Assembly (NCBI GenBank): GCA_015345905.1
Contig: JADDTR010000003.1
Span: forward strand, 1,302,001 to 1,366,000
Source: Aotearoamyces nothofagi
Lineage: Eukaryota > Ascomycota > Leotiomycetes > Leotiales > Tympanidaceae
DNA length: 64,000 nucleotides
Reading direction: 5' to 3'
Part shown: positions 1-64,000 of the stretch, one piece after another
How positions within the stretch are numbered: position 1 is the first letter of the stretch
Layout of the letters: each line of letters starts with the position of its first letter
Made by a program: the position numbers and the translations under genes
Notes under the pieces: model-generated
Told to the model about the DNA's origin: nothing
Databases searched by the model: none
What the model saw: only the letters and a program-made list of their open reading frames with translations

Positions 1-2701
1 ACATTCCAGCAGCGCTACAACTCGTCTCGAGATCATTCTCAGCAACACGAGTTGCCCTCTAGCATCAATAATGGAAACTCGTTGGAGAACATGATAGACA
101 CAAATAGAATGACAGCAATGCCATACTCAACTGGTAAAGGAATGGCAACATCTGCAGAAAATATACATATTGACTTCAACTAGGAAGCGAGAATTACACT
201 TGGATCCAACCACTATCTCGTGATATTGAGTCTCCTATCATGCCTCTCCTACCTTCTAATGGAACAATACCTCGCGGTTCCATAGATTTTGGTAGAGATG
301 AGCAAATATTTTCCGATACATCGTGGTCGAATGTGGGGGACGAACAACAATCCTTGGACTTCTCCTCTTATGGAGATGTATTTTTATCTGCCACAGAAGC
401 TGATATGTCCGGTGAACTCTCAGATATACATGAAAACCACTCGGCCATCTTACCTCAAGAGAGCCAACACCTTCACAATACACCCTGTATGCCTAGTATG
501 ACTGGCATAGACTCTCTTGGTGTACACGGACAGTTTGATATGGTTCTTAGCAGTCATTTCGACACAAAGAACCGAAACCAACCTGCTGTAGACCTAACTA
601 CCTCCTTGGACAGCAATGGACCTTGGAACGAGTTTCTAAATCCCCCATCGACCAATATCAACCCATATGGATACAATTATATCGGGCCTAATTCCATGAG
701 CCATCAGCCGCATGCTTCTAGTATGCCACATCGCATGGTAAACTTGGACCCTTGGTCTCATATCAATATTGCCGACAACCAAGGAGACACTAGGCACACA
801 GGATTTGGTACTTTTCCTCAACGCGTCTTCGGTAGCTCTGTTTCACAGATAGCGGAGCTGGATAATCACAATGACATGACCTCTCATGAACAACTAGATT
901 CAATTTCTCTAAGCCAATATCCATGTGACTCGGTACATTCGGAAGAGTCAATACCGGGATCGACTCCAGAGGGGTGGACGAATGTAACTGTGGTATCTGG
1001 CACCACGGTACAAGCACCGACAAAGGATACCGATCGAAAGGGATGTCGCAAAGGTCCTCTTGTAGAGCAACAAAGACTGCATGCTTCTGATATGAGGATT
1101 CTTGGAAATTGTTTACCTTGCAGGCTTGCAAAGAAAACTGTAAGTATTCCCAAACCGCCACATTTAAAATACTCACTCTCTAGTGTTCTGGTGGCCATAT
1201 TTGCGATCCTTGCAAGCGTGCAAAGAAACCTGTAAGTATTCCCAAACCGTAACATTTGAAATACTCATTCTCTAGTGTTTTAGTGGCCCTATATGTGATC
1301 CTTGGCCCCTAGCAGTAACCAAAATCTGTATAAGGGATAGACTTCCAGATCATACATCGTTATTCTTTCCAGGTACCTCGAACACAGTGTTATCGATAGC
1401 ATCGAGTGCTAGCTAATTATTCAAAGAGCCGCTAGTTGCAAACCTTGAGACGTCATCCATCAAGGAAGCTTTTGCCGGATGTATCTGGACTGACAATGGT
1501 ATGAAACTTGGATTCGATATCGGAAAGGGGTCGTTTCCTATTTCTGTGGTGGCCTATGAGTTCCAACCGCAAGACCATTCATCACTGGGTCTACGGTATC
1601 TTACAAACAATAAAGATGGTAACCATAGAAAAAGTATCACTCTCCATCAGGGGCCACCTCTAGGGATGCGGGATGCCAGTCCAGAAGATCTCCGATCCAA
1701 GTGCATAGCTTTCATCAGCTCCACTGTCAATCAGCAATGTGAACTAAAACTGCCCCTGTCAAGTGGCAAGTTTCAAGTTTCTTCCAAAATCTTCAAGGCT
1801 ATTTCTGTATACTATAAGAAAGTATTACATGAAGAAGAGGCGAGTACTGTTACTTAACTTCTGGGGGCCTACTAACTTCCATAGGCTGGGTTGATCGGAG
1901 AGGCTATGGAACTCAACGCAATAGGCTTGATTATGAGCCGCGTTATAACTCTCACACCCTCCTCAATCAAGACCGTCTCAAGCCGCCTCGTATCATCGAA
2001 CATCGAACCCGACCAGTCCTATGTGACGTGTAGGATTATAAGCAAGCAATTAAAACACATAATATATTCCATCTGGCGGAAAAAGATTTCGAGCGTGCTA
2101 TCAAAGCTTCAAAAAGAGTTCGATTTACATAACAGGCATAACTGGACGGTCTCGTTCGTCGTCATCATGATTATGTGCATCTGCATTGAAGCATCCCAGA
2201 TAATGACCGACGGAATTGTTATGAATGGGATATGTTACGAGAACAAGGACATCTCACCAACTATGAGTCTCGACCACTGTCGAGAATTGGATGAAGGGCT
2301 GTATAACCAGTTGAAGGTCACGTTCCTCATGTACTACCGCATCCACAAGGAACATGGTGACGGTAAGTTGCAAAACGGCTTTGAACCTCTTCGGCGCGAA
2401 TTCAGAGACCAGGATAGGAAATATATGGATGAGCCGACGTTAGCATTGGTAGAGGAGATTGAGCAGATCATCGAAGAAAATAGTAAGTTTGCTCATCACC
2501 TTGGCTAATTACATGGCTTTGTAATGGCTCCACTGACCTTTCATAGGGAAAGAGATGCAGGAACGAGCAAAGCAACCGGCATTTCGAACTCGTCGAAGCT
2601 CCTTGGCAAATCTCAAGGAGCATCACTATGAGCTCCGAGACATGAATCCGGGTAGACTGATGTGCGATTTCTTATTGGCAGTGGAAGGAAAGACAGGATA
2701 A
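1..2701 (+). CDS. Zn2Cys6-type transcription factor, 5' end outside window
   Basis: The reading frame enters from the left edge. Exons by frame and splice consensus are <1-133, 184-1139, 1184-1231, 1276-1372, 1427-1843, 1885-about 2040, a continuation to 2482, and 2547-2701 (TAA). The N-terminal half is Ser/Asn/Gln-rich and low in structure. The zinc cluster starts at the LGNCLPCRLAKKT segment, and its cysteines are spread over three exons by two 44-nt introns. The C-terminal half resembles fungal regulators with an internal zinc cluster followed by a CIRxRL-type segment (here ICIRDRLPDH), then Trp-rich helical stretches such as SIWRKKISSVLSK. DNA-binding transcriptional regulation in the nucleus is inferred. 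Two oddities: half of the zinc cluster is tandemly duplicated (see repeat 1116-1299), and the frame changes once between about 1885 and 2050 without an intron I can place, so the gene may be decaying or the base calls may hold an indel. Confidence 0.6.
1116..1299 (+). repeat. Tandem duplication of a 92-bp exon-intron unit
   Basis: Two adjacent 92-bp units (1116-1207 and 1208-1299) match at about 80 of 92 positions by hand count. Each holds the last bases of one exon, a complete 44-nt GT-AG intron (1140-1183; 1232-1275) and the start of the next exon. Both introns are phase 0. The duplication adds 16 codons in frame and creates the series C-x2-C-x6-C-x5-C-x2-C-x6-C-x5-C, where the final x2-C position is Trp. 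Confidence 0.9.
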
Positions 2702-4347
2702 AGGTTTCGGGGCACAATTTATTGTTCAGTGCGATTCATTCGAGTTTGCGTACGATGTTTTTGATTGGATATTCGCAGTCAATGTCTCCATAATTTAGGT
2801 CAAGCATTCTTGTCAGAAAGTCTCAACACTTGCTATTCAAAAATATGTGATTCCGGTTACTGAAAAGGTTTCTAGGTCTCTCCCAAGAGTCGTGGCGACA
2901 TTAAATTTTATTTTTAACTCACCCGTCAGCACGCAGCGCACTAAATCCCGCTGCCATGGCTAGTGCAAGGGCAGCTAGCTACCTACAGTACCTCGACCTC
3001 TCCACTTCCCACGTTCTACAATCCCTGGACCATCCCCTCGGGCTCTCGGGGCAGAGCGACCGCTCGCCGCGACAAAGCCTAACGCCCCAAGGGAAAACAG
3101 CCGGCATGATGGCAAGCCGCCTCTCCAAGTCCCATATCCCAACTCATAAGCACTCTATTCCCTAGAAAATGCTCTATGCAGTGCCCAGATTATCAGTATG
3201 AGGAGTTCCGTTGCAGAATTGATAGATCATTTGGATCTGTCCGATTCTTTTCGTTTCGACATGATGGAAGTGTTGAGACCGTTTATGCGGCCATTGTCAC
3301 ACTCAACAATTTGATTCCGGGCCCGGTGCCGCCAGCTTCATGCTTTCCAGACATGGGAATGGGCACTGGGCTTCCAGACCGCCATTTGATCCGTTGGTAA
3401 CTACTCCCTCGTCCCCACTTTGCCCAATGAGTCGGAGTCCAGCTATTAACGACAACTTCCACTTCCAGGAGTATATGAAACATTCCTATTTGAACATGTC
3501 ACCTCAAAGGTACATTATTTAGTTCTGCTGCAGCGTGGTGTATGCATTAGTGAAGCTCGCTGCTGATTCTCTGTAGACTCCGGTGTCAGACTCGGAAAGG
3601 AATTCATCCTTCCGATGGCTTCGTTTGGCGACCTCGTACGTAGACAGCTGTTGTATCGGTGCATGACACTGTCGTATAGAAGCCAGTACAGTGCTGTCGC
3701 CTATGACTGCTCCTCATGCTTGCATGTATATATAAGCTTGCCTTAGAAGCTCTAAGCCCCTTTAAGGCAACCTTATGCTTCTGCAAGCTGTCGTTCGCAA
3801 GGGGATAACGAGGCAACTTGTAAGGCGAGTTAAGACTGCCTGAACTATGATAGGCTATGGTTAAAAATCTGCCGCCCAGTCCCTCCTTGAGGAATTGTTG
3901 AAGCTTGCTATTGAGAAGCTCTAAATAACGTTCTTTCGTGACATGCTGTACAACAGTCGGCACGCCTTATTTATTCTGCAGGCCTATTCGAGCTCTGTTA
4001 GCTTTATGACAATCAAGTTTGAGGCGTAGAGGTTGACTGCGATTTTCTCTGGCGCCAGAAGGTACCCAGGTGTCTCTGCGGGCACCAGCTTAGCCTGCAA
4101 GTCCTGCAGCTGGGTGTACATCGTTGTAGGAAGTAGATCCACTTGCTCATGTACTGTAACCTTGTATGACGACGAGTTAGTCTGAATACCAGTACTGTAA
4201 TGCTACACTACAGTACCATGGCTATCAAGGCGTCAAAGAGTATAAAGAGGGGGCTCCCAGTCACTGTACTTTGACTACTCACCTCCAATTACTCCTCTCA
4301 TCTTAAAAAACGCAAAAACGCGTCTTTGGTCATAATATCCTTCAAGT
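2702..4347. other. Intergenic, no supported gene
   Basis: Only short unconnected frames occur here. A 119-codon frame on the minus strand (3604-3963) looks coding-like in composition, but I recognise no domain and see no promoter or introns. Near 4241 there is a TATAAAG box followed by a pyrimidine-rich stretch, which fits a promoter for the small candidate gene that follows. Confidence 0.5.
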
Positions 4348-4679
4348 ATGAAAATGTTAAACAACATAGAGAAGGTAAGCTCAGAAGCCTCTTGGCTTGC
4401 AATGTCTGGGGATTTGTTTCCCCATAACCATTTCGTGTTTTTATTTATATCGAGCGGTATAGAGAGTTGTACTGACTAGTAGTATGAGTAGGAGTTCTTG
4501 GAGCTTGAATATGTAGGTGCAAGGTAGAAGTCTGATATGGATTAATACTTACATAGGAGGTGGCTCAGGAATTTGCCCAGCATGTTGTCGTAAATGACGA
4601 TAACGATCGAGAGGAGGAGGAGGATGGTGCCAAGAGTCACCCGACAGATGTTGTATGTTTGCAGCGATTCCCGCCCTGA
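4348..4679 (+). CDS. Candidate small two-exon gene, acidic peptide
   Basis: A TATAAAG box at about 4241 and a CT-rich leader precede ATG 4348. Exon 1 is 4348-4374, an intron follows at 4375-4556 (GTAAGC...ACATAG), and exon 2 runs 4557-4679. This gives a 49-aa peptide with a run of acidic residues (NDDNDREEEED). An alternative further intron from GTATGT near 4653 to a TAG near 4705 is possible. I recognise no family. The promoter layout and clean splice sites are the only support, so this could be a chance structure. Confidence 0.25.
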
Positions 4680-7319
4680 CCTACAACTTCTGACCGAGGA
4701 TATAGAGTGTCAGCTCATAATGTGGTTGATCTGGTCGAATGAAGATACTCGAAGGAGCTGGTGAAGTGATCACGACGCTGGGAGCTGAGGTAAGATCCCC
4801 AACCGCGGCTCACCGGAACCAAATACAGCCGAGGCCTGAGGACTAACGGCTCTATTATAGACGCCAAGGGCTCATAGTTACCATTCCCTTCGGTATTCTG
4901 GGACTTGTCAGCGTGGCTTGATATTCTTTCATTGTATCTCGAAGTTCAAAAAGGTTTGTTGCTTACAGCAGAGAGAAAAGAAGTCGAAGGGGTGGGACTT
5001 GGGCATTCCATATAGCTATACCCTCTCAAGCAACAGCCAATCAAGAATTCTTCTGCCGTCCAAATATCGCTGAAAGAGTTCTTTTGCAGATGGCATTCCT
5101 TCTGCTTGTGATGCCATTCCTGGTTGCCCACCGGACAAGCCAATCGAATGCTGAGCGCCTACATCGAACACGCATATGCATGCGAGTGTCACTCCACGTC
5201 TCAGTCAGTGGCCATCAAGGCTTCCAAAAAAGGCCTCGAGCTCCAGCTTGACCTCAGCTTGCTGTACTATATATATGAAACATCCTCCGGCCTTGGTATT
5301 TGGAACTGCACGATAGCTTTTTCTCGACATCTAAGAAAATGTCTACGCGTCATCCTCTCTCATCATTCAGTATTAATGGCCTCCCGAGTCAATATAACTA
5401 GCTGTGAATCCTCGGAGCCGCCTGTTGCCCTGAAGGCAGAAGTTACAGTGAGTACAAGGATGAAGATCACTTCTCATAGTTCGCAAAGACTGCTCAACTA
5501 GTAATCGTCAGAATTGACTAAGGTGGTCAATTTTGACGATTATTGTAAGGCTAACGGTTAAAGCTTCACTGTCTGTTTTATATACTATCTTATAAGATAT
5601 AGTCAAAGGTAAATCTCCTAGAAGCAAAAAGAGATGACCAAGAATACAATTCTGAAGCTATCTAACAAGCTTCAATAGTAATAATGTCCTTTTATAAAGA
5701 CTCCAATATGTTAATACACGAGAGTATAGACAGGACACCTGTCTCAAAGATATCGAGATGGCTAAAAAAAAGTATATTTCCCTTCTCTTTGGAATGGATT
5801 CTGAATGGAATTTCCTTGTTTCGCCTTGGCCAATCCAACCGTTGACCTAAAAGCGACCAAGTTACATCAGGCAGTGTGATAGCGAGTGTTCCATCAATTA
5901 GAGTATATCATTCGCTGCATCCATGAAGTAGAATTGGCAGGATGCATAACCTGACCAAAAAGGAGCGAGAACCCAGACGCTTTATCCTATTGGACATGCC
6001 GAGAAGATCAAACTGCAGCCCATGGGACCTTGGGCACCTATACGCTCTCGAGCAATACTGCGTGATACAGCTGTCCTTGAATCACACGAAAGCTTCCATT
6101 GATTGAGGGAGTGCTATATCAGTATTTATCCTATCATGGCTGGGATAGCGACCTACCCCGTTTAGCAAACGCGGATTTAGCATACCTCGATCAACTACCT
6201 GGGGGCAGTCCTACCAAACCAGCATTCGGGAGTCACACCCTCCAATGTCACCTTCACAAAACCATTATCGTTGCAGCTCAGCTCCTATTACTACGACATC
6301 GATGCTGCGTTACACCAATTTTCGGTGCCAAGCCATACCCGTCGTGAGACGGCACAGTTGCAGCATCTCTGGCAAAAGATCTACAGGCCCTCAATCCAAC
6401 TTTGCCCGTTATCGAATACACTCGTTTGGGCAGGTCCTGTATATTGCCCCAATTAAGATGATTTAAAACCGGAGAGTTGCCGACGTATCCGTGGCTATCA
6501 TTCTAGGCTATTACTCCACATCTCGGGTACGTATGCCATGCATGGATGGCCTGTTGTATATACAAGTACCAACTGTACCATATTTACGATGAGAGCATAT
6601 AAGCAGCACGAACATACCAAAGCAGATCTCATGAAATCTGCCAGACCAGCTTTCGGACTTGCGAGATATGGCCTCTGTAGATATATACTGACAGATACAA
6701 AAGCCCCGTCAGCGTTAAGCTAGTACTCTCGACATCCATTTGACCGAAAATCCGAGAGCCAAAAATCTCGAGTTTCGCTATGTCGTTATACTACTTGTCC
6801 CGATCCTTACAATCTCTAATGAACCCCTCGAAAGTCTGGATAATGCTTAAATAATCTGCGATGCCTCTACTTCCTATACTGTATACGTTACGCATCCTCT
6901 TCAAAGCCCCTTTCCGAATTCTTCGCATTGAAACGATACAAGACCACTTCGTCAAGGCATTGCAAGGAACCCTAACATCTATGCAATATATGAGATACTC
7001 GACTCTATCTCAAAATCCCCAATTTCTAACCCATTAGTAGTGTACAATAATCGTCATGCTAACATAACGACATTCTGCCGTAATAGTGTATACATCGGAT
7101 AGGTAGCTTCCAAGAATGATCCTGTATACAACTCAGAAGAGCTCATTCTTTACAATAATGCTTCAAGCACAGCTATATGCATTCTCAGGGAGGTATACAT
7201 TCCACGAGAAACGGGACCTGTTCGGAGTAAATGTGATAAGATTAAGTTGATTCCTATATCGACTTCATCCTTAACAATATCCTAGACCTTTCCTCGTAGA
7301 CGCCAAGCCCAAACCGTGT
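4680..7319. other. Gene-poor stretch with coding-like scraps
   Basis: No complete gene is supported. Between about 5942 and 6460 three successive frames look coding-like: MHNLTKKEREPRRF..., then the segment around YHGWDSDLPRLANADL, then the segment around ETAQLQHLWQKIYRPS. They are separated by stops and frame changes without good splice sites, which suggests a decayed gene of unknown family. Around 5339-5450 two short ATG frames follow a TATATATGA motif and could be a tiny gene. The rest shows nothing I can name. Confidence 0.35.
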
Positions 7320-8564
7320 CTATTGGATCGCTGTCCCACCTATACTTTTCCGCCTGCCGTCCATTAGTATGAAATCCTGGCTCCCATTATCACTCGTCTC
7401 ATCTGTCTGCTCTACAACTGTATGCACTTTGATCCCCGGCTCGGCAGGTAGATCGTCTAGTTCATGTGCATTACTTGACCGAATATATGTGTGTCCCTGA
7501 CTGCGACTGCCGGTGTAGATCCCGCCGCCTATGGTCAAGCTTTTGCCTGTGTCGCTGCTGCCGAAGCCGTGGATGCGCCATTGTCTCAGAAGTGGCCGGA
7601 GAGTCACTATTGAGGCAGCGGTGATACTGAGGCTTACTTCAACGTTCGTCCAGATCAGGGCGTTGATGTTGACGACTGGAATATTGGATTAGCTTGAGAA
7701 TACATAAGTTCAAAGAGATTCTAGAACATACATAGGAAGTCAGCAGAATCACCAATGCTGAGAAGGTATTTCAACCGCACTAGCGTTGCAACGCTGGCAC
7801 TAGATATTCCATTAGATATGCCCATTTGAACACCCACATTGTACTCACAAAATACCCAGTGATAGGATCACTGACACCGAAATCTTAGTCTGTATATTCA
7901 TCTTCACGCTCCAGATCATGGGAATTGGCATCAAGGCATAAAGCCAATCTGATGCAATAGCCATGACTGAAAACGCATATGCTGATGCCACAATGCTGTT
8001 ATTTGAAACACATTTACCACCCGATATTGTAGTGTCCCATTGGAAAGCAACGGGCTTGCAGGTGAAGATGTCGAAGAGGAATGTCGCTACGGACCATATA
8101 GCCACCATGCCCATACTAATATAGAGAATCCATTTATATACCGGTCGTACAGCAATTCGAAGGAGAAACACCCCGATACTGAGTTTGATTGTGGCCATGT
8201 TGAGTAAATATATCATCGTTGAGATTTGAGTGTACTACCAAGCATTTAGACTCACGCCACCAGTGACGAAGTTAATTGGACTCACCTTCGTAGCAGTAAT
8301 CTCCGTTGCAGAAGGTACATCATCATCAGTCCGCAGGCTGACATTATGCCTCCCGAGCCCGAAATGTATACCTACGAAGAGAAATGCAGTATATACCGTG
8401 TAGATGCACATCGCCACCACCATGATCCAGTCATCAGCCTGAAAAGATGTCGTGATTCCAACTCGGACATAACAGCGCAATAGAACAGAGATCCATGATA
8501 GCACCAGAAATACAATTAATACAATGAGAAGATGGGGACCAAGATTCTCTTGCGAAGTGTCCAT
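7320..8564 (-). CDS. SAT4/PTH11-like seven-helix integral membrane protein
   Basis: Four exons on the minus strand: 8564-8286, 8234-7849, 7799-7732 and 7675-7320 (362 aa). The introns are 49-56 nt and all keep frame. The protein is a fungal Rhodopsin/SAT4-domain family member. It has an N-terminal hydrophobic helix, then the LRCYVR and ADDWIMVVA segments typical of this family. Further helices include one with the FxCKPVAFQWD extracellular Cys motif, a long KLSIGVFLLRIA helix, and the ALIWTNVEVSLSI helix with conserved Trp and Glu near the end. The cytoplasmic tail is Ser/Gly-rich. Family members are plasma-membrane proteins, and some (PTH11) sense surface cues during host infection. The ligand here is unknown. 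It stands alone in a gene-poor stretch. Identity at family level is firm; function is not. Confidence 0.88.
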
Positions 8565-10321
8565 GGATAGATGACAATATGAAGTATGGAAAAATGACGA
8601 GGGTCAAAGAGCATTTGCAAGACTTGAAGATCGATTTTGGAGGAGTGATGGCGAGTGCATATTGCCTAAACTTTCATATCCTGCATACAATAGTGGTCCT
8701 ATATATTGATGCAAGTGATACGACCACCATCGCCTTCTTCATGCTTGGGATCCTGGTCAAATGGCAACGACATTTCAACATATCAAGTATAGCTTGCTTC
8801 GTCGAAGGCTTCTAGGGCTGCTCCCACCTGGCGTTTCATCTAACACACGTTGCGGGCATGTCAGCACCCCCGCATGCTACCTAGGTCAGAAAAGTTGTCC
8901 AGAACGTGTGCCTTAACCAAGGTTGCCTCAAACAGTAATGTCGCCGTCCGCTGGGATTTATCGCGCACGTTCAAGGCGTTGCGCTTATAGGCACGGCACG
9001 CAGCCCCATGCAGTACTGTACTTGGTGAGCGCGTTACCTACCTAGGCAAAGGATACACTATAAGCTGTAACTTTGATTCCTCCTAGGGCAATAATGCAGG
9101 CACCGGCTGCTATGCTATGGTAATGATAAGTTTACTCGTCAGTAGGTTAGGGCCCGTTCGGCGACTTAGCGTGTCCTTGTGCAATAGTAGTAATCCGTCC
9201 CATATTGAGATGAGATAATCGAGTAAGTGTGGACCCACTCGTTGTGTCTCCACGAAGCTATTCCATTCCGTGGTGTGTGCACGGCGGATTTTCGGGGGGG
9301 GAATTAGATAGTGGGCATGCGGCCCGCGATGCTCTACTCCCTAAATTAGCACATTTCCGTACGTGCGTACTACTGTAAGCACGAATGCGCGGCAGGAAAA
9401 CGATAGTAAGAGTACCTCGTAGGCGGCACGGAGGTGAGTTGCTGAAGGCGCAATGCCATTCGCGGTGCAATATCGACTTTGGTACTAATTGGCGTGGCCT
9501 GAAACGCTACAACCCGTGTGAATGTAAAGGTTCCCTGCTGGATGAAGTTATGGAGTCGTGAGTCGAGTTGGGACAACATGTGATTAACTGGGAACAGCTC
9601 TCAAACTCTCAGACGCGGCGCGTCACGGTTCCGCCTTAAATGGGTCGCTGGCTTAAATCCTTCGCACAACATTAAGGAGTCAGGTCGGCTTTTGCGAAAA
9701 CAGGCGCGCATGAGTTTGATCGCACTACTCCCTCCTATCGACCCGGATTATCGCGGCTTTTGAAAGAAGAGGGACGGGTTCGTGGATCCGGTGATGCCGC
9801 CTAGAATACTGCTGGGGAGCAGACCCTAACGGGAGATCTTACGAGCGTGCTTCTATGGGCCAGCTTCCCTGCATATGAAAGAGTGGATCTCAAAACTCGA
9901 GAAGATAACTAACAGTTATGTAATCCCGGATGCGATATTCGGAGTCCGCTTCGAGAATAGAAAGTATATGTGTGTACAAACTTACATATACAGTAAATGG
10001 TAGTAGTATAACAGTCCAAAGAGCTTCAAATCTTATGAAGTAAGTCCTAGCAAAGTGAGCATTACAATCGCTTCGTCGAGGGACAAAATATCAGACGACC
10101 AACGCGGCTTTCACATGTAGTGGTGGATCCAATCCTTTTCCAACACCTTTGAACATGCCCAGAACCTTTTCTAGATCAATTCCAATACCCACCGACGGAG
10201 CTACTTTGATGTGTAATTCTATGCCCGATTGCTTGCAATTTTTTCCTAACTTGGTTGAGGTGGAGGCATTAAAACTTCAAATGATATTAGCTAGTTATTA
10301 TGACAATCAAGTCCATAGAAC
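8565..10321. other. Intergenic, no supported gene
   Basis: Only short frames on both strands, none with family features, splice structure or a promoter that I can support. The first few hundred bases upstream of 8564 must hold the promoter of the membrane protein gene. Moderately GC-rich and not RIP-like. Confidence 0.5.
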
Positions 10322-11908
10322 CTACGTGATAATGCTGTTTAAACCGTCCTTGTCGGGAAATACAGAGAAGATCGTCGCCAGGAACCGCATCAACGTTCCA
10401 AGATAGTCGCACCAAAAACTCAAGGTCAAGCCTATGAGCTGCTGGAGATTATTATACAGTATCTTATCAGTGGGACCCAAATCTTTCCCCCAACGTGCGC
10501 AGAGAGTCAGTGCAATGATGGCCTTTATTTCATGAGTGAGCCCAGGTAGTCCAGCAATCAAACCAGAGATCGGACTATGCAAGGCTTTCGCCGAATTGGC
10601 ATCATCTAGATCTCCCATATCGATCCAGGTATTGCGCACAAGGTAACGTTGTAATTGTGAAGTTAAAGCTGGCGGGTGGGATTCAGGTAATGCATTGGAA
10701 ATAAGGTCGATAATTGCATCGATGCTCTCTCCTGATGTCGATTCTAGACCCCTAGGTAACAGAGATAGTGGATTGCTTTCCCTTATGGACGGAGGGAGTT
10801 TCATGTATAAAATGCCTTCCCGGTTACCTCCGTGGCAGAAAGTTACTTGTTTAATATGCGGTACTGCTTCAACAAGTGCCTCTACAACCATTGCGATAGC
10901 AGGAAACTGTTGTCTCCGTCTCTTCGACATCCCAAACACTTTCCCTTCGCGATCGTTCGCTTTAAGCATTGCCTTCCATTGAATAAATCTAGAGCCAGAC
11001 ACCGTGAATCCGCCAATGGCGGGAATTGGATATAGTTTGACTTCGTGCGTATGCATGAGCATACTACCGTAACCACGGAAGCCTCCACCATAGAGGTATA
11101 TACTAATTCCGTCCGAGCTTTCGGCCTCCGCCTTTAGTCGCGGAAATTGTGACTTCATATCATCAAATGTCTTCTTCATCTGTTTCTGTAGCTCCGTTTG
11201 CGTAAACCAAGAATTGCTTTGAGTGCTCAACGCATCTGTCAACTTTGCCGCGCCATATGGCATACTCTTTGCAGCTCTGGCAGCGAGTACATCATAGCTT
11301 GCATCTTTGGAGTTGACGTAGGTCATCTGTACACTTCCACCACCTAAATCCATAAATAGCCCATCGACTTGGTCGAATTCAGACCGAGCACCCATAGCGC
11401 CGAACATACTCTCCATGCCTGGACTCAAGATGCTTACGCTCAGGCCGCTGGCTTTCTTGATTGCATCCAGCATCTCATCCTTGTTACATGCTGTCCTCAT
11501 AGCCTCCGTCGCAAAGACACTGACCTGTTGCAGAGGCACATGATACTGATCGCAAATAATCAGAAAGCGTGTGAGAGTCTGCGAAAGTGTGGATATAATT
11601 TGTGGAGAAAAGTAGAACGGTTTGGAGTCTGACGTCGTCCCGTGAAGAGCATCATAAAGAGATATTCTAGCTTTTTCTTGATATATGCAAGGGAGCATTC
11701 GACTTCGAGGCTCCGAGAGGTCTGATATTGAGAATCGAATACCATTGCTGGGCCATATTAGAAGATACAGCCGAGGTTGAAAAGATTGAAAAGAGCCTTA
11801 CCTGCCAATGTCTATGAGACCAAACAATGGCTTTACATTGGGATCGTATTTTGACATTTTTGAATCGAAGTTATCGATCGTGATAACATCTCCTCCATTT
11901 TCTGCCAT
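10322..11908 (-). CDS. RTG2: Rtg2-like Ppx/GppA phosphatase family protein
   Basis: Two exons, 11908-11802 and 11747-10322, separated by a 54-nt intron (donor GTAAGG, acceptor CCAG); 510 aa. The splice restores the family's nucleotide-binding loop DIGSNGIRFSISDLS. Other Ppx/GppA features are FATEAMRTA, the GMESMFGAMGA stretch, the FMDLGGGSVQM phosphate-binding loop and the YGGGFRGYG loop. The length and hydrophobic C-terminus (FSVFPDK near the end) fit fungal Rtg2. In yeast Rtg2 senses mitochondrial state, relieves Mks1 inhibition of Rtg1/Rtg3 retrograde signalling and is a SLIK/SAGA subunit. In filamentous fungi the orthologue may act more as a polyphosphatase or (p)ppGpp-type hydrolase; that part is inference. 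The start ATG is the first in frame and precedes the conserved motif by about 35 residues, as expected. Confidence 0.93.
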
Positions 11909-11922
11909 GGCTACAATTCCCA

Positions 11923-12042
11923 ATGGCGAGACGTCTTGAGGTTGTCGAGCAGCTCAGAGACCTCGCAAGGCTACACAAGAACCTGGAACAGAACTCGTCA
12001 GAAATCCGCTGCCCTGCGTGCAAACAGATCAAACACGCGTAA
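11923..12042 (+). CDS. Candidate 39-aa small ORF divergent from RTG2
   Basis: An ATG 15 bp outside the RTG2 start opens a 39-codon frame in the opposite direction. It reads like a charged amphipathic helix (MARRLEVVEQLRDLARLHKN) followed by a CPAC pair and ends in TAA. It may be a tiny protein, a first exon, or chance. It overlaps the expected RTG2 5' leader region in antisense. No family recognised. Confidence 0.22.
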   Translation: MARRLEVVEQLRDLARLHKNLEQNSSEIRCPACKQIKHA

Positions 12043-12713
12043 CGCGGGCCCAAAATTATGGCCAAATTCCCAAAACGCAGTTTCTGACATCCTCAGAGGG
12101 TGCATCTGTCGCTCTTATAATCGTGTGCTGGTGCGTCCGAGAGAATACTACAATAACTCTGTCCTTCGATCGTTAGAGAACTGTCACCCTTGTACAAGTA
12201 CAAACAAATACTGTCCTTTTGGTCACATGATATGCCGCTGAGATGCGTACGCCCTGACTCGTTGGATGACGTTTGATAATAGAGGAGAGTAATGGAGGAA
12301 TGATCTTCTATGCCCTCCGAGCTCGCCGGCTTTGCTTTCAACCTACCTTAACCTATGGGGTAATATTAAACGACAACTCTGGGCATGATAAGGTTATTGG
12401 CTCTGATTTTAAGTTGCAAGTACACTGAGCCGTAGTGCTTCCATGGCATGATGATGCTGTGCCAGGGATTGTGCATGTCCAAGACCTACTAACCCCTCTC
12501 CGCCCTCGACTCTTCGGCGTAACAAATCTCGTATGATAGATAGTATAAAGAGACTGCCCCTCCATCTATTCCTTTTTCCTCTCCTTCAACACTCCGTCAT
12601 CGATTTAACTCAAACTCAGACCTCACCCATTGAACGTTTGTGTCATCCAGATACTTGACATCTAAATACCTTCTAACAGCTCTAGCATTATCTAAACAAG
12701 TACTACCACCACT
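12043..12713 (+). promoter_or_regulatory. Upstream region and promoter of THI4
   Basis: No gene is supported between the RTG2 divergent region and the THI4 leader. A TATA box (AGTATAAAGAG) lies at about 12541, followed by a pyrimidine-rich stretch near 12570-12600 that is a typical fungal transcription start. The leader up to 12713 is A/C-rich. Confidence 0.6.
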
Positions 12714-12830
12714 ATGTTGGGAGTCATGTTATCCATCAGTATGGAATTGTCCCTTGAGTATCAAGGTATATATCAAGCAGCGTTGTACGCTCTGAGCATG
12801 AACCGGTGTTCGTCTTCCAGCGCCGCCTGA
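12714..12830 (+). promoter_or_regulatory. Upstream ORF in the THI4 leader
   Basis: ATG 12714 opens a 38-codon frame ending with TGA 12828-12830 if the leader intron is retained. If the intron 12766-13011 is removed, the same frame runs past the THI4 start codon in another frame. If a nearer acceptor (AACAG, ending 12995) is used, it stops at 13016-13018, before the main ATG. Splice choice therefore changes how this uORF affects THI4 translation, in line with how TPP riboswitches act in Neurospora genes. Confidence 0.6.
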
Positions 12831-13011
12831 CATATCATCAACCATCTCCATAGTCTGGTTTCGGCCTGATTGGATAAGATGAGATGATGCGTCTGGCGGC
12901 ACATGCTGGGTTCGTTCTGAGATTATACGGTTATATGAACTTGATCTGGATAATACCAGCGAAAGGATCATGCCTTCCATCCCCAGCTCTAACAGCACTG
13001 ACACTGTGCAG
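12766..13011 (+). other. 5'-UTR intron of THI4 carrying the riboswitch
   Basis: The donor is AAG|GTATAT at 12766. The likely acceptor is GTGCAG ending at 13011, with CTAAC and CTGAC branch candidates upstream. A second acceptor ending at 12995 is possible. The aptamer lies wholly inside, as in fungal TPP-regulated genes. Exact ends are inferred. Confidence 0.65.
12796..12973 (+). promoter_or_regulatory. TPP riboswitch (THI element) controlling THI4
   Basis: All core aptamer parts are present in order. P1 is GCATGA (12796-12801) with TCATGC (12968-12973). P2 is AACCG (about 12801-12805) with CGGTT (12928-12932). P3 is a long hairpin whose arms include CCAGC...GCCGCC and GGCGGC...GCTGG. The pyrimidine-binding CTGAGA is at 12917-12922. 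The pyrophosphate-binding half, GATCTGGATAATACCAGCG, starts at 12943. The enlarged P3 is typical of fungal versions. Known fungal examples control alternative splicing of the leader when thiamin pyrophosphate is high, exposing uORFs and lowering expression. The fit to family and gene context is excellent. Confidence 0.95.
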
Positions 13012-13036
13012 GTCTTGAAACCTCCAGCAATCAATT

Positions 13037-14072
<1,036 letters not shown>

Positions 14073-14522
14073 GCTGAATGCTCTAGTTCGCTTGGATATC
14101 CGTCATCAAACAATTATCTGGATCGTCGCTGTTATGAGAGTAAACATTCGTTCATGTATGATTTGCTCTTAAGAAAGGGAAACAATACGTAGCTACATCG
14201 TTTCATAGATAATAAACAGTCATTTCTGCTATCTTACACGTACAGACGTGATATGCGGCCCGCATCCTCGGTTTGACCTTTTTGATTAATTCTATTCATA
14301 GGCTTATAACCTAGTTGTTGAGCAATTATGCTCTTAATGTAAAATAGGCGCAACCTGAATGATTGAGCGGTGAGGCGGACGCTACATGCATGCCTTCTAT
14401 CCAGGGCAAATGGTAGCCTTCCTAGCAGCTCGAATCGCTATTCTGTATAAACAAAGCCATTTGCTTCGATAAATGCCATATATGTACACTTCAAAAGATC
14501 TTGGGTATCTTTATCCTCCCCA
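14073..14522. other. Convergent intergenic space
   Basis: The 3' flanks of THI4 and the CWF19-like gene meet here. AT-rich with no gene seen; poly(A) signals are presumably within. No repeats noticed. Confidence 0.5.
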
Positions 14523-16225
14523 TCAGAGACTAAAATCAAATTCCTTAAACGCCGCCTTAAATGCTTCGACATCTTTCTTCTCCTCATCTTCAGTCTGTCC
14601 ACAATCTCTCCACTGTAGTCGCTTCTCCAACCCCAGCAGCTTCGCGAGTACTCTTCGGCCGAACTGCAAGTCAAACCTGAAACCATCATCGAGATGAAGG
14701 ACGAGACATTTACTCGATCCTTCAGTCTCATCTTCGGAAGGGGGCGTCCAGATCCATACGCGGAAGAAATCGCCTTCGCCTTCACCAATGCCAACGTCTT
14801 TGGTTTTGAAAGCGGGATATGAGAGATTCTCAGCCTCGACGCGGAATGCGGCTTCGACGAGGCCTTTGCGGATAAGTGGTGCCGGCATGGGAAGAAATTG
14901 CCAGTGTGTGTGAATGCCACTTCCGCGGCTGATTTCATAGGTCACGGCGCCTAGCGCATTGGAGCTGCGGCTTGAAATCATAGATTCAAGGGAGCTCTTG
15001 TAGCGATTCATTTCCACGTATGTCTTTTCCCGAGAGTCTTGTTCAATGAGTGTGAGCGTAGGCTCATGAGTCAACGGGATTATAAGGATGTGGGCGGGGA
15101 AATCGACACCAGATGATGCGTTAGTAGCTGATGTCGTGAGTGGGCCTTTTGCAACTGTGACATATGCGTCATCGCCAATGGACGCCACAAGGTGGGTTGC
15201 CAGATTGGGGTTTGAAAGACAAAAGAAACATTCACTTGGGCCTGGTGGCGGTCCTTTATCACGTCTCCGTTTTTGACGGTGATTGCTACCATCATCACTA
15301 GAGAAGCGCGAATACGGTTGAGGATCGAGAGACGCGCGTTTTTTGCTAGCAATAGCGCGTACTGTGAATGGAGATGCTGTAGCTCCAGCTGGGAGAACTG
15401 GTAGTGATGTATCGGCTGAAGGTTGAAGCGTGAATGCATACAGGGATTTTTGCTTGAGAACGTTACCATAAGCTGCCAGGGATATAAATCTTGTAAGAGG
15501 CCTACTGTCAGGAGAATCCTGGGTAGGCGTGTGGAAAAATGGTTCCCGTTCATAGAAGAAGTTTGCGGAAGCAGAGAAGTGGTAACGTGGTTTCAATGCT
15601 ACACACAAGTCGGCTATGTGCTCGTAACTTGTCGGCTCAACTGTGAATTCTGTGAGAGGGACTTTAGATCCAGTCCTAATCGAAGCTGGCCAAGCGGCAG
15701 TGAGAAGAATATCAGCCATATTAGCTCCGCGCAGTGCTTTGGCATCGTCAACTGTGTGGAATGGTAAATATTGTTCCTTAGAAACTCCTCCAACAATTGT
15801 AGTATCTAGTTGGCCGCCCAAAGCTACGATCCTAATACCCTCGGAGGTCTTCGTGACAGAGCGTTTGCCTAAGTAATGCAGATTTTCGCAGATTTCTTCA
15901 TCTTTAGAGATCTTCTCGATAATTCGATCGGGGAGGGGTTTCGTTCCAACAGTGAAGTAGGTAGGAAGGGGTACTGATATTTTGTTGGTGAGAAGGTCAG
16001 AGACAGAATTGTCATCTTCGGCAAAGAGGTCCCCAGAAATAATAGCTAGTGAGAAGTTATTCTTCGTGTGTAGTGTAGTGAGTTTTGTGAACAGCGATTG
16101 TAGTTGTCCATTGACGTCGCCAACAACTATGCTATTCGTAGCGGACGGTTAGCTAAGTGTGGTCTCATCGCAAGTTCATGCTAAATTAGTCACTCTGAAG
16201 CTATAACTCACATCTTTGAGGCCAT
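14523..16225 (-). CDS. CwfJ-domain protein, CWF19L1/Drn1-like
   Basis: Exon 1 (16225-16212) is only 14 nt. An 80-nt intron joins it to 16131-14523; 540 aa. The N-terminus MASKIIVVGDVNGQL opens the metallophosphatase-like domain of CWF19L1/Drn1 (residues 1-260), where the VGDV start is kept. A basic, Ser-rich linker (KKRRASL... QKRRRDKGPPPGPS) follows. The CwfJ C-terminal domain 1 begins at ECFFCLSNPNLATHLV and has HILIIPLTHEPT and a HIT-like HTHWQFLPMP. CwfJ domain 2 ends the protein (RVWIWTPPSE... LQWRDC). In yeast Drn1 assists the lariat debranching enzyme Dbr1 in intron turnover; in fission yeast Cwf19 sits in the spliceosome. The gene shares a 254-bp divergent promoter with UTP20. Confidence 0.93.
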
Positions 16226-16479
16226 ATTGTGCGATCAGGAAGTGAGCTTGTCAATTCAGATGTTGCCGATATTTGAAAAAGAGAGTGCTCATGTTGTGTT
16301 TTGATGTGTAGATTTCGAGCTCTTTATCGCTACGCTAAAACTTTCTGCCGGCTAAAATCGCAGAGTTAATGCCTAAAGTATTCACCGCCCAAAATTATTT
16401 GGCATGTAAAAATAATTCGTGAGCAGTGCTTCTAGTCTTCGAGATTTCAATGTTAATCCCAAGCTCCAACAATACAACG
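16226..16479. promoter_or_regulatory. Shared divergent promoter of CWF19-like and UTP20
   Basis: The 254 bp between two start codons on opposite strands must hold both promoters. No TATA box is obvious. An ATG at 16426 lies in frame with UTP20, but relatives start at the downstream MSSTSLGR. Confidence 0.55.
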
Positions 16480-19400
16480 ATGTCGTCCACTTCTTTAGGG
16501 AGGATCGTCAAGACCTCTAAAGGAAAGAAAGGAACGGCGCATCAGAAAAACCACAGATGGGAGTCCTTCACAGCAAAAGTAGCGAAACTAAACTCACTCG
16601 ACCCTCTACGGAGAGTTCGCCGTCATGACCTCGATGCGGAAGACCTTGAGACGACAACATCCTACTTCAAGAATAGTCTAGAAAGATGGCAAGAGCTCAA
16701 TATGTCTGGTCGATTCGTCGAATTCTCCCTCGAAGTCATGCCTATGAGCGACAGTTTACCCCAGATATTGCATTTCGAGGATAAGATAATGGATCTACTA
16801 GTTAGCTACCTCGAGATGAAAGAGAGGGAATCAATAGAGCCTATGCTATCGCTATTGACGGACTTTGCCCACGATCTTGGAACACGATTCGAGAAACACT
16901 ATGCAAGAGCCTTGGCGCTGGTTACGTCTATCGCGGGAACCCCCCAGGACGTGGAGGTCATTGAATGGAGCTTTACGTGCCTAGCATTTTTGTTCAAATA
17001 TCTCTCAAAGCTTCTCGTATCAGATTTACGCCCAACATACGATTTGATGGCACCTCTCCTAGGCAAAAGTCGCCAACAGCCACATATCGCTCGATTTGCT
17101 GCTGAAGCCATGAGTTTTCTCATAAAAAAAGCCGGGGCACCTGCTGTTCGAGAAAAGGCGCTCAATACAATTGTCAACCATGCCAAAATAGACCTTTTGA
17201 GCATACATAATACCCGCGAATATGGTCTCTACTACCATGGATTAATGACAATGTTCGCCGAAGCTATAAAGGGCAACGGCTTGACTATACATTCGTCAGG
17301 ACCTTCAATTATTCAGAGCCTCTTTCAGCAATTTGATAGTAGTAACTCCGGCGAGAATGACTTTTCCCCATGGGCTGATGTTATCTGCGGCGTTCTGACA
17401 AGCACTATCCATCATACGAGTTCAGACACATTCACAGAAATCCTAGCAATGGTCTTGAAGCAATCGACAGACGCTCTTGATTCATTTGCAGAGTCTCAAT
17501 CAACAGAGAAATTTAAGCTCTTGATGTTATCTGCTAGAACTATTGGAGTTGTTTCAGGTGCCCGAAAAGGGTCAAGAATCAGTGACTGGCCATCCGTACT
17601 TGAAGTTTTATCGAAAATCTTGGATGCCTTATCCAAGAGTACTAAGAGCTCATCGCTATATTCTGAGGACCCTCAACTATGGCGCTGTGTTATATTGAGC
17701 ACTTCTATTGCCCTTCAGTACGCTCCCATGGATGCTCTCATCCCTTTCATTCCTGGATATATGAACGCACTTGCAAAAGAACCACTAGCCAGATGGTTCT
17801 TGTTATTCTGTTCTTACTTGGCTCAAGTTGAAGTAGAACGTTTCCGAATCATTGTTTTGCCTTACTTTCAAAGGTTCGAGAGCTTCCCCTTCCTACTAGT
17901 TATACGTTACTGACTCGATAGATTCATTGTTGCCCACTGGTCTGACGCTGACAATGAGGATTCTTTATGTGTTCTGATACCTAATATGGTGTCCTCGGGT
18001 GTCCTCATAAGTAGCTATGGTGGTAAGGACGGGTTTAACATACCTCAATCATGGCAAGACCAGGTTGTGAGCAAATTTGAACGCTTGGAGGTGTCGCCAT
18101 TTCCTGAGCAGGTCTCACCAGCATCCCACAGTAAAGATGGCAAAACTTGGCATGATCGCTGCCTACCTAAATACTATTCTTTGCTGGAAATCTTAAAGTG
18201 CACGGAGGTACATCCATCGACGAATGCGAGAATTGCTGAAATACTGTTAAGAAAACTTAAACTCGCTTTACGACCTTCTTCGGCTCTCGCACTCGATGAA
18301 GCTCACTTTATCGTTGGACGTGGCTTCAATGCATTTTCCCGTATGAGCAAAGGCGCTGGCAAATCAGAAATTGCCTTGAAGCCCTTGCTTCGAGCAGCTG
18401 CTCCACGATATTCTCGTCTGCCCAGCTTCCTCGAGGCTATGCTTTCTTACGAAACTAGTCTGGCAAATTCATCGTCTAAGTTAGCCACAGCTGACAAGGA
18501 TACAATCCAGTGGTCGGCTGACACAGATGATAACATCGATTTACTCATCGGCTCACTTGTAGATAATCTGTCCACCGATTCTCATGACCTCCGTCTTATT
18601 TCTCTTCTCCTCTTAGATCACCTTCATGAGCTGGCTACTAGGAACAGTTCAGAAGTGTTGACAACGATGCTTTTGATTGAGCAGACGCCGTTAGATTTGC
18701 AGACTGCTCGCTCTGTGTCAATGCACATCCGCAAGCTTGCATCCATGTATAAGCACCATACATCGGATTTGATATTGAGTAAAGCGATTCCCTATTTTTG
18801 CTTCGGTATGCTCACGGTCAAATTTGCGCAAATTTGGGAGGATGCAAGTGCCGCTCTTGCCCAAATTTCTGAAACGATTACTGGTGAGGATACAATTGCT
18901 GAACTTGCATTCCGCTGGTTAGAGACTCCATCAGCTGTCTGGGATGGGTCTGCAAGAAATGTTGAACAAGACCGTAATGGAGGACTCACGGATTTTGAAT
19001 GCTCCAATCTCATCCGCCTTAATCAACTTGCCTCGGAAGTTGAATCACAGATCAGAAATTCCCAAAGTTTGATGCTTCAAAAGTTTGAGAATGCACAACA
19101 GCTCGTTGCTGAGAGACCATCTATTTCCCGTGCTCAGGCTTTGCGGGTACTTTCAGGTACCCCACAGATTGCTGAACGTCGATCACGCCAACTCGTCCCC
19201 ATGTTTTTGTCTTGGGCAAGACATGAAAACCATGTTTCTGAACACTCCGGTAAAGATTTTATAGAGATTGCTAGTGACTGGACAAGGAGAGACCAGAAAG
19301 GCCAACTTGATCTATTTTGTTTATTTACAAATCCAAGGGTTCTATATAAATCGACTGAAGTCTACTCGGCTTTACTCGCTCTTTTAGCGAATGGGGATCT

Positions 19401-22400
19401 AGAGATACAAAAATCGGCTTTAAAAGCCATCTTCACATGGAAGTCTACCAGTGTTAGGCCTTACGAGGAAAACCTTCTGAACCTTTTAGATGAAGCTCGC
19501 TTCAAGGACGAAATTACTATCCTCTTGCAGGGTCAGACACGCATTCAGCCTCAGCATCGGCCCGAACTGATGCCAGTATTATTAAGATTACTCTATGGAC
19601 GAACCATCTCAAGAAAAGGAGCAGCAAGTGGCAGGCAAGGCATGGAAGCTAGGAGACTGATTGTTCTAAGAAATCTGAGCGTAGAAGACACTGGCGCCTT
19701 CCTCCAGATTGCACTAGGTGAACTGAAGAACGTCAAGCTCATTGAAGATGGCCAGACGTCGCACGCTATATTTGACAATGAGATCTTGAGTGTCAGAAAA
19801 CAAGTGGGTTTTATAAATATGATGGAGGATGTGCTGAAAGAACTCGGAAGCAAAGTGATTCCTTTCACTGAGGGGCTACTGTCAGCAATTCTTTATTGCC
19901 TTGTATTGTCGTCACGAGAGCTACAGCGATTGGCTGATGTTGAGGAGGACGAGGAAGAGTCTGTTAGCCAGACATCCATGCTAAAGGTCATTCGTCAGAC
20001 TGGTTTCAAATGTCTAGTACTGCTCTTCACAAACGACGTTGTGTTCGACTGGTCTCCCTTCCTGGACATAATAGTTGTAGAGCTCGTCAGCCCCCGGCTT
20101 GACAAACTCCCAATTGAGACAGCTCAGGGCGTTTCTGGCCCTCTACAGTTAATCTCCGCGTGGTCAATATCACCCCGAACTGTTCTTTTCCTTGGTCGAG
20201 ATGAGCGAATCCTGGCGAAAGTAGCAGAATGTCTTGCTCCTCAGAAATCCAAAGACGATGTCAAACTATTCGTACTTGCTATCATGAAGCATATCGTCAA
20301 CAATGCCAGTGGGGCTACTTCGGAATATATCCATTTAACCACAGAAGTCAAGAATAATCTTCTTGATAAAAATATGGATACCTTCTTGTTGCAAATTGGT
20401 GGTGTTCTCCGTAGCCAGCAAGACCTCAGCAAAGAACTCCTAGAAGCTTGTGTAGAGACTCTTTCACAGCTTGCACCGTTTGTGTCTAGGTCTACACAGG
20501 CTTACAACCTAGTTGACATCTCAATCTTCCTATTGGATCAACCAACAAGGAGAGTCAATCCAAAGACAAAGAGTGGCCTGTTGCTAGTATTGGAACACTT
20601 TGTCCCCTTGTACGACCTTCAAGATGATATTGCATTGAAGGATAAGGTGTACAACACTACTACTTCTCTATTTGGTTTCTTCCGAGATAGGAAAAGTCGG
20701 GAGGTGTTGTCACGAGTTTTACTGGTATACTCGCGGAATGACCCAGTCCTTGCTGAAGTTGCAGCCATATGTGCAGATCTGAACTCTTTTGCTGATGCGC
20801 GAATGGACGAACCAGATTATGACCGTCGATTAAAGGCATTCAACACTATCAACAAGAAGAGGGACATTGCGTTCACAGCTTATCAATGGCGACCTATGCT
20901 TTACAATATGCTATTCTACATCAGACGCGATGAAGAGTTTAGCATATTATCTTCAAACTCTTCGGATGGTATTTGCAAATTCTTGGATAACGCCAGCATA
21001 GCCACAGAAGCAATTCAGCAAGCAGAATTCAAAGTCATTCTATCCACAATTTTACTGCCCGCTATCTATACAGGCGCCCGAGAAGCGTCAGAAGTCATTC
21101 GCCGCGAGTATTTAAAGGTTATGGCACATCTCGTTAGACAATTTCCAGATTGGAAGGATGTCGGTGATATGCATGGTTTGTTGGGTGGCGATGATGAGCT
21201 TGAAGCATCATTTTTCAATAATATCCTAACAACTGGCAAAGGACGACAATCAAATGCTCTTGGGCAATTGGCAATGGCCGCTAGCAAGTGCGAGATCAGC
21301 AGCGGAAACATAAGTCATTTCTTCATTCCCCTCATCGAACACTTCATCTTTGATCGGGCTGAGGGCAATGATGCACATAATCTTGCTGCTGAAGCCACAA
21401 CTACTGTAGGTGTACTTGCAGGTTCGCTAGAGTGGCCTCAGTACAGGGCACTACTACGAAGATTCATTGGATATATTACTGCTAAGCCTGATCTCGAGAA
21501 GCAGATAATCAGACTCCTTGGCAAAGTCATTGATGCTTTAGCTATGGCAGCCGAAAGCAGAGAACGCAACTTGGTACCACAACCAGATATCATGCAAATC
21601 AAAGATATTCAAGCAGGCCAAATGGACGATGCAGCTACAGAACCTCTCTCCACCTTAGCGTCCACATTACCAAAGCAAACGAAATTCATTGAGGACTTAA
21701 CAGCAAATATCCTTCCTCCTTTGATTGCATACCTTCACGACAAGGATGAGTCGACAGTCAGCTTACGTGTGCCAGTTGCTATTATAATTGTCAGACTACT
21801 GAAGTTACTCCCTCAAGAACAGTTGGCCGAGAGGCTGCCTCCAGTTCTTACAGACATCTGCCACATTCTACGAAGCAAAGCTCAAGAGTCTCGAGACATG
21901 ACCAGAGATACATTGACAAAGGTCTGCGTCATCCTCGGCCCATCGTGCTTTGGCTTTGTGTTAAAGGAGCTCAGGGGAGCATTGGCCCGCGGCTACCAGT
22001 TGCATGTCCTCTCATATACGATGCACTCCATCCTTGTAGCCACCACACCCGAGTACTCTCCGGGTGATTTAGACTACTGCCTACCATCTATAGTTGCTAT
22101 CATCATGGATGATATATTTGGTGCTACTGGACAAGAGAAGGACGCAGAAGAATACGTCAGCAAAATGAAGGAAGTGAAGAGTAGTAAAAGTCATGATTCG
22201 ATGGAGTTGATTGCAAAGACTGCTACACTGAGTCGCTTAACGGATCTTGTTCGCCCAATACAGGTGCTTCTGAAAGAAAAGTTGAATCTCCGCATGGTCA
22301 GAAAGATTGATGAGTTACTCAACCGTATCACCGCTGGATTACTAAAAAATACGGCTGCTCATAGCAGAGACAGTTTGATATTCTGTTATGAGGTCATTCA

Positions 22401-24501
22401 AGATGTCTACAATAGCAACAAGCCACAAGCAAAAATTAAAGATGACTACAGGCTCAAAAAATATCTCGTTCAGCGGGGAGCTAAAAAGAGTGGGAACCGT
22501 GGTAGTACGACTATCTATACCCATAAGCTGGTCAGGTTCGCATTCGACGTTCTAAGATCAGTTCTCAAAAAATACGAAAACCTGAGAACTCCTGCAAATC
22601 TTGCCGGGTTTGTGCCAATCATTGGAGACTCCCTTGTCCAAGCTGAGGAGGAGGTTAAACTTTCGGCTTTTCGCCTACTCACAACAATTGTCAAAGTCCC
22701 CCTCAAAATCACCAACGATGGTACAAATCTTTATAAAATAGCTGCCGTTGAAGCAACACGGAGTATATCGGCTTCTTCTTCGACGTCATCTGATATATCA
22801 CAAGCAGCTCTGAAGCTTATTTCGGTCATTCTACGTGAGCGTAGTGATGTCTCTATTAAAGATTCTGAAGTCGATGATTTATTAGCAAGGCTGAAGGAGG
22901 ACATGACAGACCCCGAGCGGCGACATGTGACTTTCAACTTCTTGCGATCTGTTTTAGACTCAAAAGTTCAAAGTGCAACGATTTACGACACCATGGATTA
23001 TGTCGGAACCATCATGGTGACCAACGATGACAAGGATACTAGAGACCTTGCACGTGGCGCTTACTTCCAGTTCCTTCGAGAGTATCCACAGAAGAAGAAT
23101 CGGTGGTCAAAACAGCTCGGCTTCATCGTAGCGAATCTAAAATATGAAAGGGAAGGAGGTCGATTGTCAATTCTCGAAGTTATCCACCTATTACTCTCCA
23201 AGTCATCAAATGAATTTGTGCAGGAGGTTTCAGCGACATGCTTTGTACCTCTAATCTTCGTTCTAGTCAATGACGACAGCGAGAAGTGTCGTATGACGGC
23301 TGGCGAAGTGATAAAGGAGATTTTCAGAAAAGCAGATAAGAAGCGTATGCAAACCTTCTTGGACCTTCTGCGATCATGGACGCAGCAGAGCGAAAATACG
23401 TCGGTGCTACGCCTGGCGTTCCAAAGTTATGGCTTTTACTATGAAGTGCAGACTACGCCAGATAGTCACGACGTAGAAATCTTGCAAAGCAGCATTTTAA
23501 CAGCACTGACGAGCTCAAAAGATGCACAGTTAGATTGGGAACTTGTTTACTCAGCCCTCCAACTCACATCAACTCTGTGCGAAAGGTTTCCATCTATGCT
23601 CCTATCACCCAACACATCTGGAATATGGGCAGCTGTACGAACTTGCCTATCATATCCTCATGCGTGGGTGAAACTATCTTCAGCAAGGCTGATGGGTATA
23701 TACTACGCCGATTTCGCCAGGGTCAATATTGAGAACAACCTCCAGGGGCTTCCTCTAAATGGTTCGCAAGGTTTACAGTTGGGCGCAGAAGACATTCGAG
23801 ACCTGATCCGACGAACCGCAAGTATGTTCAAGACACCTGGACTAACTGAACTCCTCGCGAACGAAATTGTCAAGGATCTTGTCTTTCTCGGACGATGTGC
23901 TGCGGCTGGCAATTTGAGCTGGATCCCTGATCACGCTGCAAATGCAGTAGTTTCGGATGACGAGGACGATGTTGTTGGTAATGATGGTAAAAGACAACAG
24001 ACTGCGCTCAACTACCTATTCGGAAGGCTCTCATTCATTCTACGCCGAGAGACTTCTCCCCCTAGAGCGCCAATATTGATACCGAAAACTGCTGCTCTTC
24101 AACTGCTGGAGATACTATGCAGTAAGTTGGATGGACCGACGCTTCTACCGTCATTACAAACAATTTTGCTTCCTCTACATAACTTGACAGATAGAAGCAT
24201 TCCAACTCCATACTCAACCGATGATCTGTTCAAATCCGGTTACGAAGCCATAAAGGTTACTAGTCAAGAACTGATGGCAACACTACAAAAGCAATGTGGC
24301 ACCGCAGAGTATACCAGCGAGCTCTTGAAGGTGCGAGAAGGTGTCAAAGAGAGAAGAAATCAGAGATCAAGTAAGAGAAAGATTGAAGCAGTGTCTGCGC
24401 CCGAAAAGTTTGGGAAAGATAAGCAGAAGAAAGTTGAGAGAAAGAAGGAGAGAAGGAAGGAGAAGGGTATGGAGCATAGAGACCAACGAAGAGGGTACTA
24501 A
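16480..24501 (+). CDS. UTP20: UTP20, U3 snoRNP/SSU processome component
   Basis: Exons 16480-17873 and 17922-24501 around a 48-nt intron; about 2657 aa, close to the usual 2500-2800. Utp20 is a giant helical-repeat scaffold of the small-subunit processome, needed for 18S rRNA maturation in the nucleolus. The N-terminus HQKNHRWESFTAKVAKL is characteristic of the family. The central part is the DRIM region, and the whole protein is alpha-solenoid-like without catalytic motifs. The C-terminus is very basic (KRKIEAVSAPEKFGKDKQKK...), as in yeast and human Utp20. I chose ATG 16480 over the in-frame ATGs at 16426 and 16450 because the 18 extra residues are not family-like. It is convergent with ZIM17 (228 bp apart). 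Confidence 0.95.
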
Positions 24502-24729
24502 GGCCAACCAAACAGTGGTGCATATTTGTGTGTGCGGCGAATAAAAGAACTGTAAGGCGCGTCGGTGTTATTTTGAGAGGAATATATGCTTGGCACTATT
24601 TCTCCAAATTTCTTGTCTCATGTAACTATATATACCCAATATTCATACATGCTATGCCCTGGTATCTCCATGTAAACGCCACTAAATGCAATGTTGTCAC
24701 GTCATGTTCGACTTAGTCTGCCTTCACAT

Positions 24730-25308
24730 CTATCCCCTAGTTGTTGTCGTGCCATCGGTCCAAAATTCTAGGTCCCCATCTTCGCTCAAAGTTCCCTTTT
24801 TTACTAATTGTCCTTTCTCTCGCATCAGGTCCTCGATCGTCATTGCTTTGTCCATAAAGATCTACCGCAACCGAAATCAGCTCCTGTGGGGGCCATGGCT
24901 ATGGAGAGATAAACTTACACCAAGATGGTCACTAATAATGTGTCTATTCTTGCAGCCCGGACAAGTTATGAGAACTGAGCCATGGTGATAACCCTGCTTT
25001 GAGACGCGATGCTCCGATCTACCACCGCACGGTTTACATGTGAATGTCAACTCATATGTTGGTTGTTTTGTTGGTTTTGTAGATTTTGGAGCTGTAGATT
25101 CCGGAGCTTTAGATTTCGAGCCGGACCGTGGTATCTGAAAAGGCTTTCCAAAAACCAAATCGCTTTTACGGAGACGAGCTGTGGCGTGATAGTGAAGAAA
25201 ACAGGAAGCAGGTCTACTCCATCTTAGGCTGGCCCTTGGCACTGACTTGTAACCAGCAAAGCCAAGTTTGGGGAGAATGGAGAAAGCTGCTCGGCTTGAA
25301 TTCATCAT
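24730..25308 (-). CDS. ZIM17: DNL-type zinc finger protein, mitochondrial Hsp70 escort
   Basis: Exons 25308-24919 and 24861-24730 around a 57-nt phase-0 intron; 173 aa. The N-terminal 50 residues are basic, Ser/Ala-rich and lack acidic residues, which fits a mitochondrial targeting signal. The DNL domain has FTCKPCGGRSEH and ITCPGCKNRHIISDHLG, giving the two CxxC zinc pairs. The second exon restores the family ending IFMDKAMTIEDLMREKGQ and the LEFW segment. Zim17/Hep1 keeps mitochondrial Hsp70 soluble and supports protein import and Fe-S assembly. The 454-bp promoter is shared with the cullin gene. Confidence 0.95.
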
Positions 25309-25762
25309 TGTGGTATTGATGGAAAGGGTGGTCTTGCAGAGCTGCCAAAAGTGTTGATTTGCATACCGAGGTACTTAATACATCGTACTGCGTAAATATT
25401 TTTAGAGGTCCGAAGTAAAGCCGATAGGCGTATCTTTATTCCGAGAATCTAAATATGATCCGGAGGCCGCCCAGATGGTAGTTTGTATATCGTAAATTAG
25501 CATTTGAACAAGCCTCAACTGATATATTTTAGCTCAACCTTGTTTCTTTCTTATTTCTTTTCCGGGCTAGTTGCTTTGAGGTTTTCACAAAAGGCATCTG
25601 TTTCTTTCATAGCTCGTGAATTCTCCACGACATATTATGCATAGCCTATGCAAGAATCTAGGTAGCCGCCCTGCCTCAAACCGATCGCAAATTGACACAA
25701 CTACTGGACGAACATTCTCATAGAAACAATTTTTGGAGGGTCGGAGACCATCAGCTGTCGGG
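25309..25762. promoter_or_regulatory. Shared divergent promoter of ZIM17 and cullin
   Basis: 454 bp between opposite start codons. Rich in T tracts near 25530-25570. No further gene is seen; a 67-codon minus frame (25585-25788) overlaps the cullin first exon and is not supported. Confidence 0.5.
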
Positions 25763-28703
25763 ATGATATCAGGTCGTGGGAGAGGCAAGATTCGGCCTCC
25801 AAGACGAGTAAGTTCCTACCACATTGCTAGCGTTTCCTATCCACTCCAAAGGTCAATACAAACCTCAGTGTCTGTGAAACGGCTTTCCCTCCTTTAATGG
25901 TCCATACGGAATGAGAGAGTATCTGTCCAAGTCGAGATAAATCACAGTGACTCATTTGGCTATCTTCTACTCACCCACAGGCATCTTGTCGCCGTGTCAC
26001 TATCGCAAGATCTTGACAGCACACTGGCATTTGCGATGCAGCGCAATCCTGTAATGCGCCCTTTGGTCTTGCCTATTTTAATAGCCCTAACTTATTCCCT
26101 ATCCTCCAAGCAATACCGATTTAGGGGATATGTAACTGACTTTTCGGTTGAGCAGGGTTTAGTCGGCCAGAGCGATAGTAACGACTTCGACGTTCAGTGG
26201 GATATATTGAAGTCTGCGCTTCGAGAAATTCACACCAAGAACGCCTCGAAACTTTCATTCGAACAGCTATACCGTGCCTCTTACAAGATTGTGCTGAAGA
26301 AGAAGGGAGACATCCTCTACGACAGAGTCAAGCAGTTCGAGGAGCATTGGTTTGGCAGTGAGGTTATGCCCCGGATTCAGACCTTAATCACAAAAAGCCT
26401 CACCAGCATTACCTTAGGTGGTGTTCCCGGTACAACGGCCAATCAGAGAAGGCTCACCGGGGAGAAATTTCTGAAGGGGCTTAAGGAAGCTTGGGAGGAT
26501 CACAATACGTGTATGAATATGACTACAGATGTCTTAATGTACATGGACCGAGTTTATTGCACCGAAAACCGAAGGCCTTCAATATTCACAACCTCTATGG
26601 GCCTTTTCCGAGAACATATACTAAGGTCCAAACTCGTAGCTACGGAATCCGATATTGTCACTTTTGACATTCTCAACTCAGTCCTTCTTGACCAGATCCA
26701 GATGGAGCGCGAAGGTGATGTCATCGATAAGAATCTCATCCGCTCCTGTGTTTATATGCTAGAAGGTCTATATGAGACAGACGATGACAACGAGAATGAG
26801 AAGCTGTACTTGACTGTGTTCGAGCCTGAGTTTTTGAGAACTAGTCAACAGTTCTATCAAAAGGAGTGTATGACGCTGCTTCGGGACTCGGATGCCAGCA
26901 CCTGGCTTCGGCAAACGCAGAAGAGACTTGTAGAAGAGGCCGATCGATGTCGCACCACAATATCGCTTCTCACAGCCTCAAAGATAGCACGAGTCGTCGA
27001 GGCCGAACTAATTGGCAGTCATCTCCAAGAGTTTATTGCACTAGAAGGTAGCGGTGTCAAGGTGATGATCACAAATGACCGCTTTGATGATTTGACACTA
27101 CTTTATCAGAATATTGCCCGCATCGATTCGAAAAAGGAAGCTTTGAGAGACTCTTTACAAGCTCGTGTTGTCGACCTAGGCACCGAGATCAACAAGAATA
27201 TTCTCAACACCAACTTCGCTACTCCGCAGAAGATAGATGACAGCAATAAAGCGGAAAAGACCAAGGCGGCGCCACTAAACGCGGCAGCCCAGCAGACAGC
27301 AGCAGCAATCAAGTGGGTTGATGAAGTCCTGCAGCTCAAGGACAAATTCGACAATATGTGGAAGATATGCTTCAAAGAAGACCTTATTCTGCAAACGGCA
27401 TTAACGAAGAGCTTCTCTGATTTTATCAACGTCTTTCCAAGAAGCTCTGAATACGTCTCGCTTTTCATTGATACAAATTTGAAAAGTGGCATCAAGGGCA
27501 GGACAGAAGCTGAAGTTGAAATTGTACTCGAAAAAGCAACTACATTACTCCGGTACATCCAAGACAAGGATATGTTCGAGCGATACTACAAGAAACATCT
27601 CGCTCGCCGCCTCTTGCATGGCAAATCGGAGAGTGCAGATGTTGAGAAGGCAATGATAGGTCGTATGAAGCAAGAGGTTGGCAGTTATTTCACGACTAAG
27701 CTCGAAGGAATGTTCAAGGATATGACCATGTCTGAAGAGTTAACAAGTGGATACCGGGCTCACATTCAGAATCTTGGAGACATAGATAAAAAGAACATCG
27801 ATCTAGGTGTCAGTGTTCTCACAAGCAACTCCTGGCCAATGGAAACAATGGGGGGTGCTTCCTCTCGTGGGGAGGACGGAACTCGCGTCCAATGCCAATG
27901 GCCCCCCGAAATTAAGTCACTCCAAGATAGTTTCACAAAGTACTACCTCAAGGAGCGCAATGGGAGGCAGCTATCATGGCTAGGCTTTACCGGCACCGCG
28001 GACATACGCTGCGTATTTCCCAAGATTCCGGGCAAGGAAGGTATTTTGGGCAGAGAGCGTAAACATGAGCTTACGGTACCCACATACGGCATGGTTGTCC
28101 TCCTACTCTTCAATGACCTTGAACCCGGTCAATCCATCACCTTCGAAGAAATTCTGCAGCAGACATTGATCTCATCGACCGAACTTCAGCGAATTCTCAC
28201 CACGCTATCAGTGATACCTAAAGCTAAGGTCCTGAACAAAGAGCCGGCCACCAAGGCTGTAAAACCCGGTGATCGATTCTCCTTCAACGAAGCCTTCACT
28301 AGCAAATCTGTAAGAATCAAGGCGCCCACCATCACGGGCGTTAACAAGGTGGAAGGCGAAGAGGAGAGAAAGGATACCGAGACTAAAAATGATGAGATGA
28401 GGGCTGGTGTTATTGAGGCTTGTGTAGTCCGGATCATGAAGTTTGTCCAATTTCTTCCACGTTTTCTTCGCATATCTTTTACTCTATGGGGATTTTTGCT
28501 CATGATACTGACTTGTGCATTATAATAGACAGCGAAAAGAGCTCTCCCATCAAAATCTCTTCACCGAAGTTATCACTCAGCTTTCTAGCCGCTTCCGGCC
28601 TGATCTTACTATGGTCAAGAAGCGTGTTGAAAGCCTCATTGAGCGTGAGTATCTAGAGCGTGTTGAGGACGCCGAGAGGCCGACTTACCGCTATCTTGCT
28701 TAA
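25763..28703 (+). CDS. Cullin-3-like E3 ligase scaffold
   Basis: Exons 25763-25807, 26156-28440 and 28529-28703; 834 aa. Exon 1 encodes MISGRGRGKIRPPRR, the conserved start of fungal cullin-3, and joins to GLVGQSDSNDFDVQW over a 348-nt intron. Cullin repeats follow, then the cullin homology domain (FERYYKKHLARRLL, then LTSNSWPM), a winged-helix region (QSITFEEILQQT) and the neddylation segment VVRIMKQRKE with the acceptor Lys near residue 777. The C-terminus IEREYLERVEDAERPTYRYLA is typical. It would recruit BTB substrate adaptors and Rbx1-bound E2. The last intron uses a GTTTGT donor. A long frame begins at a spurious ATG inside intron 1 (25994), which could mislead gene predictors. Confidence 0.93.
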
Positions 28704-29272
28704 GCTTGCTTTCTAGCTTTCCCATTTGCGATTTCAGCGTTTATGATGGCATATTATGGCATTGGGTGGCCTAGGGAATGGAGTTTGCTTGAGCGATAAT
28801 GATCATGATATGATACATGAGGGGATGGCGTTCTTTGACATCCAGCGGATATCCTGTCTATTTTCCAACCGGTGAGACAGAAGCGAGATAGGTAGCATCC
28901 ATGTAGGAATACCCGCAATGTGATGGTGTCTACCATTCGTCTAGAACGCATTAGCATCTCTTTACATCAACTTGGCCTCGTAGTGATTCCATCTTACTAC
29001 TATGAATGATTAGATATTTCCAATGAAATACCCAGCATGTACAAGAGCTAATTATCTCATTATCAGGAGTAACGGAGAGGCTTATACGCTTAGCTTCGTC
29101 TTTTAGATGCCACAGATCCTCGACTGCCCTGCGTCATTTACGAAAGATAGATCGATACCCAATTCCTATAGTAGTAAGCGTATCATGTATATATAATTGT
29201 TTGAAGCAGTTTATAATTTATTTGACCCGGTCGAATTCAGAATAGAATAGTAGTATCTTATTTGAATTATAT
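28704..29272. other. Intergenic, rising AT content
   Basis: The 3' flank of the cullin gene. No gene is seen. AT content rises toward the right, where the AT-rich island begins. Confidence 0.5.
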
Positions 29273-29483
29273 TGTGACGAGGTCATCGGCCGCTTCGCTA
29301 AAATCCTACTGGTCGGCCCTACGCAGGGCTCCGGGGCCCCTCGGATTTTGCCGTGACCTTGCAGGCGAGGTCATGTGATATAATAGTCATGTGATACTGT
29401 AGATATAAATAAATATTGGCCTTATATATAAGGTTTAGTCCTATAACCTACTTGAGCTATATATATATAATATATTTTAGACA
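29273..29483. mobile_element. Solo LTR-like fossil, probably Ty3/Gypsy type
   Basis: About 211 bp with TGT...ACA ends, a GC-rich first third (29281-29360) and an AT-rich second half with TATA-like boxes, as in fungal Gypsy LTRs. No second copy and no recognisable internal genes are seen in the window, so this is a solo or broken copy. The family call is inference from layout only. Heavy AT bias next to it suggests an old, RIP-mutated insertion. Confidence 0.4.
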
Positions 29484-30650
29484 CCAAAGGTAAGATCTTA
29501 CTTTTATATAATAATAACAACAATAATAGTCTCTTCTACTACTTTTATTAATCTCTATAATAGAGAAAGATAAATATAGTTTTTTCTTTCTTTTTCTCTT
29601 CTCTTTCTCTAGCTTTTAAATAAGTTATAGATACTAATAGTCTATATAATATTAGAAATCTCTCTCTCTTTCTATAAAAAGTTCTCTAAATCTATCTATC
29701 TATCTTTATCTATCTATCTACTTTTATTTATCTATAAGCTCTTATTTATCTATAAACTTTTATCTATTTATAAACTTTTATCTACTTAAAAGCTTTTTTC
29801 TATTTATAAACTTTTATCTATCTATAAATAGATTTCTTTTCTATCTTCTTTATCTATTTATAAAAATATTCTCTTTTTATTACTATCTAAGTCTATCTAT
29901 AAATAGACTTCTCTTCTATTATTTAAATCTATTTATAAATAGACTTCTTCTCTTTTAGATAAGATATTACTATTAAACTAGTTGATAGTTTAATTTAATC
30001 TAGTCTTAAAAGTAATTTATAAACTATTTCAAAGACTGAACTATTTAGAATAGTAGAGATAGAGATTATAATTAATAGAGTTGTTATTATCTAAAAGACA
30101 ATAGTAATTGTAAACTCTGATATATATATCTAAATAGTTCTAAACTACTTTTAGATCTTCTTATATAAACAATTTATTATATATCTCTTCTCTACTCTTA
30201 TAACTATAATATTTGTAAAGCTTGTTGATATAGTATAATAGAGTCTATTATAGTTGCTTTTGCTTTTATAATAATTTCAGATTATTCTACTACTATAAAC
30301 TCTATTATAAACTCTATATTATAAGCTTTAAATCAGACTATTCTTACTTTCTCTAAGGCTTCTGAGATTTTCTTTATTATTAGAGAGACTATTATTTCAA
30401 TAGAATAGAGTTGTAGTAAAGGTTTTATAAGATATAAAAAGAGAGAATTGTAGATATAATATATTCTTTTCAAGATATAAGAGTAAGAGGTTTTTTAGAA
30501 TATAGTAAAGATTAAAGTAATATTTTATATTGAAGCTACTGTCTATCCAATTTACTCAGTTGTTATATCTGCTTGAATTGCTCTCTTCTCTTTTTACCTC
30601 TTACTAGGTTATAGTAGCCCCTTTCGGACTGGCTCTAGATTATAGATAAA
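29484..30650. repeat. AT-rich, RIP-like block without genes
   Basis: Overwhelmingly A and T, full of TA steps, with short TCTA/TCTATC microsatellite runs near 29690-29780 and repeated CTATTTATAAA-like words. No open frame longer than a few dozen codons. This is what repeat-induced point mutation leaves of former transposons. No parent element can be named. Confidence 0.8.
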
Positions 30651-30695
30651 CGTTGATATATTGCCTTTCTTGAGGTCATTTACAATCAGATCAGT

Positions 30696-31043
30696 TTGTA
30701 CTGTAAAAACAGATTTCTCTTATTCTTAGATGATAAAACCTCCGCCTCTGTAAGGGGTGACGAGGGGTGGAAAGATCGCCGCGTGATGCTGAATCTATAC
30801 AACAATCCGGCCGACAATAGAGGGCTGAAGGGTACCTATTGTGCTTTTAAGAGCATCGCGAAGCACTATCTGCCTCGGAACAAGCACTGCGAATCGGGGG
30901 TTTTGGGGGAGGGCGTTTGCTTTGTAAAGATGGCACACAACAAATGGGACGAGAATGGTATTGCGCAATATGTTGATATTTCGGCGGATATTGTTGAGTC
31001 GAGGGTGGTAGAGAGGTTCTTGAAGGCGCTGTCGGGGCTGTGA
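30696..31043 (+). pseudogene. 5'-truncated gene remnant of unknown family
   Basis: A frame with normal codon composition emerges abruptly from the AT-rich block and ends at TGA 31041-31043. It has no plausible ATG start at its left end; the first codons (YCKNRFLLFLDD) are AT-rich. The clean part runs from WKDRRVMLNLYNNPADNRGL to the C-terminal VVERFLKALSGL and looks like the last exon of a folded protein. I do not recognise the family. An acceptor-like CTTATTCTTAG near 30727 could mark an exon start, with the upstream part lost to the AT-rich block. It may also be a short intact gene with an unseen first exon. Confidence 0.4.
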
Positions 31044-31810
31044 TCGAAGGGCAGGATCTTTCGTTGGATGGGAGAGGTCAGAAATAGAACGGGGATGCAG
31101 ATCTGATAGTGCAGGTTAAACTCGGACTGATGATGATGACGCCGAGTCTCCGAAGGTCCGTGGCACGGGATCCGTGGCTTTGCCTCTAATTTCAGCCACA
31201 AATGCAAACCTCTCATTTACCCCGCGATTTTGAGTCGCACTCATCGCGGTAAGAGTTGAAGCAATCAACTGATTAAGACTACAATTAATTAAATTAAATA
31301 CTGGATAATGTAGTGATCTTTTCCTGCTGTGCTATATTTCTAGCACTTCATATAATGAGAATATATACTATTCATGTACACATTACACAAGACCTGCAAA
31401 GAGAGGAAAGAGGAACTCAGTATCACGTGAACTAACAGTTAGGCCAAATTTGGCACTTGTCCTCCCCGTGGCCAGAATTGGATGTAAGTGAAAACACGAC
31501 AGTTAGGCCATATCCAACCCTCTGGGGCTTCTATCTGCGCCTCAAATTCAGGCCGTTAGATCGAACGTCAGAATTAGCAGTCGTACCCCGGGTTGTTCTT
31601 AATTGCAGTCGTTTCTTCAGTATCTCTTACTTCAAGCACCTGTTTTCAACGCCACCCCTCCCTACTCGGCCACCTTCACGTGTACTATAAGTGAGGGTCA
31701 GAGAATTCAACTTTGGATCGCTTTAGTATCTAAAAGACCTACGAAAGACTTCTCCCCCTTTCAACCTGTTCGTTGCTATCTATTCTCTTTTCTTTCTCTC
31801 TCTTACAAGC
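31044..31810. other. Intergenic, upstream of MADS-box gene
   Basis: No gene supported. The right end is pyrimidine-rich (about 31740-31805), as expected for a transcription start just before ATG 31811. Two short direct copies of an ACAGTTAGGCCA word occur near 31433 and 31498. Confidence 0.45.
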
Positions 31811-32177
31811 ATGAGCTCCTTGAAAAATAGAAGAGAGCAATTAAGGAGGAGAAAGAACAACCTCTTTAGAAAGGCTCACGAGCTTGGAAAGCTGTGCAAC
31901 GTGGATATAGCAGTGATTATCTGCAAGAACGGTTGTTACTTTATATACAGGTCTATTGACCAAGAATCTTGGCCACCAACGATAGAGCAGCTTGTAAGTG
32001 TATACAATTGCTTGGATCTCTGTATAAATCAAGCTTGAACTTGAATAGCAAACGGTATACCCGATTCCTGAGAACCTGCTTCCATGGGATATCGAAACAA
32101 TGACCCGACGCACTGAGCATGGTTTGAAGAAGACTATAACGGAGATATATAAGAAGGACTGTTCGGACGTTCATTAA
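31811..32177 (+). CDS. Minimal MADS-box protein
   Basis: Exons 31811-31993 and 32049-32177 around a 55-nt phase-0 intron; 103 aa. The first 50 residues are an SRF-type MADS box: RRRKNNLFRKAHELGKLC, then VDIAVIICKNGCYFIYRS. The segment SWPPTIEQLQTVYPIPENLL follows, then a short basic tail. Canonical fungal MADS factors (Mcm1, Rlm1) are several hundred residues and start with GRxKIxIKxI before the NRxVTFxKR core. Here the N-terminus is shortened to MSSLKNRREQLR, so the DNA-contacting N-arm is largely missing. It may dimerise with full-length MADS proteins as a dominant modifier; that is inference. It lies inside the repeat-rich island, with a partial copy 950 bp downstream. Confidence 0.75.
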
Positions 32178-32494
32178 TATAACTATTAATGTAACAAAAT
32201 TTTACGTCTTAGCAAAGTTCAGTCTCGGAAAGGCGTGATTACCTAAAAGCAGAAATGAAGTACTTAGTAGACTTAATTAAAATCTCAATCGAGCATTCTC
32301 TTAAGAATATATATCAGTGCTGTAGCTACTCTCATTCGCCATCTAATATTAGAGGCCACAAAGATCCAATTCAAGTTTAATGCAAGAGTTGTCCTTTTGA
32401 TCCTTAGTCGTAACCTATGCCCAGCGGAATATTCTTGCCAGTTTACACGTGACTGCCGTTCTGATTTCAAAGTACCCTTTCGCTGGTTCTCCAG

Positions 32495-32759
32495 GCAAGA
32501 AGTCTGCAGAGATTGCACTGAAGAGACTGTAGTTCTCCAGTGACTACGCTTAAGACGATATAGCTCTCCAGCTGCCAGAGCTTTGCAGAGACCGTACCGG
32601 AGAGATCGTGGTTCTGAAGCGATTATGCCGGAGAGTGCCAGGCTCTTTGGCGAACCTGGCTCTGCAGAGGCTGCAGCGCTGCAGAAAGTGGGGCTCTGAA
32701 GAGATGGTTGCTCTGCAGAGAGCGGGCTCCGGAGACTGTGCCGAAGAAACTGTGGCAGC
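32495..32759. repeat. Degenerate 17-bp minisatellite array
   Basis: About fifteen consecutive 17-bp units in register, for example GAGAGTGCCAGGCTCTT, TGGCGAACCTGGCTCTG, CAGAGGCTGCAGCGCTG, CAGAAAGTGGGGCTCTG and AAGAGATGGTTGCTCTG. The 3' half is best preserved (GGCTCTG at each unit end); the 5' half is more diverged. The open minus-strand frame across it (32285-32767) is a by-product of the repeat. Confidence 0.75.
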
Positions 32760-32781
32760 ACAATCATAAAATCTTTGAGAA

Positions 32782-32832
32782 ATAAAAGATGAGCAATCTA
32801 GAAAGAGAAAGAACAACCTCTTCAAAAAGGCT
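32782..32832 (+). pseudogene. Partial duplicate of the MADS-box exon
   Basis: 51 bp match the 5' part of the MADS-box exon (about 31829-31880), including the shared core AGAAAGAACAACCTCTT. The translated core RKRKNNLFKKA is closer to the usual MADS core than the intact gene is. Similarity stops after GCT, where GGTAAAG could be a fortuitous splice donor. A truncated relic of an ancestral or neighbouring copy. Confidence 0.65.
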
Positions 32833-32852
32833 GGTAAAGAAATGATTTCACC

Positions 32853-32936
32853 TTGGTCCCGGGACCCAGATGCTCCCAGGACCTACGACAGTCCCAGGAG
32901 AATGCTCCCAGGACCCCCAGTGGTCCCAAGAGCAAG
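32853..32936. repeat. Degenerate 18-bp repeat (TGCTCCCAGGAC type)
   Basis: Units TTGGTCCCGGGACCCAGA, TGCTCCCAGGACCTACGA, a 14-bp shortened unit, TGCTCCCAGGACCCCCAG and a partial TGGTCCCAAGAGCAAG follow one another directly. Confidence 0.7.
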
Positions 32937-33096
32937 CAGTCTTAAACACGTGATCGAACCTAGCCCTGGAAGGTTTTTCGCTGGTTTGCAGCTCTAAGTA
33001 GTTCAGGCGCCAGAAATGGCTTCTTGCTGATCAACTGTAAAGTTCATACCCTGATCCGTTCACAGCATTGGTACCGCACATTACCAGGCTGCGACT

Positions 33097-33212
33097 TATC
33101 AGCACTGTGCCACTTACATTGTAGCGTTTACAGCGCCGTGTCAATTACAGCGCTGTCTCCGTTACAGCTCTGTGGTGTTTGCAGCACCATGTCATTTCCG
33201 GTACTGTAAATG
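33097..33212. repeat. Degenerate 17-bp repeat (TTACAGCGCTGT type)
   Basis: Clean 17-bp register over 33128-33212: TTACAGCGCCGTGTCAA, TTACAGCGCTGTCTCCG, TTACAGCTCTGTGGTGT, TTGCAGCACCATGTCAT and TTCCGGTACTGTAAATG. A further, shortened pair precedes it from 33097. Confidence 0.75.
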
Positions 33213-34852
33213 AGGAGACATAACGACACTTTGCATCAGTTGTTAGTGCGAAAATTCTCCCCTGATAGCGTAATGTTAGTTTAGCTAGTAGAGGCATCAT
33301 AAGCCTGTCCAGCCTGCGCTTTAGATCTGAAGCCTGCTCCATTTCTGACGCTGGCACTAATCCCACGTCATCGAACACCCGCGCTTCACTTTTGGCCAGT
33401 CTGCAATTCTGGATGAAGCAAATTCCCAGCCACTGGATCTGTCTCGACGCTGGTTCTAATCCGGCTTATGCTCTGAATCTGGCTCTCTGGTCGCTGGTGC
33501 AGATATCACAAATGTATAATGAGTTAGGAAAATTTTGTTATACCAGCCAAGGCTAGCTCTTGCATCTGCCATCCTCCTTCTTTGTCGATAAGCCCGACGA
33601 TATGCAGAAAGGGAATGATGAGTGCCTTTCGCCATATGGCTGCCTCAGGTGTCGAAAACAAGAGTAGCTAGATAATACATAGAACAGTAACAAAGAGATA
33701 AACGTGTAAAGCATAGACTATGAGTAGCTGGCCAAGAAAAAAAAGAAAAAAACGGACAATTGACGCACGAACCCTCGAGAAAATCCCTTTTCTAAAGCAA
33801 ATCCTATGACACTGCTTGGGCAGATCTTATACAAACGGCTTTCGGATTGATTTTGCCATGGTCATGATATTCTGGTCGGTCCAGTGCTGACGCTCATTCG
33901 GGTCAGCAGCTGGTAGGGCGCGTCTGCCCCTAGCAGAACAGCACAGCTATGTCTGGCGATAATGGCCGACGAGAAGAGGGTTTCGCGTTCACAAGATGGT
34001 GGAGGTGGAGGAGGAGGTGGAGGCGGCGGTATATGAGGTGATTGAGAAAGAAGGAGGACGATAGACAATGGCGAAGGGAGAGGGAGGCGACTACTGAAGG
34101 AGCCATTGTGTATTTATGTCTGCTCTGTATGCTGCGGAGCATGGGAGCATGGTGGAGAGGCAGGGAGTTGAGGGTCCCATGTTGGGAGGGGAGCAGAAAT
34201 GTGCTTCTTGAAGACTGAAGTTAGCCTTCGGTAAAGTCACGTGAAGGTGCTGGCCCGCTAGGGCGGCCAGCGGGCTGTCGTGGGAGAGATGTGGGAAGGC
34301 CACACAAAGCAGCGTCAAAAGCCACTCTTTTCGGCGGCCATCTCACAGGTGGTCAGATTCTCAATGTAAAATTTATTAATGTTGAAATGATTAGAAGTTT
34401 TATGCATTTCGCGAGGAGAATAACTGCAAGTATTCTTCGAACACTTAAATTCAACCATAATTATAAGAAATGGCTGTTTTTTGTGGGGTTTGGGAAAATC
34501 CCGTCGCCTTTCGAGTCAGTAATTGTCAAGATAAATTTATCCGTGCCTGACGCTAAAATATACTGTGTAATGCATGCATTCTCCCCTTTCGGGCGATTCT
34601 GCCGCCCAAAAGACGATAAGGCTGCCGGAATGTTCACCTCAACCTACATCAGTATTTACTTTTGTTATTCGTGCAAAATCGCCGTTATTAGAGCATTAGA
34701 GCATCTATACATATGGTATTGCTCAGCTGCATTGATATTTCCTGACGATGCTCATATTTTCCAGATCTCCTAGATCTCCCAGTCTTCATCATCCCTTGAG
34801 TGAGCTCGGTGCCTAAAACACGGATGCAGCGAACTCATGGAAACTAGCAGGC
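33213..34852. other. Intergenic, no supported gene
   Basis: Contains further faint copies of the short GC-rich words (33440-33500) and a GGT/GGA trinucleotide run at 33999-34033. A 160-codon frame at 34291-34773 has no family features and unusual composition, so I do not call it. A 58-codon minus frame starting MAPSVVASLSL (about 34106) follows a TATA-like word but is not convincing. Confidence 0.45.
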
Positions 34853-37800
34853 ATGGCAGACACGCATGTCACTGTGGTAGCTGAGTTTCAAGACTCAACG
34901 GTACTCATATCTAGCATGTCTAGTAGCGCCTCTGCTGATAATTCTACAGAATAGCGACAACGAACCCTCCCTGACCAACTCACCTTCATGGAGCTCTAGT
35001 TCCGCTAAATCTCCTCCGTCTACGACACAGTCTCCTTCGTCGTCCTCATTCTCCGCAAGTGATTTTCTCCTCAAAATTGGCAACTACATACCTGTAGGTT
35101 GCCTCCGTCTTGAAAGATATAGATGCGGAATAACGATCGATATGTGGAAGTCATGTCACCAATGGCAGCTCGTTGCACATCCTCGAGATTCATATGCCAC
35201 AACTATGCCGAGGCTATTACCGAATACCCTACAAGAAAATCTACTCAATGCGCCGACAACACAATGCTTACGACATTTGCATTGGGCTGGATGGATTCGA
35301 CTAGAATTCAGAATGAGAGATGCGGAGGCTGGACAGATTCGAGTCTATATTCTGCCGGACGATCTTGGACACCGTATGATAGACAGATATGATCCGTCTC
35401 TGAGGAGAATGCTGCAACAGGTCTTGATGTCGATAGACATATCAAAGGATACATGGGAAGGCGTTTGGTCGGATGACGCCCCAGTTAGTCACATTGACTC
35501 TAATCTGGATGCAGTAACAATTAAATCCGATGGCGATGATGCGTCTCTGTTTTATCTGTTCAACACCCTACCTTCGCCAGCCCCAGATCCTTCCATTATC
35601 AATGATCGACATGCACAATCTGCTATGTACGATATCCTAGAGGGTGAGATTAAGGGTATGCAGGCTACGATGCTGCCGTACCAGCGACGATCCGCAGCCA
35701 TGATGCTACAGCGCGAGATTCAGCCGGCAAAGATCGTCGATCCTAGGCTTAGGAAAACTGTGGACCAGGGTGGAAACATTTGGTACTGCGATTATACGGC
35801 AGGTGTCTGTCTACGAGAGCCGCGCATGTATGAAACTGCACGTGGGGGCATTTGCGCAGAAACGATGGGTCTAGGCAAGACATTGATATGTCTCGCTCTC
35901 ATCCTTGCAACCAAAGATTATTCTTCACAGATTCCTGCCGAATATTCAGTTGGTTAGTTCTCACCCGATTACTTACACGCTCGCTGTCTGTGGCTAATAA
36001 CGCCTAGGTACGACACCCGTGAGGCCAAGAGTGGGCAGGCTTCTCGATATGTGTGCTGCAACGGTTGGACGAACGGGTACGCCTTGGAAAAGTTATTTTA
36101 ATGAGCTAAAAGAACATGGGATTGAATACGATCAGTGTCTCGATGCTATTGGGAAAAATCCTGGCTACTACTACATACCAAGTCCCACTCCGCGTCGTGC
36201 AAGACGCAATCCAGTCTACACCCCTCCACGCAAGGTCTACTTAACAGCTGCAACCCTCGTTGTTGTCCCTTCTAATTTGGTTAGACAATGGGAACATGAA
36301 ATCAAGAAACACACTATGGGGTTAAATGTTCTTGTGATGAAGGACCTTAAAAAAGAGCTTCCGCCTGCTGAAGAACTGTCTGAATTTGATATCATCCTGT
36401 TCTCAAGACAACGCTTTGATCAAGAGTCTAAAGACGGGAGCGATGCTGTGAGTAATCACGCCAAATGCCCCTTGAAAACCTCTCACATAAATATTTTGTC
36501 TGAGCCTCGATCCTCTGTTTATCATTCTCCTCTCCGCGAACTGCATTTTAAACGGCTCGTAACGGATGAGGGCCATACCATGGGCAATTCGTCAAATAGT
36601 TCTAAAACACAAGCAGTCGTTGTCGTGGATTTTCTGCATTTGTCTGCAAGATGGATTGTATCTGGGACGCCAACACCGGGACTTTATGGCACCGACATTG
36701 CCTCGAACCAGGAGATGCTTGATACTGGCGAGTCCATAGATACCCAAGATTCCCTGGTAAGTCATATCAAACAAACCACAACTTAGGCGCTCTTAGCCGC
36801 TGACCATGATAGACATTGGGGAGTCTTGAACATGAACGTGAGCGAAAAGACCTGGAAAAATTAGGAAATATTGCCACAACGTATCTTAAGGCGGCACCGT
36901 GGGTTAATGTCTATGGCACGAAAGACACTGCTTCGTGGTCACAGTATGTGATGCAGCCAAGGCATGGCTCTAAGAGTCATGGTAACACAGCTTGCCTGAG
37001 GGCTACTCTAGAGGGAATGATTATCCGGCATAAGCCGACGGATATCGAAAAAGAAATTGTGCTTCCTCCGCTTCACCAGAAGACCGTTTATCTTGAGGGA
37101 AGTCTACAAGACAAAATTTCCATAAACCTTTTTTCCCTGATGATCAACTCGAATGCCGTCACTTCCGAGCGAAAGGATGCAGGTAAGTGTTCATAATATC
37201 CATGATTGTACCGGAGACTAAGAAGAGCTGCTTTCTAGATTATCTGTTCCATCATCGACAACGAAAGGCCTTGTCAACGCTCGTGTCTAATCTACGACAG
37301 GCTTCTTTCTTTTGGTCCGGATTTACGCAGGAAGACGTTCAATTCACAATAAACGTTGCGAAGGCGTTTTTAGAAAAGGACACTGTTACTGTATCATATA
37401 GTGATAGGATTCTGCTTGGACAGGTGATCGACATCGGTACTGCTGCGCTGTCGAGTTCAATCTGGCGTGCAGCGTCTGAGAGTCATGAGATGCCGATGTA
37501 CGTTGAGAACCATTTCAATGGTGAGATACAACAAGCGTGGGCACTCGATGGCCGATATGCCAACCCAACCCTAATTGGTACTACCCAGCTACTATCGCTA
37601 CAGAAATTTGTCAACTCACGGATTGGAAAGCCCGGGCTGATGAATGACTTGGAAGGTGCTGGAATAGCTGCAATAGATGCCATGAAAGATTCCCAGGAAT
37701 CGGAAGTACCGCGATCGAGGTCAAGATCTATGAAGATTCAAAAGAAGCTGGACGGTAGATCCCCTGCTCTTGCTGGCGGAGTGAAAGTTGGATCAGAAAT

Positions 37801-38797
37801 AAGTCCCCGGAAGAATCAGCGTTTGCCCACCTTTAAAGGAAGCGAGATACAAAATACGAAAATGAACCAAATTATGAGGAGGTCGAGGATCTCGAAACGA
37901 CCAGTTGGGCAATTCTCTTCATTAGCTCTCGTTCCATCGGCATTCTATTCATTGACGCTGCCGACTCCTACGGAGCGTGATAAAAGGGAAGACTTGATGG
38001 GATCTACTTCTTCTCAGACATCGGCGACTTTGCAAAGTGCAGAAAACGAAAATGAACCGCTTCCTGCCGCTGATCTAACAGCACCCGTATCTGTATTAGA
38101 GTCTGCGAAAATACTCTCGACAGCATCTTCGAAGTTGTCATACCTGATTAACCAAGTTCTTAAATTCTACTTGGATGAAAAAATCATAATTTTCTACGAA
38201 ACCAACAATGTTGCGTATTACATTGCCCAGTCTCTAGAGGCTGTCGGAGTCGAGCATCTGATTTATGCCAAAACCTTGAGTTCTGATCGCCGAGCCCAGT
38301 ATCTCGTCACTTTCAATACAACTCCAAGGTTTCGATGTTTATTGATGGATATCAGTCAGGCAGCATTTGGTCTAGATGTCTCTACTGCTAGCCGAGTCTA
38401 CTTTGTTAACCCAGTAATCAGCAAGCAGGTCGAGGCACAGGCTGTAAAGCGTGCTCACAGAATAGGTCAGACACGACCCGTGTACGTTGAGACCTTGGTA
38501 TTACTTTCAAGCATCGAGGAAGTGATTATTGAGCGCCGAAAGTCGATGAGTAACGATGAGCAGAAGAAATGCAAGACTGTGCTCGATGACCAGACAATGT
38601 TTGATTGGATTAAGAACGTCCGATTCGTTCCACTCCCTAACATCCAGGTAGCTGGTCCGGAGCAAATGGCTACGCTGGAGACCCCACAGCCTGCCTTCGG
38701 CCATCATCTAGATGCTGCAGCACATGACCCTGACTCTGGTCTTATTATGGAGGATTTCAGTGCCAAGTCCAAGCGACGGAAAACAAAACACTTTTGA
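34853..38797 (+). CDS. SNF2-family DEAD-like helicase
   Basis: Five exons: 34853-34900, 34950-35952, 36008-36756, 36813-37182 and 37239-38797; 1242 aa, with all joins in frame. Motif I is ICAETMGLGKTL (about residue 320). Motif II reads TDEGH (about 537), the variant shared with Rad5/HLTF-type proteins in place of DEAH. Motif III is SGTPTPG. The C-terminal helicase lobe ends with VKRAHRIGQTRPVYVETL (about 1129). A wide insertion between the lobes is Ser- and Lys-rich, with segments such as RSRSRSMK and RRSRISKRP. The protein would remodel chromatin or clear proteins from DNA using ATP; no HIRAN or RING domain is visible, so Rad5 itself is unlikely. Coding-like sequence continues after the stop in other frames (38798-39112). 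Confidence 0.9.
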
Positions 38798-39112
38798 GTC
38801 CATTGACATAGTTCCCGAGGGATTCGGTGCTTTATCCATCAATATGTCATCGGGTAAGAAGCGAAAGCAGCTTAGGTCCCTTATCGACAACCAAGAGTCG
38901 CACGTATCTGGAGTCCCTGGGTTCAAGAGTTTAATAACTTATCTGAAGGACAAAAAACCAAATTCCTTCCGGACGTAGAAAAATACAGCTTGGTGCAAAT
39001 AAATGACGGTGATGCAGGTGATAAGTTGAAGTTTCCAACACCAAAGACGACAGCAAGCCTAGTGAATATGAAACCCTTAATTGTCAAGTTCAAACTTCCA
39101 AAGGATCCATAA
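38798..39112 (+). other. Coding-like tail after the SNF2 stop codon
   Basis: Directly after the stop, two frames have protein-like composition. One runs FESIDIVPEGFGALSINMSS to about 38976. Another runs from about 38908 through WSPWVQEFNNLSEGQKTKFL and ends in LIVKFKLPKDP with TAA 39110-39112. I find no splice pair that joins them to the helicase in frame. They may be a lost C-terminal extension or an unrecognised last exon. Confidence 0.35.
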
Positions 39113-39763
39113 ACCACAGGTAGCAGCTACTTCAGATAGAATGGCCTTAACAAGGAACCCGTATCTGGTTCAGATAGTCCTTTGAGTCCACACTCTGTGT
39201 CTACGAGACAGGTAGCAGAAATATCTCCCGACTCTGACTGTCTCACAAATTGGAGTTACTCTAATTGGCCAAGTCTGTACTGCAAAATTTATTGGCGTTC
39301 TGCTCTTATACGTTGTCCTTAATACTTATCCTTGTTTTATTGTTGTAGAGCTCGTTATTTTCATGATAGCGTACACAAGATGGCCTGTATCCGCAAATAT
39401 GTGTTGTATGGTCTACGAGAGGCGTGTTAATGACTTACTGACTAGAGAGCTGGTCAGATAGCATTGAGATAGAGATTGGCAGACCCAGAGATTTGGCAGG
39501 CTCTTACACCCAATGACTGATTTGTACGAGACTATAGGAATAAGAACGTGCAAACACAATTAGTTATAATGTGCAAGTAATGTGGAAACACGACGAGAAG
39601 TAGTATTTGTACCACTGCTACCTATACACAATCTAACCCGTACCTGCCCCAAGTATAAACCAGTGCTTCCCCTCCATATACGCTCGACACCTAGGATCCT
39701 TTGTTTGCTTTTCGCGATCTTGCGTAACGATTAATAGTTCATGCTACTTAGAATCTGTCTGTA
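39113..39763. other. Convergent intergenic space
   Basis: Between the SNF2 gene and the UBR1 stop codon. AT-rich, no gene seen. Confidence 0.5.
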
Positions 39764-42700
39764 TCAAATGGTCTCCCACCCGCCATTATTAATGTCCGCC
39801 TCCAACTTCCTGCTAATGACGCTTGGCACGCCATGTTGTAGCCAGACATTCCTGAGCAAGGCGTCATATCTTTTCTGGTGTAAGAACAGTTGCCTTCCAT
39901 GTCGCAATCCAGGATCCACCTCGCCGTATTTGTCGATATAAGGCGCGACCATCCAGCTACCGGACGTGTGGTGCAGGTAGAAGACTGTGCATTTTCGGAT
40001 GTTAATGAAGAGGCCGATGTCTCGTTGACACCTGAGCAAACATTAGCATTAATGACCTTCGTGATGGTAATTCTGATGCTGTGATAGAGAGAGGGAATAG
40101 TTAATGGCTTACTTTCGCATATGCTGTTGGCCCCCACCTATCTGGCTTGGTGGTCGGCCACGTGACCCGCCTTCTTCCTTAAGACAGCAGATTGACTGAC
40201 CACAGAAAATCTCGCCGCAGAAGAGGCATAACATGGGGTCTGTCACATCCTTACCTGTAGTCGGACAGCGGCGTTTCATCGTCTCCTCCATGAGTGTATC
40301 GTAATTTTTGGGAAGTCCTATTAGCTCATAAATTACTGGATGAGAAACCATAATGTCATCGGCTTGAGGTTGTTCAGGGCATAGACCACCTCTCCACTTT
40401 GCTTGGTGGTGCATCCAGCCAGCGATAATGCACTGTGTTTCAGATATCTCATCTAGCTTTTGTGTGCTGAGTTCGCCGAGCTCTGCGCAACAGTCATCGA
40501 ATGATGGAAGACGAAGAGCATCGGTCAAACGGTCAAGCTCATCGGCATCTGGACTTGAAGATACGTAACTATTGAAGTGTATTCCATAACGGACATAGAG
40601 TAGCAAGGCAGTTTTGCGGAGGAATACCAACGCATACTTTTGCACGAATTCTCTGCAAGAGCCAATATCGCGTACCCATGGCTGGTCGAAGCCGCGCCTG
40701 GATGAATCTTGACCAGCTCCCATTCCAGATTGAGACATTAAGTAATTATCGATGTCAACTCTGGTGACGGTCGCGCATGCGCTACGAAAGGAAGCATATT
40801 GATCACCAGGTTGTGAGCCGGGTAGGACGCCAGTCCATGATAGCCACTGCTCAGACGGCATGTTGCGACCCATAGCGAGAATAACCTTGACAATTTCTGC
40901 AATATAGCAGAGACGGACAACGTGGATGATATCGATTCCTAGCACACTGGTTAGGCAAAATGAAGCTTCAGTGAGAAAGACAAATGTGTCTAGATTCAGT
41001 AACGCATTGTATCCGTGCATCTCCTCAACCATATCAAGCGTGAAGATCTGAGGATGCCCAACAAAGAGCTGGAATAATTGGCGTTCATGGTCTTGGGCAA
41101 ACTCAGACGCTGCTCGGTTATTTCCTGAAAATTTGAGGCCACCAACAGTTACGTAAGATATGGCCGTCTCAGCGAGGATACGAAGGTGTGTCAAATATTG
41201 CTGAGGAACCTTTTCGATAAATGTCGAGCAAGATTCCGAATCAATTCCACGTTGTTGGATTTCAATAGCGGAGATTGAAAAGCCTAGAGCCTGAACGAGA
41301 GTGTCAGTGGAATGTATATCATCACGTTCCTGCTGCTCATGGTCGTATATATGGTGAGTAGGCAGTTTGTTCCTCCTCATTGTCTCGCCTAGCCTACGAT
41401 ATACAGCCACAAGTTCAATCATAGCTGCATCAGTAACTTCAAAAGAATGGCCAACAGCCCCATTTACATCTGGCAAAATATCTGGTGGAAAGGCCCCGGG
41501 GGTCATTGCTGGTAAAGCCATGTTTTGAAAAGGTGTCCTGGACACGGCTGGAGTTGGAGAAGATGCCTGGGCCAACCATGCCTCAGATTGCAACTGAGAC
41601 AATTTGCCTGCTAGTGGTGACATTATGTTTTCTCCATTGTACTTGACAAATAAGTCATAGTGTTGAGAAGTGATACTGGCGTGACCATGACTTCCAGATT
41701 CTGCACTCTTTTGTGCTTTTTTGATCATAGGACCGAGTACCGATGATAGCCAGTACTCATATGGAACTGTTGGGACTAAAACACTGGGGTATGACTCTTC
41801 TTTGCCTTTCCATATGATTGGAAGGAATGCATTGCCCTGAGCTTTGCAAAGAGGGCATACGAATTCGTTTAGATCGAGCCTTTCCGGGTGGTGTCTCGCG
41901 ATTTGGTGTGAATGTCTTCGATGCGACGCCTCGTAGTAGAGTTCAAAGCATTTATAATGCATAATATGCCCACAGCCAACAGAGACTGGACCGGGTCGAG
42001 TCATACTGGAAGGGAAGCCTCTGCCAATGACCTGTCGCTCGGTAAACACTTCGGTTCCGTTGGATGTGACCTTCCGGACTTGCTCCCGGTTTTCACCAGC
42101 AAGACCAAAAGGCCTGATTGCATCGGCGGATCTATCAAGATTAGACGGTACACATGCTGCTTCGCGTACAAAGTCAGGATCTGTGAAGACAGTTTGACGT
42201 AGTATCCGGCTTTCTGTAAGCATTGCAAATGTTCCATAAGGCCGCGTGTCGTTCGTCTCTTCCTGACAGAGAATGCATGTACCTGATGGATATTTCCAGA
42301 AATTCTTATGCTCTTCTGCTTCAGACGCCATTTCTTCATCGCTCATTTCATCTTTTCCTTCCTCTTCACCCCAATCAATGTCCCCTTGGTTGTCAAGGAA
42401 GTTTCTTTGCTGCTGTTTAAATTGGGCCATTACTTTGGCCTGTCGTTCAAGCGCAGCTTTCTTCTTCTTTTCTCGCTCTTCGCCAGCGTTACTATTCGCC
42501 GGTGAAGCAGTAGATACCCTATCAGCAGGAACACCAAGGCGCACGAATGCAGTCTCGAAAGTTCGGGGTCTCTTCTGCTTCATACGTTTGAGAACGAGGC
42601 TGATTTTCGGGTGGCATGCTTTGAATGAATCTTTGGTAGACATCATCTCCAAGATCGCAACAATCGTCTTGGCTTGTGGGGCATCGTGCATGAAGTTACT

Positions 42701-45700
42701 TCGGGCAGTTCGTGTCAAAGCAATGTGGATAAACGAGTCCAATGGCTCTCCTGATGTTTCGTCATCCTTAGTCTTATCTTCCGAAATTGCAATGAGCACC
42801 AGATGAAGAACTACCTGGAGGAACGCTTCAACTCTCGTAGCTGGAACACTCGGGGTCAAGCTTTGTGCCTTAAGCGGATATAGTAACGAGTAGTAGATGA
42901 TCTGAGCAAATATGCCTGTCCCGGTGAAGGCAGGCATATCAATGAAGATTCCTGATTCAATTGGCCGGAGTTTTGGTTCAAACACGATCTCCGTAGCTGG
43001 TTTACCAGTCTTCTTTGCCATCCATGCTCTGTATGCATTCTCTGACTCTTCTCTCTGGTTCTTATTATAATGGGCAATATATGGATCGATGTCCTCCATG
43101 AAATGCTCCTTCAGTTCAAAAGTACCGACGTCAGACAAGCCCTCTGGAGCTTTAAAAGTAGTCATCTCATCAAGAATATCTTGACATTCTTCTTGTTCCT
43201 GAAACTTGTCAGGTAGCTTACTGCAGATCTCAGAGAATGATAGTGGCTTGAAGCAAAGGACATGAGTAATGTCTCGTCTCATAGCTAGCATATGCGGATT
43301 TGGTTCGTTTTCAATGGAGATGAGGGAAGTCCGATCGCTTAGTAGAACGATTAAGAGGTGAATAAGATCCTCGGCGACATCTAAGTGCTGGTTGTCATCA
43401 AGCACGTCTGACTTCTGCTCATAGATGCCCTTCATCCACATTTCCATACCGTAACGGTCGATCATCGACGCCAAAACTCGGCTTGGGGGGCATACGACCA
43501 TGGCAGTTTGCAGCAGAAAAATGTCTCGATGATGAGAGACATCGCGCTGAGCGACCCCTCGGTATGTACCAGCTTGGTGCCTCAAACTCATCCCATTCCG
43601 AACCCACATACTCGCCTTCATCTGAGCAAGCCACGCACAAACTCGCAGCGGATAGTCAAAAGCTGCCATAAGATGGTCTTCTGGACTATATTCACGCAAT
43701 GGCATCACTCTCTGGCCCATAGCCTTCGGCTTCTGTATCAGCTCCTCCGTGGTGAAGGTAAGCAGCTGCCTGAGTTCCTGACGAGACATGCTTTTGCCGC
43801 ACTCGATAAGCCATGAAAGTGTGTAATGAAGAGCGTGATGGAAGCTAATAGGCTGCTCCTCGACTATAAATTTGACAACGCTGTACTCTAAAGGATCTGG
43901 GTTGTCAAACTCGTAATCGGTGACCTTTTTGAACCTGATCTCTTCCTTAATCTCGGAACTTTCGAATCGTTTGCGCTCTGTGCCGAGGGAATTTAAAATA
44001 ACTGATTTTGCAGTGAAGCGTATAGCTCTTGCTATGCTGCTCATATCTGCTCCTTTATTCCACTTGAACGACTCAGAGAACTGACGACACAGGCGATTAA
44101 TTTCACGAGTGACCAGAGATGCGCTAATCCACGCGTCTGTCTCGTACTCAACATGTTCCCCCACAGCTCTCACATTAGGGCATATCCCTTGGTGAAGTTT
44201 AACTAGGTCAAGAAACTGCATCATGTAACGGTCATCCGTTCGAAGTTTCTCCTGAACATGATCGGAGCCAAATAAATACCTCAAGTCCATAAAGAAATGA
44301 TACATGCGACGATTAGTCACAGACCCAGTCTCGAACTTGAGTACAGCATTTGGGTTAATCTCGAAGGGGAAACCAACCTGTCGTGCGGTCAAGAATGTAA
44401 ATAGAATGGCCATCAGGTGGGTCAAAAAGTTTCCTCTTTCCACAATTTCGGAAGTGATGGATGGTGTCGTTAGCATCTGTAACGAAATGTTGATGATTGA
44501 GTGATCTGGCTCTCGATCTGCGATCAAATATAGCTGCGCAAGTAGAGTGTAGAGTCCGGCGAAGCGTAGTCCAAGGACACGCTTAAATTGTGGGATGGTA
44601 ACCACTGTTGAGATATATAGATCACGAAGATCTATTCGTACCTTTTTCCACATTCTTAAGTCGAAAAGTATCATCCAATCAAGCCGGACTCTCTCCCAAA
44701 GATCTTCATGCAAAGGTATAGAGTCATGGCCAGTGAAAGACTCTGGAGTCTCAAGCCAGTAGTGTGGCGGCTTCCCGACTTTTGCTAGACCCCCCTGCTT
44801 CATTCCGGGAGTTTTAGGGATCTCCATGTTGGCTTTAGCGTAAATATTAGGAGGGATAAGGGGTTCCGCAGTATCAGAATCCGAGGGAGTCAACTCCCTC
44901 TCCCGGCCAGGTCTATGAGGATCCGAAGGTGGTGGCGGTGGCGGCGGAGGCGGCGGAGGAGGATAGCCGGCCATGGTGGCCTCCTGGGTTTCAAGAGCTG
45001 TATCATCTTCCGTCATATCAACATCTCCGTCAGTATCCATATCCATCCGTGCCTCGATCTCGACCATCATAACATCCATTATTATATCCATTTCATCCTC
45101 ATCATCATTAACATTGTTATCCTCGCCGTCCTCATCGCGATCTTCTTCATCGTCATCATCGCTGTCATCATCCGAGGTCTGCGCTGCAGCAGCGGCCTGT
45201 TGCCGCAATATTTGTGCCTGCCGTATAAACATGTTTTCACGTCCGTTTATTCGATCATCCAACTCCTGGTCATCGAGACCATCCTTCCCAACCATAGCAT
45301 TGCTTGCCTCACTACCAGCATGCCATGCTTTGAGCATCTCTTCGCAGACAACATGGCGTAAAATACTATGATCATCGCCGACACTGCAGCCAGCTATGTC
45401 CCCTAGCCACTCAATGATACTACCACACATTTGTTCCCGAAATGTATCCCTTGCTGACCGAATACTGACCGTGACTTTGATTTGTTCAATGATTTTTGAC
45501 ACTTGAAGTAATTTCTCAATATTTGTATCATACTTAACTATCGTCCGACCCACATCATCAGTCTCGTGAGCTCGGGCAAGTGCTTCTGATGTTTTGACTT
45601 TGCATGCTCGTGCGACCTGGTCCCGTACTTCGTTTACGGTGTGCTTTTCATCGTTCCATAGCAACAGCGCATATTCGATAGGCTCTTCGACGATATCACC

Positions 45701-46396
45701 ACGGTAATAAGACGATGTAAGTCGTGACATGCGCTCATTATCCTTGATACTCTCAACCGTTTTTGGCATTCGAAGGTGTTCTGGAGAGCAAGAAATAACA
45801 TCACATATGTAATCGAACGCCCGCCCAATTGTCATGCGTATGCTTTCAAGAAGCTCGTCCGGCAGCCCAGCTGCTTCCTTTGCTTTCCCTGCTCTCCTTG
45901 ATTTATGCTCGCTTTCGCTGTGGATCGAACAATGTATGGGTAGGCGCCATGCCTCTGGGTCTCCACAATCGCAGCAGCCACTATTCCCTGGGGATATACT
46001 GATGTACACCATATGTCCGGTATGATCCGACGAGTCATAGCATTTACTGCATAGTACACATGTATCGTCTGCACTACATGTCTTACATCTGTATGTAGCT
46101 TCGCCGCTTTTGAATATGTGACCACATGCCTTCCCTCTCGCGCCCTCTGTGTATTCAGCCCCGTCTACCGCGCCTTGTGCTTGTCGAAGTTTCCATACAC
46201 CATTTGGGGCAGGCCTGTGGCCTTCGGGAAATAGTAATCGCATGTATTTGTCTTGCCCTCCTGCGAGAGACCAGAATAGGTTGTATAGAAGCGCTCTGTG
46301 GGCTGGCTCATTGTACCGGTTCTTGTATACGCGGGGAAGATCTCGCAAAAATTCGCAAAGCTGACGTTCCTGAGTCGTCATGTTTATGCTTTCCAT
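39764..46396 (-). CDS. UBR1: UBR1, N-end rule E3 ubiquitin ligase
   Basis: Exons 46396-40113 and 40031-39764 around an 81-nt intron; 2183 aa. Domains in order: UBR box (residues about 89-160: CGHIFKSGEATYRCKTC... CCDCGDPEAW), which reads basic N-degrons; a ClpS-like N-domain (about 235-320: EYALLLWNDEKHTVNE) for bulky hydrophobic N-degrons; an acidic stretch and a run of proline near 478-490; and a long helical body. The RING-H2 lies at about 1375-1515 (CILCQEETND... CGHIMHYKCFELYYE... FVCPLCKAQ). The C-terminal UBR autoinhibitory domain includes LFCGEIFCGQSICC and ends GGWETI after the second exon. With an E2 such as Rad6 it marks substrates for the proteasome. The small C-terminal exon restores the family ending, which supports the intron. 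Confidence 0.96.
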
Positions 46397-47008
46397 CTAG
46401 TTTGCTTCATGGGATGCGTTCTGGTTCGTCAGTGCTCTTTTGATGAGGTCTGACCATTTGACTTCGTTTTGTATATACATTTGATGCACCGAGACTGATA
46501 GCGATAAGGGCGCTTATGAAACTGCGGCGAAACCTGGGGAGTTTATTTATCAGCTTGTCAAAACTCGCTGTACAGCTGCTCCAAGTATAGGTGGCGCCTT
46601 GAAGATTGAAAAGGAAGATATTTGAAATCCTTTACAGCGATATTGCTTAAAGTGACACTTGGGCATTTACGGTGGTTGTTGATCAGACGTGGCAAGCGAG
46701 ATCTGATGTCAATACTGCCTACTGCTTAGATAGATTTTATTACTCTACCTAACAACTCTTTAAAGTTCACATGCACACAAAGGAAATCAAGTAAGGTGCG
46801 AAAGGCGACTAGGTTGCCACTGACAACTAGGTAGAGTTTCACAAATGGGTCGAGATTCACAGATTGGCAATATAAGGTGCAGTCGTTCAACAGAGATTTA
46901 TGGGGGATCGAAGTTGATTTGTTATACACTGCCTTTATACAGCTTCCACCTAATCATGCTCTCTAAAGTTCTTCCATTGCAAAGCGAAATGTTCCCTCCC
47001 AGTATTGC
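46397..47008. promoter_or_regulatory. UBR1 upstream region and QCR9 3' flank
   Basis: Both flanking genes are on the minus strand. This 612-bp space holds the UBR1 promoter next to 46396 and the QCR9 3' end near 47008. No further gene seen. Confidence 0.5.
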
Positions 47009-47446
47009 CTACTCGTCATCGTCGCCATCGCCGCTCTCGACGTACCTCGCCCGGATATCCTTCCATTGCCGCTAAGTAAAAATGTTAGCCCAAAGCCCTC
47101 CAAATATGGTAGAAGTAGACTCGCAGACATACCCCCTTGTTGATTGAGTCCCAGATTCTGTCTGTTACCGTGTCATACGCTCTACATGGTACGTCAGTTG
47201 CCATCCACCTAAAGGGATCAGAGCAACTTACATCTCGAACCCGAAGGCACCGGCGAAGACAACACCAAGAAACACATAGTTCCTTCGGAAAAGGAAGCTG
47301 CAGGGTATGTTAGAAGAGTCGGAGTGCACCGGTTGTTGTCGGGAAGAAGGTGACTTGCTTGTAAATTGGTCGTGCTGCCTAGAAAATGAGCAATTAGTTG
47401 CTGTGCACACACTATAATTAGAAGAACTCGAACTTACGGCTGCCAT
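47009..47446 (-). CDS. QCR9: Cytochrome bc1 complex subunit 9
   Basis: Five exons for 68 residues: 47446-47438, 47378-47359, 47297-47232, 47181-47133 and 47071-47009. The spliced protein begins MAAAARPIYNFLFRRNYVFL, has one membrane helix (VFLGVVFAGAFGF) and ends in the conserved IWDSINKGRQWKDIRARY plus an acidic tail. Qcr9 is a small single-helix subunit of respiratory complex III in the mitochondrial inner membrane, next to the Rieske protein and cytochrome c1. The second intron only gives the right frame if its donor is GC (ACAA|GCAAGT, 47358), so it is a GC-AG intron. Its acceptor is CTGCAG, with a CTAAC branch. The gene is divergent from PYM (274 bp apart). Confidence 0.9.
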
Positions 47447-47720
47447 TGTAAGATTTTGAGGAATACAATCGCAAGGAGTTGGGTAGTTAGCGGTTGCAGA
47501 GGATGTTGTAGAGGTGAAGATCAAGTTTGGCGTTCCTTACCTTCTATACTTCCGGGCATTGCCGAACTTCTGATTGGTCCGTCGGATCCGAAACTCGACA
47601 GCACGAATTTAATCATCAACCCTCAGCCTCGTCGAGAATTATACAAAGCGGCGAAATATAATTGGCAGAAGAGTTTTGGACTACGAATATTTTCGTGAAA
47701 GGGACAGTCGCTCTGCCAAG

Positions 47721-48326
47721 ATGCCATCTGTCGTAACTCCGTCCAAATCAGGCATCATCGAGGCCTCGACTGGTGAAAGACATATTCCCTCCTCAGTGCG
47801 ACCTGACGGCACAAAGCGGAAAGAGATTAAGATCCGGCCAGGATACAAGCCACCGGAAGATGTCGAAGTTTATAAGAATCGTACGGCAGAGGGATTTAGG
47901 ACGAGGGGTAGCGGGGGAGTCCCAGGAGCAGAAGGATTGAAGGATGATTCAGTAGAGTCGAGCTCAGCAACAAACAAAAATGCGAAAAGACGAGAAGCAA
48001 GGAAAAAAGCAAAGGCTTTGGACGATACTGTAGGAGATACGGAGGCTTTGAAGCAGCATACAGATTTGTCTGGAAAGGACAATTGGCGGAAGAGCGGGAC
48101 AGATCAGGACGAGCCGATTGATCTCGAGATTGAGAAGGAGAAAAGAGCTCGCAATTTGAAGAAGAAGCTCAAGCAAGCAAAGGAATTGAGGGAAAAGAAA
48201 GAAGAAGGTGCTGCTCTACTACCAGAGCAATTTGCTAAGGTTATAAAAATCAATGAACTGATCCGGGAACTGGACGCACTTGGTTTCGACGCCGAAGGAG
48301 AGCCTAAGAGCAAGGAAGAGATGTAG
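47721..48326 (+). CDS. PYM homologue, Mago-Y14 partner
   Basis: A single exon of 201 aa. The N-terminal Mago-binding segment is well kept: ASTGERHIPSSVRPDGT, then KRKEIKIRPGYKPPEDVEVY. A long Lys/Glu-rich coiled region (KRREARKKAKALDD, RARNLKKKLKQAKELREKK) and a C-terminal helix KVIKINELIRELDALGFD follow. In animals PYM/WIBG binds Mago-Y14 and the ribosome to strip exon junction complexes during translation. The ATG at 47721 is chosen because the conserved block starts 11 residues after it and no upstream ATG is in frame. It is convergent with the WD40 gene. Confidence 0.88.
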   Translation: MPSVVTPSKSGIIEASTGERHIPSSVRPDGTKRKEIKIRPGYKPPEDVEVYKNRTAEGFRTRGSGGVPGAEGLKDDSVESSSATNKNAKRREARKKAKALDDTVGDTEALKQHTDLSGKDNWRKSGTDQDEPIDLEIEKEKRARNLKKKLKQAKELREKKEEGAALLPEQFAKVIKINELIRELDALGFDAEGEPKSKEEM

Positions 48327-48516
48327 AAATCGATGATTATACGATATATTAGCATTGGCAATATGGGCTATTGGCATGGGGATATTGCTTGGGCGTGATG
48401 GAGCGGGGCTTGCGACGACATTTACATTAAACACGGCGTTTGGGAGATATCGCCTTGAGCCACATTGCAGTAAAGTAGCAAATCTCAGAAGGTTACAGAT
48501 CTTCATCTTATCATTG

Positions 48517-49935
48517 TCATTCAACCATCGCTTCCGGCGATTCCGAAATCTCTCGCCGCACCGGTATATCTTCATATTCCGGTTTGGCATCTTCCTCATC
48601 CTCATCGTCGTTGGACCAAATCTTGACCTTGCCATCCAGTCCGCCACTAACAATCAAATCGAGAAACGGATGCGTATCAACCCATACAGTCGGGCCATCA
48701 TGGCTATCCAGCTTCTGCAAGATGCTTTTAGTTTTCACATCCCATATTACTATGCTTCCATCTTCACTTCCAGAAACCACGAACGCCTCCTTGCCATAAA
48801 CGCCAAAAGCACCACCGATGCTATATTTATTATTCTCGTGCCCTTGATATGTCTTTTTGCAGAGGCCTTCAACATAATCCCATAGTCGCACACACCCATC
48901 CAGTGTCCATGCCAATATGAATTTGCCATTTGGAGAAAACTGGACACTGACCACTCCCGCATTGTCTTCGTGAACGATAGTCTGGAGACACTGTCCTGTC
49001 GCGGTGTCCCATATTCGACTGCATAGGTCAGTAAAGGCAATGAAAGGGGGTATATTTATATCTCACATGAGACCATCACTAGCGCAGCTGACAACCAATG
49101 TGCCATCTCTGACGAAATCGACTCCACCCACAGGATCTGAATGTGCTGGTAAACTACGCATTTGTCGACCGACACGGACATCCCACAAGAATACCGCCTC
49201 ATCATATGAGCCACTGACTAGCATATTGCCTTTTGGCGAAAATGCTATCGAGAATACATAGTTATGGTGGCCTAATAAAGGTACAGGGTGTGCCATTCCT
49301 GTCGCCCTATCCCACAGTCGTATTGTCTTGTCATCTGAACCGGAAGCTAAGGTCTGTGAATCAGGGCACCAGGCTATCGTAGAAATACCAGCAAGATGGC
49401 CCTCCAAAGTCTCCATGAGTTCGCCGGTCAATGCGTCCCATATTTTGATTGTAGCGTCTGCGGAACAACTTGCGATCCATCTACCATCTGGTGAGAACTT
49501 CACTTGCGACACACCCCGACGATGGCCATCTAGAATGGCCTTGAGTTTGTATCGCACCTTTTTTACCTTTGGCGGTGGAGATGGTGATTTGCTTGGCGTA
49601 GCATCTCCACTGCTTGCAGAGCTGCGGATAGAACGAGGGGTGCTGGATCGGCGTCTACTTCGATCACTCCTGGCATCTGTATCGGCATATGTGAAGCCAA
49701 GCTCATCAGGGCTTGGGCTCCTATCATGCATAATATCGCTAGTATTTCTGCGCCTCCGTGAATTTGAATCTTGACGCGCTGCATGACTTAATCGTTGTGG
49801 TGAGGAATTGACACCGAGCTCGTCGGGCGAACTGTACCGTGGAGTAGATGCCTCACTATCGTAGACTCGCCTTCGTTTTGCGGCATGCATGGGTACATCC
49901 GTCGGCATGCTCGCCGGCGAGTCTATGTCGGACAT
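48517..49935 (-). CDS. SWD3: WD40 protein, SWD3/WDR5-like COMPASS subunit
   Basis: Exons 49935-49067 and 49018-48517 around a 48-nt intron; 456 aa. The first 125 residues are Ser/Arg/Pro-rich and disordered. Seven WD repeats then follow, each with GH and WD marks: LDGHRRGVSQVKFSPDGRW, IKIWDALTGEL, LEGHLAGIST, IRLWDRATG, LGHHNYVFSIAFSP, VFLWDVRVG, IRIWDTATGQC, VRLWDYVEG, IVIWDVKTKS and VKIWSND. The repeat pattern and the LEGHxxGIS and NYVFxIAFSPKGNMLVSGSYDE segments match WDR5/Swd3, which holds the Set1 complex together for histone H3K4 methylation. A long Ser/Arg N-terminal extension is usual in filamentous fungi. The promoter is shared with ISC1. Confidence 0.88.
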
Positions 49936-50276
49936 TGAGGAGATGGCGATGCTGTCTCTGGTGAGCAGCAGTCTCCAAATTGTTCACTGCTCGTGACAAG
50001 GGTGCGGGATACGCGATCTAGGGATTGAGGTAAATTCTACCGAACCGTCATGGATTATCCGCTAGCGCCTACAGCAAACCTCCGGAGATGTGGCGGGATA
50101 TAAAACATTATCGTGCGTCCAATCAGTCTCAAATATGCCCCCAATAGCTTAATTCTAATATAAGAGTATATACCTTTAAACGTATATGGCTTGCTTCAAT
50201 AAATAGACGCGGATTTCTTTCAATTCTACAGTCTCAACATTATCTCTTTTATTCTACTTACGAGGCACCTGTATCC
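49936..50276. promoter_or_regulatory. Shared divergent promoter of SWD3-like and ISC1
   Basis: 341 bp between opposite start codons. The ISC1-proximal part is AT-rich with TATA-like words around 50160-50200 and a CT-rich run before the ATG. Confidence 0.5.
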
Positions 50277-51801
50277 ATGGACTCTGCACCGACGGAACTG
50301 AATGTGGTCAGTCTCAACTGTTGGGGCTTGAAATTCATATCCACGTTCCATAAAGAGCGATTGACCCAGATAGGGAAATCGCTTGCAAAGTCGAACCCTG
50401 TACCGGATATTGTTGGACTGCAAGAATGTTGGACTCATCAAGACTATCAAAGCATTCGACATGAGACAAGGCATATCCTACCGTACGGCAAATTCTACCA
50501 TAGTGGTATCTTTGGAGGAGGACTTGTAATTCTATCAAGATTCCCGATAGAAGAAAGCTCGGTGGTTGGATACCCACTCAACGGTAGACCTACAGCAGTT
50601 TTCAGAGGCGACTGGTATGTGGGAAAGGGCATTGCATGCGCGAAACTTCGCATCGGACCTGGTAGCCGTGACGTTGTTCAAGTATTCACTACGCACGTAT
50701 GTAAGCCCTGTTCTACCAAAACATTATAGGCTAACTTTATTTAAGCTTCATGCTCCCTATGAGCAAGAACCTCATGACTCATACATATGCCACCGCATAG
50801 CGCAAGCATGGGAGATCTCAAAACTGATGAGAGGTGCAGCTGAGCGCGGCCATCTTGTATTATGTCTCGGAGACTTCAATATGCTCCCGGGTTCCTTGAT
50901 GCATCGCCTAATCTGCACACATGCTCCTGTAAAGGACGTTTGGCAAGTTCTACATCCCGATTCGTCACTAGGGGCTGTGCATGAACCACTAGAAAAGAAT
51001 AGGGGAAGGCCTGTCCCTACGGCCGAATATAACCTTTTAGAGAATGGTGCAACTTCTGATACAGTATTTAATACGTGGAGGTGGGATAAGAGGCAACAAA
51101 AGCGTTTAGGTCCAGGCAAGCCACATATAGACATTCCAGGAGACACTGCCGACCCTCGTGGGCAGAGATTAGATTACATATTTGCGAACAATGGATCGAG
51201 GTATGATGAGCATGGAGTATGGGATGTTAAGAGTGCAAAGGTTTCTATGACAGAGCGGCACCCAGAATTGCAATGCTCTCTCAGTGATCACTTCGCTATC
51301 GAGACAACCCTCAGATGGCACGTCGACAGTCCCACCGCAGACGAAGAAAAAGATGCAGTGGATAATGGAGCATTTCTGCAAAGTCCAACGACTTCAGAAT
51401 GGTCTCAGTCTCGATATAACAGTCAACTGAAGCACATCAACCCAGAGCCGACATTTCTACCGGTCTCGTCCTACGACGAAATCTTGGCTAAGATTCACAA
51501 ATATACACTCAGAGAACGCAAACAGAGGAGATATCGGCTATATCATCTCATTGTTTCTGTCGCTATATCTATCGGCTGCCTTGTCGCTATCTGGTGGTCA
51601 CCCAGAAAATTTGTATCGTTTCTCCTCATGTTATTGAGTACACTAGGTCTCGGCGCTGGCATAATTGATGGTCTCATTGGTGGCCTATTTATAGGGAGCG
51701 AAATTAGAGCATTAAAGGAGTTTGAGTGGGAGGTCAGAAATGCTAGAGTAGCTGCTGGGGGATCTGATGATGGCGAAAATTTCAAGGTAAAGGATTGGTA
51801 G
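50277..51801 (+). CDS. ISC1: Inositol phosphosphingolipid phospholipase C
   Basis: Exons 50277-50696 and 50746-51801 around a 49-nt intron; 491 aa. The enzyme is a neutral sphingomyelinase-type hydrolase that frees ceramide from complex sphingolipids. It has the endonuclease/exonuclease/phosphatase fold: VVSLNCWGLKF at the start, GLQECW with the metal-binding Glu, GGGLVILSRFPI, LCLGDFNMLPG with Asp/Asn, RLDYIFAN and the terminal catalytic SDHFAIE. Two hydrophobic helices near the C-terminus (YHLIVSVAISIGCLVAIWW and FLLMLLSTLGLGAGII) anchor it to mitochondrial or ER membranes. Domain order matches yeast Isc1. The splice lies inside the FTTHLHAPYEQ motif, which is restored exactly. Confidence 0.95.
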
Positions 51802-52198
51802 CAGACGTTCAGCTGGCTGTATGGTTTGCTGAAGACTTAATGTATATAATGTTCAACCCTGCCATGTCTGATTTGGCAAATTTTGTATGGTTACGCCTTT
51901 ATATATAAACCATGATATCAAGTTGAGCCATCTACGTAAGCTTGTTTAATATGCTGCTTGAAAAGAGATATTTCAAAAGCCATCTCTCGCAGACGTCCTA
52001 CGTTAATTAATCATGATTCATAATTCATGAACCAGGAGCTGACGGAATCGCTTAAAATAATCGTCAGTTCCACCTAAATACCTTAAATCAGAATCTAACG
52101 ATTAGCGCTAATAATCAGCAATCACATATTGCAACCGTCCTTACTTACATCTTTAACATTATTTCTCCAGAACCTGTCTTCTGCTTGAAATATAAAGT
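51802..52198. other. Intergenic, promoter of nucleoside hydrolase
   Basis: 397 bp, AT-rich, with the 3' end of ISC1 on the left and the nucleoside hydrolase leader on the right. A near-palindromic AATTAATCATGATTCATAA stretch lies at about 52005. Confidence 0.45.
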
Positions 52199-53731
52199 AT
52201 GGCTCCAAAGATACCAGTATGGTTGGACTGTGACCCTGGTATGAATCCTTGACGTCCTTTTACCACCATTGAACGCGTCCAGTACTCAACTAACACAGTG
52301 AAGGGCACGATGTGAGTATTACTTTTCATCCTGAGCATTGATTCTCTAAGTCAATGCCAGCAGGCTTCATTCAAAAATATCACCTCTTTCACCAAATACA
52401 AATATACGTCATAGTTAAATCACAGGCCATATCCGGAAGTTCTGTTTATAGTATTTTCCCTCGAGCACAGAACGAAGATATTTCCATGGCAGGCTATAGT
52501 ATGTGAATAGTCATGTAGAAGTGCTAACATTTATTAGGATGCATTTGCCATCCTCATGGCTGCTTATCATCCCGGAATTGAACTTCTAGGAATCAGCACT
52601 GTTCATGGCAATGCCTCTATTGATCACACAACAGAGAATGCTGGCAGCATTTTGACAGCCATCGGCTGCCCAGAAATCCCTGTTTACAGGGGAGCTGCAG
52701 AGGGATTGTGTCGGCCGGTAGTCCACGCTTCCGCTATTCATGGTTAGCTCTCTCTACGCTCTAAGCTCGAGGTCTACTATCCTTGTTGATACAGAGCTAA
52801 CACATGCCCAGGCGAATCCGGGTTAGCAGGCACGAATCTGCTTCCACGCCCTGCTGTGCCTGCAATCACAGATGTCTCTGCAGAGGATGCTATTGCAAAG
52901 GCCCTCTTTGCTACCTCACCAAACACCGCTTGGGTTATTGCCACGGGAACGTTTACTAATGTTGCTCTTCTGTTCAAGAAATATCCTGATCTTGTTAGTC
53001 ATATCAAAGGCCTCTCTATGATGGGTGGCGCCATTGGCAATTCATTCAGTGGGGCTCCCATGGGGAAGGTCGGTACTACTGAGCGTTATGGAAATTGGAC
53101 TCCATATGCTGGTGAGTTCATATAGAAATCGTAGATCCACTGTTTCTTAACTAACACGCGAATGTAATCAGAGTTTAATATCGTTTGTGACCCCGAGGCA
53201 GCAGAGGCCATCTTCAACAACCCGGAGCTAGCAGCAAAGACCATTTTGATTCCTCTAGACGTCACACACCAGGTGTTGGCAACTAAAGAAGTCCAGAATT
53301 TGGTACTGTACGGGAAGACCGGGGCAATTCTACCAACCTCCAAACCATCTACCCTTCGTGTTATGTTGATAGAGTTGTTAACCTTCTTTGCTAATACATA
53401 CGCCGAAATGTTTGGAATAACCACTGGACCACCACTACATGACCCGCTTGCTGTAGCCGTAATATTTGACGGCATCCTGGACTATCAAATCCCCTTCTAT
53501 GACTACAAGGAGGGGGAAGATGGCAGGAGAGAAAGATTCAAGGTTGAAGTAGTGACCGAAGGAACACACGCAGATGCATTGTCAGGTAAGACTCAGACGG
53601 GCAGAACAATTGCCGAGCTTTTAGAGCCTGGCAAGGAAGGGGTTAAGATTCCAAGAGCTCTTGACGTACAAAACTTTTGGAAAGTACTAGAGGAGTGTCT
53701 GGAAAGAGCAGACGCGAAGAACAACGAATGA
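52199..53731 (+). CDS. Inosine/uridine-preferring nucleoside hydrolase
   Basis: Five exons: 52199-52238, 52304-52311 (8 nt), 52538-52742, 52812-53111 and 53172-53731; 370 aa. The enzyme hydrolyses ribonucleosides (probably uridine, perhaps also nicotinamide riboside as with yeast Urh1) to base and ribose. The N-terminal calcium-binding motif DCDPGHDDAF is split over three exons, and the 8-nt microexon GGCACGAT supplies G-H-D. Other family features are HGNASIDHTTENA, HGESGLAGTNL, the SMMGGAI metal/substrate loop, AEFNIVCDPEAAE and HDPLAVAV near the C-terminal side. Intron 2 is 226 nt, much longer than the others. With this structure the protein is continuous and full length. Confidence 0.92.
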
Positions 53732-53922
53732 TAGATGGCTTGATATGTAGCCACCTAACATACGTCATCAAAACAATTCCAAATTTGGCACTTAGACCCG
53801 GTAGCCTTGTGTCTCGTAGCCTTGCAGCCTTGCAGCCTCGCTTAATTGAATTTGACCTCATCTCTCGAATTTCTAGATCCCCAGCAACCTCCAAGTCAGC
53901 CTCTCTCAACTGGCAAACAAGT

Positions 53923-55555
53923 ATGAATAACTCACAGTTCCGCAAGTTAGTGCTTGACACGCCTGCAAGGCAGGCAGGAGTATCTGACAGCAAATCAACA
54001 CTTGGTGCGACACCATCTACGTTGGGATCACGCATGCGATCTAGCATACCCATGACGCCGTAAGGATTCTACTACCCTCACATATCTCATAGTTATTTTA
54101 ACTTTCTTTCATAGGCGGTCAATATCTAATAGAGGCGGCGTTGACTTTGCACGACAACTTGCCGAACGCGCCTCTGAAGGCAAACCAACCAAGAAATTCC
54201 GCTCCACGGCCGCTCCCAAAGGCGCCAAGCTGGCTACAGGATATATCGATCGCACGAAGGAAAGAGTGTCGGAGGATGACGATGATAAGGCAACGAGAGT
54301 CAAGGCATTGGAGGAGATGATGAAGCTTCAGCAAATTGACCAAGCGACTTTTGAGAAGCTCCGGGATGAAATCATAGGTGGAGATGTAGGGAGCGTTCAT
54401 CTAGTGAAGGGCTTAGATTTCAAACTATTGGAGAGAGTTAGAAGGGGGGAAGATGTGTTAAATGCAAGTTCTAGTGCGGATAAGGATAGTGAAGAGGATG
54501 TAGATGTTGACGAGGAGCTTGAAAGACTAGAGGATCAGGAAATTGCACCAGTTGCAAAGGAGAAGACCACCAAAAAAGGCCAGATGGCACCACCATCTCT
54601 GGTTCCTGGTAAGAAGAGAAATAGAGACCAAATATTAGCGGAGATGAAAGCTATGAGGCAAGCTGCTAAAGAGGAATCTGCTCCATCATTAGGGTCAAAG
54701 TTTAAGAAAGTTGGAGCGCCACGGATACAGTCACGGATCGAACGCGACAGTAAGGGACGAGAGGTTCTGATTACTGTAGACGAGCATGGCAATGAGAAGA
54801 GGAAGGTCAGACGGGTACAGCTGGAAGCCGAAGTGGGAAAGGGTCTTGGCCTTTTAATGCCAGATAAGGATGTTAAGCCTTTAGGCATGGAGGTTCCAGA
54901 AATCCCTAAAGTAGCAGAAGATGAGGACGAAGATATCGACATATTTGATGATGCCGGTGATGATTACGATCCTCTTGCTGGATTAGAGGAAGATGATGGC
55001 GAATCTGAGGGCGAAGATGGGGAGGCTAAGCCTACTACACATGATAAAGGCAAGGAAGAAGAGGCTACTGCGAAAGGGAAATCATCGGATTCATTTGCAA
55101 TGCCACCTCCCCCACCGAAAGCTCCAGCAACGCCAAGGGACTACTTTGGCGAGTCGAAAGCCCCACCATCTGCCCCAGAAAGCGCTGGTTCAAAAGCAAT
55201 GTCAGATCCCACAATTTTGGCAGCTCTCAAGAAAGCGTCATCGCTCAATCCCCTTGCAAAGGCTGAAACAGAAGAAGAAGCAGCACGAGATGCAAAGCGG
55301 AAGAGGATGTTGCAACAAGACGATCGAGATGCACAGGACATGGATATGGGATTTGGAAGCAGTCGATTCGAAGACGAAGAAGACTTTGGTGATGAGAAGA
55401 TCAAGCTTTCAGAGTGGGGTGACGATGGTGAAGAAGGTGGTAAAGGAGATGGGAAGGCAAAGCGAAAGAGGGGCCCTAAAAAGAGAAAAGGGGACAGCAA
55501 TAGTGCTGCTGATGTGATGAAGGTGCTTGAGCAGAGGAGGGCTGCAAAACCTTGA
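53923..55555 (+). CDS. IK/RED-like splicing factor
   Basis: Exons 53923-54059 and 54115-55555 around a 55-nt intron; 525 aa. The N-terminus MNNSQFRKLVLDTPARQAG and the segments GSRMRSSIPMTPR, DFARQLAER, KKFRSTAAPKGAKLATGY and HLVKGLDFKLLERVRRGEDV are the RED N-terminal domain, which binds the SMU1 partner in the spliceosomal B complex. The middle is Lys/Glu-rich; the C-terminal third is very acidic (IDIFDDAGDDYDPL) with a Pro-rich patch (MPPPPPKAPATP) and ends in a KKRKGDSNSAADVMKVLEQR helix. Animal RED carries RE dipeptide repeats, which are absent here, as in fungi. It lies 191 bp downstream of the nucleoside hydrolase on the same strand. Confidence 0.88.
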
Positions 55556-55946
55556 TAATAAATAATGAAATGATGATATCTTTGATCAGCGAAATGCTTC
55601 CTCGGTGCTTAGCTTCCTCGGTGGTGAAAGTGGCATGTACCACATGACACTAAGCCAAACCTAACTCCTGTAATCACTCAATCCGTGCAGTCAATTGGTC
55701 GTTTACAGTGATACTCTATTTCACTTATATCCAATGAATCTATATAAATTCAAGGATTGTAATAATAGTTAATCAACAGACTACGAACCTCCTCGAACTC
55801 CTTAAATAGGACGTCGTTTCTTTATTCTCCCTTCTCTTCGTTCTATTTTCCAGTATCCAAATTGGAACCACACTAATCAATATCAAAACCCCCTAATCCA
55901 CGTTGCCTAAAATTGCTTCAGATATAGACACCAACAGCCCAACACG
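55556..55946. promoter_or_regulatory. Promoter region of the small Gly/Tyr/Pro protein gene
   Basis: 391 bp. The right part has a CT-rich run at about 55815-55855, typical of a strong fungal transcription start, then an A/C-rich leader without a further ATG immediately before 55947. Confidence 0.5.
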
Positions 55947-56216
55947 ATGTCTGGCTACGGGTATTATAACCACACGCCCGGATCCGGCGGAGCTTACCAA
56001 CCACCAACTCAACATGCTCCGTCAGGTCACATTCAGAACTATCCCGGCGGTGATCAGTCCTATACTGCGAATCCTAATGCAGTAGAGGTACCAACGAGCC
56101 ATCCGAGCCATATGCAGCCCATTCAAGGAGTTCCAGGCTATCAGGGCGGACGTGTTTTTCAGGGCGGAAACCTGATCGGGATCCATCATCTACTTGAGCA
56201 ACAGTATTGGAAGTGA
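55947..56216 (+). CDS. Small Gly/Tyr/Pro/Gln-rich hypothetical protein
   Basis: A single exon of 89 aa starting MSGYGYYNHTPGSGGAYQPP. It is rich in Gly, Tyr, Pro, Gln and His, has no signal peptide or membrane helix, and ends with an aromatic, helix-like tail (LIGIHHLLEQQYWK). Composition suggests a disordered, perhaps stress-related or prion-like protein. A well-formed promoter and the clean ORF support expression. A GTGAGT overlaps the final Lys and stop codons (56211-56216), so a further exon cannot be excluded. No family recognised. Confidence 0.6.
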   Translation: MSGYGYYNHTPGSGGAYQPPTQHAPSGHIQNYPGGDQSYTANPNAVEVPTSHPSHMQPIQGVPGYQGGRVFQGGNLIGIHHLLEQQYWK

Positions 56217-56589
56217 GTTATGGGATATTCTAGGGAATGAGGGGTTTGATTTCCCTGTTATGCGTGCAGCTGATAGGTCTGTCGGGGGGTTGGTTTATGA
56301 GACCTTACTTTGTTCTGCGGTGATTAATTAAATACGATGAGTTTGACATATTTGATGGCAATTGAGTGAGGATCTTGAAATCATGCGGTCATGCGCATAA
56401 GGAAACAGAGCAGAATATGTATTGCTAAATTCTCATAAATCATGATGCTGCTGGTACTTCTACAAGTAGCTTTTCATGAATTCGCGTACCGCAGAGTAGT
56501 TCACTAAAAAACTGGCACTATGCTAATCCTAAGTTTTCGTATCAGAATTTGTTTTTCTTTGCTTGTAATATTTAACAGTCCTCACATGT
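56217..56589. other. Convergent intergenic space
   Basis: Between the small protein gene and the AtuA-like gene. No gene seen. Confidence 0.5.
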
Positions 56590-58683
56590 TTACAGTTTAT
56601 TCTCCAAAGCGAATAGATCCCTAACAAGATCATCTCCTAATGGTAGCTTCGTAAGCTGAACATACTGCTGGCTCCCATGGACATCATTCTCCATGTAGCC
56701 ACCCGAACACGTCGCCTTTCCATCTCTCATTCTTGGCACAGTTGCTTTGAATGCCAAAGCTAAATCAAAATACCCACACCATACGATCTTCTCCTCCGGA
56801 ATATCGTAGAGACGTGATATTACCGAGGGGTTTAATAGGTTGTGTTTTTTGACAAGCTGGTAGACGGCAGGTGAGTCGAACATCACGTCCACTGTTACCT
56901 CATACGGCCCTGCATTCTTTGATCGTATGATTTTTGCAATATCTATCAGTGTTCGTGCTGGACCTTGAGGTGGTTGTGCTGCTGGTATCGTTGGAATGGT
57001 TCTAGTTGGCTTGCTATCCAGGATTGATCTTTGCGAGGGATCATCGGCTGTTGGCTCTCTCCCTCTCAAATTTTGTTCTCCTTTTCCTATCAGGTGAGTC
57101 TTCCAGCGAAACAGCTCCTTAGCATCTTGATGCCCCACCATCCCACTTGATGATTCAAAAGTATCTCCTATAGCACCCTCCTCACCGTCTGTAACAGACA
57201 TGAGATGATATATGGAAAACTCCGCACAAGCGTCCGCATCAAATTGATTCTTCCCGCCAATCCCCATAGCAAAGTTCCCAGATGTTGCTTTCTGGCCTTG
57301 ATACGGTCCATGTACACAGGCAACACGTCCTGTGCTAGCCAAGTCTGCTGCCACTACTTGAGACTCTGCAATGACCTCTCCAACTATAAATACCTCTGTG
57401 GGTACAACAGTTGAAGTTTCGTTTGCATCGAATCCATACACATGGAAACCAACATCCCAGGACTCTTTGACGTTCTTATGTTCCTGTTTTATGTACTCTT
57501 TGACCGCGGAGAGGAAAGTATGGATTTGGGGAATTAGAATTGGATCTTTGAAAGAACCCATCCACAGCGTGCGAAAGCCAACGACTTTGGCGCCTTCAAG
57601 CTTGACAGCGTAACCATCTCCAGTAGTCCGGGATCCTTTGAATATCGATCCTCGAACGCGGACTGATATTCCATCTGGCAATTGCTCGTAACTAGATGTA
57701 TTGAGATCAAGATATCCGCCTGGCCCGTAGAGAATATCTGGTCGTGCCTTCTCATATAACGTATGCGCCGCAACGCTCAACGGAACGCACCTTGCCTTTG
57801 GATCAAGCGGTTTTATATCGAAGCTGAAATCAGTGTAAATCAATGCACTAGCTCCCATGCCTTTTGGAGTAGCGCAAAGACCACCACATTCCATGATCTT
57901 ACCCATGTGTGTAAATGCACCAAGTTCTTGACTGCTAAGTGTAAAGATGTTGCTTGTTTTGGCCTTTAATGCGTAGTAAGCACAGAATGCAACGTATGGA
58001 GATGGATCGTAAGCTCTACCACCGATTATTACGTCAAAGTCTGGATTCGCAGCCATGGCTTGGAGAAAAGGCTCAGGTCCCATCTGGGCTACTATTCTTG
58101 GGGTCTGTTCGATTTCTTTGATGGTCAAGGGAGGGACTGAGACACCGCAGCCTGTTATTTTACCTGCCTCGAGTCTATCAAGGACTAAAGTTTTAGAAAC
58201 ACTAGCATATATCGAGATGACCTTGAGGTTCCATGAACTAAAGTTATGTTATTCGGTACTCAGAGGATAACGGATCTCTAGATTGTACCTGTTATCTGGC
58301 TTATCTGCTATTTCTTGAATAATCTTGAGGAAGTCATCGACATGTTCATCACTTCCATCTCCTCCAGCAGAGGAGATAAGGAGTGGGACTTTGAACTTCT
58401 GTTGCAGCCGCAGAAGTTTACCTAGGTCTCGTTCATAAGATGACCTTGGGCAAGTTGTGGTCCCGAGAGCGAGCTTGGAAGGCCCGGAATCCGTAGATCC
58501 TGAATCGAGAATAAGGGCTGTTGGTGCTGAAATGAGTGCAAACTCCTCTAGAGCTTTCGTTGTATGTTCTTCTGAAAGCCCGTAACCCAGCATCCCTACA
58601 GGAGTGACAATCTGACATAGAGGTTTTGGGACGCCTTTTGGCTTGCCAAGAGATACGCTATCAGAAGCCATCGGATGCACCAT
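56590..58683 (-). CDS. Acyclic terpene utilisation AtuA-like (DUF1446) protein
   Basis: Exons 58683-58289 and 58237-56590 around a 51-nt intron; 680 aa. It matches the DUF1446/AtuA family: LISSAGGDGSDEHVDDFLK near residue 100, GCGVSVPPLTIKEIEQTPRIV, DVIIGGRAYDPSPYVAFCAYY, HMGKIMECGGLCATPKG and YGPGGYLDLN. A C-terminal part of about 100 residues (PYEVTVDVMFDSPAVYQLVKKH onward) resembles the second domain of larger fungal members. Bacterial AtuA is needed for growth on citronellol/geraniol, but its exact reaction is unresolved; the fungal role is unknown. It is divergent from a Zn2Cys6 regulator over 698 bp, which suggests local control. Confidence 0.88.
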
Positions 58684-59381
58684 ACTAAGTTTGGTGTGTT
58701 AGAGAATATGGCACGTTCAACTAAAGGCTAGCTTTTGAGGATGATAATGTCAAAGCTCCGATTGATTGAATTCGAGGAATAAAGAACTGTCAAAGCGTCC
58801 AACAAACCTATTAAGTGTACATGTACGCTATATGGAAAATGCACTAGATATATAGCTACCTTTATAGGTGGATAGCAATGTATGAACGGCGACATCGCTT
58901 TAGGGCGCGAGGCCGGCATTTCTGTCTACTGGCTGGGAGAAGGTGACTGAAGCCGAGCTCGCTCAGTTGAGCGACATCGCTTTAATGCCAGTCTACGTTA
59001 ACAATATGAGGGTATGGCTTCTTTCATCACACATAAAACAGGATAGAAAGGAAAGACGAGGAGACACAATTAGAATTCGAGGGATTCATAAAGAGTAAGG
59101 AATTGTCTATGCGTCAAAGTTGTGGCAGGACGGAGAAAGAGGGCTGTGGTTCATGAAGAACGCTCTGGCGTTTTATTGGTTCGCTTAGCGTGACATTAAC
59201 ATGCCAACAGCTTCAACGACATCTCATATGGTTGCGTTTTCCGCATTTCAACTTTGCTTTGCAACAATTGTTGGGCATTACTGGAATGTCCAAAGTTTGT
59301 CGGAATATATATTGGGATGGACTTATGAAACGATTTCCAATTCATTAATTTGATCCTCTAGGTCGTTACTTGCTCCTTAAG
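58684..59381. promoter_or_regulatory. Shared promoter with a 14-bp direct repeat
   Basis: 698 bp between the AtuA-like gene and the Zn2Cys6 gene. GCGACATCGCTTTA occurs twice on the plus strand, at 58889-58902 and 58971-58984, 82 bp apart. The core GCGA...TCGC is palindromic. These could be operator sites; otherwise no features. Confidence 0.5.
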
Positions 59382-61363
59382 ATGCCTCCGCGGCAGAAAA
59401 GTGCAGCATGCATTCATTGCCGACAAATGAAGGTAAGGCTGATTGTCTCCTCATTTACTATCTCTCAGCGAGCCATTACTTTTTGGGGGAACCATGTCTA
59501 ATTGAGGCAGCTAAAATGTGATGCACATGAACGTTTTCCGGCATCATGTTCTCGTTGTGCAAAACACAAGCTACGTTGCTCAGTAGACCCTTCGTTCAAA
59601 AGGACAGCAAAACGGGAGTAAGCATTTATGGATTTTCCTATTATCTAAAGTAATGCTAAGTGGCAGTAGACGTATTAATGCTATCGAAAAAGAGTTGCAG
59701 GATATAAAAGCTATAATTCATTTGCCTCAAGGAGGGTTAGGCAGTTCAAATGAGGTGGAGGTGAATCGCACATCTAGAGGACTCGGCAGTAGCCTTATTG
59801 AGCAGTCTTTATTAGCCAGTCCATCTGAAGTCGTTTTAGATGCGCCAAACTCCCCATCAACATCTGTCTGGCAGAAACCTGGGTCGTTTTTCGAGGCTCA
59901 AATGATCGATGAGATCGTGATTCAGCCTTTAGTAATTGCCAAGTTATTAGAAAGGTACGTTATTATTGAATCGTACCCATATAGCATAATGCTGAGTCCG
60001 AAAAGCTACTACCTGCACTATCATCCTCAATTTCCAATCCTTCCCGAACTTGCCTCTTTTGCGAAATCTTATTTTTCTTGCCCACTTCTGTTTTGGACTG
60101 TAATTTCAATTTCTTCGAAAATCGTACCAGATCATTCACATCTATACCTTGAACTTTCCAGTTCGGTACAGCGTTTAGCAACTGATATTAATGCAACGGC
60201 TGGTCAGCCGCTTTCAACTGTTCAGGCGCTCTTAATCCTTTGCTGGTGGCCATTTCCGTTTAATTCAACAATAACCGACCCGTCATGGACTTATTGTGGG
60301 CTTGCAACACATTCTGCTCTGCGATTTGGCATGCACCGCCCTTATCACCATTCGGATTTTACTTATGAGATCGAATTGGAGGGAGACGAGCTAATATTAT
60401 ATCAAAAGACGTGGATAGCTTGTTTCATTACGAACCAGAAGTAAGATTTTGACAATGTTTTGAAGCATTTATTAATGATAAAGTAGTCTAAGTAGCCACT
60501 TGGGTGTGCCAGCAACCGTTCATATTGATCACAATATCCTTAGGGCTTTGAATGATCGTCCTCAATGGCTACCATCAGTATTGGAGCAGCATTTGAGAGT
60601 CACATATCAGAGCTACAGATTCTGTCATACTTTGGGAAACCATGAGTTGACTTCAACGGGTCTTTTGCCAGACTCGCTGTCTGTCATAAGCATGTTTGAC
60701 GAAGGCCTGAATGCTCTAGAAATTCAATATAGAGCGGAGTGGTCGCTACAAACTGAAATCGCGTTCTTAAAGTCCAAATTACAACTCTACTCCTTTGCCT
60801 ACACCCAGTCACCAAATATTGATCACTCAAAAGTCCCAGAGATTCTATCAAAAGCCTACGCCACTGCCATGATTCTAATCCAGAAAGCTTGCAACCCGCC
60901 CACTGAAATAACAGTGTGGACAGCACATCTCCGCACTTCGGTAGCATACGCAGTATTTTTTCTCCTCAAGCTCTCTATATTATCATCGAACCAGTTCATG
61001 GACAAAGTAGCGGCAAGAAATTCCATCGGCCAAGGTTGGGATCTATTGCACGGTGGATCCGTCGTTGAACATGACCAGCTATCACGGGTCTGTGCTATTA
61101 TCGAATATCTGAGTAGGATTGAGGCAACGAAAAAGGAGAACAAATCATTACTCGTCACTTCGCGCATGGCTGCTAACCTGATGTATGATGCGGCGTGGCA
61201 CGCAAAAGAACGTTTTAGCAAAGGTGTTAGGGAAGCGAAGCCGCTTGATTATACGTCCGCTGCAGATGCTGAAAGTGCATATAACTTCAACTTTGATTTC
61301 CAGTTACTCCCTGAGAACCTGGACGGTGAATCTGGGTGGGACTTCCTGTTTCAGAATATGTAG
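59382..61363 (+). CDS. Zn2Cys6 transcription factor with fungal TF domain
   Basis: Exons 59382-59432, 59511-59617, 59667-60440 and 60487-61363; 602 aa. The N-terminal zinc cluster is complete: C-x2-C-x6-C-x9-C-x2-C-x6-C, starting ACIHCRQMK and continuing LKCDAHERFPASCSRCAKHK, with an intron inside it. A short coiled linker (RINAIEKELQDIK) follows, then the fungal transcription factor domain: YHPQFPILPE, the LILCWWPF region, THSALRFGMHRP, and after the last intron NLSSHLGVPATV. It would bind CGG-type half sites as a dimer. Its position, head to head with the AtuA-like gene, suggests it regulates that gene. The last acceptor could also lie 6 nt further on (two residues fewer). Confidence 0.9.
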
Positions 61364-62096
61364 AAGGCGTATACATTTAGAATACTAAAGGTTTAATAAA
61401 TGATTCCATATCGACATCTTATGAGGGTCGTGTAATCACCATGGCACTCTCACTTTTCATTCATTGCGAAGATGTAGAACGAGCATTATGGCTTGTTCCT
61501 ATAATTCTTTGTATCGATTCATTTTTAGTTTAGTAGAGCTTTATATGATATCAAGGTCGAAAGTTGGCTATGTTATTTACCAGTAAACTCGAAGCTATTT
61601 ACCAGTAAACTCGAAGCTCGCCTCCTCGGCGAGCCGGAAATTCAAAGCTCAGGTCGGATTGAAGCTACTTTACCGCCGCTCTCTAAGGCCTCTCAGGTAA
61701 TTCCTATCTCTAAGCAATATAACTCGCTAAGAGAATAGTCGGTCGCTCGACAGGTATCTTGTCCTGCGCTGCGCTCTGGAACGATGCCTTTTGGTGTTCC
61801 GATCCCGTGAGCATCTACTGTAAAAGATATTCTCACCCCCCGGGGTGCATTTAATTGGTGCCGAGCTCCTTAAGCGAAAATTAGGCACGGCTCACACGAC
61901 ATCACATGACTGCGCGCTTCTACCGCGTCACACTTTCCACTCATCCTCAAGAGCATTCTAGACATGAGCGAGTTTTCAACTTACGGATAAATGCGAGCTG
62001 AATATAACCTAGTTGTGTTGGCGGTGTCCTATCTCGCAAAACGCTGATTCAGGTGTGCTTCAATTCATGATTTGAATCCGCGCCAACGCCACCGTG
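61364..62096. other. Intergenic with short repeat and hairpin; REV1 promoter
   Basis: 733 bp. The left half has the tandem repeat and hairpin at 61574-61634. The right part must contain the REV1 promoter. No gene seen. Confidence 0.5.
61574..61634. repeat. 22-bp perfect tandem repeat followed by a hairpin
   Basis: Two identical 22-bp copies (61574-61595 and 61596-61617), each starting TATTTACCAGTAAACTC. The second runs into a perfect 7-bp inverted repeat, GCTCGCC (61616-61622) and GGCGAGC (61628-61634), with a 5-base loop. Confidence 0.85.
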
Positions 62097-64000
62097 ATGG
62101 GTTCACGCCTGGAGAAGAAGTCAGAAGAGGTCCGGAAAAGTATTGAGAGCCACAGCTTCGACAATGAAGAGGGCGAAGAATATGAAGGATCAAGGTTTGG
62201 TGGGTTCTCGGAGTACTTTCGTCACAAAAAAATAAAGCTACAGAACCTCGATGCGGAACTTCGTTCAAGCTCGGCCGACAAGCCTCAAATATTCAAAGGC
62301 ATTGTTTGCCATGTAAACGGATATACGCAACCTACACTGAATGACCTCCACCGTCTGGTTGTAAGCCATGGCGGGGGTTTTATGCAATACCTCGATGGCA
62401 AAACTACCGTGACACATATCGTCGCGGCAAGCTTGACACCAAAGAAAGCCATTGAGTTCAAAAGATATCGGATTGTTAAGCCTGCCTGGGTTGTCGATAG
62501 CACTAATGCTGGAAAATTATTGCCGTGGGAGAGTTATCGTGTTCTGGATGAAGGTGTCGGTCAGAAACTTCTAGGATTTGAGGGTGGCAAAATTGTGAGC
62601 CAGGTCAGCACACAACAAAGTGGTTACCGTGATCAGACAAATGCTAGCTGGTACACAAGCCAAGTTAAAGGTATCGCAGAAGATATTAATGGCAATGAGG
62701 GTGTTCAATTTTCAAGCGCACAGCCGATAAGATTAAATTCAACGGCGTCATACCCAAATCAATCTTCTTCTAGCTCTCATAAGTTTGTGAAACTGGAGAA
62801 TCGCAATGAGGAGTTGGAAGATATTGAACCTCATCCCTCGAATACAGGAAGCTATGAGGTTACTTCATCCTTGGAAGATGCACTCAATACGGCAGCGGAA
62901 GCTCGTAGGAACGAGCATATCCAGGACAGCACAGAAGTCGATGGCGAAACCATTCAAGGAATATTAGCGGGGGGAACCCTACGTATGGAAGATTCAGAGG
63001 TTCCTGGGGCTTATTCTCCAAACCCTCGAAAACGTTCTCGGTTTGCTCGTTCCATTTCTCCTTCGAAGGAAGTAAAGCCGATGACTGCAGAGGAGCACAA
63101 CGTTATGCTTCTAGCTGATCCACATATTCGCAAGTCTTCAACTGCAAATCCTGATTTCCTGAAGCAGTACTACTCGGAATCTCGATTGCATCATTTATCT
63201 ACATGGAAGGCTGGGCTTAAAGCACGATTTCAGCAGATGGCATTAGAAAGGTCTCTCTCGCAGAAGCAAGCCCAAAAACGCAAGCCAGGAACCCGAAGAT
63301 ACATCATGCATGTCGATTTTGACAGCTTCTTCTGTGCTGTATCTCTCAAAAGTGCACCAGAGTATGTTGACAAGCCTGCTGTTGTCGCACATGGCAGCGG
63401 CACCGGTTCAGAGATTGCTAGCTGTAATTATCCTGCCAGAGCGTTCGGTGTAAAAAATGGCATGTGGATGAAGAGGGCGTTAGAATTGTGTCCCAATATC
63501 AAGCTTCTACCTTATGACTTTCCAGCTTATGAAGAGGCTAGCAAGCAATTCTACGAGGCAATCCTAGATGTCCAAGGGATCATCCAAAGTGTGAGCATTG
63601 ATGAGGCCCTGGTTGATATATCTGAATTGGTCCTATCTGCAGCTACATCGAATGGCCATGGTATTATTGAAGGAAGTTTATGGCGTGAACAAGAGAAGGC
63701 GGACGAGATCGCGAAAGCTCTCCGTCAGCGCATTAAGGATGCCACTGGATGCGCCGTTTCCATTGGTATTGGCAAAAATATCCTGCTTGCTAAAATCGCT
63801 CTACGAAAGGCAAAGCCAGCTGGACAGTATCAGATCAAGCCTGAAGAAGTTTTGGATTTCATTGGCGAACTTACTGTGCAAGATCTACCTGGCGTGGCTT
63901 ATAGTATTGGAGGCAAGCTAGAAGAAATCGGTGCCAAGTTTGTTAGGGATGTCCGAGAACTATCAAAAGAAAGACTGACAACAGTGCTTGGACCGAAGAC
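62097..64000 (+). CDS. REV1: REV1 translesion DNA polymerase, 3' end outside window
   Basis: Open without a stop from ATG 62097 to the window edge (634 codons read). An N-terminal BRCT domain (residues about 65-150) starts FKGIVCHVNGYTQPTL and contains GGGFMQYLDGKTTVTHIVA. The Y-family catalytic core begins near residue 403 with MHVDFDSFFCAV (first metal-binding Asp), then SCNYPARAFGVKNGMWM and QSVSIDEALVDIS (Asp-Glu pair, about residue 500). It continues into SIGIGKNILLAKIALRKAKP of the little-finger side. Rev1 inserts dCMP opposite abasic sites and scaffolds polymerase zeta. Length and order match fungal Rev1; the C-terminal ubiquitin-binding and interaction domains lie beyond the window. 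Confidence 0.95.
   Translation, partial: MGSRLEKKSEEVRKSIESHSFDNEEGEEYEGSRFGGFSEYFRHKKIKLQNLDAELRSSSADKPQIFKGIVCHVNGYTQPTLNDLHRLVVSHGGGFMQYLDGKTTVTHIVAASLTPKKAIEFKRYRIVKPAWVVDSTNAGKLLPWESYRVLDEGVGQKLLGFEGGKIVSQVSTQQSGYRDQTNASWYTSQVKGIAEDINGNEGVQFSSAQPIRLNSTASYPNQSSSSSHKFVKLENRNEELEDIEPHPSNTGSYEVTSSLEDALNTAAEARRNEHIQDSTEVDGETIQGILAGGTLRMEDSEVPGAYSPNPRKRSRFARSISPSKEVKPMTAEEHNVMLLADPHIRKSSTANPDFLKQYYSESRLHHLSTWKAGLKARFQQMALERSLSQKQAQKRKPGTRRYIMHVDFDSFFCAVSLKSAPEYVDKPAVVAHGSGTGSEIASCNYPARAFGVKNGMWMKRALELCPNIKLLPYDFPAYEEASKQFYEAILDVQGIIQSVSIDEALVDISELVLSAATSNGHGIIEGSLWREQEKADEIAKALRQRIKDATGCAVSIGIGKNILLAKIALRKAKPAGQYQIKPEEVLDFIGELTVQDLPGVAYSIGGKLEEIGAKFVRDVRELSKERLTTVLGPK

Follow-up and report, generated by a model that had tools for sequence, protein, structure and literature searches.

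The window analyzed here is a stretch of 64,000 nucleotides from the genome of Aotearoamyces nothofagi (G000:C3:1302001-1366000; assembly of 25.5 Mb in 55 contigs). The focal gene is represented by a predicted open model of 969 codons with six introns. The model starts outside the window, with its start codon 519 bases ahead of position 1 (L002:5482), and ends with a stop codon at about position 2700. The features of the model are listed in Table 1, in which all introns are predictions; for the intron beginning at 1373, the acceptor at 1435 was favored, with 1426 as a possible second choice. The host looks like a divergent fungal zinc-cluster gene resembling a transcription factor, for which DNA binding would be predicted. 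In the part that follows the cluster, the protein matched that of the paralog L021 (BLASTP, 45.1 bits, E 1e-9 in a single comparison, 21% identity over 343 columns). With the duplicated intron counted once, three focal intron sites coincided with those of L021, namely the site before Cys3, the phase-1 site after the post-cluster proline and the alignment column of 1840-1884, and the first two of these were also found in L017. At the third site the donor is GT in L021 and would be GC in the focal gene; L017 has no intron at this column, its third intron being placed differently in the alignment. Contig C22 carries two divergent paralogs of the focal gene on the same strand, separated by about 7 kb (L021, L022), with L021 at about 57.7 kb and L017 at about 64.6 kb.

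Table 1. Features of the focal gene around the tandem repeat, in positions of the window
Feature	Position	Strand	Remarks
First intron of model	134-183	+	prediction
Coding exon upstream of repeat introns	184-1139	+	host gene model
Exon end coding CLPCRLAKKT (C1, C2)	1110-1139	+	
Copy 1 of 92-bp unit	1116-1207	+	8 exon codons, 44-nt intron, 8 exon codons
Predicted intron, copy 1	1140-1183	+	44 nt, phase 0, GTAAGT...CTCTAG, YTRAY branch site absent
Chimeric middle exon coding CSGGHICDPCKRAKKP (C3, C4, C5 of new cluster)	1184-1231	+	48 nt
Copy 2 of 92-bp unit	1208-1299	+	80/92 identical to copy 1
Predicted intron, copy 2	1232-1275	+	44 nt, phase 0, GTAAGT...CTCTAG; in-frame TAA if retained
Exon coding CFSGPICDPWPLAVTKICIRDRLPDHTSLFFP (C6 and the degenerate distal half with C7, W, C8)	1276-1372	+	
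CCTTG, first five bases of the unit a third time (also at 1116 and 1208)	1300-1304	+	junction microhomology
Next predicted intron	1373-1435	+	63 nt, phase 1 after Pro codon as in L021/L017
GC-AG intron (probable)	1840-1884	+	45 nt, phase 0, donor GCGAGT; L021 GT-AG at same alignment column
Last intron of model	2483-2546	+	prediction

The 92-nt unit was present twice in tandem without any indel, and the probability of at least 80 matches in 92 positions by chance was 3e-33 (binomial, 27% background). Tandem Repeats Finder extended the repeat to 1304, with a score of 294. A tandem duplication carrying a whole 44-nt intron, as reported in the first-pass annotation, was thereby confirmed. The 12 differences between the copies were distributed over the left exon part (3), the intron (4) and the right exon part (5). 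An assembly artefact, in which a single unit was counted twice, was rejected and has a negligible probability, because two assembled copies of one unit should show few or no differences, while these copies differ at twelve of 92 bp in exons and intron alike. Ancient symmetry between the half-clusters, rather than a later duplication, was also rejected, as the two introns are identical at 40 of 44 positions. The same 12 differences, with a silent divergence (synonymous and intron sites) of about 0.12 per site, do not agree with the earlier description of the duplication as fresh.

The three duplicated cysteine codons encode Cys in both copies, and none of the eight exon differences alters a cysteine, although six of them alter a residue. 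Over the duplicated exon parts dN was 0.18 and dS was 0.23, which means that replacement changes were as frequent as silent ones and that the exons changed with almost no visible constraint, and the divergence of exons (8/48) and introns (4/44) did not differ significantly (Fisher, 0.36). Because dN was close to dS and the cysteines would be kept by chance with a probability of 0.21, selection on the duplicated exons is not demonstrated, and cysteine conservation was rejected as proof of it. At the junctions, both units start with CCTTGC, which in unit 1 lies within C-L-P-C (C1-C2), and the sequence after unit 2 starts with CCTTGG. The occurrence of CCTTG in both of the old Cys-x-Pro-Cys-type stretches suggests recombination or slippage between half-clusters.

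The donor hexamers, as well as the acceptor hexamers, were identical between the two predicted introns of the repeat. That both introns are in phase 0 and keep donor and acceptor was borne out, but for the branch region, which had also been described as intact, this was only partly the case: no YTRAY branch site was present in 1140-1183 or 1232-1275, whereas all four other modelled introns have one, and copy 2 carries CTCAT where copy 1 has CTCAC. Removal of both predicted introns keeps the reading frame across the joined exons, so that the 16 extra codons are in frame, as had been proposed; skipping of the middle exon also keeps the frame and would return the single-unit form, and retention of either intron introduces stops. 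This opens the possibility of a splicing switch, in which the middle exon would be skipped in some transcripts, giving a six-cysteine cluster in one form and a five-cysteine form with W in the other. The frame kept on skipping, the shared splice hexamers and the lack of a canonical branch site in both introns are compatible with such a switch. However, the skipped form would lack C5 and its match to the family profile is poorer, and we regard such a switch as highly doubtful.

The genome was also searched with a family-like query of our own making, which gave eight loci at E ≤0.5, all counts from this search being lower bounds. A predicted phase-0 GT/AG intron was readable directly before Cys3 in six of the eight (the focal gene, L017, L021, L015, L031, and L032), and the reading frame was open at this site in L013 and L016. 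The intron was at the same codon in five of the seven non-focal loci, of which L031 and L032 were weak matches (E 0.012 and 0.045). Because other family loci have an intron at the same site, the intron predates the duplication; by this comparison of sequences it is an old intron, multiplied and not created by the duplication, and creation by the duplication was rejected. The claim of an intron gain therefore stands for the multiplication of an old intron and fails for the creation of a new one, and with an intron older than the duplication the locus would, if both introns are spliced, fall into the class of tandem multiplication of a pre-existing intron. Two of the loci, L015 and L032, have the same upstream motif and intron followed by CDPSHH or CDPTHP (Cys-Asp-Pro-x-His), and the second half of the cluster is absent from them. 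In L021 the exon after the same intron (L021:2334-2372) reads CSPCSPGSPCEKC, with one cysteine beyond the family pattern; the same cluster half thus varies in another gene copy.

When the two introns are taken out of the model, the protein sequence of this region is GNCLPCRLAKKTCSGGHICDPCKRAKKPCFSGPICDPWPLAVTKICIRDRLPDHTSLFFP, with the cysteine spacing C-x2-C-x6-C-x5-C-x2-C-x6-C-x5-C-x2-W-x7-C. The fungal Zn2Cys6 motif consists of six cysteines arranged as CX2CX6CX5-12CX2CX6-8C. After removal of the two predicted introns, C1-C6 of the focal gene are spaced as CX2CX6CX5CX2CX6C, in agreement with the consensus cluster that the first-pass annotation had read in the first six cysteines, and an in-frame exon-intron-exon duplication within a zinc-cluster-type domain is supported. 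The same annotation had read the old final pair as CDPW. MAFFT gave both placements of this W, and the reading holds in the alignment that puts W at the family C5 as a substitution, but not in the one in which W is the family loop Trp and C5 is deleted. Under either alignment C5 is lost from the old distal half, and the single-unit form has five of the six cluster cysteines. A Trp in the C5-C6 loop was found in all 101 distinct profile regions, but in neither of the paralogs L021 and L031. The presence of Cys at C5 in 101/101 regions is by construction, as the pattern used for cutting the regions demands it.

The profile of these 101 distinct regions, from which the focal gene and L021 were left out, gave 43.8 bits for the two-unit protein and 34.7 bits for the exon-skipped form, and the two-unit protein fitted the family profile with E 4.8e-15 (five-sequence search). 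The best domain of the two-unit protein (41.1 bits) was on C1-C5 and the second (8.0 bits) on C5-C8, so the main match ends before C6. In whole-sequence score the distal right half, CFSGPICD, was below the proximal CSGGHICD by 5.8-6.0, 4.3-4.4 and 6.5-6.7 bits with profiles of 101, 3 and 6 sequences, respectively. Since it scored lower with all three profiles, the proximal part is now the family-like one, and the distal half (CFSGPICDPW) is degenerate as judged from its sequence. With Pfam Zn_clus (PF00172), the short C1-C6 stretch gave 11.3 bits and the single-unit stretch nothing, and the cut-off of 21 bits was not reached; longer focal constructs gave no Zn_clus match, and a weak Dickkopf_N match below the cut-off was the only one obtained. 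One of the five relatives tried passed the Zn_clus cut-off (L013, 24.5 bits), and the others stayed under it (L016, 20.2; L021, 19.0; P0121, 16.4; L017, 8.1). The focal gene is therefore like PF00172 in its C1-C6 spacing, and differs from it in a score under the cut-off and in two extra cysteines within the degenerate extra half.

The focal protein as query found nothing at E ≤0.001 among 3008 candidates, and no ortholog of it was found in the protein searches. A query of three aligned rows (the one-unit focal form, L021, and L017) matched a single protein, P0121, which is nearer to L017. The paralog L016 gave 679 database matches, and the closest to it among the best 120 of the 679 were an unnamed fungal protein at 79% and those of Claussenomyces sp. 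(78%) and Pseudogymnoascus (76%), so that the window is fungal as judged from its genes; Claussenomyces and Pseudogymnoascus belong to the Leotiomycetes. The six-cysteine pattern was present in 120 of 121 proteins (the best 120 of 679 and P0121), P0086 being the one without it, and the C5-C6 loop of these 120 was 12 residues long in 119 and 13 in one; a match to this pattern would not alone reveal a second unit. Like the focal gene, the one-unit relatives L013, L016, L017, L021, L031, and P0121 have a basic/Gly-Pro stretch followed by C-x2-C-x6-C, and L017, L021, and L031 also have the intron before Cys3. Unlike the focal gene, they have a single unit, with C5 present and 11 to 13 residues in the C5-C6 loop. 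As one-unit relatives occur both in the same genome and in the databases, a one-unit ancestor is supported. Among solved structures nothing significant was found, the one sequence listed being an ethanol regulon transcriptional factor at E 1.6.

Taken as a whole, the data incline us, by a little more than an even chance, to an in-frame half-cluster duplication after which the shifted C1-C6 cluster most likely binds both zinc ions. The ancestor would have had a one-unit cluster, CX2CX6|CX5CX2C...C, with the old phase-0 intron just before Cys3. An in-frame tandem duplication of 92 bp between two stretches coding Cys-x-Pro-Cys, with CCTTG in common, would then have given a product of eight cysteines, of which C1-C6 took the consensus Zn2Cys6 spacing. 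In this product copies of the old C2 and C3 would serve as C5 and C6, respectively, and the base finishing the new C5 codon would derive from the C2 codon. In place of the long C5-C6 loop of the family there would now be x6, and what had been the distal half, without C5, would persist as a degenerate linker, leaving the shifted C1-C6 as the putative ligands of the two zinc ions. Against a shifted cluster that binds zinc we counted the Zn_clus score below 21 bits, the similarity of dN and dS, the end of the main profile match before C6, the searches that found no ortholog, and the two introns without canonical branch sites.

Several of these points would also be expected if the gene were drifting, its cluster having been already broken or dispensable; the duplication would then be a neutral trace, with no functional cluster. 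The ortholog searches that found none, the values of dN and dS, the loss of C5 from the distal half, the low Zn_clus score and the unusual GC-AG donor at 1840 all point in this direction. However, the model stays open over its 969 codons with plausible introns, the part after the cluster still matches the paralog L021, neither copy has lost any of the three duplicated cysteines, and C1-C6 keep the consensus spacing, and for this gene we consider drift somewhat unlikely. A different order of events was also considered, in which C5 was lost first and the duplication then rescued the broken cluster with a new C5 and C6. The single-unit form has just five cluster cysteines, and the C2 codon would supply the C at the junction regardless of whether TGC had stood at the old downstream codon; but relaxed constraint after the duplication accounts equally well for the degenerate distal half, and a rescue seems to us distinctly improbable.

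Returning to a shifted C1-C6 cluster as the favored reading, we put forward as a tentative proposal, on which we would not insist, that a zinc cluster may have been rebuilt here in one step. A half-cluster and its intron would have been duplicated by recombination between similar Cys-x-Pro-Cys codons, with C5 and C6 more tightly spaced than in the relatives, and such an event would offer zinc-cluster regulators a route by which their metal site could be changed or restored.

Internal tandem duplication of a whole intron is known from Arabidopsis TOUCH3 (Knowles and McLysaght, 2006; Gao and Lynch, 2009; both as given in PMC4974935), and the passages of PMC4974935 on such cases term them multiplication of a pre-existing intron, apart from the creation of new introns. 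As in the TOUCH3-type cases, a pre-existing intron with both of its exon flanks was copied in tandem inside the focal gene. Unlike those cases, as far as these passages describe them, the breakpoints in the focal gene fall inside the zinc-cluster motif, and the putative metal site is shifted in register. The rise in intron number is shared with the AGGT-type creation of introns by tandem duplication, as outlined in the same source; the focal gene differs in that it gained coding sequence and no new splice sites, the whole old intron having been copied. Duplication of a whole intron is thus known, and the re-registering of a binuclear zinc cluster by such an event is the unusual part. In a limited literature search covering titles and the openings of abstracts, no paper among those listed dealt with a duplication inside a Zn2Cys6 motif or with a register-shifted cluster.

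If the shifted cluster works, a binuclear zinc cluster has been re-registered by a single in-frame event, which would be possible because the halves of the cluster are interchangeable, and the intron between the halves travels along with them. The focal locus is a small and clean case in which to test whether half-clusters act as modules in the large class of fungal Zn2Cys6 proteins. For intron biology, it adds one more case of intron multiplication.

Elsewhere in the window, no Rfam match was found at gathering thresholds. The interval 28001-32000 has a low GC content (0.38) and contains ATCT-rich arrays at 29690-29948, and a 22-nt unit is present in about two exact tandem copies at 61574-61618. 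The conserved neighbor genes encode UTP20 (17914-24501), a cullin (25898-28525), and a UBR1-like ubiquitin ligase (40109-46396).
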